In this document: one piece after another, positions 1 through 57,927 of the stretch | Layout: each line of letters opens with the position of its first letter | Numbering within the stretch: position 1 is the stretch's first letter | Assembly: GCA_003165235.1 (NCBI GenBank) | Contig: PLSV01000384.1 | Coordinates: forward strand, 2,481-60,407 | Source: Syntrophobacteraceae bacterium | Lineage (GTDB): Bacteria > Desulfobacterota > Syntrophobacteria > Syntrophobacterales > Syntrophobacteraceae | Direction: 5' to 3' | Length of the DNA: 57,927 nt | The notes under the pieces: generated by a model | Told to the model about the DNA's origin: nothing | Database searches by the model: none | Seen by the model: the letters and a program-made list of their open reading frames with translations, nothing else | Program-made: the position numbers and the translations under genes

Positions 1-163
1 AGAGGCGGGGCATAGTCCGGTCAAGGAGAGAACGCAAATATCCCCTAATTTGGTCCCTGGCAGGCATTAGGGAAAGTTTTCCAACTTTCATCCCCTCTGC
101 GTCCTCTGCGTCTCCTCGGTCAAAAGACGAACGCGGGGACGCGGGGATCTTTAAGGTCAAAAA

Positions 164-1599
<1,436 letters not shown>

Positions 1600-2676
1600 T
1601 CACAGAATCAGCATTGCATCTCCGTAGCTGAAGAAACGGTAGCGCTCTCGGACCGCCTCACGATAGGCGGACAATATCGGCGATCTGCCGGCGAAAGCCG
1701 ACACCAGCAGTATCAGGCTGGATTTTGGTAGATGAAAGTTGGTCACCATGCAATCGACAACCGCAAATCGGCAGCCCGGATAGATGTAGTGATCGCACAT
1801 ACCCCGGAAGGGAGCTATTTCCCCCTCCTTTGCGAAAAGCCACTCCAGGGTGCGAACGACAGTAGTCCCGACTGCGACCACCCTCCTCCGTTCGTGCTTT
1901 GCCCTGTTTACCGCGTCTGCGGTCTCTTTGGCAATCTCGATAAATTCCGGGTGCATCCGGTGTTGGCGAATGTCCACGCATCTTATGGGCGCAAAAGTGC
2001 CGTAGCCGACGTGAAGGGTCAGCGCAACGATTTCTATTCCCGAGGCCATAAGGCCGTTCAAAAGCGATTTAGTGAAATGCAGACCGGCAGTGGGCGCAGC
2101 CACCGCACCCGGGTGTCTCGCATATTCTGTTTGATAGCAGATACGATCGTCGGGAGCGGCTTTGCCAGATGTGCGTCCGATATAGGGCGGCAACGGCGTC
2201 CGGCCGATTCGGTCAAGAATATCCACTATGCCTGAAGCCTCGGAAAACCGGATTTGAGCCCTCCCGTCTATCGGAGCGGCAATAACTTCCGCGCAAACAC
2301 CTTCCGAAAGCTCGATCACCTGCCCCGCACGGACGCCTTTTGACGCTTTTACCAGGCAGCAATAGCCCTCCATGGACCCGGATGCGGGCGGCTTGTATGG
2401 ATCGAGCACCAGAAGCTCGACCATGCCTCCGGTGTTTTTGCGGCCCGTCAGCCGGGCGGGAACGACACGCGTATCGTTTACGACCAGCAGGTCGCCCGGT
2501 CTTAAATGCTCCCCGATTCTATCGAAGCGGGAATGCACGACGACGCCGCTTGAGCGATCGAATACGAGCAGGCGTGAGTGTTCCCGCACGGGAGCGGGGC
2601 GCTGGGCTATGAGTTCAGGCGGCAGGTCGTAGTCATAGTCTTCGAGCCTGAATGAGATCTCGTGGTTAACCGCCAT
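1600..2676 (-). CDS. queA: S-adenosylmethionine:tRNA ribosyltransferase-isomerase
   Basis: Transfers and isomerises the ribosyl group of SAM onto preQ1-modified tRNA to give epoxyqueuosine; cytoplasmic. The 358-residue product has the whole-family signature: YDLPPELIAQRPAPVRE near the N-terminus, GDLLVVNDTRVVPARL, PTAGLHFT in the middle, TLHVGYGTFAPI, and near the end VTNFHLPKSSLILLVSAF. The start overlaps the end of the upstream DUF2065 gene by 11 bp, which suggests translational coupling. tgt follows on the same strand. Nothing looks truncated. Confidence 0.97.
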   Translation of the reverse strand: MAVNHEISFRLEDYDYDLPPELIAQRPAPVREHSRLLVFDRSSGVVVHSRFDRIGEHLRPGDLLVVNDTRVVPARLTGRKNTGGMVELLVLDPYKPPASGSMEGYCCLVKASKGVRAGQVIELSEGVCAEVIAAPIDGRAQIRFSEASGIVDILDRIGRTPLPPYIGRTSGKAAPDDRICYQTEYARHPGAVAAPTAGLHFTKSLLNGLMASGIEIVALTLHVGYGTFAPIRCVDIRQHRMHPEFIEIAKETADAVNRAKHERRRVVAVGTTVVRTLEWLFAKEGEIAPFRGMCDHYIYPGCRFAVVDCMVTNFHLPKSSLILLVSAFAGRSPILSAYREAVRERYRFFSYGDAMLIL

Positions 2677-2866
2677 GCCTGCGGCCCAGGTAAACGAGGA
2701 GCAGACCCGTGACCATCAAAGCTCCGCCAAGAATTCTGAGGGAAAGGTTGGGAGCTGAAAGGAGCCAGTTCAGCCATTTTTTGACCTGTTTGGGAGTCGC
2801 CAGGTAGGGGAGGCCTTCCACGAAGCAGATGAGGCCTAATACAGTAAGAAGGTATGCATGCATCAT
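2666..2866 (-). CDS. DUF2065 small inner-membrane protein
   Basis: About 66 residues with two hydrophobic segments (LLTVLGLICFVEGLPYLA, then LRILGGALMVTGLLLVYLG) ending in a basic RRHGG tail. The pattern of first helix, EGLPY, PxQxK and LRxLGG matches the DUF2065 family of tiny membrane proteins of unknown function, often found near housekeeping genes. The open frame reaches back to 2893, but an ATG at 2866 has GAGGG just upstream and gives the family's usual length. Its 3' end overlaps queA. Confidence 0.8.
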   Translation of the reverse strand: MMHAYLLTVLGLICFVEGLPYLATPKQVKKWLNWLLSAPNLSLRILGGALMVTGLLLVYLGRRHGG

Positions 2867-3068
2867 TGACCCTCGCAAGGTTTTTCTTTTCATCGCAACC
2901 CGAATCGCATAACATGCCCCGGGTCAGATTCCAAAGTCGGGATTGCGCCAAGTATAACGCATAGAACCAGCATGGTAAGCAGGAATTGCCCCTGAGAATT
3001 GAAATTCTTCCGCCCTTCTCTCTGCGGTCCCCGCCCATGCGGGGCTTCCAAACTCATGAGGAGATCCG

Positions 3069-3584
3069 ATGAATGTCTTCATTTTTTCCAAAAAGGGGGA
3101 CCAGGGGACAACCAGTCTTCTGACCGGGGAGCGCATCTCCAAAGCGAGTCTGAGGCCCGACGCATATGGAACACTGGACGAGGCCAGTTCCGCCCTCGGA
3201 CTCGCCAAGACCTTTACCCTCAACGAGACCATCCTGGAAATGATACAGGCAGTGCAGGAGGACCTGTTAATCCTGGGCGCCCGGCTCTCCGATACTGCGC
3301 CGGACTCAGAATACTGCATTGGAACCGAACGAATCCAAAGGCTCGAGGACTGGATAGTCAAAATTCAGGAGGAAGTCCCGATCCCGCGCCAGTTCATCTA
3401 TCCTGGAGTTAATTCCGTGAGCGCTTCGGTCGATCTTGCCCGCTCCATTATTCGAAGGGCCGAGCGCCGGGCGACCGCCCTCAAGGAGGCCGGGGAGATC
3501 GACAGTCCCGAGGTCCATTCATATTTGAACCGCCTGGCCGATTTTCTCTTCATCCTGGCCAGATACGCGGAAAAAAGGGGATAG
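3069..3584 (+). CDS. PduO-type ATP:cob(I)alamin adenosyltransferase
   Basis: Transfers the adenosyl group of ATP to cob(I)alamin, making coenzyme B12; cytoplasmic. The 171-residue protein carries the PduO/MMAB ATP-binding signature at the N-terminus (KKGDQGTTSLLTGERISK, then AYGTLDEASSALG) and the C-terminal RSIIRRAERRATAL and LNRLADFLFILARY segments. GAGGAG lies 6 bases before the ATG. It stands alone, divergent from the DUF2065-queA unit. Adenosylcobalamin supply would suit mutases in an anaerobe. No cobalamin riboswitch was recognised upstream. Confidence 0.93.
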   Translation: MNVFIFSKKGDQGTTSLLTGERISKASLRPDAYGTLDEASSALGLAKTFTLNETILEMIQAVQEDLLILGARLSDTAPDSEYCIGTERIQRLEDWIVKIQEEVPIPRQFIYPGVNSVSASVDLARSIIRRAERRATALKEAGEIDSPEVHSYLNRLADFLFILARYAEKRG

Positions 3585-3777
3585 CGGTCAAATTCAGGGC
3601 GGTGGGACGCGCGAGGGCGCAAGGACTGCGAGCGGCGCTTCAGTTTGAATGATTCACCATCTTGTAAACAAAAACAATCGCCCGCGCATCTAATTAATTG
3701 GAGCAAGAATGCTTTTGAATGCTTATATTTACGATGGGCGATGCGTTGAGGGGCGGCTCGTCCAAAAGGAGCACTAA

Positions 3778-4983
3778 ATGAAAAGAGTGCTGGTGATATT
3801 GGTTGCCGCAGGTCTGGTTCTGGCACCGTATGTTGCCTCAGTGGGCTCACCAAGCTCAACATCGCTGCGCCCCCCAGTCGAACAACCTCTGGTCAGTGAA
3901 GGCGAGTTTGCAGTAGAACTGGCCAATTCCCTCAATTTAACCTCATCGCACGATGAAGCCGCAGCAGAAAACTCTCTGGCCGCGATCAACATTGCTCCTC
4001 GCAACGGATGGATTTCCGACTATCCTGTGACGCCCGACATCATTGCCGAGGTCAGGGACAGCGCCGCAAGATCGGCTTCATCGGGGAGCCTGAGCATGCC
4101 GGAGGCTGATGTGACCCACACCGTGGACAGCGTCAGCATCGCAATGAACCTTCCGGTCAAAGTCGCCGGAGGAAAATACACCGATGAATCAGCTTCGAGT
4201 TCAAGCTCCGAATACCAGTCAAGTTCCGAATACCAGTCAAGCCCCGCCCCTCCTCCGCCGGAGGTTTCCGAATATATGGAGTCCCCCGCTATTGACCAAT
4301 ACTATGACGAGTACGGACCTCCCATAGTGAGCTATTATCCGCCTCCCTGGGACTACGGCTATCTCTATTCCTGGGTCCCCTGCCCATTTTGGTGGGGAGG
4401 GTTCGGCTTTGGCGGCTACTTCATACTGAACGATTTCGACAGGCACGGCCACCACCACCACAGGTTTACCAACCATGTAAGGAATGCGAACGGCACGGTA
4501 AGCAGGGTCAATGCGGTCACCCGTGCAACGGGAGCCCGGAATTCGTCAACCATGGCCGGGGCAGGCAGGTCCGCGCAGGGGTCTCGGCTCAGTTCCGCCA
4601 ACGCTCAGGCAGGCGCGAGAGCTATAATGAACCGGCAAACGGGAGCAGGAGCAGGAAACACGGCCGGTGCATCGACAACGTCGCGAAACCTTGCATCCTC
4701 CGGGTCCTCGCGTAATATGGGAAATACGTATGGAACCACGCGAAATCCGGTTGCAGCCACGCGAAATATGAACAGTTTCGCGTCAACCAGCGGGGTGAGA
4801 ACGATGAGGCAGGGCGCTGTATCGAGGTCACCGTCTTTCAGCGGGGGGACTTTCCGCAGCGCTCCTTCAGCACGTTCCTTTAGCGGGGGCGGCTTCAGCG
4901 GCGGCGGACACGGCGGAGGCTTCAGCGGAGGCTTCGGTGGCGGCGGACACGGCGGAGGCCATGGCGGGGGCGGACATCGTTAA
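3778..4983 (+). CDS. secreted low-complexity protein with Trp/Tyr motif and His/Gly-rich tail
   Basis: Unrecognised 401-residue protein. It starts with a typical signal peptide (MKRVLVILVAAGLVLAPYVAS) after AAGGAG. The mature part contains a Ser-rich stretch with two copies of SSEYQS (about 140-155), a PAPPPPE linker, then an aromatic block YYPPPWDYGYLYSWVPCPFW with GGFGFGGYF (about 185-220) and a His cluster (RHGHHHHR). A Ser/Thr/Asn/Arg-rich region follows. The last 50 residues are Gly with GGGHGGG repeats and terminal His, a likely metal-binding or surface-adhesive tail. Monocistronic by spacing. Function unknown; cell-envelope or extracellular location is inferred. Confidence 0.7.
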   Translation: MKRVLVILVAAGLVLAPYVASVGSPSSTSLRPPVEQPLVSEGEFAVELANSLNLTSSHDEAAAENSLAAINIAPRNGWISDYPVTPDIIAEVRDSAARSASSGSLSMPEADVTHTVDSVSIAMNLPVKVAGGKYTDESASSSSSEYQSSSEYQSSPAPPPPEVSEYMESPAIDQYYDEYGPPIVSYYPPPWDYGYLYSWVPCPFWWGGFGFGGYFILNDFDRHGHHHHRFTNHVRNANGTVSRVNAVTRATGARNSSTMAGAGRSAQGSRLSSANAQAGARAIMNRQTGAGAGNTAGASTTSRNLASSGSSRNMGNTYGTTRNPVAATRNMNSFASTSGVRTMRQGAVSRSPSFSGGTFRSAPSARSFSGGGFSGGGHGGGFSGGFGGGGHGGGHGGGGHR

Positions 4984-5018
4984 TAAACTATAACGTCGGG
5001 TATCGGGCCTCCGTTTTG

Positions 5019-5687
5019 CTACCGTTTCCAAGCCAGCTCTGCGGTGAAAAGACCGTAGAAACTCCTGTATTCTTTTATTGCGCGGGCGAAAAGCACTTTT
5101 GCCTTGTCAAGGTCCTGATAATTCAAAATTAGATTTACTCCCATCCTGAACGCCAGCTTTGCATCCAGGGTAGGTTTATCCTGGCAGAGAAGGCAAAGGT
5201 AGAACTGCCTTCTCTGGTGCATAGGAAGAACTTGAATGTGGCGGAGAACAAGGTTTTCAGAGTCCTTGTCGGCATTAAAATTCTCTTCCAGGACTAAAAG
5301 GTTATAGTTGTTGTGGTGCAGCTTTTTCAAGGCGAACGCAGGGCGCAAGGCATGGACGACCCAGAAGTCGAGTTCCTGGAGGGCCTGCGTAATCTTTTCG
5401 GCGCGTTTAACGTTGGTGTCGCAGAGCAAAGCGGTTTTTACCCCATCATCGACTACGTCTATTGCATTTGCGTAATCTAAGAGGGAGTCTACGCCAAATT
5501 CGGGTTCATGGCTTTCCGACAGATACGGCGCCCGATCGTCGAGTTCACTGGGAGTGACTTTTCCATTGATTTCCACGGGCGTTTTGCACCTTGGACAGAG
5601 GATTTTGAGATCCTTACCCTCGGGCGCCTTATCATCCGAAATGTTGAATCCAATCCGGCATCGTTTGCATTGAACTCTCACCGTCAA
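5019..5687 (-). CDS. zinc-ribbon plus pseudo-receiver-like domain protein
   Basis: A 222-residue protein. The N-terminus (about 1-40) has two CxxC knuckles, CKRC and CPRC, in the MJ0042/zinc_ribbon_5 style. After an acidic linker, residues about 80-200 read like a degenerate response-regulator fold: VKTALLCDTNVKRAEKI (strand and loop with an Asp), alternating hydrophobic segments such as YNLLVLEENF, and a final helix with GVNLILNYQDLDKAKVLF. The acidic pocket and the conserved Lys of true receivers are not clear, so phosphotransfer is doubtful. It lies convergent to the secreted protein gene. Function unknown, possibly regulatory. Confidence 0.6.
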   Translation of the reverse strand: MTVRVQCKRCRIGFNISDDKAPEGKDLKILCPRCKTPVEINGKVTPSELDDRAPYLSESHEPEFGVDSLLDYANAIDVVDDGVKTALLCDTNVKRAEKITQALQELDFWVVHALRPAFALKKLHHNNYNLLVLEENFNADKDSENLVLRHIQVLPMHQRRQFYLCLLCQDKPTLDAKLAFRMGVNLILNYQDLDKAKVLFARAIKEYRSFYGLFTAELAWKR

Positions 5688-5837
5688 TCTCCTATCTTCA
5701 AAACTGGAATCCAGGCATATATTCCCGGCTCAGCACTTTTAGGCTATATAAGTAAATCGGCAGAAAACGGAATCAGGCCATAAAATTATGCAAATTCCAG
5801 GCCTGCTGGACTAATTTCAGGTTGAAAGGGAAGCTCT

Positions 5838-6641
5838 ATGGATTTTCTGAAACCCGATGCGTTTTTCGATATGGCTTCATTCGTTCACCGTGACATATTT
5901 GCCGGCTGCAAGTATGTCTGGGACGCCCTGGGCAAGATTTCGGGCTATCTGGAGCAGCGCCTCGAGCCAAACATTGGCACCCTTAAGTGTTTGAGGCGCC
6001 CGCTGCCGAAGACGGTGGCAATATGGCGGGGCCAGATCCTTGAGGGAGGTTTCGAGATTATTGGCGGAAATGTCGCCAAAGGCCAATTCCGCGTGAGCAT
6101 CGGCAGCGAGGAAACGACTGAGGCGGCTGTGCTGTGGGAGGGGAGCGTGCTGTGGGACGAAGCGATTTTCATCGGGCCGGGGGTCGTCGTTGAACCCGGC
6201 GCTCTGGTGAAAGGCCCCTCTATAATAGGAGCGCACACGGAGGTGCGCCAGGGCGCCTATCTCAGGGGCCAATGTATAGTCGGCGCCGGATGCATAGTCG
6301 GCCACACCACCGAAATGAAGACAAGCATCCTGCTGGACGGCGCAAAGGCCGGGCACTTCGCCTACATCGGGGACAGCCTGGTGGGACAAGAGGCGAACCT
6401 CGGGGCCGGAACCAAGCTGGCCAACCTGAAGATAAGGGACGAGACCATCCGTGTGATGGCTCACGGCACACGGATTCTTACTAATATGCGCAAATTCGGG
6501 GCGGTTCTCGGAGACCACGTGGAGACAGGCTGCAACTCCGTCACCAATCCCGGGACTGTTCTGGGCAGAGGCTGCCAGGTTCTTCCTCTCACATCCGTGC
6601 GCGCCGGCTACTATGAACCCAATTCAGTCATCAGAGGATAG
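5838..6641 (+). CDS. left-handed beta-helix (hexapeptide repeat) nucleotidyltransferase/acyltransferase-like protein
   Basis: A 267-residue protein resembling the C-terminal half of GlmU-type sugar-nucleotide enzymes without the N-terminal nucleotidyltransferase domain. From about residue 110 it has hexapeptide turns (IFIGPGVVVEPGALVKGPSI, IIGAHTEVRQGAYLRG, CIVGAGCIVGHTTEMK) and ends VLGRGCQVLPLTSVRAG. The loop AKAGHFAYIGDS resembles the acetyltransferase active-site region of GlmU-like proteins. An SD (AAGGGA) precedes the ATG. The downstream methyltransferase gene overlaps its last 29 bp, so the two are probably translationally coupled. The acceptor is unknown. Confidence 0.78.
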   Translation: MDFLKPDAFFDMASFVHRDIFAGCKYVWDALGKISGYLEQRLEPNIGTLKCLRRPLPKTVAIWRGQILEGGFEIIGGNVAKGQFRVSIGSEETTEAAVLWEGSVLWDEAIFIGPGVVVEPGALVKGPSIIGAHTEVRQGAYLRGQCIVGAGCIVGHTTEMKTSILLDGAKAGHFAYIGDSLVGQEANLGAGTKLANLKIRDETIRVMAHGTRILTNMRKFGAVLGDHVETGCNSVTNPGTVLGRGCQVLPLTSVRAGYYEPNSVIRG

Positions 6642-7170
6642 CCGCGAGGCTAAAAGAGCGGCCGGGATTATCGCATATTTCCGGAGGCTCCACGGCCGGG
6701 ACGGAGATTATGGCGAGGCCCTGCCCTATCGTTTAACCGCCTCCGGCGCATGGGCCGCTTCGAGGCCCGAGCACCTGTTCAATTTCTTCAAAAGAGTAGA
6801 CCTGTCCCGGTTTCGCCTCTTTATAGACCTCGGGAGCGGGGACGGCGTCGCCTCCTGCACCGCAGGCCTGTTCACCAGGTCTGTCGGAATAGAGTCCGAT
6901 CCTTTTCTGGCTTCGCGCGCCGCTCGAGCCGCACGCGATCTAAACCTGCTGAGCCGCGTCGGGTTCATCCGCGCTGATTTCCTGACTCAGCGCATTCAAG
7001 CGGCCGATTGTCTCTACATCTATCCCGACAAGCCCATCGACGCACTGGAGAAGACCCTCGAGGGCTGGGACGGGACCCTATTTATCTACGGCCCTCATTT
7101 TCCGCCCAAGCGGCTTTCACTCATGGAAAAGTTGAGGCGCGGGAGGGAGACGCTGTCGGTTTATACTTAG
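6613..7170 (+). CDS. SAM-dependent methyltransferase-like protein
   Basis: A 185-residue protein with a class I methyltransferase core: motif I FIDLGSGDGVAS (about residues 70-82), an acidic strand end GIESDP, then RVGFIRADFL and ADCLYIYPDKP. No substrate-specific motif is recognised. The start overlaps the hexapeptide gene. The TAG stop at 7168-7170 is exactly the first three bases of a MITE-like repeat, so the native C-terminus may have been replaced when the repeat inserted. The protein ends shortly after the core, consistent with slight truncation. Confidence 0.72.
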   Translation: MNPIQSSEDSREAKRAAGIIAYFRRLHGRDGDYGEALPYRLTASGAWAASRPEHLFNFFKRVDLSRFRLFIDLGSGDGVASCTAGLFTRSVGIESDPFLASRAARAARDLNLLSRVGFIRADFLTQRIQAADCLYIYPDKPIDALEKTLEGWDGTLFIYGPHFPPKRLSLMEKLRRGRETLSVYT

Positions 7171-7343
7171 TTTCCGTCCGGAAAGGGTCCTTTTCCGCCC
7201 TGGCGGTGTCAATCTTTGGGGTTTCTTGTGCGGCGTACTCCAGTACGCCTCCGCGCAACCTCTTGATTTCCTTGCCAGGACGAAAATTCCCTCCTTTCCG
7301 AATCGGAAACTCTAGCTTATCCAGAGTTTCCGGGTGGAGACTA
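7168..7343 (+). repeat. MITE-like repeat, copy 1
   Basis: A 176-bp sequence nearly identical to 9699-9878. The ends are imperfect inverted repeats (TAGTTTCCGTCCGGAAA at the left, the complement of TTTCCGGGTGGAGACTA at the right). Inside is a palindrome around GCGGCGTACT and AGTACGCC. There is no coding capacity. The left end supplies the stop codon of the methyltransferase gene. Confidence 0.8.
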
Positions 7344-7348
7344 CTTAA

Positions 7349-8362
7349 TCAGAACAAATCTGCGAGATTTCGCCGCCGCCTGTCTTTCCAGCACCCCCGG
7401 TGATATGCGTAACTTGCGAGAATGGGTACGGCAATTGTGCCTTCACAAAAGACCATCTGTTGATTTGCGGAGTCGACCTTACCCCAGGACCTCGCTTCCT
7501 TCAGAGTGGAACTGGAGCATGCCCCGTCTCTTGAATCGGCTACAGTGATCTGAACGGCGTACTTGTGCATCGGAACATCCTTTCCCAGCACTTCCGCGCA
7601 GATAACGACGTCCTGTATGAAATTCTTAGGCACGCCGCCGCCTATGATCAAAAGACCGGTGTCGGCCGCATTGATCTTGATTTCGGTCAACTCCCTGAAA
7701 TCTTTGACGCTGTCAATCGACACATGACTCGTTGGCCTTTCCTTCTGGTGTTTCACCAAGCCAAAGCCGGCGCTGGAGTCGGAAAAGGCCGGGCAGAAGA
7801 TCGGCACTTTATTTTCGTAGGCGCACTGAACCAGCGAATTTTTCTTTTTTGCATTCGAAACCAGATGCCTACCCATTTCATTAATGAATTCGCGCGATGA
7901 ATAAGCGCCCGGAGCAAGCCGGTCTGCAATCTCTTTTACCGCGCTGTCACACTCCTGGAGCTGCATTTCATCTATATACGTATCGTATATACGATCGACA
8001 TATGCATCCCTTAGAAGAGCATCATCTATTTCCGTGCCGCCCTTGTAATGCCTGAAGCCGATGGCCTCGAAAAAATCCATATCTACGATGCTCGCCCCTG
8101 TGGCCACAACGACATCGATCATGTTAAAACGAATCATGTCGCTATAAACGGCCATGCACCCTCCGGCGCTGGTGCTTCCTGCGAGGGACAAGACAACCGT
8201 GCATGACTCTTCACTTATCATACGGTCAAAAATAATGGAGGCGGCGGCAAGCTCTCTGGCGCTAAAGGACATCCTGCTCATGGATTCGACCAGTCCGACA
8301 GCGTTAAAATCAGTTATATCGATATGTTCTATTGGTTCAGTCAAAAGATCTTTTCTTATCAT
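7349..8362 (-). CDS. deoxyhypusine synthase-like / homospermidine synthase-like enzyme
   Basis: A 337-residue NAD-dependent aminobutyl-transfer family member. Family marks are LSLAGSTSAGGCMAVYSDMI near residue 60, DVVVATGASIVDMDF, LLIIGGGVPKNFIQD near residue 240, and EARSWGKV near residue 290. The Lys of that last motif aligns with the catalytic Lys of deoxyhypusine synthase (EAxSWGK). Bacteria lack eIF5A, so members of this family are expected to act on free polyamines such as putrescine; this is inference from the family. The gene is flanked by DUF1848 upstream and the MITE copy downstream. A GGAG lies about 13 bases before the ATG, which is rather far. Confidence 0.85.
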   Translation of the reverse strand: MIRKDLLTEPIEHIDITDFNAVGLVESMSRMSFSARELAAASIIFDRMISEESCTVVLSLAGSTSAGGCMAVYSDMIRFNMIDVVVATGASIVDMDFFEAIGFRHYKGGTEIDDALLRDAYVDRIYDTYIDEMQLQECDSAVKEIADRLAPGAYSSREFINEMGRHLVSNAKKKNSLVQCAYENKVPIFCPAFSDSSAGFGLVKHQKERPTSHVSIDSVKDFRELTEIKINAADTGLLIIGGGVPKNFIQDVVICAEVLGKDVPMHKYAVQITVADSRDGACSSSTLKEARSWGKVDSANQQMVFCEGTIAVPILASYAYHRGCWKDRRRRNLADLF

Positions 8363-8695
8363 CGGATGTAAAACGCTCCTTTTATTCAGGCTTTTAATCA
8401 GCTCTCTTCAGCTTTTTGAAATGCGGCCCTGATTCCATCGAGGCCTTGCATGCAGGGGGTTTTCTCAACAGGCCGGCACATTACAATATATCATGATCCA
8501 AATCCACCTTTTCTGCTCGACGGTCTTTCATTGGTTTTAGCCTCTTTCATCTGATCCTCATATGAAATAGAATTATACAGTACCCTACCGAAAAAAACTA
8601 ACCACTCTGCGTCGTACGAGCGCGTAGCGGACAGGCCGACCCCGCGACAAGGCTATCTGGCGCGTTGGGCGTTCGCGGGAGGCCTGTTAATCCTG
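8363..8695. other. intergenic region, no gene seen
   Basis: 333 bp between two minus-strand genes. It should hold the promoter of the deoxyhypusine-synthase-like gene. No supported ORF, RNA or clear terminator was recognised. Confidence 0.45.
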
Positions 8696-9598
8696 TCAAA
8701 GTTTTTGGTCTTTCTCCCCGCCCAGCAGGCTTGGAGACCGCGGATCATGGCGGGCGCAGGCAGCTTTCGCGCGCTCAAGGCTCGATGTCGCATAGCAGTA
8801 GCTGCACCCGAAAAGACATGTGTCGTACATTCCTATATCCCTGCTGGCGGCGCACCCGCATTCTTTTCTCTGGCGCGGGTCTTTGGGAGCGCTTATCTCG
8901 ATTGCGAACAACTTCGAAATCAAATCCGCATCTATGCACTTTGACGGATTTATGCCAAAGGCGGACAAATCCTGCTCTGAGGCGCAGGAGAATATTTCTA
9001 TTCCGTTTTCGCGGGCGGACTCCGAAATTACGCTCAAAAGCCCCCTGACCGGCAGGCTGCCAAAATCGACAGGCTCGGTGCTGCCCTGCGCCGCAGCCTC
9101 CATCCGGGCGCGCGCTTTTCGATAGGGTTTGACGAAGCTGATCACGCACCGGCCGGTAGCCCCTTTCAGCTCTTGAGCCACCAGCCGGAAATTGCTTTCA
9201 TGAAACCCGGTCCCGCTGAGGCCGCTCAAAACTATGGGGTCGTAGCGCCAGATGACCCTTTGCGGCCCAACTCGAGCCGAAAGCTCCTGAAAAGTCCTTA
9301 TGGACTGGCTCAGCGGGGGCGACCCTGGGTCTATCCGGTCCGGGTAGCCGACCAGGGTGAAAAGAAAGTAGTATTGGCAGCCCATGTCGTCGAGTTCGTC
9401 CAGGTATCTCATCAGCGGGCGCGGGTTGCGGCTCCAGAATACAAAAGCATCAACTTCCGCTGCGGAAAGGCTGACCATCGAGACCTGATTCCGGTTGAAC
9501 GGATTGGGCACAAGACACCAACCCAGGCGCACCCGGTTCAAAAACCATTTTGCATAAAAGGCCGGGATGTCAGTCCGGCGGCTTGCGCTTACGATCAT
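8696..9598 (-). CDS. DUF1848 family protein
   Basis: A 300-residue protein beginning MIVSASRRTDIPAFYAKW, the hallmark of DUF1848. Other marks are FWSRNP near residue 55, a central YDPIVLS, and a C-terminal cysteine block (ECGCAAS, then DTCLFGCSYCYA). The Cys spacing resembles a radical-SAM or iron-sulfur binding site, and a metal centre is likely. The biochemical role is not established. An SD (AAGGAAA) precedes the ATG. It lies between the two MITE copies together with the deoxyhypusine-synthase-like gene. Confidence 0.88.
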   Translation of the reverse strand: MIVSASRRTDIPAFYAKWFLNRVRLGWCLVPNPFNRNQVSMVSLSAAEVDAFVFWSRNPRPLMRYLDELDDMGCQYYFLFTLVGYPDRIDPGSPPLSQSIRTFQELSARVGPQRVIWRYDPIVLSGLSGTGFHESNFRLVAQELKGATGRCVISFVKPYRKARARMEAAAQGSTEPVDFGSLPVRGLLSVISESARENGIEIFSCASEQDLSAFGINPSKCIDADLISKLFAIEISAPKDPRQRKECGCAASRDIGMYDTCLFGCSYCYATSSLERAKAACARHDPRSPSLLGGEKDQKL

Positions 9599-9698
9599 TT
9601 TCCTTATTTATCACATCCGGCTTTGTCACGATATTGACTTCGCTGCTGAAGACCTTAAATCCATTCTAAGAGTTGGGGCGGGCTGTGGAGATCATATT

Positions 9699-9878
9699 TA
9701 GTTTCCGTCAGGAAAGGGTTCTTTTCCGCCTTGGCGGTGTCAATCTTCGGGGTTTCTTGTGCGGCGTACTCATGTACGCCTCCGCGCAACCCCTAGATTT
9801 CCTTGCCAGGACGAAAAATCCCTCCTTTCCGAATCGGAAACTACTAGTCTCTTATCCGGAATTTCCGGATGGAAACTA
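9699..9878 (+). repeat. MITE-like repeat, copy 2
   Basis: A 180-bp copy in the same orientation as 7168-7343. The ends TAGTTTCCGTCAGGAAA and the complement of TTTCCGGATGGAAACTA match better here than in copy 1, with only two or three mismatches. The internal palindrome around the GTAC core is conserved. It lies just upstream of the trans-sulfuration gene and probably contributes to or displaces its promoter. Confidence 0.8.
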
Positions 9879-9923
9879 TCTAGGGACGTGTGGGGCCAAG
9901 GCCTGACGTCCAGGGAGATTCCA

Positions 9924-11192
9924 ATGAAAACCGATTTGAAGAAACCACCTGCGATGCGAAAATTCACAAAAGCCATTCATGCCGGTGGTCTTGAACACAG
10001 CATATACGGAGAAATATCCGTCCCCATATTTCAAAGCTCGACGTTTGCTTTCCCGAGCGCGGCCGACGGGGCCGCCCGATTTTCCGGAAAGCAGTCCGGA
10101 TACATATACAGCAGGCTCAATAATCCGACTGTAAACGCCCTCGAGGAAAGCGTCGCAGCGCTGGAAGGCGGTTTCGCCGGCGTGGCGGCCGCCACTGGAA
10201 TGGCGGCTGTAAGTTCGGTTTACCTATCCTTTCTGAGCCGGGGAGATCATGTCGTCGCCACCGACTGTCTTTACGGCTCCTCCCGCGTGATTCTTGAAAG
10301 CGAGCTTTCCCGGTATGGAGTGGAAACCACCTTTGTGGACAGCTCGGAGCTGCTGAACATCGAGAAAGCCATGCGTCCGGCGACCAGAATGATTTTCGTG
10401 GAATCGCCCATGAATCCGAGCATGAAAATCACCGACCTGGCCGGGGCGGCGGCGATCGCAAAAAAACACGGCGCCCTTCTGGCAGTAGATAATACTTTCG
10501 CAAGCCCATACCTCCAACGGCCGATTGAGTTTGGCGCCGATATAGTTATCGAAAGCCTGACCAAGTTCATCAACGGTCACGGCGACGTGCTCGGGGGGAT
10601 GGTCGTAACAAAAACCGAAGAACATTACAATCGCGTCAAGAAGATCGTAAGCCTTTTCGGTGGAACGATGGACCCCCACCAGGCATGGCTCATCCTGCGG
10701 GGTTTGCACACTCTGCCCCTCAGGATCGAGAAGGCCCAGGAAAACGCCATGAAGCTGGCGCAGTTTCTCAAAACTCATCCCAAGGTAATCTGGGTAAGCT
10801 ACCCCGGTCTTCCGGACCACCCACAGCATAAGACTGCAAAACGCCAGATGGACGGTTTTGGCTCGATGATTTCATTTGGAGTGCAAAACGGACTTCAGGG
10901 CGGAATAACCTTAATGAACAGCGTGCGGCTGATTACACTGGCGGTATCGCTGGGCGGGGTCGAATCGCTGATTGAACATCCCGCATCGATGACGCATGCT
11001 TCCATTGGGCTGGAAGAAAGGCAGGAGGCAGGAATTGTCGACGAGCTTGTTCGCTTTTCCGTCGGTTGCGAGGATTTCGAAGACCTGCGCGACGACCTCG
11101 ACCAGGCGTTAAACCTGATCGACGGATACAAAATCAAACAACCGGCGCGCCTGCACGCTGAAACTGCGGCGGTCGCTGAGCCAGGCTGCTAG
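9924..11192 (+). CDS. PLP-dependent trans-sulfuration enzyme (methionine gamma-lyase / O-acylhomoserine sulfhydrylase group)
   Basis: A 422-residue Cys/Met metabolism PLP enzyme. It handles sulfur amino acids or homoserine esters in the cytoplasm. Motifs are YIYSRLNNPTVNALEESVAALEGG (N-terminal), the PLP-proximal VDNTFASPYLQRP, and the Schiff-base lysine in SLTKFINGHGDVLGG near residue 210. Where methionine gamma-lyases have Cys in YGCT, this protein reads YGSSR, so a synthase or sulfhydrylase role is as likely as a lyase. The open frame extends back through MITE copy 2, but the ATG at 9924 begins the conserved protein. It faces icd tail to tail. Confidence 0.87.
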   Translation: MKTDLKKPPAMRKFTKAIHAGGLEHSIYGEISVPIFQSSTFAFPSAADGAARFSGKQSGYIYSRLNNPTVNALEESVAALEGGFAGVAAATGMAAVSSVYLSFLSRGDHVVATDCLYGSSRVILESELSRYGVETTFVDSSELLNIEKAMRPATRMIFVESPMNPSMKITDLAGAAAIAKKHGALLAVDNTFASPYLQRPIEFGADIVIESLTKFINGHGDVLGGMVVTKTEEHYNRVKKIVSLFGGTMDPHQAWLILRGLHTLPLRIEKAQENAMKLAQFLKTHPKVIWVSYPGLPDHPQHKTAKRQMDGFGSMISFGVQNGLQGGITLMNSVRLITLAVSLGGVESLIEHPASMTHASIGLEERQEAGIVDELVRFSVGCEDFEDLRDDLDQALNLIDGYKIKQPARLHAETAAVAEPGC

Positions 11193-11262
11193 AAGAGTTT
11201 TGAGTTTCGAGTTTTGAGTAGTAACCAGAAACTCATAACTAATAATTCAAAACTCTTCCATA
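11193..11262. repeat. GAGTTTTGAG-type inverted repeat between convergent genes
   Basis: AGAAGAGTTTTGAG on the left and its near-complement TTCAAAACTCTTCC on the right flank a spacer with further GAGTTT/AAACTC units. The repeat occupies the gap between the trans-sulfuration gene and icd and reaches into the last icd codons. A bidirectional terminator is possible. Related sequences occur at 13380-13452 and 30184-30265. Confidence 0.55.
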
Positions 11263-12488
11263 TGCTCTATTATCGCCTGTCCGAACATGGAACAGCTTAC
11301 CTCTTTTGCGCCCCTCATCTGCCGGGCAAGGTCATAAGTGACAATTTTATCCCTGATTGTCCGCTCGACGGCCTCCCTTACGAGGTCCGCCGCTTCGGTC
11401 CACCCCATGTGCTCAAGCATCATAGCGCCCGAAAGGATCAACGATCCAGGGTTTACTTTGTCCAGACCGGCGTACTTGGGGGCCGTCCCGTGCGTGGCCT
11501 CGAAGACAGCGGCATGGTCCCCGATGTTTGCGCCGGGCGCCATGCCCAATCCGCCCACCTGAGCAGCGAGTGCGTCGGAGAGGTAGTCTCCGTTCAGGTT
11601 GGACGTCGCAATTACGCTGTATTCCTCAGGTCTTAGCAGAACCTGCTGGAACATTGAATCGGTAATTCGCTCCTTAATCACAATTTTGCCTTCGGGGGTC
11701 CTTCCGCCGAACTTCATCTGCACATCGGCTTCGGTGACTGTCCGCTCTCCGAATTCTTCCTGCGCCAGCTCATAGCCCCATTTGCGGAAAGCGCCTTCGG
11801 TGAACTTCATGATATTTCCCTTATGGACCAGGGTGACAGAAGGAAGGCCATGTTGGATTGCATAGGCAATGGAGCGCCGCACAAGCCTTTTGGTCCCCTC
11901 CGGACTGATCGACTTGATCCCGATGCCGGCGCCGGCAGGCAGCGAGACATTAAATTTTTCCTCAAGAAATCGCGCAAGCTTTTTCGCCTCTTCAGATCCC
12001 GATTCCCATTCGATTCCAGCGTAAACGTCCTCAGTGTTTTCCCTGAAAACGGTCATGTTGACTTTTTCGGGATGGCGAACGGGTGAGGGAATGCCGGGAA
12101 AATATTTTACAGGGCGAATGCACGCATAAAGATCGAGGAGCTTTCTGAGCGCTACGTTGACGCTCCTCATGCCGGTCCCTACCGGCGTAGTCAAAGGGCC
12201 TTTTAAGGCAACCATGCATTTTCTGATCAGATCGATTGTCTTTTCCGGCAAAGGGACCCCGGTTTCATCAACGGCCTTTTCGCCCGCGATAAGCTTAAAC
12301 CAGTGGATCTTTCTTTCCCTGGAATACGCTTTTAGAACAGCCGCATCGATTACCGGCCCGGCGGCCGCCCAGATGTCAGGTCCTGTTCCGTCGCCTTCGA
12401 TAAAACCGACGTTTGGATTCGATGGAACATCAATCCTTCCCTGGGCGTCCAGGGTGATCCATTCGCCTGTGAATTCAGTATCCTCCAT
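11247..12488 (-). CDS. icd: NADP-type isocitrate dehydrogenase
   Basis: Oxidative decarboxylation of isocitrate to 2-oxoglutarate in the TCA cycle. The protein is 413 residues, close to the E. coli enzyme. Motifs are [11 protein letters not shown], the substrate loop [23 protein letters not shown] (Ser of the isocitrate site), [39 protein letters not shown], and GTAPKYAG near the cofactor site. The ATG at 12488 is preferred over a GTG at 12494 because the SD (AGGGAG) has the right spacing only for the ATG. It directly follows prmA, with a 12-bp gap. Its last codons lie inside an inverted repeat. Confidence 0.96.
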
Positions 12489-12500
12489 GCACACTCCCTT

Positions 12501-13364
12501 TCACTTCCGGAAAGCCAACAGCACCCACTCTCCGGCTGTTTTCGCACCGATCAGCCCAAGGCCTCTTTTTTCGTATTCGGCGCCCACCTCATCGGCCTGT
12601 TCGACCAGAATTCCACTCAGTGCGAGCAGCCCTTCCCCGCGCACTTTAGAGGCGATCGTTTCCGACATTCCGATAAGAGGCTTGGACTCGATATTGGAAA
12701 TTACGACGTCGAACGAGCCGCACACCTCTTCGGGGGTTGCCCACAAGAGACGGATTTTTTCCGACAACCCGTTCAGAATGACATTTTCTTTGGCCACTTC
12801 GATGGCTTCGGGGTCATTGTCGATTCCGACGACCTTGCGGAACCCGAGCAGGGCTGCGCCTATCGCGAGTATCCCCGATCCGGTTCCGAGGTCAAGCAGC
12901 GACATCCGAGCCGGCCCCGGGTCCAATTGCCGGCAACTTTCGAGCCATTCCAGACATAGCCGCGTGCTCTCATGGTGGCCGGTCCCAAAAGCACGCCCCG
13001 GATCGATGCGGATGGTCAGGCGGTCCGGTTCGCCGCGCGCCGCCTCCCAGGTAGGTGATACGAGAAATCGCCTCCCCACCCGCAAAGCCTTGAAATGTTT
13101 TTTCCACGTCCGCGACCAGTCTTCGTCGGGTCTCTCGGAGACGGCAAGACCGACCACACCCTCGTCATGCAGAGTCGGAGCGCTATCGACAATCTGCCGC
13201 AGGCGCTCGTTCTCGTCGGCGAATCGGGCGGAATCCAGATAGATGCGGATGCCGCCCGAAATGTATTCCACACTCACCCCGAAAGCCTCGGCAAACTCCA
13301 CAGCAAGGATGTCGGCAGTTTCAGGCCCGCACGTTACATCAATTTGAGTCCAGTTCTTCGTCAA
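12501..13364 (-). CDS. prmA: ribosomal protein L11 methyltransferase
   Basis: Methylates ribosomal protein L11. The 287-residue protein has the PrmA core: FGTGHHESTRLCLEWL (about 140), motif I LLDLGTGSGILAIGAALLG, VVGIDNDPEAIEVAKEN, and DVVISNIESKPLI, the equivalent of the NPPY-type loop. The start codon is TTG with GGGGAAG upstream. It is co-directional with icd downstream and the RidA-family gene upstream. Confidence 0.9.
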   Translation of the reverse strand: MTKNWTQIDVTCGPETADILAVEFAEAFGVSVEYISGGIRIYLDSARFADENERLRQIVDSAPTLHDEGVVGLAVSERPDEDWSRTWKKHFKALRVGRRFLVSPTWEAARGEPDRLTIRIDPGRAFGTGHHESTRLCLEWLESCRQLDPGPARMSLLDLGTGSGILAIGAALLGFRKVVGIDNDPEAIEVAKENVILNGLSEKIRLLWATPEEVCGSFDVVISNIESKPLIGMSETIASKVRGEGLLALSGILVEQADEVGAEYEKRGLGLIGAKTAGEWVLLAFRK

Positions 13365-13379
13365 TACTTCCCCGATTAT

Positions 13380-13452
13380 GGAAGAGTTTTGAGTTGTTAG
13401 TTATGAGTTTTTAGTTAGTGCTCAAAACTAAAAACTCGAAACTGCAAACTCC
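13380..13452. repeat. GAGTTTTGAG-type inverted repeat
   Basis: GAAGAGTTTTGAG on the left and CTCAAAACTAAAAACTCG with AAACTCCTC on the right form another member of the dispersed GAGTTTT/AAAACTC family. It lies between the RidA-family gene and prmA. It may terminate or attenuate transcription between them. Confidence 0.5.
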
Positions 13453-13842
13453 TCACGCGGCCGAGGCGACCGCTATGCACTTCACTTCGACCATCACGCC
13501 CCTCGGCAGCGCCTTTACCTCCACAACGGCCCTCGCAGGCTTGTGGACCGAAAAATACTCCTCATATACCTTGTTGAAAGCCGCAAACTGCGCAATATCG
13601 GTTATAAAGACGTCCACTGCGATAACTTTGTCCAGTCCCGCCCCCGAGGCGATCAGGATCTGCTTCACGTTCTCCAGTGACCGCCGGGCCTGATCGGAGA
13701 ACCCACCGCTTGCGATTTCCCCCGTTTCAGGGTCTATCGGGATCTGGCCGCTCACGAAAACAAAACCATTGGCGCGGATCGCCTGCGAATAAGGCCCGAT
13801 CGCGGCAGGGGCCTTCACGGTTTGTATCGCCTCCACTCTCAT
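13453..13842 (-). CDS. RidA family enamine/imine deaminase
   Basis: A 129-residue member of the Rid family, which hydrolyses reactive 2-aminoacrylate-type enamines released by PLP enzymes. Family signature: IGPYSQAI near residue 18, GFVFVSGQIPIDPETGEI, and VEVKCIAVA at the C-terminus. The expected conserved Arg sits in a region reading KPARAVVEV. The ATG at 13842 follows GGAGGAGAAA, and the longer frame is not needed. It suits the nearby PLP trans-sulfuration enzyme, whose chemistry can release enamines. Confidence 0.92.
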   Translation of the reverse strand: MRVEAIQTVKAPAAIGPYSQAIRANGFVFVSGQIPIDPETGEIASGGFSDQARRSLENVKQILIASGAGLDKVIAVDVFITDIAQFAAFNKVYEEYFSVHKPARAVVEVKALPRGVMVEVKCIAVASAA

Positions 13843-13860
13843 TTTCTCCTCCTTTCGCAC

Positions 13861-14164
13861 TCCAGAAGTGGTCTTTTGCCGGCAACTTAAAGTAATTCCG
13901 TCTTTTATTCAAATAAATAGCCCTGCATTATGAGATTAAGAATTGAGGGATTCAGGGATTAATTCGTAAATCGCTCAATCCCTCAATCCCTCAATCCCTC
14001 AATTCCTCAATTCCTCATTTCGCCATATGCCCGCTCCCCGGCGCCGAGGTCAAAACTCGCCCGTTGTGTGTTCATAATTATGTATTATAATTAAATAAAT
14101 GCCTCATTTCATCTTGAACGCCTCGTTTCATCTCCACCTTGGAATCGAGTAAATGGGGTAATTA
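13861..14164. other. intergenic region with short tandem CCCTCAAT units
   Basis: About 300 bp without a supported gene. At 13975-14018 there is a short run of CCCTCAAT/TCCTCAAT units, preceded at 13941 by the inverse AATTGAGGGA. The units are too short and adjacent to be CRISPR. They may form a hairpin. A related inverted repeat (AATTCAGGGA and TCCCTGAATT) occurs at 14503-14537. Confidence 0.5.
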
Positions 14165-14479
14165 ATGTATGAAGAAGAGAAGAACATGTTGAAAACTGGG
14201 GAGAAAATTCCACATCGGCGACAGGGTGGGCTTGGAGAGAAGAAAGCTGGCAGACGCGAAGGACCCTTACGGGAAGCGCAGGCTTTCAGGGGGGTAATCG
14301 CAGAGAAAGAGGCGCGCATAAGACGGGAAGAGCCCGAAATGCCCGCCACCCCCTCTAAGATTGTAAGCTCCATAACTGACAGAGCGGGTCACGACTTTTC
14401 CGCATACAAAAAAAGCGCCGTTATCCGGGGCATTCAGAGGCGGATGAGGGCGGATCGAGTGCTAAGCCGGCAGAAGTGA
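14165..14479 (+). pseudogene. remnant of a CheR-type chemotaxis methyltransferase
   Basis: A 104-residue frame whose last 40 residues (SSITDRAGHDFSAYKKSAV, then IRGIQRRMRADRV) match the pattern of the all-alpha N-terminal domain of CheR or CheB-CheR fusions (xxTGHDFSxYKxSTxxRRIxRRM). The frame stops before any catalytic domain and the upstream half is charged and unlike the family. It is read as a decayed fragment. No intact chemotaxis gene is nearby. Confidence 0.45.
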
Positions 14480-14742
14480 CTCAATTATTTCCATCACAAT
14501 TCAGGGATTTAGGAATTTAGGAATTAATCCCTGAATTGCCATATCGCCGGAACTTGTCGTGCAAGCCTGAGAGCATCGCTATGACCTGATTTCAACTCCA
14601 GAATTTGGGCTCATTAAGACCTCACCGAGTTGTCTTGTGGATAGTCTCACCGTAACCTGTTCGAGTTTGCATGCCCTCAGCAGAAAGGACCAGAAGAGTG
14701 GGTTGGAAGAAATGAAGATGCCTGAGAAAATTTGATCGCCCC

Positions 14743-15132
14743 TCAGCCGTTCTTCTCAGTTGCCAGATATTGATCTATGGCCGCGAGCAACTCACGAGAT
14801 TGATCTATAACTTGACGCGCATCCTCTTCGCTGACCGCTTGGACTGCGCCATAATCGCCGACGTTTCTGAGTTCGAATGCGTTGAGAAGGTACCTGTGAA
14901 AACGGCTGTCGAAAGCGCCGGTCTTGACAAACTCTTTTCCGAAGGCAGCCATCACGCCGGAATGCCTGGAAAAGGAAAGTTCACGGGTCAACAGCAAGGC
15001 TTCCACTGCGTAGAACATAGAATAGTAGGCTCTACTTGCCGCGAAACTGAAGTAGCCTTCATTCAGGAGCAGTTCTGCAGCACGGATGCTCTGGAGCGAC
15101 TTATCCAAAAGTTCCCCGACAGCCTCTGTCAT
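14743..15132 (-). CDS. HEPN domain protein of a MNT/HEPN pair (UPF0332-like)
   Basis: A 129-residue, all-helical protein typical of HEPN partners in minimal nucleotidyltransferase toxin-antitoxin pairs. Marks are AELLLNEGYFSFAASRAYYSMFYAVEALL (helices 2-3), SRHSGVMAAFGKEFVK, and ELRNVGDYG near residue 95. The last replaces the RNase RxxxxxH motif with the RxxxDY form of the UPF0332 subgroup. Its start overlaps the nucleotidyltransferase stop by 4 bp (ATGA), so the genes are translationally coupled. The HEPN protein is usually the toxin, but that is family knowledge. Confidence 0.85.
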   Translation of the reverse strand: MTEAVGELLDKSLQSIRAAELLLNEGYFSFAASRAYYSMFYAVEALLLTRELSFSRHSGVMAAFGKEFVKTGAFDSRFHRYLLNAFELRNVGDYGAVQAVSEEDARQVIDQSRELLAAIDQYLATEKNG

Positions 15133-15461
15133 ATCCAGACCCCTTCCTTTCCAGCATTGAGAATAAGGGGGGTCTTCCTGGAATGGAACGTATCAAAATC
15201 CATGAGAACGATCGACAAAACGGTATCGTATTTGAGTGAGAGGTCACAAATTGCCGGGAAGATGCTCTCGCGTTCGGCAAGAGGATCGGCAAGATGGCTC
15301 AGCAACACCAATAAGTCGATATCCGACTCTTCTGTAAAATCCCCGCGGGCATAGGAGCCGAAAAGAACGATCCCCTTCAGGCGATGGGCGTATTGGGCGC
15401 TCAGCAACGCTTTTGCTTCAGCAAGCACCTTATCGATTTTTCGGGGCCGTTTTCTTGCCAT
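15129..15461 (-). CDS. MNT-type nucleotidyltransferase (antitoxin candidate)
   Basis: A 110-residue polymerase-beta-fold protein with the catalytic GSYARGDFTEESDIDLLVLL motif (GSxxRG...SDIDL) near residues 33-52. It ends soon after the core, as minimal nucleotidyltransferases do. In known pairs the MNT protein neutralises the HEPN partner by AMP transfer; here that is inferred. First gene of the two-gene unit. It lies just outside the left end of the tRNA-Pro element. Confidence 0.87.
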   Translation of the reverse strand: MARKRPRKIDKVLAEAKALLSAQYAHRLKGIVLFGSYARGDFTEESDIDLLVLLSHLADPLAERESIFPAICDLSLKYDTVLSIVLMDFDTFHSRKTPLILNAGKEGVWI

Positions 15462-15633
15462 CGGTGTGCTTCACCTTCATAAAAACTTCGTCAACTAATC
15501 GAACCAAGAATAATATAACAGGCAATTCTGCAGAAAATCCATCTGAAACGAAACAGGAGTCAAACCGGCAGTCCGGTAATACCATTCCCAAGGCAGGTTA
15601 TTGCACAGAGGATAAAGGAAAGCAATTTTTCTG

Positions 15634-15658
15634 ATCCGGACGACTGGATTCGAACCAG
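15634..15658 (+). repeat. attL-like direct repeat of the tRNA-Pro 3' end
   Basis: 25 bp matching 21438-21462 with one mismatch. It duplicates the T-arm and acceptor 3' part of tRNA-Pro(CGG). It marks the left junction of an integrated element. With the following TCGTCC it forms a perfect 10-bp stem around the TTCGAAT loop. Confidence 0.85.
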
Positions 15659-15697
15659 TCGTCCCAAGTCTAACCAACTGATTTTATTGGATGCTGT

Positions 15698-15724
15698 TGA
15701 CCCCTGACCCCCAATTGACCCCCC
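15698..15724 (+). repeat. GACCCCTGACCCC repeat near left end
   Basis: TGACCCCTGACCCCC followed by AATTGACCCCCC. It recurs in the same orientation at 21358-21386 with GG for AA. Three tandem TGACCCC-like units suggest a protein-binding array, perhaps integrase arm-type sites. Confidence 0.55.
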
Positions 15725-15911
15725 AAACCAGAGTGATTTAATAAAAGGCTTGACCTGTTGCATTTTATGCACCCGTATTATATACTGACCCGTGTCTCAG
15801 TTCGTGCTCTCAAGCAGAGGCGCTGCCTGGTTCCTCCTTTTTCGTTCTTCAAATGTCCATCCATGTCAATAAAGCGAGAAGGTGAAATGCTTAATTGGAA
15901 AGGAGAAGATC

Positions 15912-16574
15912 ATGAACTGGATTTTGTTCTACTATAATTCACTCCCTGATATGCCAGAAGGATGCAGTCTATTTTCATCAGATATTATGCACAGAGATTT
16001 ACTAATGTGCAACCCTAAAAATACTGGTCATTACAAGTATCCACGCTTTGAGGATTTTTCTTATGACGAAGGCTGCCATCGTAGAGAAGTTAATACTATT
16101 CTGAATAAGCGAGAATCCGAAATCTATGTAATCTTTTACACAAGAAACGTAGATTTATCTAAAAATTCCAGAAACAAGATTGTGGGCTACTTCAAGGTAG
16201 GACAATGCTTTCAAACACCCAAAAGGGGCTTTTTCTCTGCCGATACTGTACTTTTGCCGAAAAATAGGAGTATTCCAATTGACTATAGTTCAATAGGTGT
16301 GCCTGTAAGTTGGGGTAAATCCACCGTAAAACCAGAAATCGACAGGATTCTTCCCGGCCTAATAAACATGAAGGAGTTTGACATATCACTCAGGTATCAG
16401 AAAGAAACACAGAACATAATGAAAATGCTGAAAAGTCCATCTGGAAGAAAGTGGCTTATTGATAATTGCGAAGAATGTACAGTGCAAAGACAGTGCTATT
16501 GGGGCAAAAAGCCCAAGCAATCAAAGAAGAATAAACTACACGAGTTATATTCAAGAGACATTAGCACATGTTAG
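15912..16574 (+). CDS. unrecognised protein with C-terminal Cys cluster, partner of UDG-like gene
   Basis: A 220-residue protein not recognised by family. The ATG at 15912 follows AAGGAGAAGATC; an ATG at 15882 is also possible. Visible features are a mixed alpha/beta N-terminal half; a central segment EIYVIFYTRN then KIVGYFKVGQCF, whose strand pattern recalls PUA/EVE-type barrels (weak); and near the C-terminus DNCEECTVQRQCYWGKK, three closely spaced Cys plus one more that could hold zinc or an iron-sulfur cluster. The C-terminus is lysine-rich. The last 7 bp overlap the UDG-like gene, so the pair is one translational unit. A role in recognising modified DNA is speculation from context. Confidence 0.6.
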   Translation: MNWILFYYNSLPDMPEGCSLFSSDIMHRDLLMCNPKNTGHYKYPRFEDFSYDEGCHRREVNTILNKRESEIYVIFYTRNVDLSKNSRNKIVGYFKVGQCFQTPKRGFFSADTVLLPKNRSIPIDYSSIGVPVSWGKSTVKPEIDRILPGLINMKEFDISLRYQKETQNIMKMLKSPSGRKWLIDNCEECTVQRQCYWGKKPKQSKKNKLHELYSRDISTC

Positions 16575-17185
16575 AAAATCTACTACGCCAATTACATGAA
16601 AGAAGGTCGTCCGATACTGTGTGCAATCAGTATCATGATGTTGGTACCCTTAATAATTTACGGATATATCTTTCATATCTAACACGATTTACATCAGATA
16701 TTCTACTAGTTGGTGAGGCACCGGGTTATAGGGGATGTAGGATAACAGGTATACCGTTTACAAGCGGTGATGTAATAATGACTTCTAAACATGATATGTT
16801 TAAAGACTTTGGTAGCAATATCATATGCTACCCAGTTATGGCTGAACATACCGCAAAAATGTTATGGACTTTCCTAGAAGTTAACAACGCTGTACCAATC
16901 TTATGGAACGCATTTCCCTTCCATCCCCACCAAAGCAGGATACCAACAAGCAACAGGAAACCCAATGTTTCAGAAGTCAGAGAAGGTAATATTTATCTGA
17001 GGCTAATTTACGATTTGTTTAAGCCTAAAACGCTATGCTCTCTTGGTAGAGTAGGTGAGTCAGTATTAAAGGAGATGTTTCCTAATAGAGATATTATGTA
17101 TATACGGCATCCTTCGTACGGTGGAAAGAAAGATTTTATTGAAGGAATGAAAAAAGTGTATAAAAATATCCTGACACCAAGGTAA
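16568..17185 (+). CDS. uracil-DNA glycosylase superfamily protein
   Basis: A 205-residue protein with UDG-fold signatures. Motif A reads ILLVGEAPGYRGCRITGIPFTS (about residues 47-69; GEAPG and G-PFT of family 4/5 enzymes). NAFPFHPH lies in the middle, and a C-terminal RHPSYGG matches the HPS motif of the Leu-loop region. There is no four-Cys iron-sulfur pattern of family 4. The position after GEAPG is Y, R rather than the usual acid, so specificity may differ from plain uracil. It is coupled to the upstream Cys-cluster gene within a mobile island. A DNA-base excision or phage-defence role is an inference. Confidence 0.78.
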   Translation: MLENLLRQLHERRSSDTVCNQYHDVGTLNNLRIYLSYLTRFTSDILLVGEAPGYRGCRITGIPFTSGDVIMTSKHDMFKDFGSNIICYPVMAEHTAKMLWTFLEVNNAVPILWNAFPFHPHQSRIPTSNRKPNVSEVREGNIYLRLIYDLFKPKTLCSLGRVGESVLKEMFPNRDIMYIRHPSYGGKKDFIEGMKKVYKNILTPR

Positions 17186-17505
17186 TATCAATCCTGTCCC
17201 AGTAATTTAGTAGATTATAAAGTGTGTCCCAGGAGCGTTACAATCGTCCAAGTCGTGTATTCAGCCGAAGCCGAAGCGGATGGTGTGTGGGTCGAAGGTT
17301 ACTCATCTGAAATGCGGTGGTGATGGAGATTGGAAGTAGGTTGTCAGCAATTTTGAGATGGTTCAGCGGACAATTCGCAAAAACAGATGGTACGATCAGG
17401 TGTGTGAGTCATCGGTTGTAATTCGGCTCTGGTAGGCTGAGTTATGCCTTCCTGACACGATATCGCCGGTGGCACGGCGAAATTCAAACTTACCTTGCAT
17501 CGTCG
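17186..17505. other. intergenic region inside the element
   Basis: 320 bp between the UDG-like gene and the convergent HUH-type gene. Two copies of TGTCCCAG-like text occur near 17194 and 17225. No supported gene or RNA was seen. It may be decayed sequence. Confidence 0.4.
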
Positions 17506-17889
17506 TCATGACAAGGCTAACCGCAGCGCGTCCTCGGCAGAGTAAATAGTTCGCTTATGGCGGAGTTGTCTGAGAAGTTGCTGGTTAAAGAGCAGAACTT
17601 CCCAAGAATCTGGATTGTTCGCAGCCATATGGCTCTGGATATAGTAGTCGGCTCCAACTTCACTCCTTATTGGCTCCATTGTAGCCATTCCATGCCTCCA
17701 CTCTTTTTCCCATTTGTGGCCGTTCACATCCAATAAAGTTTTTCCGAATCTGTTCTTGCCAAGCATGAGCAGGTGGACATGCGCTTGAGTGTCGGTGGAG
17801 TAGACCACGCCGATATAGGCAATTTGGATAGCCTCCTGCTCGATTAGCGTTATCCTCCATTCAGCAACCCGCTCTGCTACATATTTCAT
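17506..17889 (-). CDS. HUH-type replication/relaxase-like protein, short
   Basis: A 127-residue protein with IAYIGVVYSTDTQAHVHLLMLG (HVH at about 37-39, the HUH metal motif of rolling-circle Rep proteins), a central W...GMATMEPIR segment, and VGADYYIQSHM with adjacent tyrosines where Rep proteins have the nicking Tyr. It lacks a helicase part and is short, so it may be a minimal Rep or a truncated one. It could supply replication or excision-transfer functions to the element. Base composition is nearer the host than that of the UDG pair. Confidence 0.55.
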   Translation of the reverse strand: MKYVAERVAEWRITLIEQEAIQIAYIGVVYSTDTQAHVHLLMLGKNRFGKTLLDVNGHKWEKEWRHGMATMEPIRSEVGADYYIQSHMAANNPDSWEVLLFNQQLLRQLRHKRTIYSAEDALRLALS

Positions 17890-18238
17890 ATTCCTTCTGC
17901 CAGCAAATGTCAGAGTAATAAATCGCTCAAATGGCTAATGGCTTAACTAGGGTGTTCTTTCCATAAATTCTTACCTCCTTATTAATAAGTGGCGATATCA
18001 AAAACATTATTAACGATATACCAAATGTATCACCACATACCAGTTATTAAATGTTTTATTAAATGCTATTTGTTAATTGTTTGTACTTTACAGTGTAAAG
18101 GACAAATGATACACCAATGAGACTAGAGTACATGGCTCCAATCAGTCACACATTATAAAATCTGGTGGCTGGTGTGAGTGACTGTATAAGCAGGTCGCCA
18201 CACCTACTAATACATCGCCATATTCACACCATGTTAGT
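17890..18238. other. AT-rich intergenic region inside the element
   Basis: About 350 bp, very AT-rich, with no supported ORF. It includes possible divergent promoter sequence upstream of the HUH-type gene and could hold an origin. Repeated AAATGTTTTATTAAATGC-like text is present near 18046-18070. Confidence 0.4.
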
Positions 18239-18520
18239 TTATTGATTAATTGAAAATACATAATAAATATTGTCGATGAACTCTGGATCACATTCAGGGT
18301 CATATCTCCATGATAGTTGTGCCATAAATCCACATGGACATTCCACATAATAGCAATTGCGATAACCAAGAGTGTCATCATTGATACTAATGAATATAGA
18401 TGCTTTGTGTTGAGGATTTTTCTCACATGGACGATACCCTATCAATTGTTTATACACATGAATTCCTTTCGTTAAATAAGATGGTAAGTGCTTTTTCCAT
18501 ATGTATAGGCATACAATCAA
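18239..18520 (-). CDS. small Cys-containing hypothetical protein
   Basis: A 93-residue frame with YRPCEKNPQH, then YRNCYYVECPCGFMAQ. The second half resembles the C-terminal knuckle of Lar-like zinc-ribbon proteins (YxVxCxxCG), but the first knuckle is incomplete. Not recognised with certainty. Competing frames overlap at 18142-18426 (minus) and 18400-18711 (plus). The codon use of this frame is AT-rich like the element. Confidence 0.35.
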   Translation of the reverse strand: MIVCLYIWKKHLPSYLTKGIHVYKQLIGYRPCEKNPQHKASIFISINDDTLGYRNCYYVECPCGFMAQLSWRYDPECDPEFIDNIYYVFSINQ

Positions 18521-18755
18521 TGCCTGTCATCTACCTAGACAATTGTGCTTCGGACGTTTTAAACCCATATTCGGCCAGTAGTAGACGCTTAATTTGCTAT
18601 AGCGTCAAACCTAATACCTTCTGGCGCTTATTCAAAACATGCTCTATCACTTCGATTGTTTCCATCATGCCTCCTTCGCAGGTGTATTCTTCATCATTTT
18701 ATTACTACTAATATTATTAATACTTAAATAAAACCTAATTGTGAAAGGATCACCC

Positions 18756-18965
18756 ATGGAAGAGAAAAAAAGATTACAGCCAATCGTTGAATCTCAGCGC
18801 AAGATCATCAACCTTAACCGGTTGGAGATAGAAAAATTAATGACTCAACTGGTCGGACAAGTAGTGTCCTTGTAGACCAAGAATTCAGCGCTGCCTTACG
18901 ACCAGCGCCGGGAATTGACGGTTAAAGTTTGTCGGTTGCTCCTTGGTATGCTTGGCGGTCAATAA
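18756..18965 (+). other. small ORF with an in-frame amber codon
   Basis: ATG at 18756 after AAAGGAT opens a 39-codon frame (MEEKKRLQPIVESQ..., charged and helical) ending in TAG at 18873. The same frame continues without a stop for 29 more codons (TKNSALPYDQRRELTVK, then a leucine-rich end) to TAA at 18963. The combined product would be about 69 residues. It could be a short gene, a gene broken by one nonsense change, or a readthrough gene. It precedes the serine recombinase. Confidence 0.4.
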
Positions 18966-19298
18966 CGATAAACTTACTGATACGGGACAGGTTAGTTAAT
19001 CCCGTCTGGCCGGGCGTAAAATTCCGCCCTTGAGTTTTAACTGTCTGGCCTCTGGCTACATTTTTTCTTCTTTTGGGAGATAACCCTGCATGACATTGTT
19101 ATGCGCCCGGCCTGACTAATCCCCTCCGCCCGGCGTCCGGCTCATCGCCGAATAAGAAAAGATATTATACCAATAAATGCAGCATCTTATCCATAATGTA
19201 GTGTTACATTCTACGGAATACAACAATATAAGTCTTGACAAACGCCGATGGAGCCTGTAGAAAGGAGGCAACGATAAACAAAAGGGAGCAAACGGGAC
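18966..19298. other. GC-rich hairpin region upstream of the serine recombinase
   Basis: 333 bp without a gene but with several inverted repeats: ACGGGA...TCCCGT near 18983-19005, GGGCG...CGCCC at 19012-19030, and a perfect GGCCGGGCG (19008-19016) with CGCCCGGCC (19104-19112). It stands out from the AT-rich surroundings. It could be a structured RNA, a terminator set or a recombination site. Confidence 0.45.
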
Positions 19299-19982
19299 AT
19301 GGAAGAGCGAATCAGAGCATATGCTTACATCCGAGTGAGCGGGAAATCCCAACTTACCGGGAATGGGTTCGACAGGCAGGAAGAAACGATACTGGCGTAT
19401 GCGGCAAAATCGGGTTACGAGATCGTGGAGGTATTCAAGGAAGAAGCAGTATCTGGTACTAAAGGCGAAGCCGACAGACCCGCTTTCCAAGAGATGATGA
19501 CCGCGATACTCCGTGATGGCATTAGGACAGTAATCATCGAAGGGTTGGACAGATTGGCTCGTGAATACCGTATTCAGGAAACCTTGCTCATATATTTAGC
19601 ATCAAAGGGGGTGACCCTGATATCTGCACGAACCGAAGAAGATGTGACCGAGGCGATTCACTCTGACCCCATGAGAAAGGCCCTTGTCCAAATCCAAGGG
19701 ATTTTTTCCGAACTGGAAAAGAATCTCCTCGTCAAGAAATTGCGGAATGCCCGTGAAAAAGTTCGCTCCGAGAAGGGCAAATGTGAAGGGCGGAAAGGCT
19801 ATATGGAATCTGAGCAGCATGAGGAACTGCTCAAAAGGATCAAGGAACTACGGCGCAAAAAACCCAAACAGAAAAGGATGACCTACCAACAGGTTGCCGA
19901 CAGACTGAATGAAGAAGGCTTTAAAACGGCGTCCGGCAAGCCATTCACGTCAATGATCGTGGTCAACTTGCTTAGGGCCTAA
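19299..19982 (+). CDS. serine recombinase (resolvase/invertase family)
   Basis: A 227-residue small serine recombinase. The N-terminal catalytic domain has YIRVSGKSQ (catalytic Ser at about residue 14), GFDRQEE, EAVSGTKGEADRPAFQEMM and VIIEGLDRLARE (Arg-rich active site). The C-terminal part has a basic linker and a helix-turn-helix-like TYQQVADRLNEEGFKTASGKPFT. It sits 95 bp upstream of the tyrosine integrase region in the element. It may resolve multimers or control an inversion. The target site is unknown. Confidence 0.92.
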   Translation: MEERIRAYAYIRVSGKSQLTGNGFDRQEETILAYAAKSGYEIVEVFKEEAVSGTKGEADRPAFQEMMTAILRDGIRTVIIEGLDRLAREYRIQETLLIYLASKGVTLISARTEEDVTEAIHSDPMRKALVQIQGIFSELEKNLLVKKLRNAREKVRSEKGKCEGRKGYMESEQHEELLKRIKELRRKKPKQKRMTYQQVADRLNEEGFKTASGKPFTSMIVVNLLRA

Positions 19983-20136
19983 AAAATTCCCGGCGACATC
20001 CCGATTTCACTCATTTCTTAAAACATATTTGACTTGTGGAAGCGATAACCAGTAACTCCACAAGGCTGATTTCAAAATGAGAACACGGGATGACCGCCAA
20101 CAATACAATCTTCCTCCAGGAGGAAAGGAGAGATGT

Positions 20137-21387
20137 ATGCTTGGTCGGATCAAAACGGATCAAACGTGTCCTGTGTGCGGTAGCAAGTTTCGGGATAACC
20201 ATGTAGATGGGCTGACATGCTCTAACCATCCCGACCAGTATGCTACCCGTTTTAAACTGAAATTCAGGAAGGACGGTAAAGAAATTTGTAGGAGGTATAG
20301 GTCATACACGGATGCAACGGATGACCTGACCGGATTCAGGTTTAAGGTGAATGAGAACACTTTTGATTTTCGGGACTACCAAACCTCGAACCCGCTTTCT
20401 TTTTCAAACTTAGCAGACCAGTACATTGCGAAAAACCCAAACAAAGTTGATTATAAGCAGTTGAACAACATCAAAAGTTTCTTGGATAGAGCGAAGGAAG
20501 AATGGAAAGATCGGAACATCAAGACCATCAAATACGCCGATATTGAAGATTTTTTGGACAAGCAGAGAAAACTTTGCGACAAAGATAAACCCTTGGGAGA
20601 ACGGAGGGATATTGCCGGTAAAACACGCCATGAGATTAATTCATGCCTCCGTTGTTTCTGGAGATGGGTCACAAGGCGTGTAGAACTTAAGCCTCATGAA
20701 ATACCAATGTTTCCGACTGTCGCGTATGAACTTGGATGGCGAAATATCGTGGAAAAGGAGATTCAAGAATCCATACTTGACGAGGTATATAGGATTTCGC
20801 ACCACATAAACTCCAAAATCTACATTGGGATACGATGGCTGGCGACCTACATTGCTTTTCGCCCTGCTGAACTGCTATCCATCCTGGAAAGAGACATCTT
20901 CATTGCCGGTGGCTTCATTGCGATCAGAGACTCCAAGGCGATGAAAAGTGAGGGGAAACCAAAACCCATTCCGTTGACTGATGAGGATTTGGAGATGCTC
21001 AGGTCATCTTCAGTGCGGGGTCTCCATGACCTGCCGTTCTTCCGCCACAATGAAGCATCGGCAAAACGTGGGGGCGGCAAGAAAGCAAAGGCAGGGGACG
21101 TGTTCGGGAAAAAGTACCTTTATAGGTGGTGGAAGCGGGCATGCAAGAACTTGGGCATCAAGGATGTTGACCTTTATGGAGGGACAAAGCATTCTTCTGC
21201 TACGGCGCTGGCGGATTATTTTTCACCTGAACAGATCATCAAAGCAACCATGCACGAAACGAATGACGCTTTTAAACGGTACTGCCAAGTACGGCCAGAA
21301 CACGTGAAAAAAATTTATGAGCATACGAGAAAGAAAAAGGGACAACCCGACCAGAGACTGACCCCTGACCCCCGGTTGACCCCCTAA
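20137..21387 (+). CDS. tyrosine recombinase (integrase) of the tRNA-Pro element
   Basis: A 416-residue integrase. The N-terminus carries a zinc-knuckle-like CPVCGSKF...CSNHPD. A SAM-like core-binding domain spans about 110-200. The catalytic domain has AFRPAELLSI (first Arg), a Lys-bearing RDSKAMKSEGKPKPIPL beta-hairpin, YGGTKHSSATAL (His; the second Arg of the usual HxxR is not visible at the standard place), MHETNDAFKRYCQV (His and nucleophile Tyr). The ATG at 20137 follows GGAGGAAAGGAG. Its C-terminal codons (RLTPDPRLTP) are written by the TGACCCC repeat. It lies next to the intact tRNA-Pro, its likely target. Confidence 0.9.
   Translation: MLGRIKTDQTCPVCGSKFRDNHVDGLTCSNHPDQYATRFKLKFRKDGKEICRRYRSYTDATDDLTGFRFKVNENTFDFRDYQTSNPLSFSNLADQYIAKNPNKVDYKQLNNIKSFLDRAKEEWKDRNIKTIKYADIEDFLDKQRKLCDKDKPLGERRDIAGKTRHEINSCLRCFWRWVTRRVELKPHEIPMFPTVAYELGWRNIVEKEIQESILDEVYRISHHINSKIYIGIRWLATYIAFRPAELLSILERDIFIAGGFIAIRDSKAMKSEGKPKPIPLTDEDLEMLRSSSVRGLHDLPFFRHNEASAKRGGGKKAKAGDVFGKKYLYRWWKRACKNLGIKDVDLYGGTKHSSATALADYFSPEQIIKATMHETNDAFKRYCQVRPEHVKKIYEHTRKKKGQPDQRLTPDPRLTP
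21358..21386 (+). repeat. GACCCCTGACCCC repeat near right end
   Basis: CTGACCCCTGACCCCC followed by GGTTGACCCCC, matching 15698-15724 in the same orientation. It overlaps the last integrase codons and ends about 50 bp from the attR repeat. Confidence 0.55.
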
Positions 21388-21437
21388 TAGAACCTATCTT
21401 TATTGAATCAACTTACTGAAATCACTAAGTAAATAGA

Positions 21438-21462
21438 ATCGGGACGACTGGATTCGAACCAG
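21438..21462 (+). repeat. attR-like direct repeat
   Basis: 25 bp, the 3' portion of the intact tRNA-Pro gene, repeated at 15634-15658 with one mismatch. It marks the right junction of the element. Confidence 0.85.
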
Positions 21463-21512
21463 CGACCTCTGCGTCCCGAACGCAGCGCTCTACCAAGCTG
21501 AGCCACGTCCCG
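21439..21512 (-). tRNA. tRNA-Pro (anticodon CGG)
   Basis: A cloverleaf is readable on the minus strand. The 7-bp acceptor CGGGACG/CGTCCCG is perfect, the D-arm is GCTC/GAGC, the anticodon stem CTGCG/CGCAG encloses loop TTCGGGA with anticodon CGG, and the T-arm is GCTGG-TTCGAAT-CCAGT. The discriminator is A. The CCA end is not encoded. Its 3' half is the integration target of the adjacent element. Confidence 0.95.
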
Positions 21513-21859
21513 ATCTAATCGTGCCGTTTATTTATCAAAATTCCCCTACCCTGTCCACATTCTTTTGGATTGAGAAAAACCCGGAGATCGATCTCAGTGG
21601 AACAATTCAGCATGCAAAGTCGTGCTTGAGGCGCAACAGACCATTATCTTCAATAAAAGGGGCAAGAAGCAGAAGCAGGAAGCGGGAAGGAAGGACGGTT
21701 TTTTAACCCTGTTTCAGCAGGGTGATAAGAAACGGTTCTCTGGTGGGAGAAACGCGTGAACGTTGATGTTGGACTTCCAATCCTTTTTCATCGCCCTGTT
21801 GAGGCCTCACACTGCTCTTTCTTTGCTCCCCGCTTCCTGCTTCCTGGAAGGAGATAAAT
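21513..21859. other. intergenic region between tRNA-Pro and channel gene
   Basis: 347 bp that should hold the tRNA promoter (minus strand) and the channel promoter. ACCCTG-TTTCAG-CAGGGT near 21705-21723 is a short hairpin without a U-tract. No gene was seen. Confidence 0.4.
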
Positions 21860-22993
21860 GTGTCCATCGCTATAATGCTGGCCGGCGCTTTTCTCATAGT
21901 TCTCGTGCTGTGGGAAGCGTTCGAAACCATTATTTTCCCGCGCCGGGTCACTCGACGGATGCGGATGACGCGCATTTTTTACCGGGTGACGTGGCGCGCC
22001 TGGAAACGGATTGTACATCTGATGCCGGCCGGACGGCCGAGCGAGAATTTGTTGAGCATCTACGGGCCGCTTTCCCTGATAGTGCTCCTGAGTTTGTGGG
22101 CGTTCACGCTGATGCTGGGATTTGGGCTCATGCATTGGGGGGCCGCAGCCATATCCGAAAACCGGGAAAGCTTCGCCACAACCCTATATTACAGCGGAAC
22201 GACTTTCTTCACACTGGGACTGGGCGATGTGCGGCCGCTTTCGACTTTCGCACGACTGCTGACGGTAGCCGAGGCGGGAACGGGACTTGGTTTTCTGGCG
22301 ATTATAATCGGCTACCTGCCGGGTCTTAATAACTCCTTTTCCAGGCGTGAGGTCAACATTTCTCTTCTGGACGCCCGCGCCGGTTCGCCGCCCACGGCGG
22401 CTGAAATGCTGCACAGGCACAATGACGAGTACGGCATGGAATCGATCCGGGAGCTTTTGCATGAGTGGGAGAGATGGTCTGCGGAATTGCTCGAAAGCCA
22501 CCTGTCATATCCGGTGCTGGCCTATTTTCGGTCTCAACACGATAATCAGTCGTGGCTCGCAGCGCTCACGTCGATCCTCGATACAAGCGCATTGGTAATG
22601 GTTGGCCTCGAAGGGGCCCGCGCGCGTCAGGCGCAACTGACTTTCGCCATGGCGAGGCATGCTGTTGTGGATCTTTGCCTGATTTTCGGAGTTACGCCCC
22701 GCTGGCCCGAGCCTGACCGCCTTACACCCGCTCAACTGACGAACTTGAGATCCAGGTTATTGGCGGCTGGTTTGATCCCCCGGACGGGAGATGAAGCGGA
22801 CCTGAAGTTAATGGAATTGCGCGGCATGTACGAGCCTTTTATCTTTGCCCTCTCAACGCATTTTCGCCTGGCCCTGCCTCCGTGGGTCCCCGAATCCGCG
22901 ATCGCCGACAACTGGCAGGCGAGCGTATCGACCCCGGAACGAGGCCAGTTAAGGGTTATTTCGTCACGCAGTAGGAGTGAGAGGCACTTTTAG
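21860..22993 (+). CDS. two-TM ion channel (potassium-channel-like) protein
   Basis: A 377-residue protein with hydrophobic segments at about 1-22, 70-95 and 135-152. A pore loop FATTLYYSGTTFFTLGLGDVRP (about 113-134) aligns with the K+ channel filter (TxxTVGYGD) but reads TLGLGD. The long cytoplasmic C-terminal domain (about 165-377) is unrecognised, with helical and acidic segments. An SD (AAGGAG) precedes the start. Pieces of a second copy of the C-terminal region are found at 23426-23530 and 26546-26708. The altered filter means K+ selectivity is uncertain. Confidence 0.78.
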   Translation: MSIAIMLAGAFLIVLVLWEAFETIIFPRRVTRRMRMTRIFYRVTWRAWKRIVHLMPAGRPSENLLSIYGPLSLIVLLSLWAFTLMLGFGLMHWGAAAISENRESFATTLYYSGTTFFTLGLGDVRPLSTFARLLTVAEAGTGLGFLAIIIGYLPGLNNSFSRREVNISLLDARAGSPPTAAEMLHRHNDEYGMESIRELLHEWERWSAELLESHLSYPVLAYFRSQHDNQSWLAALTSILDTSALVMVGLEGARARQAQLTFAMARHAVVDLCLIFGVTPRWPEPDRLTPAQLTNLRSRLLAAGLIPRTGDEADLKLMELRGMYEPFIFALSTHFRLALPPWVPESAIADNWQASVSTPERGQLRVISSRSRSERHF

Positions 22994-23158
22994 TCCTTCC
23001 GTGAACCATATTCACTGCAGGCGGCGGGACCCGCTTCGAGGATCGTCGAAATTATGAGCCGCGTAGCGGCGAGGAGGTGTGGGGGGGGGGCGCAACTCCT
23101 CACGCTTCAGAAAACATCACCTGATACTTTCTGCCACCTCGCTCCACGCTGGAGATAG

Positions 23159-23429
23159 TTACTTGCAGTTTGCCGGGTAGGCCGTGCAAGCCAAATTGAC
23201 GAGGACAGAGATGTTGTTGGAGGTGAAAGGGCTGGCGCCCTGTTCCTTGATTGCATCGGTATCCCAACTGGTGACGCCAACTACGGTATTGAACGTCGAA
23301 TCTGTACCAAAAGTCGCACCATTCAGGGCAGCCGCGCGTCCAAGGTTCACAACCTCCGGACCACCGCTCGATCCACCTGTCTGCCTCGATCCCCATATCG
23401 TGTTGTTGGAATAGCTGCTGCTCACGAAC
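23159..23429 (-). pseudogene. C-terminal fragment of a trypsin-like serine protease
   Basis: The frame on the minus strand reads FVSSSYSNNTIWGSRQTGGS then SGGPEVVNLGR and ends GVTSWDTDAIKEQGASP...NLACTAYPANCK. GGSSGGP is the catalytic-serine motif of secreted trypsin-like proteases, and VVGVTSW plus the final Cys residues fit the family's C-terminus. His and Asp catalytic parts are missing; upstream sequence switches abruptly at about 23429 to channel-gene sequence. It is a broken gene. Confidence 0.7.
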
Positions 23430-23530
23430 TTGAGAACCACGTTAATGGCGGTTGGTTTGGGACCCCGTGCGGGAGATGAAGCGGACCTGAAGTTGATGGA
23501 ATTGCGCGGCATGTGCGAGTCTTTTATTCC
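23426..23530 (+). repeat. duplicated fragment of the channel gene (segment 3)
   Basis: Strongly similar to 22741-22845 of the intact channel gene. It begins at ACGAACTTGAGA exactly where the other duplicated fragment (26546-26708) leaves off. It is noncoding here. Confidence 0.8.
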
Positions 23531-23644
23531 GGCTCTGTTTGCATGTTGTGTTGATTGTAGCTTAGCGCTGCGATATACTGCTTCTCGCATCGGGAGGCAG
23601 TATGGATAGAGATGGAAATGACCCCATCTTCCTATCCAGAACGT

Positions 23645-23721
23645 TGATGAGTATAACCATAGCCTCAAAAGCTCGATGGTTCAACGGAGTGGCTGCCAAA
23701 TACCTTCCGAACCGCATTTAA
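23645..23721 (+). pseudogene. C-terminal remnant of a DDE transposase
   Basis: One frame reads NVDEYNHSLKSSM and, after a frame change, RWFNGVAAKYLPNRI then stop. This matches the common transposase ending HSxLKxWMxRFNGVATKYLxNYLxW. Only about 25 residues survive. It supports IS activity in this scrambled interval. Confidence 0.45.
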
Positions 23722-24040
23722 GCCCGCCAATGGCCGTTCTTCTTACCTGGTGACATTCCAGCCAGGAATTCATTCGGCGTGATGGAATAAGATCTCTGGC
23801 TCCGTTCACAGGATGAATGGGATGACTTAATGCCAAAGAGAGACAACGAAGAACGGCCAACCGGCACCGTCAAAGGTGATTTTATTGTCTCCCCGGAGGT
23901 TGTGGAACGCGGCGAGAGGGTGGACGCGCTACCCGCGCAGGCGGAGTTGAGGCTGCCTTCAGACCGCCTTTTTTGAGAACCTGAATGCCCCCATGCCACC
24001 CGCTGGCTCTCCTTGACCAACCGGTAGCAAAGGATGGTTG
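23722..24040. other. intergenic region upstream of radical SAM gene
   Basis: About 320 bp. A 48-codon frame at 23830-23976 (starting MPKRDNEERPTGTV) has no recognisable homology and no strong SD. The region should contain the radical SAM promoter. Nothing else was seen. Confidence 0.4.
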
Positions 24041-25531
24041 ATGCATGTCTTCATGGTGTACGTCCGGGATGAAAAATTTTCCCAACTACTCCCGGAGGAG
24101 TTGAACGATTCCCGGTCTGACGATGGCCGGATCAAAGTGATAGCCTTTCCACCCCTGGGAATCCAGACGCTGGCGCCGGTGCTGCGCCTCCACGGCCACC
24201 GGGTGAGGCTGTTCGATACCTGTCACCCGCAGATGCAGGCGGAGCACATCTCCCGGGCTGTGGAAGAGGAGCGCCCCGACGTCATTGCCCTCTCCTGCCT
24301 CTCGACGAGCACCTACCCGGCGCTCAAAAACCTGGCCAGACGGCTAAGATCCGCCGCCCCGAAAATCTCCCTTATCGCAGGCGGCGCTTTCGTCACCATG
24401 AATGCGGACCGCATCCTCCAGGACTGCCCTGACCTGGACTGCTTAGGGATCGGAGAGGGCGAAGAACTCCTGCCGGACTACCTGGACAAGCTCGACGACC
24501 CGGGTGCAGTAGCCGGTCTGGTCTGGCGTGACGCCGGAGAGATTGTTAGAAACAACCCACGTCCACTCCTGCAGGACCTGAATAAGTTTCCTTACCCTGA
24601 CCGCACCAGCCTGCCCATAGACTACATAGAATCCTTGCCACTCGATGTCCCCGGAGTTATCTCCCTGGATAAATTCTGCACCATGCAGACTTCTCGAGGC
24701 TGCCCCTATTCCTGCATCTACTGCAATATCCCGGCCCTGTGTCAGGGCAAATGGCGCTACCGTTCCTCGGAACACGTCCTGGGAGAAATGCAGCAACTCG
24801 ACGATTTGGGTTATGGCGAGATTTATCTGACCGATGATCACTTTCTCATAAACCGCAAGCGCATTGGCGAAATTTGTGGGGGCATCATTAAGCGCCACTT
24901 CAAGTTCGGATGGGGCTGCGAAGGACGAGTGGATGCAGTGGCTGTGGATCAACTGCCGCTAATGAAAAAGGCCAACTGCAATTCTCTGGCTTTCGGGGTT
25001 GAGGCGGGTACGCAAAAGGTCCTGGACCGGCTGCATAAGAACCAGACGCTGAAACAGGTGGCCCACGCGATCAGTGAAGCGAAGCGGCACGGCATCGACA
25101 GGGTGCACGGCTTTTTTATCATTGGCTCTCCCGGCGAGACCGCGAAGGATATCATCGCCAGCTTCCGTTTTGCCGCCCGGCTGCAGGTGGACACTTTCGG
25201 CTTTAGCCGTCTGTGCGCCTACCGGGGCGCCCCCTTATGGCAGGAGTATATCGACCGCGGGATCATTGACGACGGACGGGATTGGCACAAATCGTTCAAG
25301 TGCACAGACATCGACCACACCGCCCTATCCAACGCCGCGATAAACCGAGTCCGCACGAAAGGCTACGCCTTGCTGTTCGCCCACCGGATTTTCTGGCGCC
25401 CCGTCCGCACTTACAAGCTCCTGCGCCTTCTCGGTAAGCATATGAAGGGGTCTGATATCTTTAAATTGCTCTGGAGTCCCTTTCGACGGCAGACTTTGAG
25501 CCAAACCCCGAGATCCCGGCTTGATGATTGA
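24041..25531 (+). CDS. B12-binding domain radical SAM protein
   Basis: A 496-residue enzyme of the cobalamin-binding radical SAM class. The N-terminal part (about 1-150) is a B12-binding Rossmann-like domain with FPPLGIQTLAPVLRLHGHRV, DVIALSCLSTSTYP, GGAFVTMN and DCLGIGEGEELLP. The radical SAM domain has CPYSCIYC near residue 230 (CxxxCxxC), then EIYLTDDHFLINRKR, GCEGRVDAV, LAFGVEAGTQKVLDRLHK and FFIIGSPGET. The C-terminal 100 residues are basic. The substrate is unknown. Start ATG with AAAGGATG upstream. It is the one intact gene in an interval of remnants. Confidence 0.88.
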   Translation: MHVFMVYVRDEKFSQLLPEELNDSRSDDGRIKVIAFPPLGIQTLAPVLRLHGHRVRLFDTCHPQMQAEHISRAVEEERPDVIALSCLSTSTYPALKNLARRLRSAAPKISLIAGGAFVTMNADRILQDCPDLDCLGIGEGEELLPDYLDKLDDPGAVAGLVWRDAGEIVRNNPRPLLQDLNKFPYPDRTSLPIDYIESLPLDVPGVISLDKFCTMQTSRGCPYSCIYCNIPALCQGKWRYRSSEHVLGEMQQLDDLGYGEIYLTDDHFLINRKRIGEICGGIIKRHFKFGWGCEGRVDAVAVDQLPLMKKANCNSLAFGVEAGTQKVLDRLHKNQTLKQVAHAISEAKRHGIDRVHGFFIIGSPGETAKDIIASFRFAARLQVDTFGFSRLCAYRGAPLWQEYIDRGIIDDGRDWHKSFKCTDIDHTALSNAAINRVRTKGYALLFAHRIFWRPVRTYKLLRLLGKHMKGSDIFKLLWSPFRRQTLSQTPRSRLDD

Positions 25532-25542
25532 CTCATACTAAG

Positions 25543-25560
25543 TTGCGCTCAAGTTGAGGC
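25543..25560 (+). repeat. AAGTTGCG-CAAGTTG short repeat
   Basis: AAGTTGCGCTCAAGTTG just after the radical SAM stop resembles AAGTTGCGTTCAAGTTG at 57908. It is probably the end of a dispersed repeat. Confidence 0.4.
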
Positions 25561-26297
25561 AACCGAAAAGAGCGGGGAAGTGACTTCCCCGCACCCCACC
25601 TGGTCCTGATAGGTGCGCATTGCCCCGGTGAAATCGCCGGAGAGCGCCTTGCGCTTTATGACCGCGCTCCAGAGCTTGTCGTTGTTCTCGCCGAGCTGAT
25701 ATCGGAACACATCACCACTCCAGCCGTGCTTTGAGCCATAGTCGGCTGTTTCGTTATCCATCCGGTCGCGCACGTTTTGAAGGCGTTGCGGATTATTCCA
25801 GTTTGCCTCGGCCTCGTTTACCAGGTCGGCCATAATGGCCGTGTGCGTATTCCATTCCCAAGCCTTCGTTTGGGCAGCGGCGTATCTCGCCATGCCATCA
25901 AGCTCCGCCCGACCCTGCGCGTACTCGCCTCGTCGAACGCCTTTTGCTGCATCATATTCGGCAGGCCGGATTTTATCTGCGAGCGAAGGTCGTTCATCTG
26001 TTGTTGGAATGCCGGGAACTGCGCCTCGGCGTCCTTGCCTTCGAGCTTCATGTAATTCTGGTAGATCTCACGGGCTGCCGGCGAAAAGTGATTCACATAA
26101 ACGTCATTGACCTTCGTCTCATTGGCGAGTTGCTGGCGCTGCACTGCGTGCTGCATGAGCCGATCGCAGGCCTGGCCGAGCATAGCCCCCACCTGGCCGC
26201 CAAAGCTCTCAGGCGTTGCCCGGTCGATAGTATTGTAGGCGAGCTCGCCCCTGGGCATCACCGACTGCACAAAATCGCTGTTTGGAACTACCGGCAT
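25549..26297 (-). pseudogene. phage virion/tail-associated gene with internal frameshift
   Basis: Two frames together give a continuous helical protein. The N-terminal frame (25818-26297) starts MPVVPNSDFVQSVMPRGELA and contains VNHFSPAAREIYQNYMKLEGKDAE and QQKAFDEAS. The C-terminal frame (25549-25893) continues MARYAAAQTKAWEWNTHTAI and ends abruptly after MRTYQDQVGCGEV. The switch lies near 25900-25915. The style is that of long internal-virion or tail proteins of phages. Much of the C-terminus is missing. No other phage genes remain. Confidence 0.5.
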
Positions 26298-26545
26298 AAT
26301 AATCTGGTCCCTCCGTTCACCGTCCGTTAGCGGAATTTAGAAATCCAGTCCCACATCGCGTCAACAGCATGCCACAAAAGGATTTGGCTCTGCAAAACGG
26401 CAACCAGAAGCGGCAAAAAGCAGAGATATAGAAAATCTTTCACGGTGGAGTGGATTGAATGAAGAGAGGGTGAACAAGGCCTGGATCGACTCAGTACATC
26501 TGATTGTTGAAACAATAGGCGCCGTCAGTTTAATTGGCTGTGGGC

Positions 26546-26708
26546 ACAAGCGCGTTGGCAATAGCTGGCCTCGAAGGGGCCTGCGTGCGTCAGGCGCAAC
26601 TGACTTTCGCCATGGCGAGGCATGCTGTAGTGGATCTTTGCCTTATTTTCGGCGTTACGGCCCGATGGCCGGAGCCTGACCGCCTTCCACCCGCTCAACT
26701 GACGAGGA
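26546..26708 (+). repeat. duplicated fragment of the channel gene (segment 2)
   Basis: Strongly similar to 22582-22744 of the channel gene (LEGARARQAQLTFAMARHAV region). It ends at CAACTGACGA. The next bases of the gene are found at 23426, so the second copy is split and permuted. Confidence 0.8.
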
Positions 26709-26930
26709 CAAAAAACGTGGTGATAAAATCATGCTCAGGGCCTGCCACAGGCCTGATTCTGGGGCAGAACAACCTCGCGGAACAGGAGACGCCCCACCTT
26801 ATCGGCGCTCAGCGAAACGTACTCTCAAACACCAAGCTCTAGTGTTCTTCGCAGTGAGCGTTTACGGCTTATGTGCTATAATCGAAATCGAGATAATCAA
26901 AATTCCGGTAACTTAAAAACAGATACAAAA

Positions 26931-28904
26931 ATGCTCGAACTTGAAGCCGAAAACCAAAACGGACCCGCCGGGCCCGATAACGAGGATAAATCCAAAGCCG
27001 GGCGGCCCGAACCTGCCGCCCTCGCGGAGCGGATATCGGCATTTCCTCACCTGCCCGGCATATACATGTTCAAGGACGAAGGCGGGACTATCCTTTACAT
27101 CGGAAAGGCGCGGGACCTGAGGAAACGGATCGGCAATTATTTTCGGGACAGCGACGCGATAGATATCAAGACCAGGATCATGCTCGCCAAGGCCGCCGAT
27201 GTCGAATACGCCATTACATCATCGGAGAAGGAGGCGCTGCTCCTCGAGGCCAGCCTCATAAAGAAACACCGCCCGCGATACAATGTCGTGCTACGAGACG
27301 ACAAAAACTACCTCTCGATCCGGATCGACCCTCGTGACCCCTACCCCAGGCTGGACATAGTACGGCGGTTTCAAAAAGACGGAGCGCTATACTTCGGCCC
27401 CTATACATCGGCTCGAGCGGCCCGCGACACGCTCAAATACCTGCACCAGCTTTTCCCGCTCAGGCTTTGCAAGGGCAAAAAGCTCATCCCGCGGGAACGT
27501 CCATGCCTCAACTTTTCGATGGGTCAATGTCTCGCCGCCTGTGCAGCCAAAGTTTCCCGGGATGAGTACATGAAGATGGTCGAGGAAGTGGTGCTCTTTT
27601 TGGAAGGAAAGACCGACATCCTTCAAAGACAGCTTCAAAAAAGGATGCAAGAGGCCGCCGAAGCGCTGCAGTTCGAACTGGCCGCCTTCTACCGCGACCG
27701 GTTGCGAAATATCGCAGCCACAATCGAAAAACAGCATGTCGTATCCGACCGTTTCCTGGACCAGGATGTGCTGGGCATCCACCAGGAGGAAGGCCGGAGC
27801 GAACTGGTGGTTCTTTTTATCCGGCAGGGAGTGCATTCCGGCCAGAGGGCCTTCGACCTTAAGGAGGCCAAGGGGGATCGGCATGAGCTTATTTCGGCCT
27901 TCATTCAGCAATACTACTACGAAGGCGCCTTCATTCCCGATGAGGTGCTCGTTCCCATTTCGCTCGATTCCGAAACGGTTCTCTCAGAATGGCTATCGGA
28001 GAAGAAAGAAAAACACGTGAGGGTCTGGGCGGTAAAAAGAGGCGCCAGGAAGCACCTGCTCGATATGGCGCAAACCAACGCCCGCGAGGGATTCATCAGC
28101 CGCAGACGCTGGCGGATGCGAGATACGGCGCTCATAGACGGTCTTCAGCGCCTCCTCAAGCTGCCGAGAACGCCCGCCCGAATCGCGTGCGTGGACATCT
28201 CGAACATCCAGGGACAGCACGCTGTCGGGGCGCTTGTCGTTTTTGAACACGGACGCCCGGATAAGGCTTCCTACAGGCGCTACCGGATAAGACTAAAGAG
28301 CGAACCCGACGACCCGGCAATGATGGCCGAGGTAATAGGCAGGTTTATTGAAAATGACCGGGAACTTTCCGCAGGACTCGATCTGCTTCTTCTCGACGGC
28401 GGAAAGGGCCAGTTGAACACCGTCGTGCGCCTGCTGGAGCAACTCGGGACTTCTGAGTCGCTCCCGGTCGCCTCCATAGCCAAGGAGCGCGAATCAGACA
28501 TAGGGGAGAAGGGAAAAGGGCTATACGAAAAGATCTATCTGCCAGGCAGAAAGAACCCCCTTTTCCTGCACCGGAGTCCGGACATTCTACACCTGCTCCA
28601 GCGAATACGGGACGAGGCCCACCGGTTCGCCATATCGCACTATCAGAACGTGCATAGGGTCTCCCTTCTCACCTCGGCGCTGGACGGCATTCCGGGCATA
28701 GGCCCCGGCAGAAGGCAGATGCTCCTCCAGCGCTTCGGCAGCCTGGATGCAATTCAGGAAGCCTCGGCCTTCGAACTCGAAGAGGCCGGCATACCCCAGA
28801 AGGTGGTGCAGAGCGTCATCCGGGTTCTTTCCGAAATTGAAAGCAGGGAGATTTTAGAAAAGCAGGAAGTTACGGATGACTCACGCGAAGACGCGAAAGA
28901 CTGA
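26931..28904 (+). CDS. uvrC: excinuclease ABC subunit C
   Basis: Makes the 3' and 5' incisions in nucleotide excision repair with UvrAB. The 657-residue protein has a GIY-YIG domain (GIYMFKDEGG, ILYIGKARDLRKRIGNYF), EALLLEASLIKKHRPRYNV, a Cys cluster (RLCKGKKL...CLNFSMGQCLAAC), a UVR segment (about 220-260), the RNase-H-like endonuclease half (CVDISNIQGQHAVGALVVF with catalytic Asp; LLLDGGKGQL), and C-terminal helix-hairpin-helix SALDGIPGIGPGRRQMLLQRFG. The start is uncertain: the frame is open from 26871 and no good SD is visible. Intact despite the degraded DNA upstream. Confidence 0.95.
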   Translation: MLELEAENQNGPAGPDNEDKSKAGRPEPAALAERISAFPHLPGIYMFKDEGGTILYIGKARDLRKRIGNYFRDSDAIDIKTRIMLAKAADVEYAITSSEKEALLLEASLIKKHRPRYNVVLRDDKNYLSIRIDPRDPYPRLDIVRRFQKDGALYFGPYTSARAARDTLKYLHQLFPLRLCKGKKLIPRERPCLNFSMGQCLAACAAKVSRDEYMKMVEEVVLFLEGKTDILQRQLQKRMQEAAEALQFELAAFYRDRLRNIAATIEKQHVVSDRFLDQDVLGIHQEEGRSELVVLFIRQGVHSGQRAFDLKEAKGDRHELISAFIQQYYYEGAFIPDEVLVPISLDSETVLSEWLSEKKEKHVRVWAVKRGARKHLLDMAQTNAREGFISRRRWRMRDTALIDGLQRLLKLPRTPARIACVDISNIQGQHAVGALVVFEHGRPDKASYRRYRIRLKSEPDDPAMMAEVIGRFIENDRELSAGLDLLLLDGGKGQLNTVVRLLEQLGTSESLPVASIAKERESDIGEKGKGLYEKIYLPGRKNPLFLHRSPDILHLLQRIRDEAHRFAISHYQNVHRVSLLTSALDGIPGIGPGRRQMLLQRFGSLDAIQEASAFELEEAGIPQKVVQSVIRVLSEIESREILEKQEVTDDSREDAKD

Positions 28905-28916
28905 CGTCAGATTAGA

Positions 28917-29531
28917 TTAATTCTTCAGTGCGCTTTTGTAGCGGAACTTCACAAAAAAGACCAGTCCGGCAAGCAGGACCGCAACGATCACGATATCGAC
29001 CTGATGGGAATAGAGCTGAACAAGGTCCCATCTCTCACGGAGATACATCCCGCAGACAAGGAGGAAAGAATTCCACAGGGTCGCACCGGCAAGGGTCGCC
29101 ATGAGGAAAGGAAAAAGCTTCATTTTACCGGTCCCTGCGGGAACGGAGACAAGATGTCTCACAACGGGTATAAACCGGCTGATGAAAAGAGTCAGGGTCC
29201 CCTTGCGGCGGCTGAAAAAATCCTCTGTCCGCTCAAGGTCGTGCGGGTTGAGAAGCAGGTATCTGCCGACCTTCAGCACAAAAGGCCTGCCTCCGTAGTA
29301 GCCCATCGCATACGAGATTGCGGACCCCACTACCGACCCGGCGCTGGTTACAACAATGGCGGCCCAGAGGTCCCATTTGCCATCGGCAACCATAAATCCG
29401 ACGAAAGGCATCACCGCTTCGCTTGGAACAGGGGCGATCATGCTTTCGAGCGCCATCAGGAAGGCCGCGCCGAAATACCCTGCCCCGTGAAGACACGATA
29501 TAGCGAAATTCGACACCAGGTTTGTCAGCAT
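28917..29531 (-). CDS. DedA family membrane protein
   Basis: A 204-residue polytopic inner-membrane protein of the DedA/SNARE-associated superfamily, whose members take part in lipid flipping and membrane homeostasis. Motifs are FLMALESMIAPVPSEAVMPFVGFM near residue 25 (E and PxPSE) and GTLTLFISRFIPVVRHLVSVPAGTGKM near residue 115 (the RFIPxVR-xxxxxPAG signature). Four or five hydrophobic segments. An SD (AGGAAAC) precedes the ATG. It is convergent with uvrC. Confidence 0.92.
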   Translation of the reverse strand: MLTNLVSNFAISCLHGAGYFGAAFLMALESMIAPVPSEAVMPFVGFMVADGKWDLWAAIVVTSAGSVVGSAISYAMGYYGGRPFVLKVGRYLLLNPHDLERTEDFFSRRKGTLTLFISRFIPVVRHLVSVPAGTGKMKLFPFLMATLAGATLWNSFLLVCGMYLRERWDLVQLYSHQVDIVIVAVLLAGLVFFVKFRYKSALKN

Positions 29532-29825
29532 GCAATTGTTTCCTGTTTCGGGGTCTGTGAGTGAACACCAGCCGATTGGGCACGGTATTCAAAACAGAAT
29601 TCGGCGCAAATTACCAGAACATTCTTGCAAACAGCCATTCAAGGCCTTCCGCGAACGCCCCGTCTCTGGTCATGGACAGTGATTATAGACATGTCATGAA
29701 GGGACAGCGTCGAGAATGGCGTCGGTCCGCCTGCCCGCTACGCGCTCGCACGACGCAGAGTGGTTATTTTTCTTCGGTAGGGCGCCATATAAGTCTAACA
29801 TACGAGAATAGAATAATGGTGGACC

Positions 29826-30128
29826 ATGGAAGAAGACGAAGTAATCCGATACCCCATCGAAGACTCGATCGACCTGCATACCTTCAGGCCAAACGAAGTG
29901 AAAGACCTTCTGAACGACTACCTGGAAGCGGCCAGCGGGAAGGGATTCGACGAGGTCCGAATAATTCACGGAAAGGGCGCAGGGGTCCTGCGCCGGACAG
30001 TCCATGCGGTCCTGAAGAGCCATCCCATGGTGATTTCGTTCAGCGAGGCCGGTCCTGAGGCGGGTGGCTGGGGCGCGACGATCGCCGTGCTCAGGAAGAG
30101 CAGTGGAAGAGCAGTGAATGGTGAATAG
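29826..30128 (+). CDS. stand-alone Smr domain protein
   Basis: A 100-residue Smr-domain protein; the domain is a DNA or RNA nicking nuclease in MutS2 and related proteins. Signature: SIDLHTFRPNEVKDLLNDYL (DLH motif, about 14-33), VRIIHGKGAGVLRRTVHAVLKSHP (HGKGxGxLR), and a C-terminal GGWGATIAVL. The N-terminal extension is short. Monocistronic. It is followed by short-repeat DNA. Confidence 0.9.
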   Translation: MEEDEVIRYPIEDSIDLHTFRPNEVKDLLNDYLEAASGKGFDEVRIIHGKGAGVLRRTVHAVLKSHPMVISFSEAGPEAGGWGATIAVLRKSSGRAVNGE

Positions 30129-30265
30129 TGAGTGGTGAATGGTGAATAGAAGTAGCATCAAATCCCGGGGCGCAGGGAGCGAGAAGAGTTTTCAGTTGAT
30201 GGTTGATGGTTGATAGTTTTTGGTCGCCTAAAACGAAACGCTCAAAACTCGAAAGTCGAAACTCC
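30110..30265. repeat. GTGAATGGTGAATAG tandem and GAGTTTT-type repeats
   Basis: Between the Smr and aroF-pheA genes: GTGAATGGTGAATAG-type units at 30117-30148, then GAAGAGTTTTCAGTT...CTCAAAACTCGAAAGTC-type inverted units to 30265. Complementary GATTCACCGTTCACC lies at 30283-30299. These resemble spacer repeats at 11193, 13380 and 34640. Confidence 0.5.
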
Positions 30266-30300
30266 TCTCGCTTCCCGCTTCTCGATTCACCGTTCACCCT

Positions 30301-32193
30301 TCACACCTGGGCGCCTTTGTTATAGCTTCCTAGGAATTTGAAAAACTCGGTCTTGTCCAGCAATTCGGCCAGGATGTGGCTCCGGTTCTCTTCGGTCACG
30401 TCGGTTTCCAAATCTACATAGAACAGGTACTCCCAGGGCCTGCTGTGGATCGGCCTCGATTCGAGTTTGACAATGTTTATGCCGTTTTGTGCAAAAATCC
30501 GGAGCGTTTCGAACAAAGCCCCCGGCTTGTCGCTTACCGAATAGATCAGGGAGGATTTATTTTGAGGGCCGGGAAGAGATTCATTCCTGGATATGACCAC
30601 GAATCGGGTGAAATTACGGGGATTGGTCTCTATGCCCTCCTTCAGCACCGCCATCGGTGAAAACTGTTCGTCTTCTTCTCCGGCTATGGCGGCTTCTTTG
30701 GGGTCGCCTCCCTCTCTCACCCTTTGAACAGCCGAAGCCGTATCTTTAAAAGCGATCAAGTCCCAGCCGGGATTTTTTTCAAGATACTCCCTGCACTGCT
30801 GAAAGACCTGCGGATGGGAATAGATTCTTTCCAGGCCTTCGATCGTCGCCTCCGCCTGCCCCAATAGATTATGTTTGATCCTGAGGGTCAACTCACCGAC
30901 TATTTTGAGCTCGAATTCGAGCAGCAGGTCATAGTTCTCATGAATGCTGCCCGTGAGACTGTTTTCGACAGGAACGACGCCGAAGGCCGCCTGTTCGCTG
31001 TCCACCAGTTCGAAGACCTCTCTGAATGAGGAACTGTTCCGCAGAGGGACCTCAGTGCCGAAAAACTGCGCGCATGCTTTGTGCGAAAAAGAACCGGGCA
31101 CGCCGCTGTAGGCGACCGTTGCAGGCGCCCTGCCCTCGCCCCGGCGCGGTCTCATGACAGCAGCTTTGTCGAGGTAAGCGTAATCGAGCTGTTTTCCCAC
31201 CACCGGAGCAATGACGTAAAGGTCTCTCATGAGTTGCTCGAACTGTTCCGGATAGAGGCTCTGGGGCCCATCGGACAGGGCTTTGTCGGGTTCTGTGTGC
31301 ACTTCCACTATGAGACCATCGGCGCCCGCGGCTATGGATGCGCGGGCCATGGGACTGACTTTTGCCCTGATTCCCGTGGCATGGCTCGGGTCCACTATAA
31401 TCGGCAGGTGGGTAAGCTTCTTTATGACGGGAACGGCGGTGAGGTCCAGAGTATTTCGCGTGTAGCGCTCGAATGTGCGAATCCCGCGTTCGCACAGGAT
31501 AACCTGGTCGTTTCCTTCCGAGAGAATATATTCGGCGGACATGAGCCATTCCTCGATAGTCGCCGACAATCCCCTCTTCAAAAGCACCGGCTTGCCGATT
31601 CGGCCAACGGACTTCAGCAGTTCGAAATTTTGCATGTTTCGAGCGCCGACCTGAACAACATCGACGTATTTCATCATCAGGTCGGCCTGGCTCGGAGAGG
31701 TCATCTCCGAAACAATGCCAAGCCCGGTCTCCTCCCTTACCTCACTGAGTATCTTCAGCCCCTCCTCTCCCAGACCCTGGAACGCATAGGGCGAGGTCCG
31801 CGGCTTGAAAGCGCCGCCCCGGAAAAGCACTGCCCCGTGTTTGCGCACGACGCGCGCAATGTCCAGAGTCGTCCGCCTGTCTTCAACGCCGCATGGGCCG
31901 GCGACCACTACCAGGCGGCCCCCGCCTATGGAGACGTCTCCGACCTTTATAATGGAAGCAGCGGGATGCAGTTCGCGACTCACCAGCTTGTATGGCTTGG
32001 ATATCGGAACGGCCTTTTCCACGCCAGGCAACGATTCATAATATGCGCTCTCCCTTGGCGTCTTGCCGACAATTCCCAGGACTCGTTCTTCCACCCCTCC
32101 TATTTCCTTCACCATATGGCCCTCAGAACGAAGTATGTCTTTGAGCCTTTCAACTTCTTCCCTGGTTGTCCCTTTCCCGAGTACGAGAATCAC
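30301..32193 (-). CDS. fused DAHP synthase (AroF/AroG type Ib) - prephenate dehydratase
   Basis: A 630-residue fusion of the first shikimate step and a phenylalanine-branch step. Residues 1-70 are the N-terminal ferredoxin-like domain of type Ib DAHP synthases. About 75-335 is the DAHP synthase barrel (VVVAGPCGVEDRRTT, FRGGAFKPRTSPYAFQGLG, DPSHATGIR). About 360-540 is prephenate dehydratase (AYSGVPGSFSHKA, VPVENSLTGSIHENYD, NFTRFVVI with the catalytic TRF). The last 80 residues are an ACT domain with GALFETLRIFAQNGIN and ESRP, the Phe-binding motif. The GTG at 32193 has GGAGG 7 bases upstream and is chosen over an upstream start that would run through the attenuator. No chorismate mutase domain is visible. 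Confidence 0.92.
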   Translation of the reverse strand: MILVLGKGTTREEVERLKDILRSEGHMVKEIGGVEERVLGIVGKTPRESAYYESLPGVEKAVPISKPYKLVSRELHPAASIIKVGDVSIGGGRLVVVAGPCGVEDRRTTLDIARVVRKHGAVLFRGGAFKPRTSPYAFQGLGEEGLKILSEVREETGLGIVSEMTSPSQADLMMKYVDVVQVGARNMQNFELLKSVGRIGKPVLLKRGLSATIEEWLMSAEYILSEGNDQVILCERGIRTFERYTRNTLDLTAVPVIKKLTHLPIIVDPSHATGIRAKVSPMARASIAAGADGLIVEVHTEPDKALSDGPQSLYPEQFEQLMRDLYVIAPVVGKQLDYAYLDKAAVMRPRRGEGRAPATVAYSGVPGSFSHKACAQFFGTEVPLRNSSSFREVFELVDSEQAAFGVVPVENSLTGSIHENYDLLLEFELKIVGELTLRIKHNLLGQAEATIEGLERIYSHPQVFQQCREYLEKNPGWDLIAFKDTASAVQRVREGGDPKEAAIAGEEDEQFSPMAVLKEGIETNPRNFTRFVVISRNESLPGPQNKSSLIYSVSDKPGALFETLRIFAQNGINIVKLESRPIHSRPWEYLFYVDLETDVTEENRSHILAELLDKTEFFKFLGSYNKGAQV

Positions 32194-32230
32194 GGCAAAT
32201 CCTCCGATCAGATTTTGAGTTGACTGCAAT

Positions 32231-32260
32231 AAAAAAGCCCCGAAGAAAACTCCTCGGGGC
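32231..32260 (-). terminator. attenuator terminator of aroF-pheA
   Basis: On the minus strand a 10-bp stem with one G-T pair (GCCCCGAGGA with TCTTCGGGGC, loop GTTT) is followed at once by six T. It lies between the Phe-rich leader peptide and the GTG start, so it must regulate rather than end the gene. Confidence 0.88.
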
Positions 32261-32335
32261 TTAGGACTTAGCGGCCCCCGGGAAGATTCCTGCTCCACCC
32301 TGGGGCCTTTTTCGATAAGTTAATATCCCAGGTGG
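32237..32335 (-). promoter_or_regulatory. mutually exclusive leader RNA hairpins
   Basis: Complementary segments in transcription order are CCACCTGGG (32327-32335, inside the leader codons), CCCAGGGTGG with GGCCCC (32295-32307), GGGGGCC (32273-32279), and the terminator arm GCCCCGAGGA (32251-32260). Each can pair with the next, so alternative folds exist. A ribosome held on the Phe codons versus at the stop codon would choose different folds. Confidence 0.65.
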
Positions 32336-32448
32336 ACGCTCCTGAAGAAGAAAAAAAAGAAGCCCGAAAAGGACAAAAAAGCGGGTCCATCGAGCCCGCG
32401 CCGGCCCGGAAGCAAAGAGCGAATATTCAGAAACAGGTGTTTATTCAT
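32320..32448 (-). CDS. Phe-rich leader peptide (attenuation)
   Basis: A 42-residue ORF starting ATG at 32448 after AAAGGGATC. It contains nine Phe, six of them consecutive (codons 30-35, at 32344-32361: TTC TTT TTT TTC TTC TTC), and stops at 32320. The next element is the alternative-hairpin region and terminator before the aroF-pheA gene. This is the arrangement of the classic pheA leader. The peptide itself should have no function. Low Phe-tRNA would stall ribosomes on the Phe run and alter RNA folding. Confidence 0.85.
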   Translation of the reverse strand: MNKHLFLNIRSLLPGRRGLDGPAFLSFSGFFFFFFRSVHLGY

Positions 32449-32475
32449 AAAGATCCCTTTTTGACATCCCTGCGA

Positions 32476-32504
32476 AGCATAGGATATCTTCCGGACTTTG
32501 TCAA
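32476..32504 (-). promoter_or_regulatory. sigma-70 promoter for the leader and aroF-pheA
   Basis: On the minus strand TTGACA (32499-32504), a 17-bp spacer, then TATGCT (32476-32481). The -35 is a consensus match. Transcription would start about 32469, some 20 nt before the leader-peptide ATG. Confidence 0.82.
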
Positions 32505-32749
32505 TCCCCGATGGCCCTTTTGGCTTGTACCCTTTTGGCTTCCTGCTCAGATGTGACCGGGGACCTGTCGAAAAGCAGGTCCAAAAGCGCCACAGCGGGA
32601 CTTGCCGTTAGAACAGTATTAGGTTAGCAATAGAGGTACCCTAATACCTTTCTCGGTTACAGCGCTTGTGCTATAGTTTCAGTGCATTCAAAGCGGAGGA
32701 CGGAACATGGCCTTGCGAAAATCGGTAATCAGCAGTTGAGTGAGGTCTT

Positions 32750-32980
32750 ATGGAAAGAATCATCAATATCCACGTCGAGAAACTGCCGGAGGGAGTCTAC
32801 CTGACAACCTATGAGGAGGCGCAGGGGCTGGTGGCGCAAGGGCGCACAGCCACAGAAGCATTGGAGATCGCGCGAGATGTGGCCAGGAAGCTCATCGAAG
32901 CACGGAGAGTTCGTTCAGGGGATATTGAACTCTTAAGCATCGGCGATTCCTTCGACTATCCCCTTACTGTCAGTGCATGA
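32750..32980 (+). CDS. HicB family antitoxin
   Basis: A 76-residue HicB-type protein: INIHVEKLPEGVYLTTYEEAQGLVAQGRTATEALEIARDV shows the partial RNase-H fold with the Gly-rich turn and EALE helix of the family. Short form without a large C-terminal DNA-binding domain. GAGG precedes the ATG. It is followed after 1 bp by a hicA frame that contains a stop codon, so the antitoxin may persist without an active toxin. Confidence 0.8.
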   Translation: MERIINIHVEKLPEGVYLTTYEEAQGLVAQGRTATEALEIARDVARKLIEARRVRSGDIELLSIGDSFDYPLTVSA

Positions 32981-32981
32981 A

Positions 32982-33209
32982 ATGGGACGGCTGGCGGGCT
33001 TCCGATACAGAGAGATTGTAACAAGCCTCAGGACGTTCGGCTTTGCTTTTGACCGGCAGGCCGCTGAAAGCCATGAAATCTGATATCACGAGAAAACCAA
33101 TCGCTATACCACCGTACCGAACCACCCGGGCGATATGCCGGAAGGAACCCTTCGAGCTATACTCAGAGAGGCGGATATCGAACCCGGTGACTTCCTGGAC
33201 CTCAAATGA
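32982..33209 (+). pseudogene. hicA toxin gene with in-frame TGA
   Basis: From ATG 32982 the frame reads GRLAGFRYREIVTSLRTFGF, then ESHEI, TGA at 33081, YHEKTNRYTTVPNHPGDMPEG, and ends DIEPGDFLDLK at 33209. This is a full-length HicA (about 75 residues) with the catalytic His region SHEI-x-Y and the family's TVPxHxxxxxxxGTLRxIL. Relatives usually have Trp (TGG) at the TGA position. A single G-to-A change would explain it. Probably inactivated, unless TGA is read through. Confidence 0.78.
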
Positions 33210-33410
33210 TTCTCCGTCTTCAGACAAATTGAATGAAACATCTTGATTCTTCGGACCCTTTCCGGCGATCGCCCAAACCTACACATGCTCTCTTGTCGGC
33301 ATCGACGCTATTCTCGTCATAAGACTTGTTCACAGCACTACAGATAAGTGTTGCCCCTGCTGTCTTTGCGGGTTTCCCGTTCGGGTTCCAGCGGCGATCT
33401 TGTTTTGAGT
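33210..33410. other. spacer with copy 1 of a dispersed short repeat
   Basis: About 200 bp between hicA and the recombinase remnant. At 33282-33323 there is a 42-bp sequence resembling 34530-34571. On the minus strand both begin ATGACGAG and encode MTR(I/M)ASMP(T/R)REHV. Copy 1 stops after 13 codons. No gene was seen. Confidence 0.4.
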
Positions 33411-33865
33411 TTAGGCTTTCGTCCCCGGCATGAATAGTCCAGCCCACAGCTCTTTCTGCGATATTCCTGCCCGTCTTTTGGAACAAACCGTCGCCATATC
33501 CTCCAAAGCCTTTGGCGCCAGTTCGGGCGTAGGTATTGGTGAGCCCCCTTGGTAAATGTCAACCAACTCGATAAGCTTCTTCAGTTCCTTTCGAAGCCTC
33601 AGCCTCAGATCGGCACGTTCGTCCGTTTCTAAATTCCCCATAATTTCAAAAGTTGGGAAAGGGATTCCGGAGGCTCGCGGCTGCCCTCAGCAGCGCGCGA
33701 GGCCGATTCCAGTTCCCGTTTTAACCGTACCGACTCTTTCTCCAGCCTGTTCTTTTGGTCGAGAGCGGTCTTCGCCTTCCCTCTCAGCAGATCACGCGTT
33801 CTCCGGTTGTCAGCTTCGGCGATGGCATACGTCAGGTTATAAGTATTTCGGGTAATTTCTCTCAA
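33411..33865 (-). pseudogene. C-terminal remnant of a large serine recombinase
   Basis: Two overlapping frames make one coiled-coil tail. 33629-33865 reads NTYNLTYAIAEADNRRTRD...ALDQKNRLEKESVRLKREL. 33411-33641 continues, after a one-base frame change in a G-run near 33640, with DERADLRLRLRKELKKLIEL and VDIYQGG. The ending RxxLRxELKxLIExVDIYxGG is typical of site-specific serine recombinases. The catalytic and DNA-binding domains are absent. Confidence 0.5.
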
Positions 33866-33959
33866 TTTGGCTTGCGTGATGCGGGAAATGGGCCAAGCCC
33901 CCGCCTAGGCTGGTCGCGATGTCTCGGATTCATGAGTTGACCGGCGCCGGCCCCTGAGC

Positions 33960-34217
33960 TCACTTGTAAATACCCTCCCGAGGACCGAAGGAGAAAAGAT
34001 AAATTGCGTTTTCCTCGATTTTGTAGATTATTCGCCTTTCCTGCCCCTCTGCGAAATATCTCAAGCTCCTAAGGTCTTTAACTTCTCCTTTTAGCTTCTT
34101 CCCGCCCAACGGATCTTCAGCGACTGCCCTTAAGGCTCCTTTGAGAGCCGTCTTTTCTGAATCACTTCGCAGTTTCTTCCTTTGCTTTTGAAACTTGGCA
34201 GTCTCATAGACTTTCAA
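33960..34217 (-). CDS. RelE/ParE-type toxin
   Basis: About 85 residues. KVYETAKFQKQRKKL at the N-terminus, then ALRAVAEDPLGGKKLKGEVKDLRSLRYFAEGQERRIIYKI and the final YLFSFGPREGIYK are typical of RelE/YafQ-like mRNA interferases (basic surface and C-terminal Arg/Tyr/Lys). A TTG at 34217 is the best start: GGAGG lies 9 bases upstream and the length fits the family. The start overlaps the antitoxin end by 14 bp. Confidence 0.78.
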   Translation of the reverse strand: MKVYETAKFQKQRKKLRSDSEKTALKGALRAVAEDPLGGKKLKGEVKDLRSLRYFAEGQERRIIYKIEENAIYLFSFGPREGIYK

Positions 34218-34434
34218 TGTCCAATTCCTCCACCATACCGGCATCGAGTTCCGCCTTAGCCTCAAGGATATCCTTTATTTCCTCCGCAGTCAGTTCCGGG
34301 TTTTCGATGGCAAGCAGACCGATTCGCAGAGCGTAGCGCAAGCTGCTGGAGAAGTCGCGGTCCTCCTTTTTGGAAATAAGCCCAACTCGTTTAACAATGT
34401 CTTCACTGAGCAGGATCGTTTTTCTGAGCATCAT
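34204..34434 (-). CDS. antitoxin of the RelE-type module
   Basis: A 76-residue protein, MMLRKTILLSEDIVKRVGLI at the N-terminus followed by DFSSSLRYALRIGLLAIE, resembling ribbon-helix-helix antitoxins. The C-terminus is acidic (EEIKDILEAKAELDAGMVEELDIESL), suited to toxin binding. AGGAGA precedes the ATG. It overlaps the toxin start, so the two are coupled. An AT-rich repeat upstream is a candidate operator. Confidence 0.75.
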   Translation of the reverse strand: MMLRKTILLSEDIVKRVGLISKKEDRDFSSSLRYALRIGLLAIENPELTAEEIKDILEAKAELDAGMVEELDIESL

Positions 34435-34467
34435 GTCTCCTGAGCATTCATGTGAATCAATTCATAC

Positions 34468-34489
34468 GATATCATATAATATCATATCG
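34468..34489. promoter_or_regulatory. candidate toxin-antitoxin operator
   Basis: GATATCATAT-AATATCATATC contains two direct ATATCATAT units and is nearly self-complementary. It lies about 35 bp upstream of the antitoxin ATG. Such repeats commonly bind the RHH antitoxin for autorepression; inferred. Confidence 0.5.
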
Positions 34490-34935
34490 GTAATGAAAAG
34501 AGCCGCTAATTCACCATCGCCAAGACCTGCACGTGTTCTCTTCTAGGCATCGACGCCATCCTCGTCATAAGAGAAGTCCAAGTGGACCAGGCTTCCGGGT
34601 TTCAGGGGTTTGCGACGGCCGGGCTTCCCGAAAAACCCGGTGAGCAGTGAACAATGAACACTGAACTGAAATGAATAATCTGCTCCAACGCTTTTCGCCA
34701 TCACTGCTCGTCGCGAAGCGAGAGAATCGGAAGGAATTATTTTTCACTATTCACGGATAAGATTTTAAGAACCTGCGGGTTTCAGAGCCTGGTTTTTGCA
34801 GGGATAGTAGAGAACTATTCCCTGGACCAGGGTAATGGTATACTAACATCTTCCGTTTCAGGGCGTGGAAGTTTCCAACAACTACAGTCGGTTCTTGGCC
34901 CTGATGCGCCGGTCACGATGCGGGGCAAGGCGAAA
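34490..34935. other. intergenic region between TA module and regulator
   Basis: About 450 bp. It holds copy 2 of the MTRxASMP short repeat (34530-34571; minus-strand micro-ORF of 20 codons, 34506-34568) and a GTGAGCAGTGAACAATGAACAC-like tandem at 34639-34660 resembling the repeats at 30110. The promoter of the sigma-54 regulator is expected near 34840. Confidence 0.45.
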
Positions 34936-36696
34936 ATGGAAAAGAAGATCAAGCATGATGAAATTCTGGATAATGCGCGGATTGCAGTTTTTGCAACTGA
35001 TAAGTCCGGGTTCATCACATATTCGAATCAAGCCGCTCGCGCTCTGCTTGGCCTGGATGAAACACGCATTGCGGCCCGGATAACAGAAATCCTGCCTGCG
35101 CTGGGCAAACAGGTGATGCAATGCCTCCAGACAGGGAATAGCCGCTCCGATTTACGGTTGTTGCACGGAGAGCTGGGTCTTTGCGCCGACATATCGCTTG
35201 TCGGCCGGGCGCGGGCGCCGCGCGGCGCAGTATGCTGCCTCAGGGCTTCGGGAGCCGGGTTGGGAGGCGAACTGGAAACCTGTCAGACCCTGAACCGGGA
35301 GCTTAAAGCCATTTTCGCATCATCTTCCGACGGCATCTGGGTTTGTGACGGGAGCGGAAAGGTCGTCAGCATAAACGGCGCTTCCGAAAGACTCAATGGC
35401 GTAGATGCAGAAGACATGGTCGGAAGGTACGTCTCAGATATGGTCAGGGAAGGCATTTTTGACCGCTCCGCAACCCTGGAAGTCCTCGAGACCCTCAGGC
35501 AGGTCAGCATCATCCAGAATGTCCGCAGAACATCAAGGTCGCTCCTGGTTACCGGCACACCCGTATACGACGAGACGGGCAATCTTTCGATGGTGGTTGT
35601 CAACGAACGGGATATAACGGAGCTCAACAAGGTCCGGGATCAACTGGAGCAGAGCCGCATGGTCAGCGAAAAATATAGAGAGGAACTCGCTGGACTGTCT
35701 GTTCTCGAGCTTGAAAAGCAGGAGATAATAGCTGAAAACGCGAATATGCGAAAAGCAATAACAGCCGCATTCAAGCTCGCCAACCTGGACGCATCCAATA
35801 TCCTTTTGCTTGGGGAATCCGGAACCGGTAAGGGGCTTCTAGCCAAGTTCATTCACAAAAACGGCAAGCGCTCCGAAAAGCCTTTCATCCAGATAAACTG
35901 CGCAGCTTTTCCGGAAAGTTTGCTCGAGGCGGAGCTTTTCGGATACGAAAAAGGCGCCTTTACCGGCGCGCGTACAGGGGGCAAAGCAGGGCTTTTTGAA
36001 CTTGCCCAGGAAGGAACGCTTTTTCTGGATGAAGTCGGCGACCTCCCTTTCAACCTACAGGCCAAGTTGCTGAAATATCTGGATGACTTCCAGGTATTGC
36101 GCCTTGGAAGCCTGAAGCCGATAAAGGTGGACTGCGCGGTTATTGCGGCAACCAATCAGGACCTGGAAAAACTGGCCGCCAGGGGACGTTTCAGGCGCGA
36201 TCTTTATTACAGACTGAACACTTTTACGATTCGGATTCCTCCTTTACGCGAGCGCTCGGAAGATATCTTCGAGATGGTCCGCTACTTTCTCAATAAATAT
36301 AACCGCTCCTTGAGGATGAACAAGAAGATCTCACCTGCCGCCTTCGATTTTCTTCTTTCCTATTCTTTCCCCGGAAATGTTCGCGAGCTGCAGAGCATGA
36401 TAAAAAGGGCGGTTTTCCTGAGCGATAACGATGTCCTTGAGGAGCATCTGATTGAGATCGCCGGCGGCAGCCGCCAGGAGGTCTCGGATGCCGGGCAGGG
36501 CCGGCCGGGGCTGCCCGGGGCTGTCATGGATACCGAAAGGGTGACCCTGCAAAGGGCGATTTCGCTTTGCAGCACAACGAGGGAGTTGGCGCGCTACCTC
36601 GGGGTAAGTCAGCCTACGGTTGTTCGCAAGCTTAGAAAGCATGGACTTGGCCGTCTTGATTCACATGCGAATCAAAAAAGGCGCCAGGAGACCTGA
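34936..36696 (+). CDS. sigma-54-dependent activator with PAS domains and TyrR-like HTH
   Basis: About 586 residues. Two PAS-like segments occupy 1-230 (ARIAVFATDKSGFITYSNQAA; AIFASSSDGIWVCDGSGKVV). A short coiled coil follows. The AAA+ domain (about 260-490) has Walker A GESGTGKG, GAFTGA (sigma-54 contact), FLDEVGDLPFNLQ (Walker B) and RDLYYRLNTF. The C-terminal HTH (LQRAISLCSTTRELARYLGV, then SQPTVVRKLRKHGL) is TyrR-like. There is no receiver domain, so the signal is sensed by PAS. ATG 34936 has AAGG just upstream; 34918 is an alternative. It directly precedes an operon with a perfect sigma-54 promoter, its probable target. Confidence 0.92.
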   Translation: MEKKIKHDEILDNARIAVFATDKSGFITYSNQAARALLGLDETRIAARITEILPALGKQVMQCLQTGNSRSDLRLLHGELGLCADISLVGRARAPRGAVCCLRASGAGLGGELETCQTLNRELKAIFASSSDGIWVCDGSGKVVSINGASERLNGVDAEDMVGRYVSDMVREGIFDRSATLEVLETLRQVSIIQNVRRTSRSLLVTGTPVYDETGNLSMVVVNERDITELNKVRDQLEQSRMVSEKYREELAGLSVLELEKQEIIAENANMRKAITAAFKLANLDASNILLLGESGTGKGLLAKFIHKNGKRSEKPFIQINCAAFPESLLEAELFGYEKGAFTGARTGGKAGLFELAQEGTLFLDEVGDLPFNLQAKLLKYLDDFQVLRLGSLKPIKVDCAVIAATNQDLEKLAARGRFRRDLYYRLNTFTIRIPPLRERSEDIFEMVRYFLNKYNRSLRMNKKISPAAFDFLLSYSFPGNVRELQSMIKRAVFLSDNDVLEEHLIEIAGGSRQEVSDAGQGRPGLPGAVMDTERVTLQRAISLCSTTRELARYLGVSQPTVVRKLRKHGLGRLDSHANQKRRQET

Positions 36697-36771
36697 GATC
36701 AGGCCAACGATTGATCCTGGAGATTAGATTCAGTAGTGTATCACGCCCGAAACCTCACTCTTAAGCATTAT

Positions 36772-36804
36772 TTGTGAAAAGTTAGAGTCAGAAATGAATC
36801 ACAA
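36772..36804. promoter_or_regulatory. inverted repeat, candidate activator site
   Basis: TTGTGA (36772-36777) and TCACAA (36799-36804) form an inverted repeat about 75-105 bp upstream of the -24/-12 promoter. The distance suits an upstream activator sequence for the TyrR-like protein. It could be chance. Confidence 0.35.
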
Positions 36805-36876
36805 CCTTCGAAAGTTAACTCAACCTCCCTCGCTACGATCCCTGCCCGGTGTGCTTCCATGACTTGATGGTCCAGG

Positions 36877-36892
36877 TGGCACGTGAATTGCT
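36877..36892 (+). promoter_or_regulatory. sigma-54 (-24/-12) promoter
   Basis: TGGCACG-N4-TTGCT with GG and GC exactly 10 bp apart, a full match to the RpoN consensus. It lies 168 bp upstream of the aminotransferase ATG and just downstream of the gene for a sigma-54 activator. Confidence 0.88.
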
Positions 36893-37059
36893 CTACTTTA
36901 ACCCACGATTGGAATTCTGCATAAAAGCCGCGTAAAGGGCGTTCGAGGCTAAGAGTTTTGAGGTAGCTCAGGAACAAATTTGTGCCAATGCTTCCTCCGA
37001 CGGGCCTAATTTCTTTTACGGAAGCGGTTCCGGCGGGCTCATTCAACCCGGGAGATGAT

Positions 37060-38367
37060 ATGAAAGCTTCTCAAGGCGAGAGTCTTAGTGACCTAAGATA
37101 CAAATTTGTACCACAGGGTCCCAGCAGTTTGACTCCAATTTTCGCAAAAAGCGCCGCCGGCGCTATCATCTACGATGCCGAAGGTCGAGAGTTTGTCGAC
37201 TTCTCCGGCGGTATAGGCGTGATGAACGTTGGACACAGCCACCCGAAGGTGGTCGCGGCCATAAAGGAACAGGCCGAAAGATTCACTCACACCTGCTTTC
37301 AAATAGTGATGTACGAAGGATATGTGCGGCTTGCCGAAAAGCTCTGTCAAATAGCGCCAGGAGATTTCTCCAAAATGGCCATTTTCGCCAACAGCGGGGC
37401 GGAAGCTGTTGAAAATGCTGTTAAAGTCGCCAGGCATTTCACCAAAAGACACAGCCTCATCACCTTTACAAATGCTTTTCATGGCAGGACCTACCTTACG
37501 ATGACGCTCACCAGTAAGGCAGCGCCATACAAGGCCGGGTTCGGACCGTTTATGTCCGATGTTTACAGGATGCCATACGCTTATTGCTATCGATGTCCCT
37601 TCGGCCTGAAGCGCCCGGGCTGCGATACCTGTTGCGCCGACTACCTCAAGGAATTTTTCGTAGGCCATGTCTCGGCCGAGAGCACGGCTGCCCTGATAAT
37701 CGAGCCGGTGCAGGGCGAAGGGGGCTTTAATACGCCCCCACCCGAATATTTCCCGAAGCTTCTCAAGATTTGCCGCGACAACGGCATAGTGTTCATTGCC
37801 GACGAAATTCAGACCGGGATGGGGCGGACCGGTAAAATGTTTGCCGTGAACCACTGGAATGTGGAACCCGATCTGGTGACCGTAGCCAAAAGTCTTGGCG
37901 CCGGAATGCCTCTGAGCGCACTGGTTGGACGCAGCGAAATCATGAATTCGCCTCAGGCCGGCGGCCTGGGGGGAACTTACGGCGGCAACCCGGTTTGCTG
38001 CGCAGCCGCCCTTGCCGTTCTCCAGATATTCGAGGAAGAAAAGCTGCTTGAGCGGGCCGAGAGGTTGGGGACCAAGATCAGGGCTAAATTCGAGGATTTT
38101 CATAAGCGTTTTGAACTTGTCGGTGATGTTCGAGGCCTTGGGCCGATGCTTGCGCTCGAACTTGTAAAAGACCGCGAGACAAAGGCGCCGGCCGCCACGG
38201 AGACAAAAGCCCTGGTCAAATTCTGTTACGAACGAGGTCTGGTGATCCTTCCATGTGGAAATCTCAACAACGTTATACGGACACTCATGCCACTGGTCAT
38301 AACTGACGAGCAGCTCGAAAGAGGTCTCGCCATTATGGAGGAAGGTCTTGCCGGCCTTTCGAAATAA
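37060..38367 (+). CDS. class III omega-aminotransferase (GABA aminotransferase-like)
   Basis: A 435-residue PLP aminotransferase of the GabT/omega-amino acid group. Motifs are FVDFSGGIGVMNVGHSHPKV, FANSGAEAVENAVKVAR, FHGRTYLTMTLT, EPVQGEGGF, FIADEIQTGMGRTGKMF, and the PLP lysine in TVAKSLGAGMPLSA near residue 278. The ATG at 37060 follows GGGAGATGAT; the longer frame crosses the promoter region. First gene of the sigma-54 operon. Product of the neighbouring amide-opening enzyme, an omega-amino acid, would be its natural substrate (inference). Confidence 0.92.
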   Translation: MKASQGESLSDLRYKFVPQGPSSLTPIFAKSAAGAIIYDAEGREFVDFSGGIGVMNVGHSHPKVVAAIKEQAERFTHTCFQIVMYEGYVRLAEKLCQIAPGDFSKMAIFANSGAEAVENAVKVARHFTKRHSLITFTNAFHGRTYLTMTLTSKAAPYKAGFGPFMSDVYRMPYAYCYRCPFGLKRPGCDTCCADYLKEFFVGHVSAESTAALIIEPVQGEGGFNTPPPEYFPKLLKICRDNGIVFIADEIQTGMGRTGKMFAVNHWNVEPDLVTVAKSLGAGMPLSALVGRSEIMNSPQAGGLGGTYGGNPVCCAAALAVLQIFEEEKLLERAERLGTKIRAKFEDFHKRFELVGDVRGLGPMLALELVKDRETKAPAATETKALVKFCYERGLVILPCGNLNNVIRTLMPLVITDEQLERGLAIMEEGLAGLSK

Positions 38368-38389
38368 TAAGAAAGAAGGGCGCCCTGAA

Positions 38390-38701
38390 TTGGCCACCTG
38401 GGAAACGATTAAAAAGAAGCTGAACCCTGCCTTCAGCTACGTGATCTTCGAAAAAGACGGGCTGAACGAGAAGAATGCCTGGATCGGGTTGTATGCCTCC
38501 CTGGGCGCGCTGAAGCTGCCCATCCTGGACGTGCTGACCTTTGAGGATACGGGCAGGGGGAAGATGTTGCTGGTCGCCATGTTTGAAGCAGGAAGGGCGG
38601 ATATGATCATGGAAGAGATTATCTGCGCCAGGTTGCCCAGGGACATGGTTTCTTACGTCTACGGGGCTTCCGTGCAGGATCGTCGCCGTGAAGCAGATTG
38701 A
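38390..38701 (+). CDS. unrecognised small operon protein
   Basis: About 103 residues from a TTG at 38390 (AAGGG upstream); a frame from ATG 38348 overlaps the aminotransferase. Not recognised. It reads TWETIKKKLNPAFSYVIFEKDGLNEKNAW, then ALKLPILDVLTFEDTGRGKMLLVAMFEAGRADMIMEEI, suggesting a small alpha/beta fold. No signal peptide or cysteines. Position between the aminotransferase and the carboxyltransferase genes implies an operon role, perhaps structural. Confidence 0.55.
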   Translation: MATWETIKKKLNPAFSYVIFEKDGLNEKNAWIGLYASLGALKLPILDVLTFEDTGRGKMLLVAMFEAGRADMIMEEIICARLPRDMVSYVYGASVQDRRREAD

Positions 38702-38794
38702 CGCATCCCCTTGGAAGTTTTACGCCGCCCTGCGGACCGGGCGTTTGGAACGGACCTTTGATGAAGACCCACCAAACGGGAGGTTAGATCCAAG

Positions 38795-39781
38795 ATGAGT
38801 GAAAATAAATACGCTGTCATATTGGATGAACTTGCCGAAGCCGAATCCAGGCCTGAGGTTTTGTTCCGGCAGGCCGGAGACGGTTTCCTGCAGGTTGAAT
38901 ACGGCGCAAACCCAAGATTCAATCTGGTCGATTCCTTCAGGACCCTCACTATCAATGAAGCCGTTAAGGAAAAAAAGATCAAGGGGCTGTTTGAAACCGT
39001 GCCGGGAATCCGAACAAATTTGTTTCATTTCGATCCGGAGATCATGTCCGCCAAGGATTTGATCGCTGAAATCAAGGAAGAAGAGGAAAAGCTTGCACAT
39101 GTCGAAGATATCGTATTCGACTCGCGCATCATCTCTTTGCCCATTGCTTTTGAAGACAGTGAAACAAAGAAAGCAGTGGCGAAGTACGTGAAAGAAGTGA
39201 GGCCGGAAGCTCCCAACGCGATCAACGGCTACAATATTGAATACATGGCCCTCTGCAATGGAGTTTCAGTTGCCGAAATAAAACGGATGGTCTGCGGGAC
39301 TGAATGGTACAACAGTGGAAACGGCTTCTGGCCGGGTGGAGGATTTTTTTGGCCCCTTGACCCAAGGTTCGCCATCGTTGTGCCGAAGTACAACCCGCCG
39401 CGAACCTGGACTCCGGAGGGGACTGTAGGCATCGGCGGTCCCTGCTTATTCGTTTATCCCACTCCTACGGGGGGCGGCTACCAGCTTTTCGGCAGGACGA
39501 TCCCAATTTTCCAGTTCGCTCAGAAGCACCCGCTTTTCAAGGACAGCCCCACGTTTTTCAAAGCAGGGGACAGAATCCGGTTTCATGAGGTAAGCGAGCC
39601 GGAAGTCCTCGATATTTATAAGCATGTCCATGAAGCAACCGATTACGTCTACGATATCAAACCTGCCCGATTCGCCGTAAAGGAATGGCTCGATTTCTAC
39701 AACTCGGCGGAGGTCCGGAAGCAAGTGAGCGAGCTTCTCGCAAAACAGGAAGCAGGGACGAAAGTTGCCCCGAGGGTATAA
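38795..39781 (+). CDS. urea carboxylase-type carboxyltransferase subunit, AHS1 (KipI) domain
   Basis: A 328-residue protein. The core PLDPRFAIVVPKYNPPRTWTP-EGTVGIGG and GGGYQLFGRTIPIF matches the first half of the carboxyltransferase domain of urea carboxylase (DPR-RL-KYNPARTWTPEGAVGIGG ... GGYQ-GRT) more closely than the shorter PxpB 5-oxoprolinase subunit. NGYNIEYMALCNGVSVAEIK also fits urea carboxylase. About 100 N-terminal residues are additional. GGGAGG precedes the ATG. It would work with the AHS2 protein, BCCP and biotin carboxylase encoded downstream. Confidence 0.85.
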   Translation: MSENKYAVILDELAEAESRPEVLFRQAGDGFLQVEYGANPRFNLVDSFRTLTINEAVKEKKIKGLFETVPGIRTNLFHFDPEIMSAKDLIAEIKEEEEKLAHVEDIVFDSRIISLPIAFEDSETKKAVAKYVKEVRPEAPNAINGYNIEYMALCNGVSVAEIKRMVCGTEWYNSGNGFWPGGGFFWPLDPRFAIVVPKYNPPRTWTPEGTVGIGGPCLFVYPTPTGGGYQLFGRTIPIFQFAQKHPLFKDSPTFFKAGDRIRFHEVSEPEVLDIYKHVHEATDYVYDIKPARFAVKEWLDFYNSAEVRKQVSELLAKQEAGTKVAPRV

Positions 39782-39805
39782 ACGATCTAGCCAGGAGCAG
39801 ACGAG

Positions 39806-40783
39806 ATGTTGAAGATCATAAACGGAGGAATTGAAACAGTCGTTGAAGACTGGCCGGGAAGGATAGGCTATCTGGATAACGGGATGGCCTCTTCCGGCGC
39901 TTTCGATAATGTTGCCCTGGGGTTCGCAAACCTGCTGGCCGGAAATCCGGCAGGTGAGGCGGGGCTCGAAATTGCCGGTGGGTACTTCGAGGCGGAGTTT
40001 CGAGCGGACACGCTTATCAGCGTGACGGGGACCGACATGAAGCCCGCGTTGAACGGTCAGCCCATGCCGATGTGGGAAGCCGTGCCCGTAAAAGCAGGCG
40101 ACAATATCAAATTTTCGCATTTCGCCGAGTTCGGTTTCCGGTCCTACCTTGGCGTAGCCGGAGGAATTGACGTGCCACCTGTTCTGGGCAGCAAGTCAAC
40201 CTGTCTTTTTGGGAGCTACGGTGGGTTCGAGGGACGAAAGCTGGCGCCGGCTGACGTTTTGAAATTCGGCGCGCCGTCCAGCGACGCCCAAAGCGGCCGA
40301 AAGGTCAAACCGGAGGCCATGCCGAAATATTCGCGAGAATGGGTCCTGCGTGCAATCCCGGGTCCGAACTCTTCCCCGGACTATCTGACCGAAGAGGGAA
40401 TGGATTACCTGTTCTCTAATTCTTTTAAGGTCCAGTTGAATTCCAATCGCTCGGCATATCGGGTGGCTGAGGCAAAGGATCTTGCCTTTGCAAGAAAAGA
40501 CGGGGGAGTTGCGGGAAGCCATCCCTCAAATGTTCTTGATCACGCCTATCCCATTCGCGGCGCCCTCAACATATGTGGAAACACCCCTATTCTGCTGATC
40601 GCAGATGGACCGACCCTTGGAGGATATTTGGTGGCTATGCAGGTTATCTACGCAGACTTGTGGAAAATCGGGCAGGGAACGCCCGGCCGGGACTTCTTCA
40701 AATTCGCTTATTGTACGCCGCAGGAAGCCGTACAGGCGCGCAAAGAACAAAGGGAATGGTTGTCGGGCAAGTCTTTGTCCTGA
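39806..40783 (+). CDS. biotin-dependent carboxyltransferase-family subunit, AHS2 (KipA) domain
   Basis: A 325-residue protein of the AHS2/KipA/PxpC family, the second half of the urea-carboxylase carboxyltransferase. Marks are IETVVEDWPGRIGYLDNGMASSGAFDNVALGFANLL, GLEIAGGYFEAEF, FRSYLGVAGGIDVPPVLGSKSTC, PGPNSSPDYL, HPSNVLDHAYPIRGALNI, and GPTLGGYLVAMQVI at the end (QxxxPT/GGY region). 24 bp after AHS1, with AGGAG before the start. Confidence 0.9.
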   Translation: MLKIINGGIETVVEDWPGRIGYLDNGMASSGAFDNVALGFANLLAGNPAGEAGLEIAGGYFEAEFRADTLISVTGTDMKPALNGQPMPMWEAVPVKAGDNIKFSHFAEFGFRSYLGVAGGIDVPPVLGSKSTCLFGSYGGFEGRKLAPADVLKFGAPSSDAQSGRKVKPEAMPKYSREWVLRAIPGPNSSPDYLTEEGMDYLFSNSFKVQLNSNRSAYRVAEAKDLAFARKDGGVAGSHPSNVLDHAYPIRGALNICGNTPILLIADGPTLGGYLVAMQVIYADLWKIGQGTPGRDFFKFAYCTPQEAVQARKEQREWLSGKSLS

Positions 40784-40805
40784 TTTCCGAAAAGAGGTGG
40801 GTGCG

Positions 40806-41567
40806 ATGGACCTGAATGTAGACATGGGAGAAAGCTACGGCAGATACAAGCTGGGCAATGATGAGGAGGTCATGAAATATATCACTTCGGCCAACGTGGC
40901 CTGTGGTTTCCATGCCGGCGATTCTCTTGTCATGAACGCCACCGTCCAGTTGGCCAAACAGTATGATGTAGCCGTGGGCGCCCACACCGGGCTCGAGGAT
41001 ATACGCGGTTTCGGGCGCAGAAGACTCGATATTGCCCCCGAAGAATTGAGAAGTGACACTCTGTTTCAGCTTGGGGCGCTCGACGCCATTTTGAAGGTGC
41101 ACGGCATGACGATGCAGCACGTAAAACCACATGGAATACTGTATCGGATGGTTTCTGAGGAGGAGAAATACGCCGAGCCGTATCTCGATGCAGTAGCCTC
41201 ATACAACCGTCAACTGTTCATCATGATTCCCAGAGGCACACTGGGGTGGCAGCGGGGACAGGAACTGGGACTTAAGATGTGCGCCGAAATCCTTCTTGAC
41301 CTCAGCTATGACGAAGAGGGGAACTGGGTGCTCGAGCGCGCCAAGAAGGCAAGGTCCCCCGAAGAAGTGGCCGAAAGGGCGGTGATGGTCGCTCGCGACA
41401 AACAGATCACCACGATAAGCGGGAAGCGGATAAATGCCGATGCTGACACGATTTGCTGTCACGGCGATTCGCCAAATGCCGCAGAGGTGGTAAGAACGGT
41501 CAAAGCGGAATTCTCACGCCTGGGGATTCCACTGAAGAAACTGGGCGATCCCGGAAGCATAGTCTGA
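40806..41567 (+). CDS. LamB/YcsF (PxpA) family hydrolase subunit
   Basis: A 253-residue YcsF-family protein, homologous to 5-oxoprolinase subunit A. Marks are MDLNVDMGESYGRYKLGNDEEVM at the N-terminus (D-D-E metal or catalytic residues), TSANVACGFHAGDSLVM, VGAHTGLEDIRGFGRRRLDI, HVKPHGILYRMV, and TICCHGDSPNAAEVV. In PxpABC it helps open 5-oxoproline; here it would act on the carboxylated or activated amide. ATG at 40806 after AAGAGG. Confidence 0.92.
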   Translation: MDLNVDMGESYGRYKLGNDEEVMKYITSANVACGFHAGDSLVMNATVQLAKQYDVAVGAHTGLEDIRGFGRRRLDIAPEELRSDTLFQLGALDAILKVHGMTMQHVKPHGILYRMVSEEEKYAEPYLDAVASYNRQLFIMIPRGTLGWQRGQELGLKMCAEILLDLSYDEEGNWVLERAKKARSPEEVAERAVMVARDKQITTISGKRINADADTICCHGDSPNAAEVVRTVKAEFSRLGIPLKKLGDPGSIV

Positions 41568-41581
41568 AAAGGGAGGATTGA

Positions 41582-41803
41582 ATGATGGAGGTTATCGTAA
41601 AAGCTCATATGCCGGGCCTTGTGGCGCGTGTAGTCGTAAACGAGGGCGATAAGGTGGCCAAGGGGCAGGAAGTCGCCGTAATCAACTGCATGAAAACCGA
41701 ACTCTCTGTTACCTCCGCCGTAGACGGGACTGTGAAAAACATACTCGTCAAGGAATGGGATGAAATGGAGATCGACGGTCCTATGGTCGTTTTGGAAACA
41801 TAG
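41582..41803 (+). CDS. biotin carboxyl carrier protein
   Basis: A 73-residue stand-alone biotinyl domain. The attachment site is CMKTE (Lys about residue 38) where most carriers have AMKM. The flanking VIVKAHMPGLVARVVVNEGDKVAKGQEV and DGTVKNILVKEWDEME follow the hammerhead fold. No Pro/Ala-rich linker. It is 14 bp after the YcsF gene with GGGAGG upstream. It should serve the biotin carboxylase and AHS1/AHS2 proteins of this operon. Confidence 0.92.
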   Translation: MMEVIVKAHMPGLVARVVVNEGDKVAKGQEVAVINCMKTELSVTSAVDGTVKNILVKEWDEMEIDGPMVVLET

Positions 41804-41848
41804 CCGGAATCTGTATGTGTTTCAAACCGGAGAAGGAAGCAAGCATCC

Positions 41849-43240
41849 GTGATTAAGAAACTCTTGATTGCAAATCGTGGCGAGATAGTGGTCAGGGTAA
41901 TGAAGACGTGCCGGAAACTCGGTATCGAGGTAGTCGCCGTTTACTCCGAACCCGATAAGAATCTTTCGTATCTCAAACATGCTGATGAAGCCTACCACAT
42001 CGGTCCGGCAAATCCGGTCAAGAGCTATCTAAACATTGACGCCATACTCGATGCAATGAAGAAGTCAGGGGCCGACGCCGTCCATCCGGGGTATGGGTTT
42101 TTGTCCGAAAATTCGTTGTTCGCCCATGCGGTGGTCTCCGCTGGTTCAACCTGGGTGGGACCCCCGCCTTCCGTGCTGGCTGAGATCGATTCGAAGTGCT
42201 ACTGCAGAAGGATCGCAACAGATTCGGGGGTCCCTGTCATACCGGGGACCATTGAGATCATAAAGGGTGAGGGCGATATAATCCGTTTTGCCTCGGAGCA
42301 TGAGTACCCGGTTGTTTTGAAGCTCGACAAAGGAGGCGGCGGGAAAGGGATAGAACAGATCCGGGAGGACGGGCAGGCAAAGGAGGCCTTCGAGCGCCTG
42401 TCGCGAATCGGCCTGATGGCGTTCGGCCATCCCGAGAGCTACATCGAGAAACTGATCGCCGCCCCCAGGCATATCGAGGTTCAGTTTCTGGCGGATCGAG
42501 CCGGCAACTGCGTCTGTCTGGGTGAAAGAGAATGTTCGATTCAGAGGCGGTATCAAAAGATCATCGAAGAATCACCTTCGCCCGTGGTGACAAAAGAGGA
42601 CAGAGAGGCGCTTTTTCGCCACACCGCCAACCTTGTGAAGGCTATGGGCTACCAGGGAGCTGGGACGATGGAGTTTCTGCGGTCTGAGGACGGCAGTTTT
42701 TACTTCATGGAAGTTAACGCGAGGCTGCAGGTCGAACACCCGGTGTCGGAGTTCATCACGGGGATAGATATTGTCGAAAAACAACTCGAAATCTCTGCGG
42801 GAGAGGAACTCGACATCAGACAGGAAGACATTCGCCTGGAAGGCTACTCGATCGAGGCCAGGGTATATGCGGAAGACCCTTTTTCGTTCTGCCCGTCGCC
42901 GGGCACGATCAGCAGGCTGAAAATTCCGGAGGCCGACGGCAGGCGCCTGAGGGTCGATCATGCTCTCGAAGAAGGCTGCGCCGTTCCACCTTACTATGAC
43001 CCCCTCCTGGCCAAGGTTATTTCATGGGGGGAGTCGCGTTCCGAGGCGATCGAGCACCTGAGGAGAGCTCTTATGGGATTTCTGATCGAGGGAATAAAGA
43101 CCACTATTCCGGCTAATCTCCTGATCCTGGACAGCCGCGAATATCGGACCGGCGATCTGCACACCGGGTTTCTCGATCGCCTGTATTCGAAAGCGACCTC
43201 AGAGGATGGCGCCATAACGCCTCTGTGGCCAAACATGTGA
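41849..43240 (+). CDS. biotin carboxylase subunit
   Basis: A 463-residue AccC-like biotin carboxylase. It carboxylates carrier-bound biotin using ATP and bicarbonate. Motifs are LIANRGEIVVRVMKT, VHPGYGFLSEN, PVVLKLDKGGGGKGIEQI (ATP grasp), AAPRHIEVQFL, ERECSIQRRYQKIIEE, FMEVNARLQVEHPVSE (catalytic Glu/Arg), and ARVYAEDP. GTG start at 41849 with AGAAGGAAG upstream. Being separate from the carboxyltransferase makes this a split version of urea carboxylase-type enzymes. The standard acetyl-CoA carboxylase role is less likely in this operon. Confidence 0.94.
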   Translation: MIKKLLIANRGEIVVRVMKTCRKLGIEVVAVYSEPDKNLSYLKHADEAYHIGPANPVKSYLNIDAILDAMKKSGADAVHPGYGFLSENSLFAHAVVSAGSTWVGPPPSVLAEIDSKCYCRRIATDSGVPVIPGTIEIIKGEGDIIRFASEHEYPVVLKLDKGGGGKGIEQIREDGQAKEAFERLSRIGLMAFGHPESYIEKLIAAPRHIEVQFLADRAGNCVCLGERECSIQRRYQKIIEESPSPVVTKEDREALFRHTANLVKAMGYQGAGTMEFLRSEDGSFYFMEVNARLQVEHPVSEFITGIDIVEKQLEISAGEELDIRQEDIRLEGYSIEARVYAEDPFSFCPSPGTISRLKIPEADGRRLRVDHALEEGCAVPPYYDPLLAKVISWGESRSEAIEHLRRALMGFLIEGIKTTIPANLLILDSREYRTGDLHTGFLDRLYSKATSEDGAITPLWPNM

Positions 43241-43290
43241 AACCGCAGCCGTTATGGCTTTTTACAAACAAAAAAAAGGAGAAAAGAACT

Positions 43291-44364
43291 ATGACACGTG
43301 CAGGTTCGGCTTTAGCGAAAACATTGGCGGGTTTGACGGCGCTTCTTTTGGGTTGTTCCTGGGCTCATGCCGAGTCATTCAAGGTGGAGGTCTGGGACCC
43401 GCCATTCAACATGGAGAGCCCGAGAACATCGCAGGATTACACTACCCTTGAAAAGGCGTCCAAGAAATGGCGCGTCTGCGTTTCCTTTCCGCATATGAAG
43501 GACGCTTACTGGATGGCTGTGGACTACGGCGTAGCTGAAGAGGCCAAGCGGTTGGGCGTTCAGATGCAGCTTCTCGAAGCCGGTGGTTACACAAACCTCA
43601 ATAAGCAGATTTCTCAAATAGAGGACTGCGTAGCCAGTGGGTCCGAAGCTGTAATTATTGGGGCAATATCCCTCGACGGCCTCAATAACTTAGTCTCGGA
43701 AGTCCGCAAGAAAAACATTCCGGTCATCGATGTGATCAACGGGATCTCATCCCCCGATCTTTCCGCCAAGTCATTGGTTTCCTTTGGTGAAATGGGATTC
43801 AAGGCCGGTGAGTACCTGGCTGCGATGCATCCAAAAGGGGGTGAGAAAGTAAAGGTCGGGTGGTTCCCCGGGCCTGCTGGAGCAGGTTGGGTTGAGGCAG
43901 GAAACAAAGGTTTCAGGGACGCCATCGCTAATAGTTCCATCGAAGTGGTCGAAACAAAATACGGCGATACGGGCAAAGAAGTGCAGATGAAGCTGGTCGA
44001 GGATACTCTTCAGACCTACCCGGACATCAAGTATATAGTCGGTACTGCGGTTACAGCCGAGGCGGCGGTCGGAGTCCTTCGAGACCGGGGTCTGGAGAAT
44101 AAAGTCAAGATCATGTCCTACTATTTCACACCAGGTGTTTATCTCGGAATCAAGCACGGCCAGATTCTGGGGGCGCCGACCGATTCAACGGTGGTTCAGG
44201 GTAAGATCGCCGTGGATCAGGCAGTGCGCATCCTCGAGAAGAAGGACTACATGAAACACGTCGGGCCAAAGTTATTCATCATCGATAAATCCAATGTCGA
44301 CAGCTTTGACCGTTCGTTGGCCCTGGCGCCGGATGATTTCAAACCGACCTTCAATGTGCAGTAA
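43291..44364 (+). CDS. TorT-like periplasmic substrate-binding protein
   Basis: A 357-residue periplasmic-binding protein of the sugar-binding/LacI fold, most like TorT. Signal peptide MTRAGSALAKTLAGLTALLLGCSWAHA. The mature part reads WRVCVSFPHMKDAYWMAVDYGVAEEAKRLGV, GYTNLNKQISQIEDCVASG, AVIIGAISLDGLNNLV, GWFPGPAGAGWVEAGNKGFRDAI, and KYIVGTAVTAEAAVGVLRD. AAAAGGAGA precedes the ATG. With the ATPase and permease downstream it forms a complete importer, presumably for the operon's substrate. A lipoprotein is unlikely despite GCSWA. Confidence 0.88.
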   Translation: MTRAGSALAKTLAGLTALLLGCSWAHAESFKVEVWDPPFNMESPRTSQDYTTLEKASKKWRVCVSFPHMKDAYWMAVDYGVAEEAKRLGVQMQLLEAGGYTNLNKQISQIEDCVASGSEAVIIGAISLDGLNNLVSEVRKKNIPVIDVINGISSPDLSAKSLVSFGEMGFKAGEYLAAMHPKGGEKVKVGWFPGPAGAGWVEAGNKGFRDAIANSSIEVVETKYGDTGKEVQMKLVEDTLQTYPDIKYIVGTAVTAEAAVGVLRDRGLENKVKIMSYYFTPGVYLGIKHGQILGAPTDSTVVQGKIAVDQAVRILEKKDYMKHVGPKLFIIDKSNVDSFDRSLALAPDDFKPTFNVQ

Positions 44365-44418
44365 GCAAGTCCGGGTCGAACAGGAAAGTCAACATCCTGC
44401 TCGGCAGAGAAGAAGGCA

Positions 44419-45975
44419 ATGAGTCAGACCATCAGCGAAACTGTGACTTATGATGAAGGGGGCCAGGAAGAGAAGGCCCCCTGCCTGCTGCGCCTCGAGT
44501 CCGTTACGAAGCGCTTCCCCGGGGTCCTTGCGCTCGACCGGATTGATTTCGATCTCAAGGCCGGGGAAGTACACGTCCTTTTTGGCGAAAACGGCGCAGG
44601 TAAATCGACCCTCATCTCCGTTATCGCCGGGGCGTTGCGCCCCACGGAAGGAACGATCAGGTTTCGAGGCAGGGTGGTCAGACTTCACTCGGTGCACGGG
44701 GCCCGCGAACTCGGCATAAGCGCGGTCTTCCAGGAGTTTTCACTGGTGCCGGATATGACGGTGGAAGAAAACCTGTATCTGGGTGCTGAAACCTGCTCTT
44801 TCGGTTTATTGAAAAAGGGCGAGCTTCATCAGCGTGCGGAGGAGATGCTGAGCAAACTCGGGTTCCCACTGAGGGCCAACCAGAAAGCGGGAAGTCTTTC
44901 CCGGGCCGAGCAACAGATGGTGGAGATCGCCAAAGCTTTTCGCTCCGACCTGTCCGTCCTCATTCTAGATGAGCCCACAGCCTCTTTGACCGAGAAGGAA
45001 ACAGAACGGTTGTTCGCTCTCATCGAACAGGCCAAGGCCGGCGGTGTCGGCATCATTTACATAACGCATCGCATGGGTGAGATCAAACGGATTGCGGACC
45101 GGATCACCGTTTTGCGGGACGGCAAGCACATCTCTACGGTCCATGCCGAGAGCGTTACCGACGATCAGTTGGTCCAACTCATGACCGGCCGGGTCATTAG
45201 TCAGATTTTTCCCACGATCAACCATAAGCCTTCGGAAGTCATGCTGTCGGTCGAAGGGCTAAAGACCAGCAGCGGGACGGTAAAAAACGTTTCCATTACC
45301 GTTCGGCGAGGGGAAATCGTCGGTCTTGCCGGATTAGTGGGCGCGGGTAAATCAAAGCTCGCACGGGCCTGTTTCGGCCTCGAGGCCATTGCAGGCGGAA
45401 GGATCATCTTTGATAACCAAAACACCACCGGCTTCGGACCGCGCAGGATGCTCGACAGAGGCATGTTCTATGTGCCCCCTGACCGGCGCGAAGAAGGATT
45501 GGTCATGATCAGGAATGTTCGGGAGAACGTGGTTCTTCCCTCTCTTAGGTTGAAGCGTTTCTCATGGCGCGTTTTCCTCCGTCGCCGTACGGAAAAACAG
45601 GTGGTCAGAGGGCTCACGAAAGGTTTGAATTTGCAGCCTCACGACCCGGAACGCAGAGTTGACCAGTATTCGGGGGGTAATCAGCAGAAAGTGTTGCTGG
45701 CCCGGACCCTGACCCGTGATGTCAAGTTGTTTATCTTCGACGAGCCTACGGTAGGGGTCGATGTCGGGGCCCGTGTGATCATCTACGAATTCATTGCGGA
45801 TCTGTGTGAGAGGGGGGCTGCGGTGCTGTTGGTGTCTTCAGACCTTCCCGAAATCCTCCATCTCTCCCATCGGACCTACGTAATGTATCGTGGCATGCTA
45901 AAGGCTGAGCTTCAAGATAGCGAAATAACCGAGGAAAACGTGCTCAGGCACTTTTTCGGGGGGGATGCCGCCTGA
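44419..45975 (+). CDS. sugar-type ABC transporter ATP-binding protein (RbsA/MglA family)
   Basis: A 518-residue tandem ATPase of the carbohydrate-uptake-2 class. The first domain has Walker A FGENGAGKSTL, Q-loop AVFQEFSLVPDM, an atypical signature GSLSRAEQQMVEIAKA, and Walker B LSVLILDEPTASLT. The second domain has a degenerate Walker A (GLVGAGKSKLARACFG), FVPPDRREEGL-type sequence, YSGGNQQKVLLARTL, and LFIFDEPTVGVDVGA. Energises import with the permease downstream and the TorT-like binding protein upstream. Confidence 0.94.
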   Translation: MSQTISETVTYDEGGQEEKAPCLLRLESVTKRFPGVLALDRIDFDLKAGEVHVLFGENGAGKSTLISVIAGALRPTEGTIRFRGRVVRLHSVHGARELGISAVFQEFSLVPDMTVEENLYLGAETCSFGLLKKGELHQRAEEMLSKLGFPLRANQKAGSLSRAEQQMVEIAKAFRSDLSVLILDEPTASLTEKETERLFALIEQAKAGGVGIIYITHRMGEIKRIADRITVLRDGKHISTVHAESVTDDQLVQLMTGRVISQIFPTINHKPSEVMLSVEGLKTSSGTVKNVSITVRRGEIVGLAGLVGAGKSKLARACFGLEAIAGGRIIFDNQNTTGFGPRRMLDRGMFYVPPDRREEGLVMIRNVRENVVLPSLRLKRFSWRVFLRRRTEKQVVRGLTKGLNLQPHDPERRVDQYSGGNQQKVLLARTLTRDVKLFIFDEPTVGVDVGARVIIYEFIADLCERGAAVLLVSSDLPEILHLSHRTYVMYRGMLKAELQDSEITEENVLRHFFGGDAA

Positions 45976-46163
45976 TGACTATTGATATTAACAAAATGCT
46001 TCCGGAGTAACGGCAGCGGGTTTCAGGCCGCCATTGGCAAGCGCCCAACCTGTGACCTGAAACCTAAAGATTAAACCCGTCGAAACGTTTCGCGCCGGAA
46101 GCTGTGCAATCTGCGGGAAAATGATCGGCCATGCCTGTATCCATTGTTTAAAAGAGAAGCTAT
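45976..46163. other. operon gap with an inverted repeat
   Basis: 188 bp between the ATPase and permease genes, the widest gap in the operon. GGTTTCAGG (46019-46027) and CCTGAAACC (about 46057-46065) can pair. It may modulate permease expression or protect upstream mRNA. Confidence 0.4.
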
Positions 46164-47186
46164 ATGAATATTGACAAGGAAGAAAGAGCCATGCCCGGGG
46201 TTGGGGAGCTGGTCAAAAGGGGATTTGTGTGGCTTGGCGTGTTGCCTCTTTTGCTGCTGGTGGCCGTTGTCATATTTACCTCGATATCAGATAATTTCCT
46301 GACTAGCCGAAATCTGGTCAATGTCGCCCGTCAATCGACGTATCTCATGATTGTATCCATGGGGCAAATGCTTGCCCTTTTGACGGGGGGCTTCGATCTC
46401 TCGCTGGGAACGATTGTGGCCGTCACCTCCGTGGTTACCGCCACGGCGATGGCCATGGCTCATGCGGCATTTCCCCAAACGATCGCTCTGTCCATGACCC
46501 TGGGCATGGCTGCAGGCCTTGCTTCCGGCCTTGCCATCGGGGTTGTCAACGGCGTCGGAGTGGCCCTCTTCAACGTATCTCCATTCATAATGACCCTGGG
46601 AGTGGCGTCAGTCGGCTTCGGCATCGCCCTCTACATGACAGGCGGGGTTCCGGTTTACGGCATGCCCGAGGCTTTCAGCCGATTGTTCGGATTCGGCCAT
46701 TTTCTGGGGATTCCGACCCCCATTTATATCACCATCGCGCTGATCCTGATAATGGGTGTGTTTCTCCACCGGACAAGGATGGGCCGGTATCTTTACGCGG
46801 TGGGAGGCAACATCAAGGCGTCAGGTCTTTCAGGAATCAATACCAGGGCCAATCTGTTCATGGCCTATGTGATTTGCAGCTTCATGGGCGCGGTGACCGG
46901 CCTCCTGCTTACGGCGCGCATCGATACCGGAGAAGCCAATATTGGCGCTTCCATGCCCCTCGAGTCCATAGCCGCCTGTGTTATCGGAGGGGTTAGTCTG
47001 CGCGGCGGGGTTGGTCGAGTCGAAAATGTCGTTCTTGGAGCCCTCTTCATCGGCCTGATCCAGAACGGGATGAACCTGGCGCACATCGAATCCTACCTGC
47101 AGACCGTGGTCATCGGCGTTTTGCTGATCGCCGCGGTGATTGCCGATCAGATTCGCCAGCGGATCGGCGCAAGCCTTCACGACTAA
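46164..47186 (+). CDS. sugar-type ABC transporter permease (RbsC family)
   Basis: A 340-residue inner-membrane permease with about ten hydrophobic segments. Family marks are NFLTSRNLVNVARQSTYLMIVSMGQMLALLTGGFDLSLG near residue 45, GVVNGVGVALFNVSPFIMTLGVASVGFGIAL, AVGGNIKASGLSGINTRANLF, and LESIAACVIGGVSLRGGVGRVENVVLGAL. It completes the importer of the sigma-54 operon and is probably its last gene. The next genes face the other way. Confidence 0.93.
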   Translation: MNIDKEERAMPGVGELVKRGFVWLGVLPLLLLVAVVIFTSISDNFLTSRNLVNVARQSTYLMIVSMGQMLALLTGGFDLSLGTIVAVTSVVTATAMAMAHAAFPQTIALSMTLGMAAGLASGLAIGVVNGVGVALFNVSPFIMTLGVASVGFGIALYMTGGVPVYGMPEAFSRLFGFGHFLGIPTPIYITIALILIMGVFLHRTRMGRYLYAVGGNIKASGLSGINTRANLFMAYVICSFMGAVTGLLLTARIDTGEANIGASMPLESIAACVIGGVSLRGGVGRVENVVLGALFIGLIQNGMNLAHIESYLQTVVIGVLLIAAVIADQIRQRIGASLHD

Positions 47187-47245
47187 GCAAAGACTGAGAC
47201 AGTTGCGGCTGCAAGGGCGACTGCGCCTCCCCGGTTGCCGCGATG

Positions 47246-47809
47246 TCATAAGCGACGCCAGGCCGGCTTGCTGGGGTCCACCAGTTCCAATTGGACGGGC
47301 GCGATTCCAAAAATGGCGATCACGGCCGGCTCCTTCGCATCGGGTTTCACACCATCATAGTGTGGCGTGTGAGCAACGCGCAGGATGAAGCCGCCGGACG
47401 GAACTCGAACAGTATTGGCCGGATCGAAGTCGGGGCCGCTGTTCACCCACCAGGCGCCGGACAAGACCATCGAGAGTCGATCTGTCGCATATAGGTGGGG
47501 AGCGCTATAGTAGCCGGGATGCCACTTCATCAGCACGAGATAAGGCCCGGGCTTGTCCAGGCCGCCATATAACGTCGCCATTTCACCGCTGCGCGGCGGC
47601 AGGCCGGACCATGCCACCCATTTGATTGCGTCGGGAAGGGTAATTGCGGTTTCAGACGGGTTGATCTTGCCGGCCTGGGCCGCCGAGCCCGCCATCCCCA
47701 GAGAAAATGCGGCAAATAGCGAACCGAGCAGGAAGCCACGACGAGTTAAACAAAGGCCTTGATCTGCGCCAGCCGCTTGAGAAGAAAACACATCATCCAT
47801 GAAGTTCAT
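47246..47809 (-). CDS. Tat-exported cupin-like protein
   Basis: A 187-residue protein with a twin-arginine signal (LTRRGFLLGSLFAAFSLGMA, AQA cleavage). The mature part reads IKWVAWSGLPPRSGEMATLYGG, LVLMKWHPGYYSAPHLYATDRLSMVLSGAWWV, and VPSGGFILRVAHTPHYDG: a cupin pattern with His residues that could bind metal (HPGYYSAPH; HTPHYDG). ATG at 47809 after AAGGAGAGC. Periplasmic. It follows the Tat-signal aldo/keto reductase on the same strand, so they may be one unit. Function unknown. Confidence 0.78.
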   Translation of the reverse strand: MNFMDDVFSSQAAGADQGLCLTRRGFLLGSLFAAFSLGMAGSAAQAGKINPSETAITLPDAIKWVAWSGLPPRSGEMATLYGGLDKPGPYLVLMKWHPGYYSAPHLYATDRLSMVLSGAWWVNSGPDFDPANTVRVPSGGFILRVAHTPHYDGVKPDAKEPAVIAIFGIAPVQLELVDPSKPAWRRL

Positions 47810-47889
47810 CGTTGCTCTCCTTAAAGGCGGCCCTTTCGCAAGCACATGAGATACAGAATGGGATGAACAACGTGCTCCCTGCGTCAAGG

Positions 47890-48894
47890 TCAACCAAGCC
47901 ACTGGGGATTGTGGGCCGTACTGTCGAAATGATCCGAGGTTTTATAGAGTTCATATCTGCCTTGCTTCGCTGCTTCGGCGGTCTTGGCCAGCAGAGCCGC
48001 AACTTCCGTTTCGCTCATGGGCCGGAAGGTGCGGGCGGCGTTTAACGCCTGTTCCAAAATGGGCATGGAGTCACAGCCGGTAATCACTACGGCGACCGGC
48101 AGATTCATGTCATAGTGCAGGCATTCCATTGGGGTTACGGCTTTGCTATCCAGAAGATAGTGGTCACCCATGGATTTCATCGCCAGTGGTCCGATGCCGT
48201 GTTGCAGGAGCACGGGCAGCACTTGCTTTTCGAAGCTGTCATAATGCGCGTCCATGAGATTCAACGGCATTTGCGCGGTGGCGGGTGTGAAGTCATGGGC
48301 GAAGCAGAGTTCCAGCATCTTCAGGTGCACGGTGGGGCTCTTGTGCCCGGTGAAACCGATATAGCGGATCTTCCCGGCTTTCCTGGCGGCAAGCATGGCT
48401 TCGTAGGCGCCGTGGAGGGCAAAGATGCGCTCCGGGTCGGACATGCGAATCAATTCATGAAATTGCAGCAGATCGATCCTGTCCGTTTCGAGGCGCTTCA
48501 GGGACTCATTGAGCTGTTTGTCGGCGGATTCCGCGGTGCGCCCATCGATTTTAGTCATGAGGAAAACCTTTTGGCGATAGCCGTCTCTCAGGGCTTTGCC
48601 CATGCGGATTTCGCTTTCGCCGCCGTTGTAATCCCAAGAGTTGTCCATGAAGTTGATGCCGTTGTCGATGGCGGTGCGAACGATGCGGATGCTCTCCTGC
48701 CCCTCCGGCCGGCCGAGGTGAAAACCACCCAGACCAACAATTGAGACCTTCTCACCCGTGCTGCCCAACGGGCGGTAAGGGATCTCGCCTTTTCCCGGGG
48801 CCGCCCAGCTTTGGGGGACCACCCCGGAAATCCGCGCCATTCCCGCTGTCACCCCCAGAGCCGTCAAGTCCTTAATAAACTTGCGACGATCCAT
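47890..48894 (-). CDS. aldo/keto reductase with Tat-like signal
   Basis: A 334-residue protein. The N-terminus MDRRKFIKDLTALGVTAGMA has a twin-Arg signal shape (DRRKFI). The AKR barrel follows: YRPLGSTGEKVSIVGLGGFHLGR, GINFMDNSWDYNGGESEIRMGKAL (catalytic Asp and Tyr), VFLMTKIDGR (Lys), DLLQFHEL (His), and IGFTGHKSPTVHL. This subgroup is often annotated as periplasmic or oxidoreductases of unknown substrate. The NADPH question in the periplasm is open. GAGAGG upstream of ATG. Confidence 0.85.
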   Translation of the reverse strand: MDRRKFIKDLTALGVTAGMARISGVVPQSWAAPGKGEIPYRPLGSTGEKVSIVGLGGFHLGRPEGQESIRIVRTAIDNGINFMDNSWDYNGGESEIRMGKALRDGYRQKVFLMTKIDGRTAESADKQLNESLKRLETDRIDLLQFHELIRMSDPERIFALHGAYEAMLAARKAGKIRYIGFTGHKSPTVHLKMLELCFAHDFTPATAQMPLNLMDAHYDSFEKQVLPVLLQHGIGPLAMKSMGDHYLLDSKAVTPMECLHYDMNLPVAVVITGCDSMPILEQALNAARTFRPMSETEVAALLAKTAEAAKQGRYELYKTSDHFDSTAHNPQWLG

Positions 48895-48998
48895 GATTTT
48901 AACCTCTCAGAGGAGATTGATGGTTTAAGCCTTTGCCAAGGGTTATGGATACAATCGGCGGGCCATTCCGGAAGCCATAGATTCCGCTCTTTCCCCCT

Positions 48999-50561
48999 TC
49001 AACCGGCAGCCGGCAAGAGCAGATCTTGAGAGGCGGCCCTCCGGCCCGCGGCGTCTACAGCAATCACGCTGTAGCGGTGGGGCAATTTATCCGTGAGCGG
49101 GTCGTTAAAAGTGAACGGCTCCAGGGTGGTTTGGGGGCGATGTTCGACCCGGCCGATAACGGTCTGGAGATGGGGAGCGGCGCCGAAATCGGCGCTACGA
49201 AATTCGTCCCTCTGAATTTCGTAATGACTCAACGGCTGGTCGCCGGCATAGGCCGTCTGCCAGGCCAGACGCGCTACCCGTTGGTCCGTCTGCATTTCCT
49301 GGGAAACGGCTGCATTGCGCGGGGCGCCCAGGAGCTCCGCTTTCCGCTGAAAATAGTTGGTCATGCCATTTTTGGCCCGGGCTGCCAATTGTTCGATCCG
49401 CTTACGCTCGGCGCCGTCCATCTGGCCGGAAAGGCGCGACGCCGCCAGGTTTTGTTCCAACTGGTCGCGGTTTCGGTCTTTATCGATATGTCCGACGCCG
49501 ATGATCGCGGTGGAAATCCCGGGGGTTGACAGGCTGTAACGGACAAGAGGGGCGCTGGGGATTGCCGGGCTTCCCACATTCCGAACCACATCGGCCGGCT
49601 GTCTTGAAAAGTGATTGTCTTTGCCGTACATGGCGCCGTCAGCAAAGACCTTCATAGCGATGATCCCCATGTTCTTGGCCGCAGCCACCGGGATCACGTT
49701 GTATTGATGGTTGAAATAGCGGCGGTCATTGGCGTTCATCGCCACCAGGAGGGTATCAATGATGTTGTCGCCTGTATCCCGCTGGACGCACTCCATTAAC
49801 ACCGGAGAAGAGAAATGGCCGGTAATGCCGATGTGCCTGATCAACTTTTCTTCTTTGGGGTTCAGGCCGGTCAGGTTGGAGCCGTCCCGGTAATCCCGGA
49901 GCGCCGCCAGGGCTCCGATCCATTCCGCCTTGGGATCCGGGTTCGCCAGGCCCTCGTAAATGGCGTCCACCTCGTCCAGGTTCACCAGGTTGTGAATTTG
50001 AACCAGATCGAGATACGCGCCGGGAGGATAATTGCCCTGGCCGTCACCAAAAATCTGGGAGAGGGTGCGTCTCACATCATCCAAGGTCATTGACGCCGGC
50101 GGGCCGTTGGTTGCGTTGGTGACGTTGTCTCGATTGCCGGGTTGTCCCTTGGCGTAGCGTAAACCGGTCTTGCTGGCCAGGAAGAATGACCGCCGTTTCT
50201 TTTCGTCATATCCGGGGGCGCCGGGAATGAGATGCGCGGCTCGAAAAGCCTTGCCGTAATTAAGCTGACTGGGGCCATAGACGTTGGAGGTATCGAAGTA
50301 GGTGACGCCCAGGGATAAGGCCTTGAGAATAATCTGTTCAGGATTCTCCCCTGGCGGGGTCCATTGAATGGAAGCCTGGCCGCCAAGCCCCAGGGTGGTA
50401 ACCTCGAAGCCGGTTCGCCCCAACACACGCGTGGAAAATTTGTCGGGAAAAGCAGCCCCCCTGGAGACATAAGGGGCAGCCATAAGATAGAGACCGGCAG
50501 TCGCGGCGCTCCGCACAAAATTCCGTCGGCTCATCATTCCGGAGCCATCTTGATTTTTCAT
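48999..50561 (-). CDS. Tat-exported aldo/keto reductase with C-terminal extension
   Basis: A 520-residue protein from the ATG at 50561 (GAGGAG upstream). Twin-Arg signal MSRRNFVRSAATAGLYLMAA. The AKR domain spans about 45-400: STRVLGRTGFEVTTLGLGG, GVTYFDTSNVYGPSQLNYGKAF, FFLASKTGL, DLVQIHNL, HIGITGHF, and IPVAAAKNMGIIAMKVFADGA. The last 100 residues (LAWQTAYAGDQPLSHYEIQR... FTFNDPLTDKLPHRYSVIAVDAAGR) resemble a fibronectin-III-like beta-sandwich, an odd addition to an AKR. Upstream of the second AKR on the same strand. Confidence 0.82.
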   Translation of the reverse strand: MKNQDGSGMMSRRNFVRSAATAGLYLMAAPYVSRGAAFPDKFSTRVLGRTGFEVTTLGLGGQASIQWTPPGENPEQIILKALSLGVTYFDTSNVYGPSQLNYGKAFRAAHLIPGAPGYDEKKRRSFFLASKTGLRYAKGQPGNRDNVTNATNGPPASMTLDDVRRTLSQIFGDGQGNYPPGAYLDLVQIHNLVNLDEVDAIYEGLANPDPKAEWIGALAALRDYRDGSNLTGLNPKEEKLIRHIGITGHFSSPVLMECVQRDTGDNIIDTLLVAMNANDRRYFNHQYNVIPVAAAKNMGIIAMKVFADGAMYGKDNHFSRQPADVVRNVGSPAIPSAPLVRYSLSTPGISTAIIGVGHIDKDRNRDQLEQNLAASRLSGQMDGAERKRIEQLAARAKNGMTNYFQRKAELLGAPRNAAVSQEMQTDQRVARLAWQTAYAGDQPLSHYEIQRDEFRSADFGAAPHLQTVIGRVEHRPQTTLEPFTFNDPLTDKLPHRYSVIAVDAAGRRAASQDLLLPAAG

Positions 50562-50945
50562 CGCATTACTCCTCGTTGTTAATGGCATTTCGCGTGGGGC
50601 GCCAGAAAAGTGGATGACCTGGCAGGAGAGCCAGCACAGGAAGTATGCCCTATTTCTTCCGAATTTATTCACATTTCCTTAGCTGTCAAGGCGGCGCTTC
50701 CGGCCTCGGGAGCTTCATTTCGAGCGACAGAAGCCGCTGCGCCTATGCATAAAGAGGCGGCGCCGGATGGTGGTCGCCGTCTTGATGTACCGGCGTCGAA
50801 CTCTGTGACGGTCGAGATCAAGGTTTCGGACCAAGTTGCCGATTCCAATTAAACATTTGTGGACTCAATTATGTGGTTGCACCCTGCTGACTTACACGTC
50901 ACGCGGCCGGCGCCGTATTGTCGACATCTGTCGAACGGGAGTTGA
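50562..50945. other. intergenic region, no gene seen
   Basis: About 380 bp upstream of the Tat-AKR gene, which should include its promoter (minus strand). Open frames here lack SD sequences and recognisable protein patterns. Confidence 0.4.
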
Positions 50946-50948
50946 AAC

Positions 50949-51167
50949 ATGAAACGGCTTGTTAAGATCGGCACGGTTCCAGCCGGTTATGTTGCGGCGT
51001 GCCTTGCGGCCTCTGGGGCTTATGATCTCGCCGTGCTTCGGAAGCAGGGGGACCCTTTGGCGTATGCTTCGGGAGGTCTTTCGGGTGTTTCTAAAGCGGT
51101 GCTCTTGCTAATATCACGGCAATGTACGCGAACTCGACCCCAAATAAACAAAAGGAGACTCTTTTGA
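50949..51167 (+). CDS. small hydrophobic hypothetical protein, possibly degraded
   Basis: A 72-residue frame after GGGAG. MKRLVKIGTVPAGYVAACLAASGAYDLAVL resembles the first helix of widespread small membrane proteins of unknown function, and the later part (PLAYASGGLSGVSKAVLLL) keeps the same rhythm. The C-terminus is basic and runs into the SD of the next gene. It may be a decayed copy. Confidence 0.35.
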   Translation: MKRLVKIGTVPAGYVAACLAASGAYDLAVLRKQGDPLAYASGGLSGVSKAVLLLISRQCTRTRPQINKRRLF

Positions 51168-51262
51168 GCATGTCAATCCGATATTATTCCTCTACTTGTG
51201 TAAATAGTGGTGATGCCCTCTTCCACTTTGTTAATCTTGTAGCCTGCCGCATCAGGTGGATC

Positions 51263-52051
51263 ATGCAAAAAAAAATGGGCCTCCTTTTCCTGGCCGGTTT
51301 TCTCGTATGCACTGGAACCCATGCCTCATATGCACAACAGGGAAAGACTCTAACACAGGTTTCGACGATCGATGCCCTGCTGGGCGGAGTGTATGACGGG
51401 AAAATGTCTATACGGCAACTGAAACTATACGGGGACACCGGCCTCGGGACTTTCGACACGCTCGACGGAGAAATGCTCATGGTGGACGCAACGGCTTACC
51501 GGATTAGGGCAGACGGAACTATCCAGATTGCCGGTCCGGCCGAAACGACGCCTTTTGCGGCAGTAACTTTCTTTAATGCCGACCTGGAAAAAACCTTGCC
51601 GGGCAGCATCGGCATGGAGGAACTGACCAGACAAATCGATGCCGTTCTCCCCACCCCGAATCTCGTTTATGTGCTGAGAATAGAAGGAACGTTCAAGGAA
51701 GTCATAACCCGGAGCGTGCCCAGGCAGGAAAAACCATACAAACCGCTCACCGAGATCGTCAAGAGCCAACCTACATTCAAATTTAAAAACGTGGAGGGAG
51801 TGGTCGTCGGACTTCGATGCCCTGCTTTCATGAAAGGAATCAACGTTCCCGGCTACCACCTGCATTTCCTGACAAAGGACAGGAAGGCCGGAGGGCACGT
51901 GTTGGATATTTCCGTCAGCCATGCAGTCGTGAAGGTGGATACGACCAGCAATTTCTACATGGTGCTGCCCGAAGACCAGGATTTCTACACGGTCGATATG
52001 GAAGAGGACTTATCTCGTGATGTTACGGCAGTCGAATCCCTGAAGAAGTGA
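51263..52051 (+). CDS. alpha-acetolactate decarboxylase, exported form
   Basis: Converts alpha-acetolactate to acetoin. Family marks are YQVSTIDALLGGVYDG-like TQVSTIDALLGGVYDGKMS, GDTGLGTFDTLDGEMLMVD, and GVVVGLRCPAFMKGINVPGYHLHFL followed by GGHVLD (zinc His residues HLH and GGH). The 262-residue form from ATG 51263 begins with a clear signal peptide (MQKKMGLLFLAGFLVCTGTHASYA), so the enzyme is probably periplasmic or secreted. A strong SD (AAAGGAG, 51151) instead serves a TTG or ATG at 51164/51170, which would put about 30 residues before the signal, so the start is unsettled. No acetolactate synthase is adjacent. Confidence 0.85.
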   Translation: MQKKMGLLFLAGFLVCTGTHASYAQQGKTLTQVSTIDALLGGVYDGKMSIRQLKLYGDTGLGTFDTLDGEMLMVDATAYRIRADGTIQIAGPAETTPFAAVTFFNADLEKTLPGSIGMEELTRQIDAVLPTPNLVYVLRIEGTFKEVITRSVPRQEKPYKPLTEIVKSQPTFKFKNVEGVVVGLRCPAFMKGINVPGYHLHFLTKDRKAGGHVLDISVSHAVVKVDTTSNFYMVLPEDQDFYTVDMEEDLSRDVTAVESLKK

Positions 52052-52441
52052 ATCCAGAGATCAAAAATCCGTTAACCCTGCTCAGGTCCGGGAGACTGCT
52101 TCATCCATTCTCTCAGATTTCCGCCCGGCGGCGCGAAAAGTATCGACTGCCATCCCAGCGACCCTCTCGCCCAAGGAACTTTTGCTCGCGAGCCGTGGCG
52201 CACACAGGCCCATCGTACGCAGGCGCACAAGGAATCGAGAAGCAGGATGTTTTCCACCATGATTGAGAGGCTGTTTATCGCCTTTCGCATATGCGTCTGT
52301 ATCTCAGAAGATCGTCGCAGACCTCGATTTGGCTTACAGGATGGCGTTCACCGTGCGCTTACGTTGCAGGCCGATGACGGATCAAAGGAGAGGAGAGAAA
52401 CGTGTCCCCGCGCAACCCATGAAATAGCCGGGAACGGACTC
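52052..52441. other. intergenic region, no gene seen
   Basis: 390 bp between convergent genes. No recognisable coding pattern, RNA or strong terminator was identified. A long plus-strand frame entering the GntR gene from here is an antisense shadow. Confidence 0.4.
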
Positions 52442-53140
52442 CTACTTCAGCATATAACGGATCGTGTAATCCAATTGATGAAGGATGTGCTTCCTTATGA
52501 CGTTACGGACTTTTCTTACGTTCCCGCTTGCAATCGACTGAAGAATCTCCCGATGTTCCCTCAATGCCTCTTTGAGCCTTTCCTCGCCGAGATATTGCGG
52601 CTTGTATCTCAGGTAGATCCTTTCCAGTATTTCTTCGAGAAGATGATAAATAACGTCGTTCCGTGCATATTCTGCAATTTTGAGATGAAAATGCTCATCG
52701 TGGAGCACCCATTTCCTGGGATCGCTCAATTCAAGCTTTCTGAAGTCATCCCGAACGGAAGCAAGGACGTCCGGCGACATATTCTTGATGATTCTCGGCA
52801 ATATAAACAGTTCCAGAGATTCTCTCGCCTCATAGAGATCCCGGAGTTCAGCCTCGGTGATCTCCGTCACAACATAGCCCTTGTTCGGGAGGTATCTGAC
52901 GATTTTAGACGACTCGAGACGTTTGAGGGCTTGAATGATAGGGGTGATGCTCGTATTCAGTCTATCCGCCAGGTCACCATAAATGATCTTCTGTCCGGGA
53001 ATTAATTGATTGTTATACATCATCTCCTTTATTTTTTGATAAGCATCGTCCAGCATGGCGCCGTATTTCAGCTTATCGATGCCCCGTTCCTTGACTTTTT
53101 CCGCCCTCTTCTCAACCGATTCGGCCGCGTTTTTGATCAT
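52442..53140 (-). CDS. GntR family regulator, FCD subfamily
   Basis: A 232-residue regulator. The winged helix (about 20-95) reads AYQKIKEMMYNNQLIPGQKIIYGDLADRLNTSITPIIQALKRLESSKIVRYLPNKGYVV. The FCD ligand domain (about 100-230) has DLYEARESLELFILPRII, DEHFHLKIAEYARND (metal-binding Asp/His), and EHREILQSIASGNVRKVRNVIRKHI. ATG 53140 after GAGGGC is preferred to a TTG at 53158. It is divergent from the acyl-CoA operon across an IS remnant and is its likely local regulator. Confidence 0.9.
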   Translation of the reverse strand: MIKNAAESVEKRAEKVKERGIDKLKYGAMLDDAYQKIKEMMYNNQLIPGQKIIYGDLADRLNTSITPIIQALKRLESSKIVRYLPNKGYVVTEITEAELRDLYEARESLELFILPRIIKNMSPDVLASVRDDFRKLELSDPRKWVLHDEHFHLKIAEYARNDVIYHLLEEILERIYLRYKPQYLGEERLKEALREHREILQSIASGNVRKVRNVIRKHILHQLDYTIRYMLK

Positions 53141-53161
53141 CTTGCCCTCAAATTTCAAATG

Positions 53162-53501
53162 GATGCATTGATAGAATCCGGCTCTTCACCGCATTTACGG
53201 CAGTTCCATAAAACGGCTCGATCCACACGCGTTGCTTGACCCACTTGAAAAAAAGCCCCACCTGCAGGCGTTGCTTGTAGATCTCGGCAACCGTCTTAGC
53301 CGCGATGTCGAAATTGTTTGAGAGAAACACGAGCTGCTTCTTTCGTCCTTTGTCAAAATAGCTGACTCGACGGGGCCCTTCCGGGCAGCCGTTTATCGAT
53401 TTCTGCGTTGCCAAGGCGATCGCCTGGTCTGCCCTGACGCCGGGTTCCGTGTCTTTTGGGGACGAGCAGGGCCGCTTAATCAGGTTGTCCCCGGCCCGCA
53501 C
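53162..53501 (-). pseudogene. IS4-type transposase remnant
   Basis: A 110-residue open frame reading RRVSYFDKGRKKQLVFLSNN, then FDIAAKTVAEIYKQRLQVGLFFKWVKQ and PFYGTAVNAVKSRI. This is the C-terminal catalytic region of IS4-family transposases (YKxRWxVELFFKWIKQ with the Glu replaced: VGLFF). N-terminal half, terminal inverted repeats and stop context are missing. It lies between the GntR gene and the acyl-CoA operon. Confidence 0.7.
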
Positions 53502-53719
53502 AACGAATAAGGCCCCCTGTTTTTGGAATCATGCCCCGCAGGTCAAATCAGAGTGTGAAGCTTAACGGCCGCCTTCGTCTTGCGCAATTCGGCCCAATTA
53601 TAATCAAAGAATCCGCCAATGCAATCATCCAATAATCTGCCCCCCACCTTCACCCGATCTATTCTCTACAGCCGTCAGGGCACGGGATGAAGTAAAGGGG
53701 AAAGCAGGTGAAATATTTC

Positions 53720-53748
53720 TTGACATATAATATTTGATTAAGTATTAC
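53720..53748 (+). promoter_or_regulatory. candidate sigma-70 promoter of the acyl-CoA operon
   Basis: TTGACA (53720-53725), 17-bp spacer, TATTAC (53743-53748). The spacer holds the AT-rich near-palindrome AATATTTGATTAAGTATT, a plausible GntR operator. It lies about 85 bp upstream of the acyl-CoA dehydrogenase start. Confidence 0.6.
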
Positions 53749-53832
53749 AACGGCGAATTTAATTAAATACTGATCCGCATTTCGGCGTTGCGCCCCATCG
53801 CTGAATGCATCTCACCACACAGGAGGAGGGGG

Positions 53833-54969
53833 ATGATTTTCGAATTGTCGGAAGAACAAAGAATGTTAAAGGACATGGCGCGTAATTTCGCAGTGAAAGA
53901 AATTGCGCCCTTCATCGATGAATGGGAAGAAAACAGCAGGTTTTCCCGGGAGACGTTCAGAAAAGCAGCCTCTCTCGGTATGGCCGGCATGTACGTCCCG
54001 GAGGAGTATGGCGGCAGCAATTTGAATTATTTTATGGGCGTCATGGTGATTGAAGAATTGGCGCGCTCGGCGCGGGCCATGAACTATCTGGCCGTCCATA
54101 ATATGGTGACGCGCCAAATTTTTCTCAACGGGACGGAGGAGCAACGGCAGAAATATGTTCTTCCTCTGGCGAAAGGGGACCTGTTGGCCTCGATCTGCAT
54201 CACGGAGCCCAATGCCGGTTCGGACATCAATGCGATGCTGTCATACGCTGTGAGGAAAGGGGACGACTATATTCTCAATGGAACGAAGGTTTTTATCACC
54301 GGAGGCGGGGAGTCTGACATCTACACCGTTTTATGCAAGACGGATAAAACGAAAGGTCTGAATGGCATGAGCTGGTTCATCCTGGAAAAAGGGATGGATG
54401 GTTTCACATTTGGGAAACCTGAAAAGAAACTCGCATTCAACTCTGTTCCCGTTTGCCAGCTATTTTTTGAAGATTGCTCTGTTCCTGCCGCCAATCGGCT
54501 GGGGGCCGAAAACGAGGGCTTCAAGAATTTTGTCCGATCGATCAATGGCGGTAGAGTAAATGTTGCGGCGGAGGCTGTCGGCGGATCCCAGGCGGCGCTC
54601 GACGCCGCTGTCAAGTACGCAAAAGAAAGGGTGCAGTTCGGGAAACCGATCTCCGAGTTTCAGACCATACAGCATATGCTTGCGGACATGGCGACAGAAC
54701 TGGAAGCGGCTCGTCTCCTCGTTTATCAGGCGGCATACCTGCTGGATCACAACCTGCCGGCGACAAAGCAGGTTTCCATGGCGAAGCGGTTTGCCACAGA
54801 CGCCTCGATGCGTATTGCGACGGATGCCGTCCAGATCCTGGGTGGCTACGGGTACATGAAGGAATACCAGGTAGAGAGGTATTTCAGGGAAGCCAAGCGG
54901 GCCCAGATTGTCGAAGGAACAAACCAGGTGCAACGCAACCTCATCGCGCGGGAATTGCTCAGAGATTGA
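53833..54969 (+). CDS. acyl-CoA dehydrogenase
   Basis: A 378-residue FAD enzyme oxidising an acyl-CoA to the 2-enoyl-CoA. Marks are MIFELSEEQRMLKDMARNFA, CITEPNAGSDINAM (FAD contact), KVFITGGGESDIYTVL, ERVQFGKPISEFQTIQHMLADM, QILGGYGYMKEYQVERYFREAK, and the catalytic Glu in IVEGTNQVQRNLIAREL. AGGAGG precedes the ATG at 53833. First gene of an operon with a carboxyltransferase and an AMACR-like CoA enzyme, so the substrate may be a branched or dicarboxylic acyl-CoA. Confidence 0.95.
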   Translation: MIFELSEEQRMLKDMARNFAVKEIAPFIDEWEENSRFSRETFRKAASLGMAGMYVPEEYGGSNLNYFMGVMVIEELARSARAMNYLAVHNMVTRQIFLNGTEEQRQKYVLPLAKGDLLASICITEPNAGSDINAMLSYAVRKGDDYILNGTKVFITGGGESDIYTVLCKTDKTKGLNGMSWFILEKGMDGFTFGKPEKKLAFNSVPVCQLFFEDCSVPAANRLGAENEGFKNFVRSINGGRVNVAAEAVGGSQAALDAAVKYAKERVQFGKPISEFQTIQHMLADMATELEAARLLVYQAAYLLDHNLPATKQVSMAKRFATDASMRIATDAVQILGGYGYMKEYQVERYFREAKRAQIVEGTNQVQRNLIARELLRD

Positions 54970-54991
54970 CGAGAAAGAGAGGGCTGCAAGA

Positions 54992-56554
54992 ATGTCAGAA
55001 AACGCGAATTCCATCATGGAAGCGAAAATAAAAGAGCTCTACGACATCAAGAACAGCATCGTCCATTATCCCACCGACGATCAATTGCAGGAACGATTCC
55101 GAAAACATCGCCTGACAGCCAGAGCAAGGGTCGAAAAGTTGCTCGATCCAGGCTCCTTCAGCGAACTCGACATCCTGGTCACTCATCATTGCACCTATTT
55201 CGACATGGACAAGCGCCAGGTTCCGGCAGAGGCGGTTGTTTCGGGATACGGCAAGATCGATGGACGGCTGACTTTCGTTTATTCCCAGGATTTTCTGGCC
55301 CTGGGAGGTTCCTTCGGAGAGATGCATGGAAACAAAATACTCAAGGTGATGACTCGGGCGATCGAGGCCGGGGCCCCTGTTGTGGGTCTCCTGGAATCAG
55401 GCGGTCTCCGGCTTCATGAGGTGATGGGTCCCATGGTCAAATTCGGAGAGCTTTTTTACGCCAACACGCTGGCATCGGGCGTGATCCCGCAAATATCCGC
55501 GATCATGGGCAGCGTGGCGGGCGGGCAGGCATACTCCCCCGGGTTGACCGATTTTATAGTCATGACGAAAGACAGCGCCATGTTCATTGCGGGTCCGGCA
55601 TTCGTTAAAACCCAGACCGGGAGCACTTGCACCGAAGAGGACCTGGGAGGGGCTATGATCCATGCCCAGGAGAGCGGCGTGGCGGATTTTGTCGTGGAAG
55701 GCGATGATGACTGCCTCAAACTCATTCGGGAGCTTTTATCTTATCTGCCGTCCAATAACCGCGAGAAACCATTGCGTAAATGTTGCCCGGACGTCGAAAC
55801 CGGCAACGACATGAATAGTTTCTCGATGGCGGCTAATCCAAAGAGGTCCTTCGACATGCACAAGGTGATCGAAGGCATCGTCGACGGCGGGATTTTCTTT
55901 GAAGTAAAAAAATTGTACGCGAGGAGCATGATCTGTGGGTTTGCCCGCTTCAGCGGACATACTGCGGGGATCGTGGCCAATCAATCGACCGTATTGGGCG
56001 GATGCATAGACTGCAAAGCTGCCGAAAAAGCCGCCCGGTTCGTGAGATTCTGTGACGCCTTCAACATCCCCGTTGTCACCCTCCAGGACAGTCCCGCTTA
56101 TATGATTGGAAAGGATGAAGAGCAGAACGGCATTATCACAAGGGGGGCCAAACTGCTGCACGCCTATTCCGAGGCCACTATTCCGAAGATCACGGTGATG
56201 ATCAGAAACGCGTATGCGGGGGCTCAGATCGCCATGGGGAGCAAGATGTTGGGCGCCGATTACGTGTTCGCATGGCCTACGGCGAAAATCGCCAGTGTGG
56301 GCGCCGACACAGCGGCCAGCATCATCTTCAGAAAAGAGATCAAACGCGCTCAAGATCCCGAGAAGGCGTACCGGGAAAAAATTCAGGAATATACGGATAA
56401 ATTCCTGAATCCCTACTATGCTGCATCTCGCCAGGACATCGATGATGTCATCGATCCGCGCGATACGAGAAAAGTGATCATAACGGCGATTGAGGCGACG
56501 ATGGCCAAATCAGTCGTCAGGCCATGGCGAAAACACAGCAACATCCCTCTCTAG
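54992..56554 (+). CDS. acyl-CoA carboxyltransferase subunit (PccB / decarboxylase-alpha family)
   Basis: A 520-residue carboxyltransferase of the family shared by propionyl-CoA carboxylase beta and the alpha subunits of methylmalonyl- or glutaconyl-CoA decarboxylases. Marks are RLTARARVEKLLDPGSFSEL, SQDFLALGGSFGEMHGNKIL, LLESGGLRLHEVMGPMVKFGEL (standard enzymes read SGGARIQEG), GSVAGGQAYSPGLTDFIVMT, FVKTQTGS, and PVVTLQDSPAYMIGKDEEQNG (oxyanion region). No biotin carrier or carboxylase is adjacent, so it may share those of another locus or act in a decarboxylase. 22 bp after the dehydrogenase. Confidence 0.88.
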   Translation: MSENANSIMEAKIKELYDIKNSIVHYPTDDQLQERFRKHRLTARARVEKLLDPGSFSELDILVTHHCTYFDMDKRQVPAEAVVSGYGKIDGRLTFVYSQDFLALGGSFGEMHGNKILKVMTRAIEAGAPVVGLLESGGLRLHEVMGPMVKFGELFYANTLASGVIPQISAIMGSVAGGQAYSPGLTDFIVMTKDSAMFIAGPAFVKTQTGSTCTEEDLGGAMIHAQESGVADFVVEGDDDCLKLIRELLSYLPSNNREKPLRKCCPDVETGNDMNSFSMAANPKRSFDMHKVIEGIVDGGIFFEVKKLYARSMICGFARFSGHTAGIVANQSTVLGGCIDCKAAEKAARFVRFCDAFNIPVVTLQDSPAYMIGKDEEQNGIITRGAKLLHAYSEATIPKITVMIRNAYAGAQIAMGSKMLGADYVFAWPTAKIASVGADTAASIIFRKEIKRAQDPEKAYREKIQEYTDKFLNPYYAASRQDIDDVIDPRDTRKVIITAIEATMAKSVVRPWRKHSNIPL

Positions 56555-56575
56555 ATCGCTATCGGAGTTTGGAGC

Positions 56576-57745
56576 ATGCAGTCTCTGGCAGAAATCAGAG
56601 TGCTTGACCTGACTCGCCTTCTCCCCGGTTCCTTCACCTCACTGATGCTGGCAGATTACGGCGCGGAGGTCATCATGGTGGAGGACCCGAAGGGGGAAGG
56701 CGGCCGCCATATAGGGCCCTTTATCGAGGGACTGAGCGCCCGTCATCTGGTCCTGAACCGCAATAAAAAAAGCATCACCCTGAATCTCAGGACGCCTCGG
56801 GGTCAGGAGTTGCTGGTTGAACTCGCACGCAAGGCGGACGTTCTCGTTGAGAATTTCCGGCCGGGTTATATGGATCGGCTCGGTCTGGGGCATCAGCGCC
56901 TGCAGGAGGTCAATCCGGGACTGATCTTCTGCTCCATGACCGGGTATGGACAGACGGGATCGGACCGCAACAAGGCCGGTCATGACATCAATTACATCAG
57001 TCAAACCGGAGTCCTGGGGCTCAGTTCCGCGCAGCAGGGCAGCCTCTCCTTTCCCGGCGTTCAGATCGCCGATCTCGGCGGAGGAAGCTTGATGGCGGTG
57101 ATGGGTATCCTGCTTGCCCTGGTCGCGCGTGCAAAAATGGGCAAAGGGCAGTATATCGACGTAGCCATGGCGGATGGCGTCACCAGTTGGCTGCCACTGG
57201 TCTCTTATGAATACCTTGCAGGAGGAAGGGCGCCTGGTCCCGGAGAGCATATCTACTCGGGGGCACTTGCCTGCTATAACACCTATCGAACCAAAGACAA
57301 CCGCTATCTGGCCCTGGGGGCTTTGGAGCCGAAGTTCTGGGGAGAATTCTGCGCGTGGTTTGGTTGTGAGGAATTCATGCCACTCCAAAGAGATCCCGCG
57401 CAGCAGCCAAGAATCAAAAAAAATCTTCAGGAAAGATTCAGCACGAAGACATTGGCGGAATGGATCTGCGATAGTGCGGGCCGGGACATCTGCCTGACAC
57501 CCGTGGCGACGATTGAAGAGGCGTTCAATGATCCCCGGGTGTTTGAGCGCGAGATGATCTTCGAGACGGAGCACCCGAGAGCAGGAAAAATCAAGCAACT
57601 GGGATTCCCGGTCAAAATGTCAATGACCCCTGCAACGTACCGCCGGGGAGCGCCTTTGCTCGGAGAGCACAATGAAGAGATCTACTCTTCATTAGGCCTC
57701 GGCCCTGGCGATCTGGAAAACCTGCGCCGGGAGAGTGTCATTTGA
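56576..57745 (+). CDS. CaiB/BaiF family III CoA enzyme, alpha-methylacyl-CoA racemase-like
   Basis: A 389-residue family III protein: IRVLDLTRLLPGSFTSLMLADYGAEVIMVEDP, NRNKKSITLNLRTPRGQELL, ADVLVENFRPGYMDRLGLG, and MTGYGQTGSDRNKAGHDINY with IADLGGGSLMAVMGILLALVAR. The His of AGHDINY and the Asp of ADLGGG match the catalytic pair of alpha-methylacyl-CoA racemase, favouring a racemase over a CoA-transferase. 21 bp after the carboxyltransferase. Stereo-inversion of a 2-methylacyl-CoA before dehydrogenation would fit the operon. Confidence 0.88.
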   Translation: MQSLAEIRVLDLTRLLPGSFTSLMLADYGAEVIMVEDPKGEGGRHIGPFIEGLSARHLVLNRNKKSITLNLRTPRGQELLVELARKADVLVENFRPGYMDRLGLGHQRLQEVNPGLIFCSMTGYGQTGSDRNKAGHDINYISQTGVLGLSSAQQGSLSFPGVQIADLGGGSLMAVMGILLALVARAKMGKGQYIDVAMADGVTSWLPLVSYEYLAGGRAPGPGEHIYSGALACYNTYRTKDNRYLALGALEPKFWGEFCAWFGCEEFMPLQRDPAQQPRIKKNLQERFSTKTLAEWICDSAGRDICLTPVATIEEAFNDPRVFEREMIFETEHPRAGKIKQLGFPVKMSMTPATYRRGAPLLGEHNEEIYSSLGLGPGDLENLRRESVI

Positions 57746-57779
57746 GCATGAGCAGGATTGAGGACGAAGGCAATCCCCT

Positions 57780-57927
57780 ATGCCGCATAACAAGAGTATA
57801 GAGGCCCGCGCCAAAGCAGCGGATTTTTATAAGAAGGGCTTTAACTGAGCCGAGCCGGTCTTATTGACGGGCGGGAAACTTATTGCTCCGGACTGGGATC
57901 TTATACGAAGTTGCGTTCAAGTTGGCG
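57780..57927 (+). CDS. partial C-GCAxxG-C-C-like protein with in-frame TGA (possible selenoprotein)
   Basis: From ATG 57780 the frame reads NKSIEARAKAADFYKKGFN, TGA at 57846, then AEPVLLTGGKLIAPDWDLI to near the window edge. In the C-GCAxxG-C-C putative redox family the N-terminal signature is GFNCAExVL, so TGA replaces the first conserved Cys. A stem GCCGGTC-TTATT-GACGGGC (one mismatch) starts about 7 nt after the TGA. From about 57908 the sequence also matches a short dispersed repeat, so the gene may be broken there. Incomplete at the right edge. Confidence 0.5.
57908..57927 (+). repeat. AAGTTGCG-CAAGTTG short repeat, cut by window edge
   Basis: AAGTTGCGTTCAAGTTGG resembles 25543-25560. 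It may be the start of a repeat that interrupts the last gene. Confidence 0.35.

Follow-up and report, generated by a model that had tools for sequence, protein, structure and literature searches.

The window, a 57,927-nucleotide stretch of the genome of a Syntrophobacteraceae bacterium, carries two overlapping genes for a cysteine-rich protein (p1) and a UDG-superfamily glycosylase, and this two-gene module, which is real, conserved, and mobile, also occurs in two archaea. Our best explanation, held at slightly less than even chances, is that they form a cross-domain accessory pair, in which a SMUG1-like glycosylase acts with its partner p1 and whose value likely lies in the destruction of viral or foreign DNA. 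The p1 gene (15912..16574, plus strand) extends from an ATG at 15912 to a TAG at 16574, has a good ribosome-binding site, and encodes 220 residues. The glycosylase gene (16568..17185, plus strand; ATG at 16568, TAA at 17185) encodes a SMUG1-like, Fe-S-free protein of 205 residues. The ORF calls thus reproduce the 7 bp overlap described in the initial annotation, which has the sequence ATGTTAG (16568..16574, plus strand). A p1 gene coupled to the same glycosylase gene was found in a Methanophagales MAG (G310, locus L016; p1 identity of 59%, 19 bp overlap) and in a genome from another class of the same archaeal phylum (G316, locus L104; p1 identity of 56%, 7 bp overlap), so that the association of p1 with a UDG-like gene is not confined to the window. 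These are three instances in total, all in draft genomes, and almost all relatives of the host organisms lack the pair. Between the window and the archaea, the identity of both genes is 38–45% at third codon positions and 79–80% at second positions. This bias, together with the conservation, indicates that neither ORF is a chance reading frame, and the codon-position pattern indicates that both genes are under purifying selection. The neighborhoods of the window pair and of both archaeal pairs showed no known defense gene, the PADLOC models gave no match for the window pair, and Rfam searches returned nothing at the archaeal pair loci.

In the window, the pair resides in an element of approximately 5.8 kb integrated at a tRNA-Pro (CGG) gene (21438..21513, minus strand), which was located with ARAGORN. 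The element is delimited by 25-nt direct repeats with a 96% match: attL (15634..15658) is a copy of the tRNA 3' end, and attR (21438..21462) is the intact 3' end. It contains a serine recombinase (resolvase) gene (19299..19982, plus strand; PF00239, E 2.6e-28) and, adjoining the tRNA, a tyrosine-integrase-like ORF (20077..21387, plus strand; Pfam Phage_integrase E 0.034, below the cut-off). Since the region 17186–19298 holds only small doubtful ORFs, p1 and the glycosylase are the main cargo of the element, as had been proposed. The G+C content is approximately 38% over the two genes versus roughly 50–60% beyond the element. A repeat search also detected 29-nt direct repeats (TGACCCCTGACCCCC...) immediately inside the left end (15698..15726) and the right end (21359..21387, 90% identical to the left copy), which are possible integrase arm sites. 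A 127-residue ORF on the minus strand (17506–17889) contains an HVHLL motif and weakly matches REP_ORF2-G2P (E 0.0038, below the cut-off); it may be a relic of a rolling-circle element or an HUH-type replication protein. Just beyond the left end of the element lies a HEPN and nucleotidyltransferase (MNT) gene pair (14743–15461, minus strand) in a typical toxin–antitoxin arrangement.

The assignment of the second protein to the UDG superfamily in the initial annotation is borne out by a match to the Pfam UDG profile PF03167 (35.1 bits against a cut-off of 24.3; E 1.6e-8) and by the motifs GEAPG (residues 49–53), GIPFTS (61–66), and HPS (181–183). The reported lack of the family 4 iron-sulfur cysteines holds as well: the protein scores 30 bits against the family 4 model TIGR00758, under its cut-off of 125.3, and the Fe-S cysteine columns are absent from an alignment of 69 glycosylase sequences, in which the sole common cysteine column is C57 in motif I. 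An AlphaFold2 model built from these 69 sequences (pLDDT 96.2) adopts the UDG α/β fold, and its best PDB matches all belong to the UDG superfamily. The model aligns with SMUG1 over 192 residues (Z 19.2, rmsd 2.6), with SMUG2 at Z 17.1, and with a family 4 UDG over 155 residues (Z 16.0). SMUG1 and SMUG2 (family 3), both of which lack an Fe-S cluster, thus provide the closest fold over the whole chain. Since the nearest fold, SMUG1, has no Fe-S cluster, the missing cysteines are expected. SMUG1 is characterized by the motif I sequence GMNPG, a TG-x-PF motif, an Asn in the pocket strand, and HP(S). The window protein shares the last three of these features, but its motif I is GEAPG, of the family 4 type, and its identity to SMUG1 and SMUG2 is 16–20%. 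With the family 4 UDGs it shares GEAPG, the NR-x-P motif, and HPS, but it lacks their Fe-S cysteines and stays below the TIGR00758 cut-off. From its motifs and predicted fold, the protein is best described as a family-4-like motif I on a SMUG1-like body.

Across the 69 relatives, Glu50, His119, Asn129-Arg130, and Arg180-His181-Pro182 are invariant, and the pocket residue Asn114 of the window protein is kept in 66, although the conservation of GEAPGY and WNA-x-x-HP is somewhat inflated because the scan patterns partly select for these two motifs. The alignment and the model indicate that the catalytic core is intact. The pocket residue is informative about the substrate. In Brig1 and Brig3, anti-T4 glycosylases that act on cytosine-type bases, the position equivalent to Asn82 of family 4 is occupied by Glu147 and, on our reading, Asp127, respectively, whereas the window protein keeps an Asn, Asn114 being equated with these residues by motif order rather than by side-chain superposition. 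The retained Asn therefore points to a uracil- or thymine-type base as the substrate instead of hydroxymethylcytosine, and the hydroxymethyl- or glucosyl-cytosine DNA that had been suggested as a target is unlikely.

The partner p1 represents an orphan family of cysteine-rich proteins, as judged from sequence comparisons. Searches against Pfam, NCBIfam, PHROGs, PADLOC, and the PDB assigned it to no family and returned sub-threshold matches only, consistent with its earlier description as unrecognized. A match to HTH_36 in a p1 homolog (residues 36–62; E 0.0015, 18.8 bits against a cut-off of 25) was not accepted. Alignment of the three copies revealed invariant cysteines at C18, C33, C55, C186-x2-C189-x5-C195, and C220. 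The C-terminal CEEC...C cluster, which had already attracted notice, reads CEECTVQRQC, and its three cysteines are invariant in the three homologs. These invariant cysteines fit a metal or Fe-S site. The C-x2-C-x5-C spacing with a cysteine upstream recalls the arrangement of Fe-S ligands in Cas4-type nucleases; a Cas4 profile gave no match to p1. The AlphaFold2 model of p1, built from two sequences, reached a pLDDT of 34 and contains no usable fold, and the nucleobase-binding barrel or base-recognition domain previously envisaged for this protein is accordingly not confirmed. No homologs were found in viral contigs, phages, or plasmids, and several hundred genomes, mostly from the Desulfobacterota-like kin of the window, from the archaeal phylum, and from that of the Nitrospiraceae, yielded none beyond the three copies. 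A peptide scan of genome contigs was also negative, which is a weak result because its exact patterns missed the L016 copy too. Among the weak p1-profile matches, L107 and L111, which read as gyrase B, and L114, a chance match, were rejected as homologs.

The glycosylase itself is far more widespread than p1. A genome scan identified 248 relatives among 389 candidates, of which the best 80 were retained; the hosts include marine Gammaproteobacteria, Campylobacterota, Bacteroidota, and Chloroflexota, among others. Most of the relatives examined from the best 80 of the 248 are stand-alone chromosomal genes in ordinary neighborhoods with no visible defense neighbors. Taken overall, then, this is not a defense-island family. 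In the phylogenetic tree, the window protein and its three nearest rows (L015, L016, and L104) form a clade (94/96), and p1 is present in three of the four. The pairing is therefore old within this clade, and p1 was either lost or never gained in L015, a Nitrospiraceae gene that is the closest relative without p1 and lies in an ordinary chromosomal setting. Some relatives are located on plasmids and virus-classed contigs. Two on alphaproteobacterial plasmids (L005, 1799–4546; L008, 2715–4591) have an altered motif I, RDLGYRGG, and lie beside a gene for a MazG-like pyrophosphohydrolase, with a dCTP deaminase gene also near the relative in L005. This arrangement of a glycosylase with a MazG-like protein is possibly another glycosylase-based system; the MazG-like protein and the dCTP deaminase were rejected as counterparts of p1, being different partners. 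On a virus-classed IMG/VR contig (L009, 3091–5630), a 41%-identical glycosylase gene directly follows a primase/exonuclease-like gene in an apparent replication module.

Prokaryotic immunity has only recently been extended to glycosylases that remove bases from viral DNA, and BapA is the one partner protein that we found described in the literature for them. The brig3-bapA operon consists of overlapping genes for a glycosylase and its partner and was found in a defense island (PMC13160076). By description, the window pair resembles it in being an overlapping operon that joins a UDG-superfamily glycosylase to a partner of a different family, but the gene order is reversed, with p1 first. Brig2 is described as acting on modified thymine (Getz et al. 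2025, as cited in PMC13160076), and at the level of that description the retained Asn would allow the window protein the same base class; the two could be related. The pair is of a type akin to the Brig systems, with a partner from an orphan family and probably a different base.

In the mechanism that we favor, the product of the second gene would be an active DNA glycosylase, SMUG1-like and free of Fe-S, which leaves abasic sites after flipping out uracil or 5-substituted uracil/thymine. p1 would be a dedicated, co-translated partner whose most likely task is either to prepare or unmask a modified base, the role of BapA toward Brig3, or to guide the glycosylase. The pair would be mobilized as an integron-type cassette in the two archaea and by the tRNA-Pro element in the bacterium, and its selective value would most likely lie, as with Brig2, in destroying viral or foreign DNA that contains bases of the uracil type or modified thymine. 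The reading as defense is plausible and takes about half of our confidence, against about one third for repair. It draws on the brig3-bapA precedent, the action of Brig2 on modified thymine, the mobility and patchy distribution of the pair, and the abundance of anti-phage functions in integron cassettes, of which approximately 10% are anti-phage in Vibrio cholerae (PMC12409362). The repair-like fold, the stand-alone relatives, and the lack of defense neighbors count against it. The initial proposal of a base-excision pair is retained in part: the intact catalytic core, the mobility, and the recurrence of the same coupled partner uphold it, while the base-recognition role given to p1 has found no corresponding domain.

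The main alternative, less probable but serious, casts the pair as an accessory of base-excision repair. The glycosylase would clear uracil, 5-hydroxymethyluracil, or some similar lesion from the DNA of the host or the element, p1 would act at abasic sites as a factor for loading or handling, and the mobility would be incidental. The spread of the family as single chromosomal genes among ordinary genes, its sharing of the fold of a repair enzyme, SMUG1, and the relative beside replication genes on the virus-classed contig are all consistent with such a role. However, core repair functions are not expected to travel on two unrelated kinds of mobile element while missing from nearly all relatives of their hosts, and repair glycosylases do not usually come with a dedicated partner that is translated alongside them.

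The archaeal copies differ from the window copy in their genetic vehicle. An inverted-repeat site lies directly 3' of the glycosylase stop codon in both archaeal loci, and L016 has another before p1. Sites of this type are located at 1827–1914 in L016 and at 2757–2838 in L104. Within 20 kb around L016, a core-plus-arm scan detected just the two sites of the pair at a score of at least 14 (four hits, counting both strands) against 0.13 expected hits. An attC covariance model was built from four sites. With matches counted at E ≤ 1, most being far lower, the Methanophagales MAG yielded 25 sites and G316 yielded 17, compared with none in the 7-Mb genome of the window and none in G309. The sites have AAC...GTT cores with complementary inner arms that covary: 27 distinct rows contain 70 both-side changes versus 28.9 after shuffling, and slid controls collapse, although an alignment fitted to the structure, such as this one, leans in favor of covariation. 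For 18 of 26 sites, the start falls between 25 nt upstream and 60 nt downstream of an ORF stop, compared with 21% at random places (P 1.7e-7), and L016 contains three such sites in succession between genes. In the alignment of the two archaeal copies, the likeness begins at the integron crossover position (G|TTATGC and G|TTAAGC) and continues into a common leader, GAAATGGCTAACAAG. GTTAAGC and the R'' box GCTTAAC, located 3' of the L104 gene pair, are exact reverse complements of each other, and GTTATGC departs from the strict G|TTRRRY consensus at one position. The archaeal pair, bounded by integron-type attC sites, thus looks like an integron-type gene cassette, with the same pair carried by a tRNA-Pro element in the bacterium. 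No attC site was detected within 15600–17700, and none that is credible was found in the whole window; the p1 leader there (15882..15911, plus strand) bears a weak resemblance, upon alignment, to the 5' leader (GCGAAATGGCTAACAAG...) that the archaeal cassettes carry. The bacterium therefore holds the pair by another vehicle.

Archaeal integrons and CALINs, as reported in PMC9668308, comprise attC-type sites with cassettes in archaeal MAGs, mostly without IntI, and the same report describes the use of archaeal attC sites by the bacterial integrase IntI1. The sites beside our pairs agree with that account in being attC-type sites with cassettes, but they are scattered; the available portion of PMC9668308 makes no mention of a two-gene glycosylase cassette. 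No integron integrase above the cut-off was found in either archaeal draft genome, both of which may be incomplete, and the best matches are XerC-like. Sub-cut-off matches to TIGR02249 occur in 14 of 14 control genomes and therefore represent generic tyrosine recombinases. The lack of an IntI match above the cut-off and the scattering of the sites over the G316 chromosome, rather than in one array, would suit a different view, in which the sites are another dispersed family of inverted repeats and the pair is an ordinary archaeal chromosomal operon. We consider this view unlikely: it is at odds with the AAC...GTT cores and their covarying arms, the positions just after ORF stops, an alignment that breaks at the canonical G|TTRRRY position, and the three successive sites in L016.

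Least likely of all is a role in element biology, whereby the pair would attack rival elements or shield the single-stranded intermediates that its own element forms in recombination or replication; its place in an integrative element with a possible HUH-type relic and in cassettes that recombine through single strands, and the plasmid and virus-classed relatives, would agree with this idea, but the pair has no tie to a particular element type and the stand-alone homologs need no element.

The cross-domain, integron-type carriage of the pair is the most unexpected part. If the preferred reading is correct, the pair would provide a concrete case of sharing between domains through integron-type sites, and glycosylase immunity would gain in chemical breadth from a second partner, here one that belongs to a uracil-type glycosylase. 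A bolder version, which we regard as doubtful, would make the pair a base-excision immunity module that circulates as an archaeal integron-type cassette shared with bacteria, with p1 founding a family that remodels or presents modified thymine or uracil, and with the scattered sites used without a classical IntI, perhaps by XerC-like recombinases. The XerC-like recombinases of G310 and G316 could act on the attC-type sites. Other genes beside the archaeal sites include those for a DNA methylase and an HNH protein. The XerC-like tyrosine recombinases of the two archaea (L118, G310:C85:4-810; L120/L128, G316:C1:1063851-1064641) share an unusual N-terminal FPYNP...W region, and the gene in G316 lies approximately 550 bp from an attC-type site (1065189).
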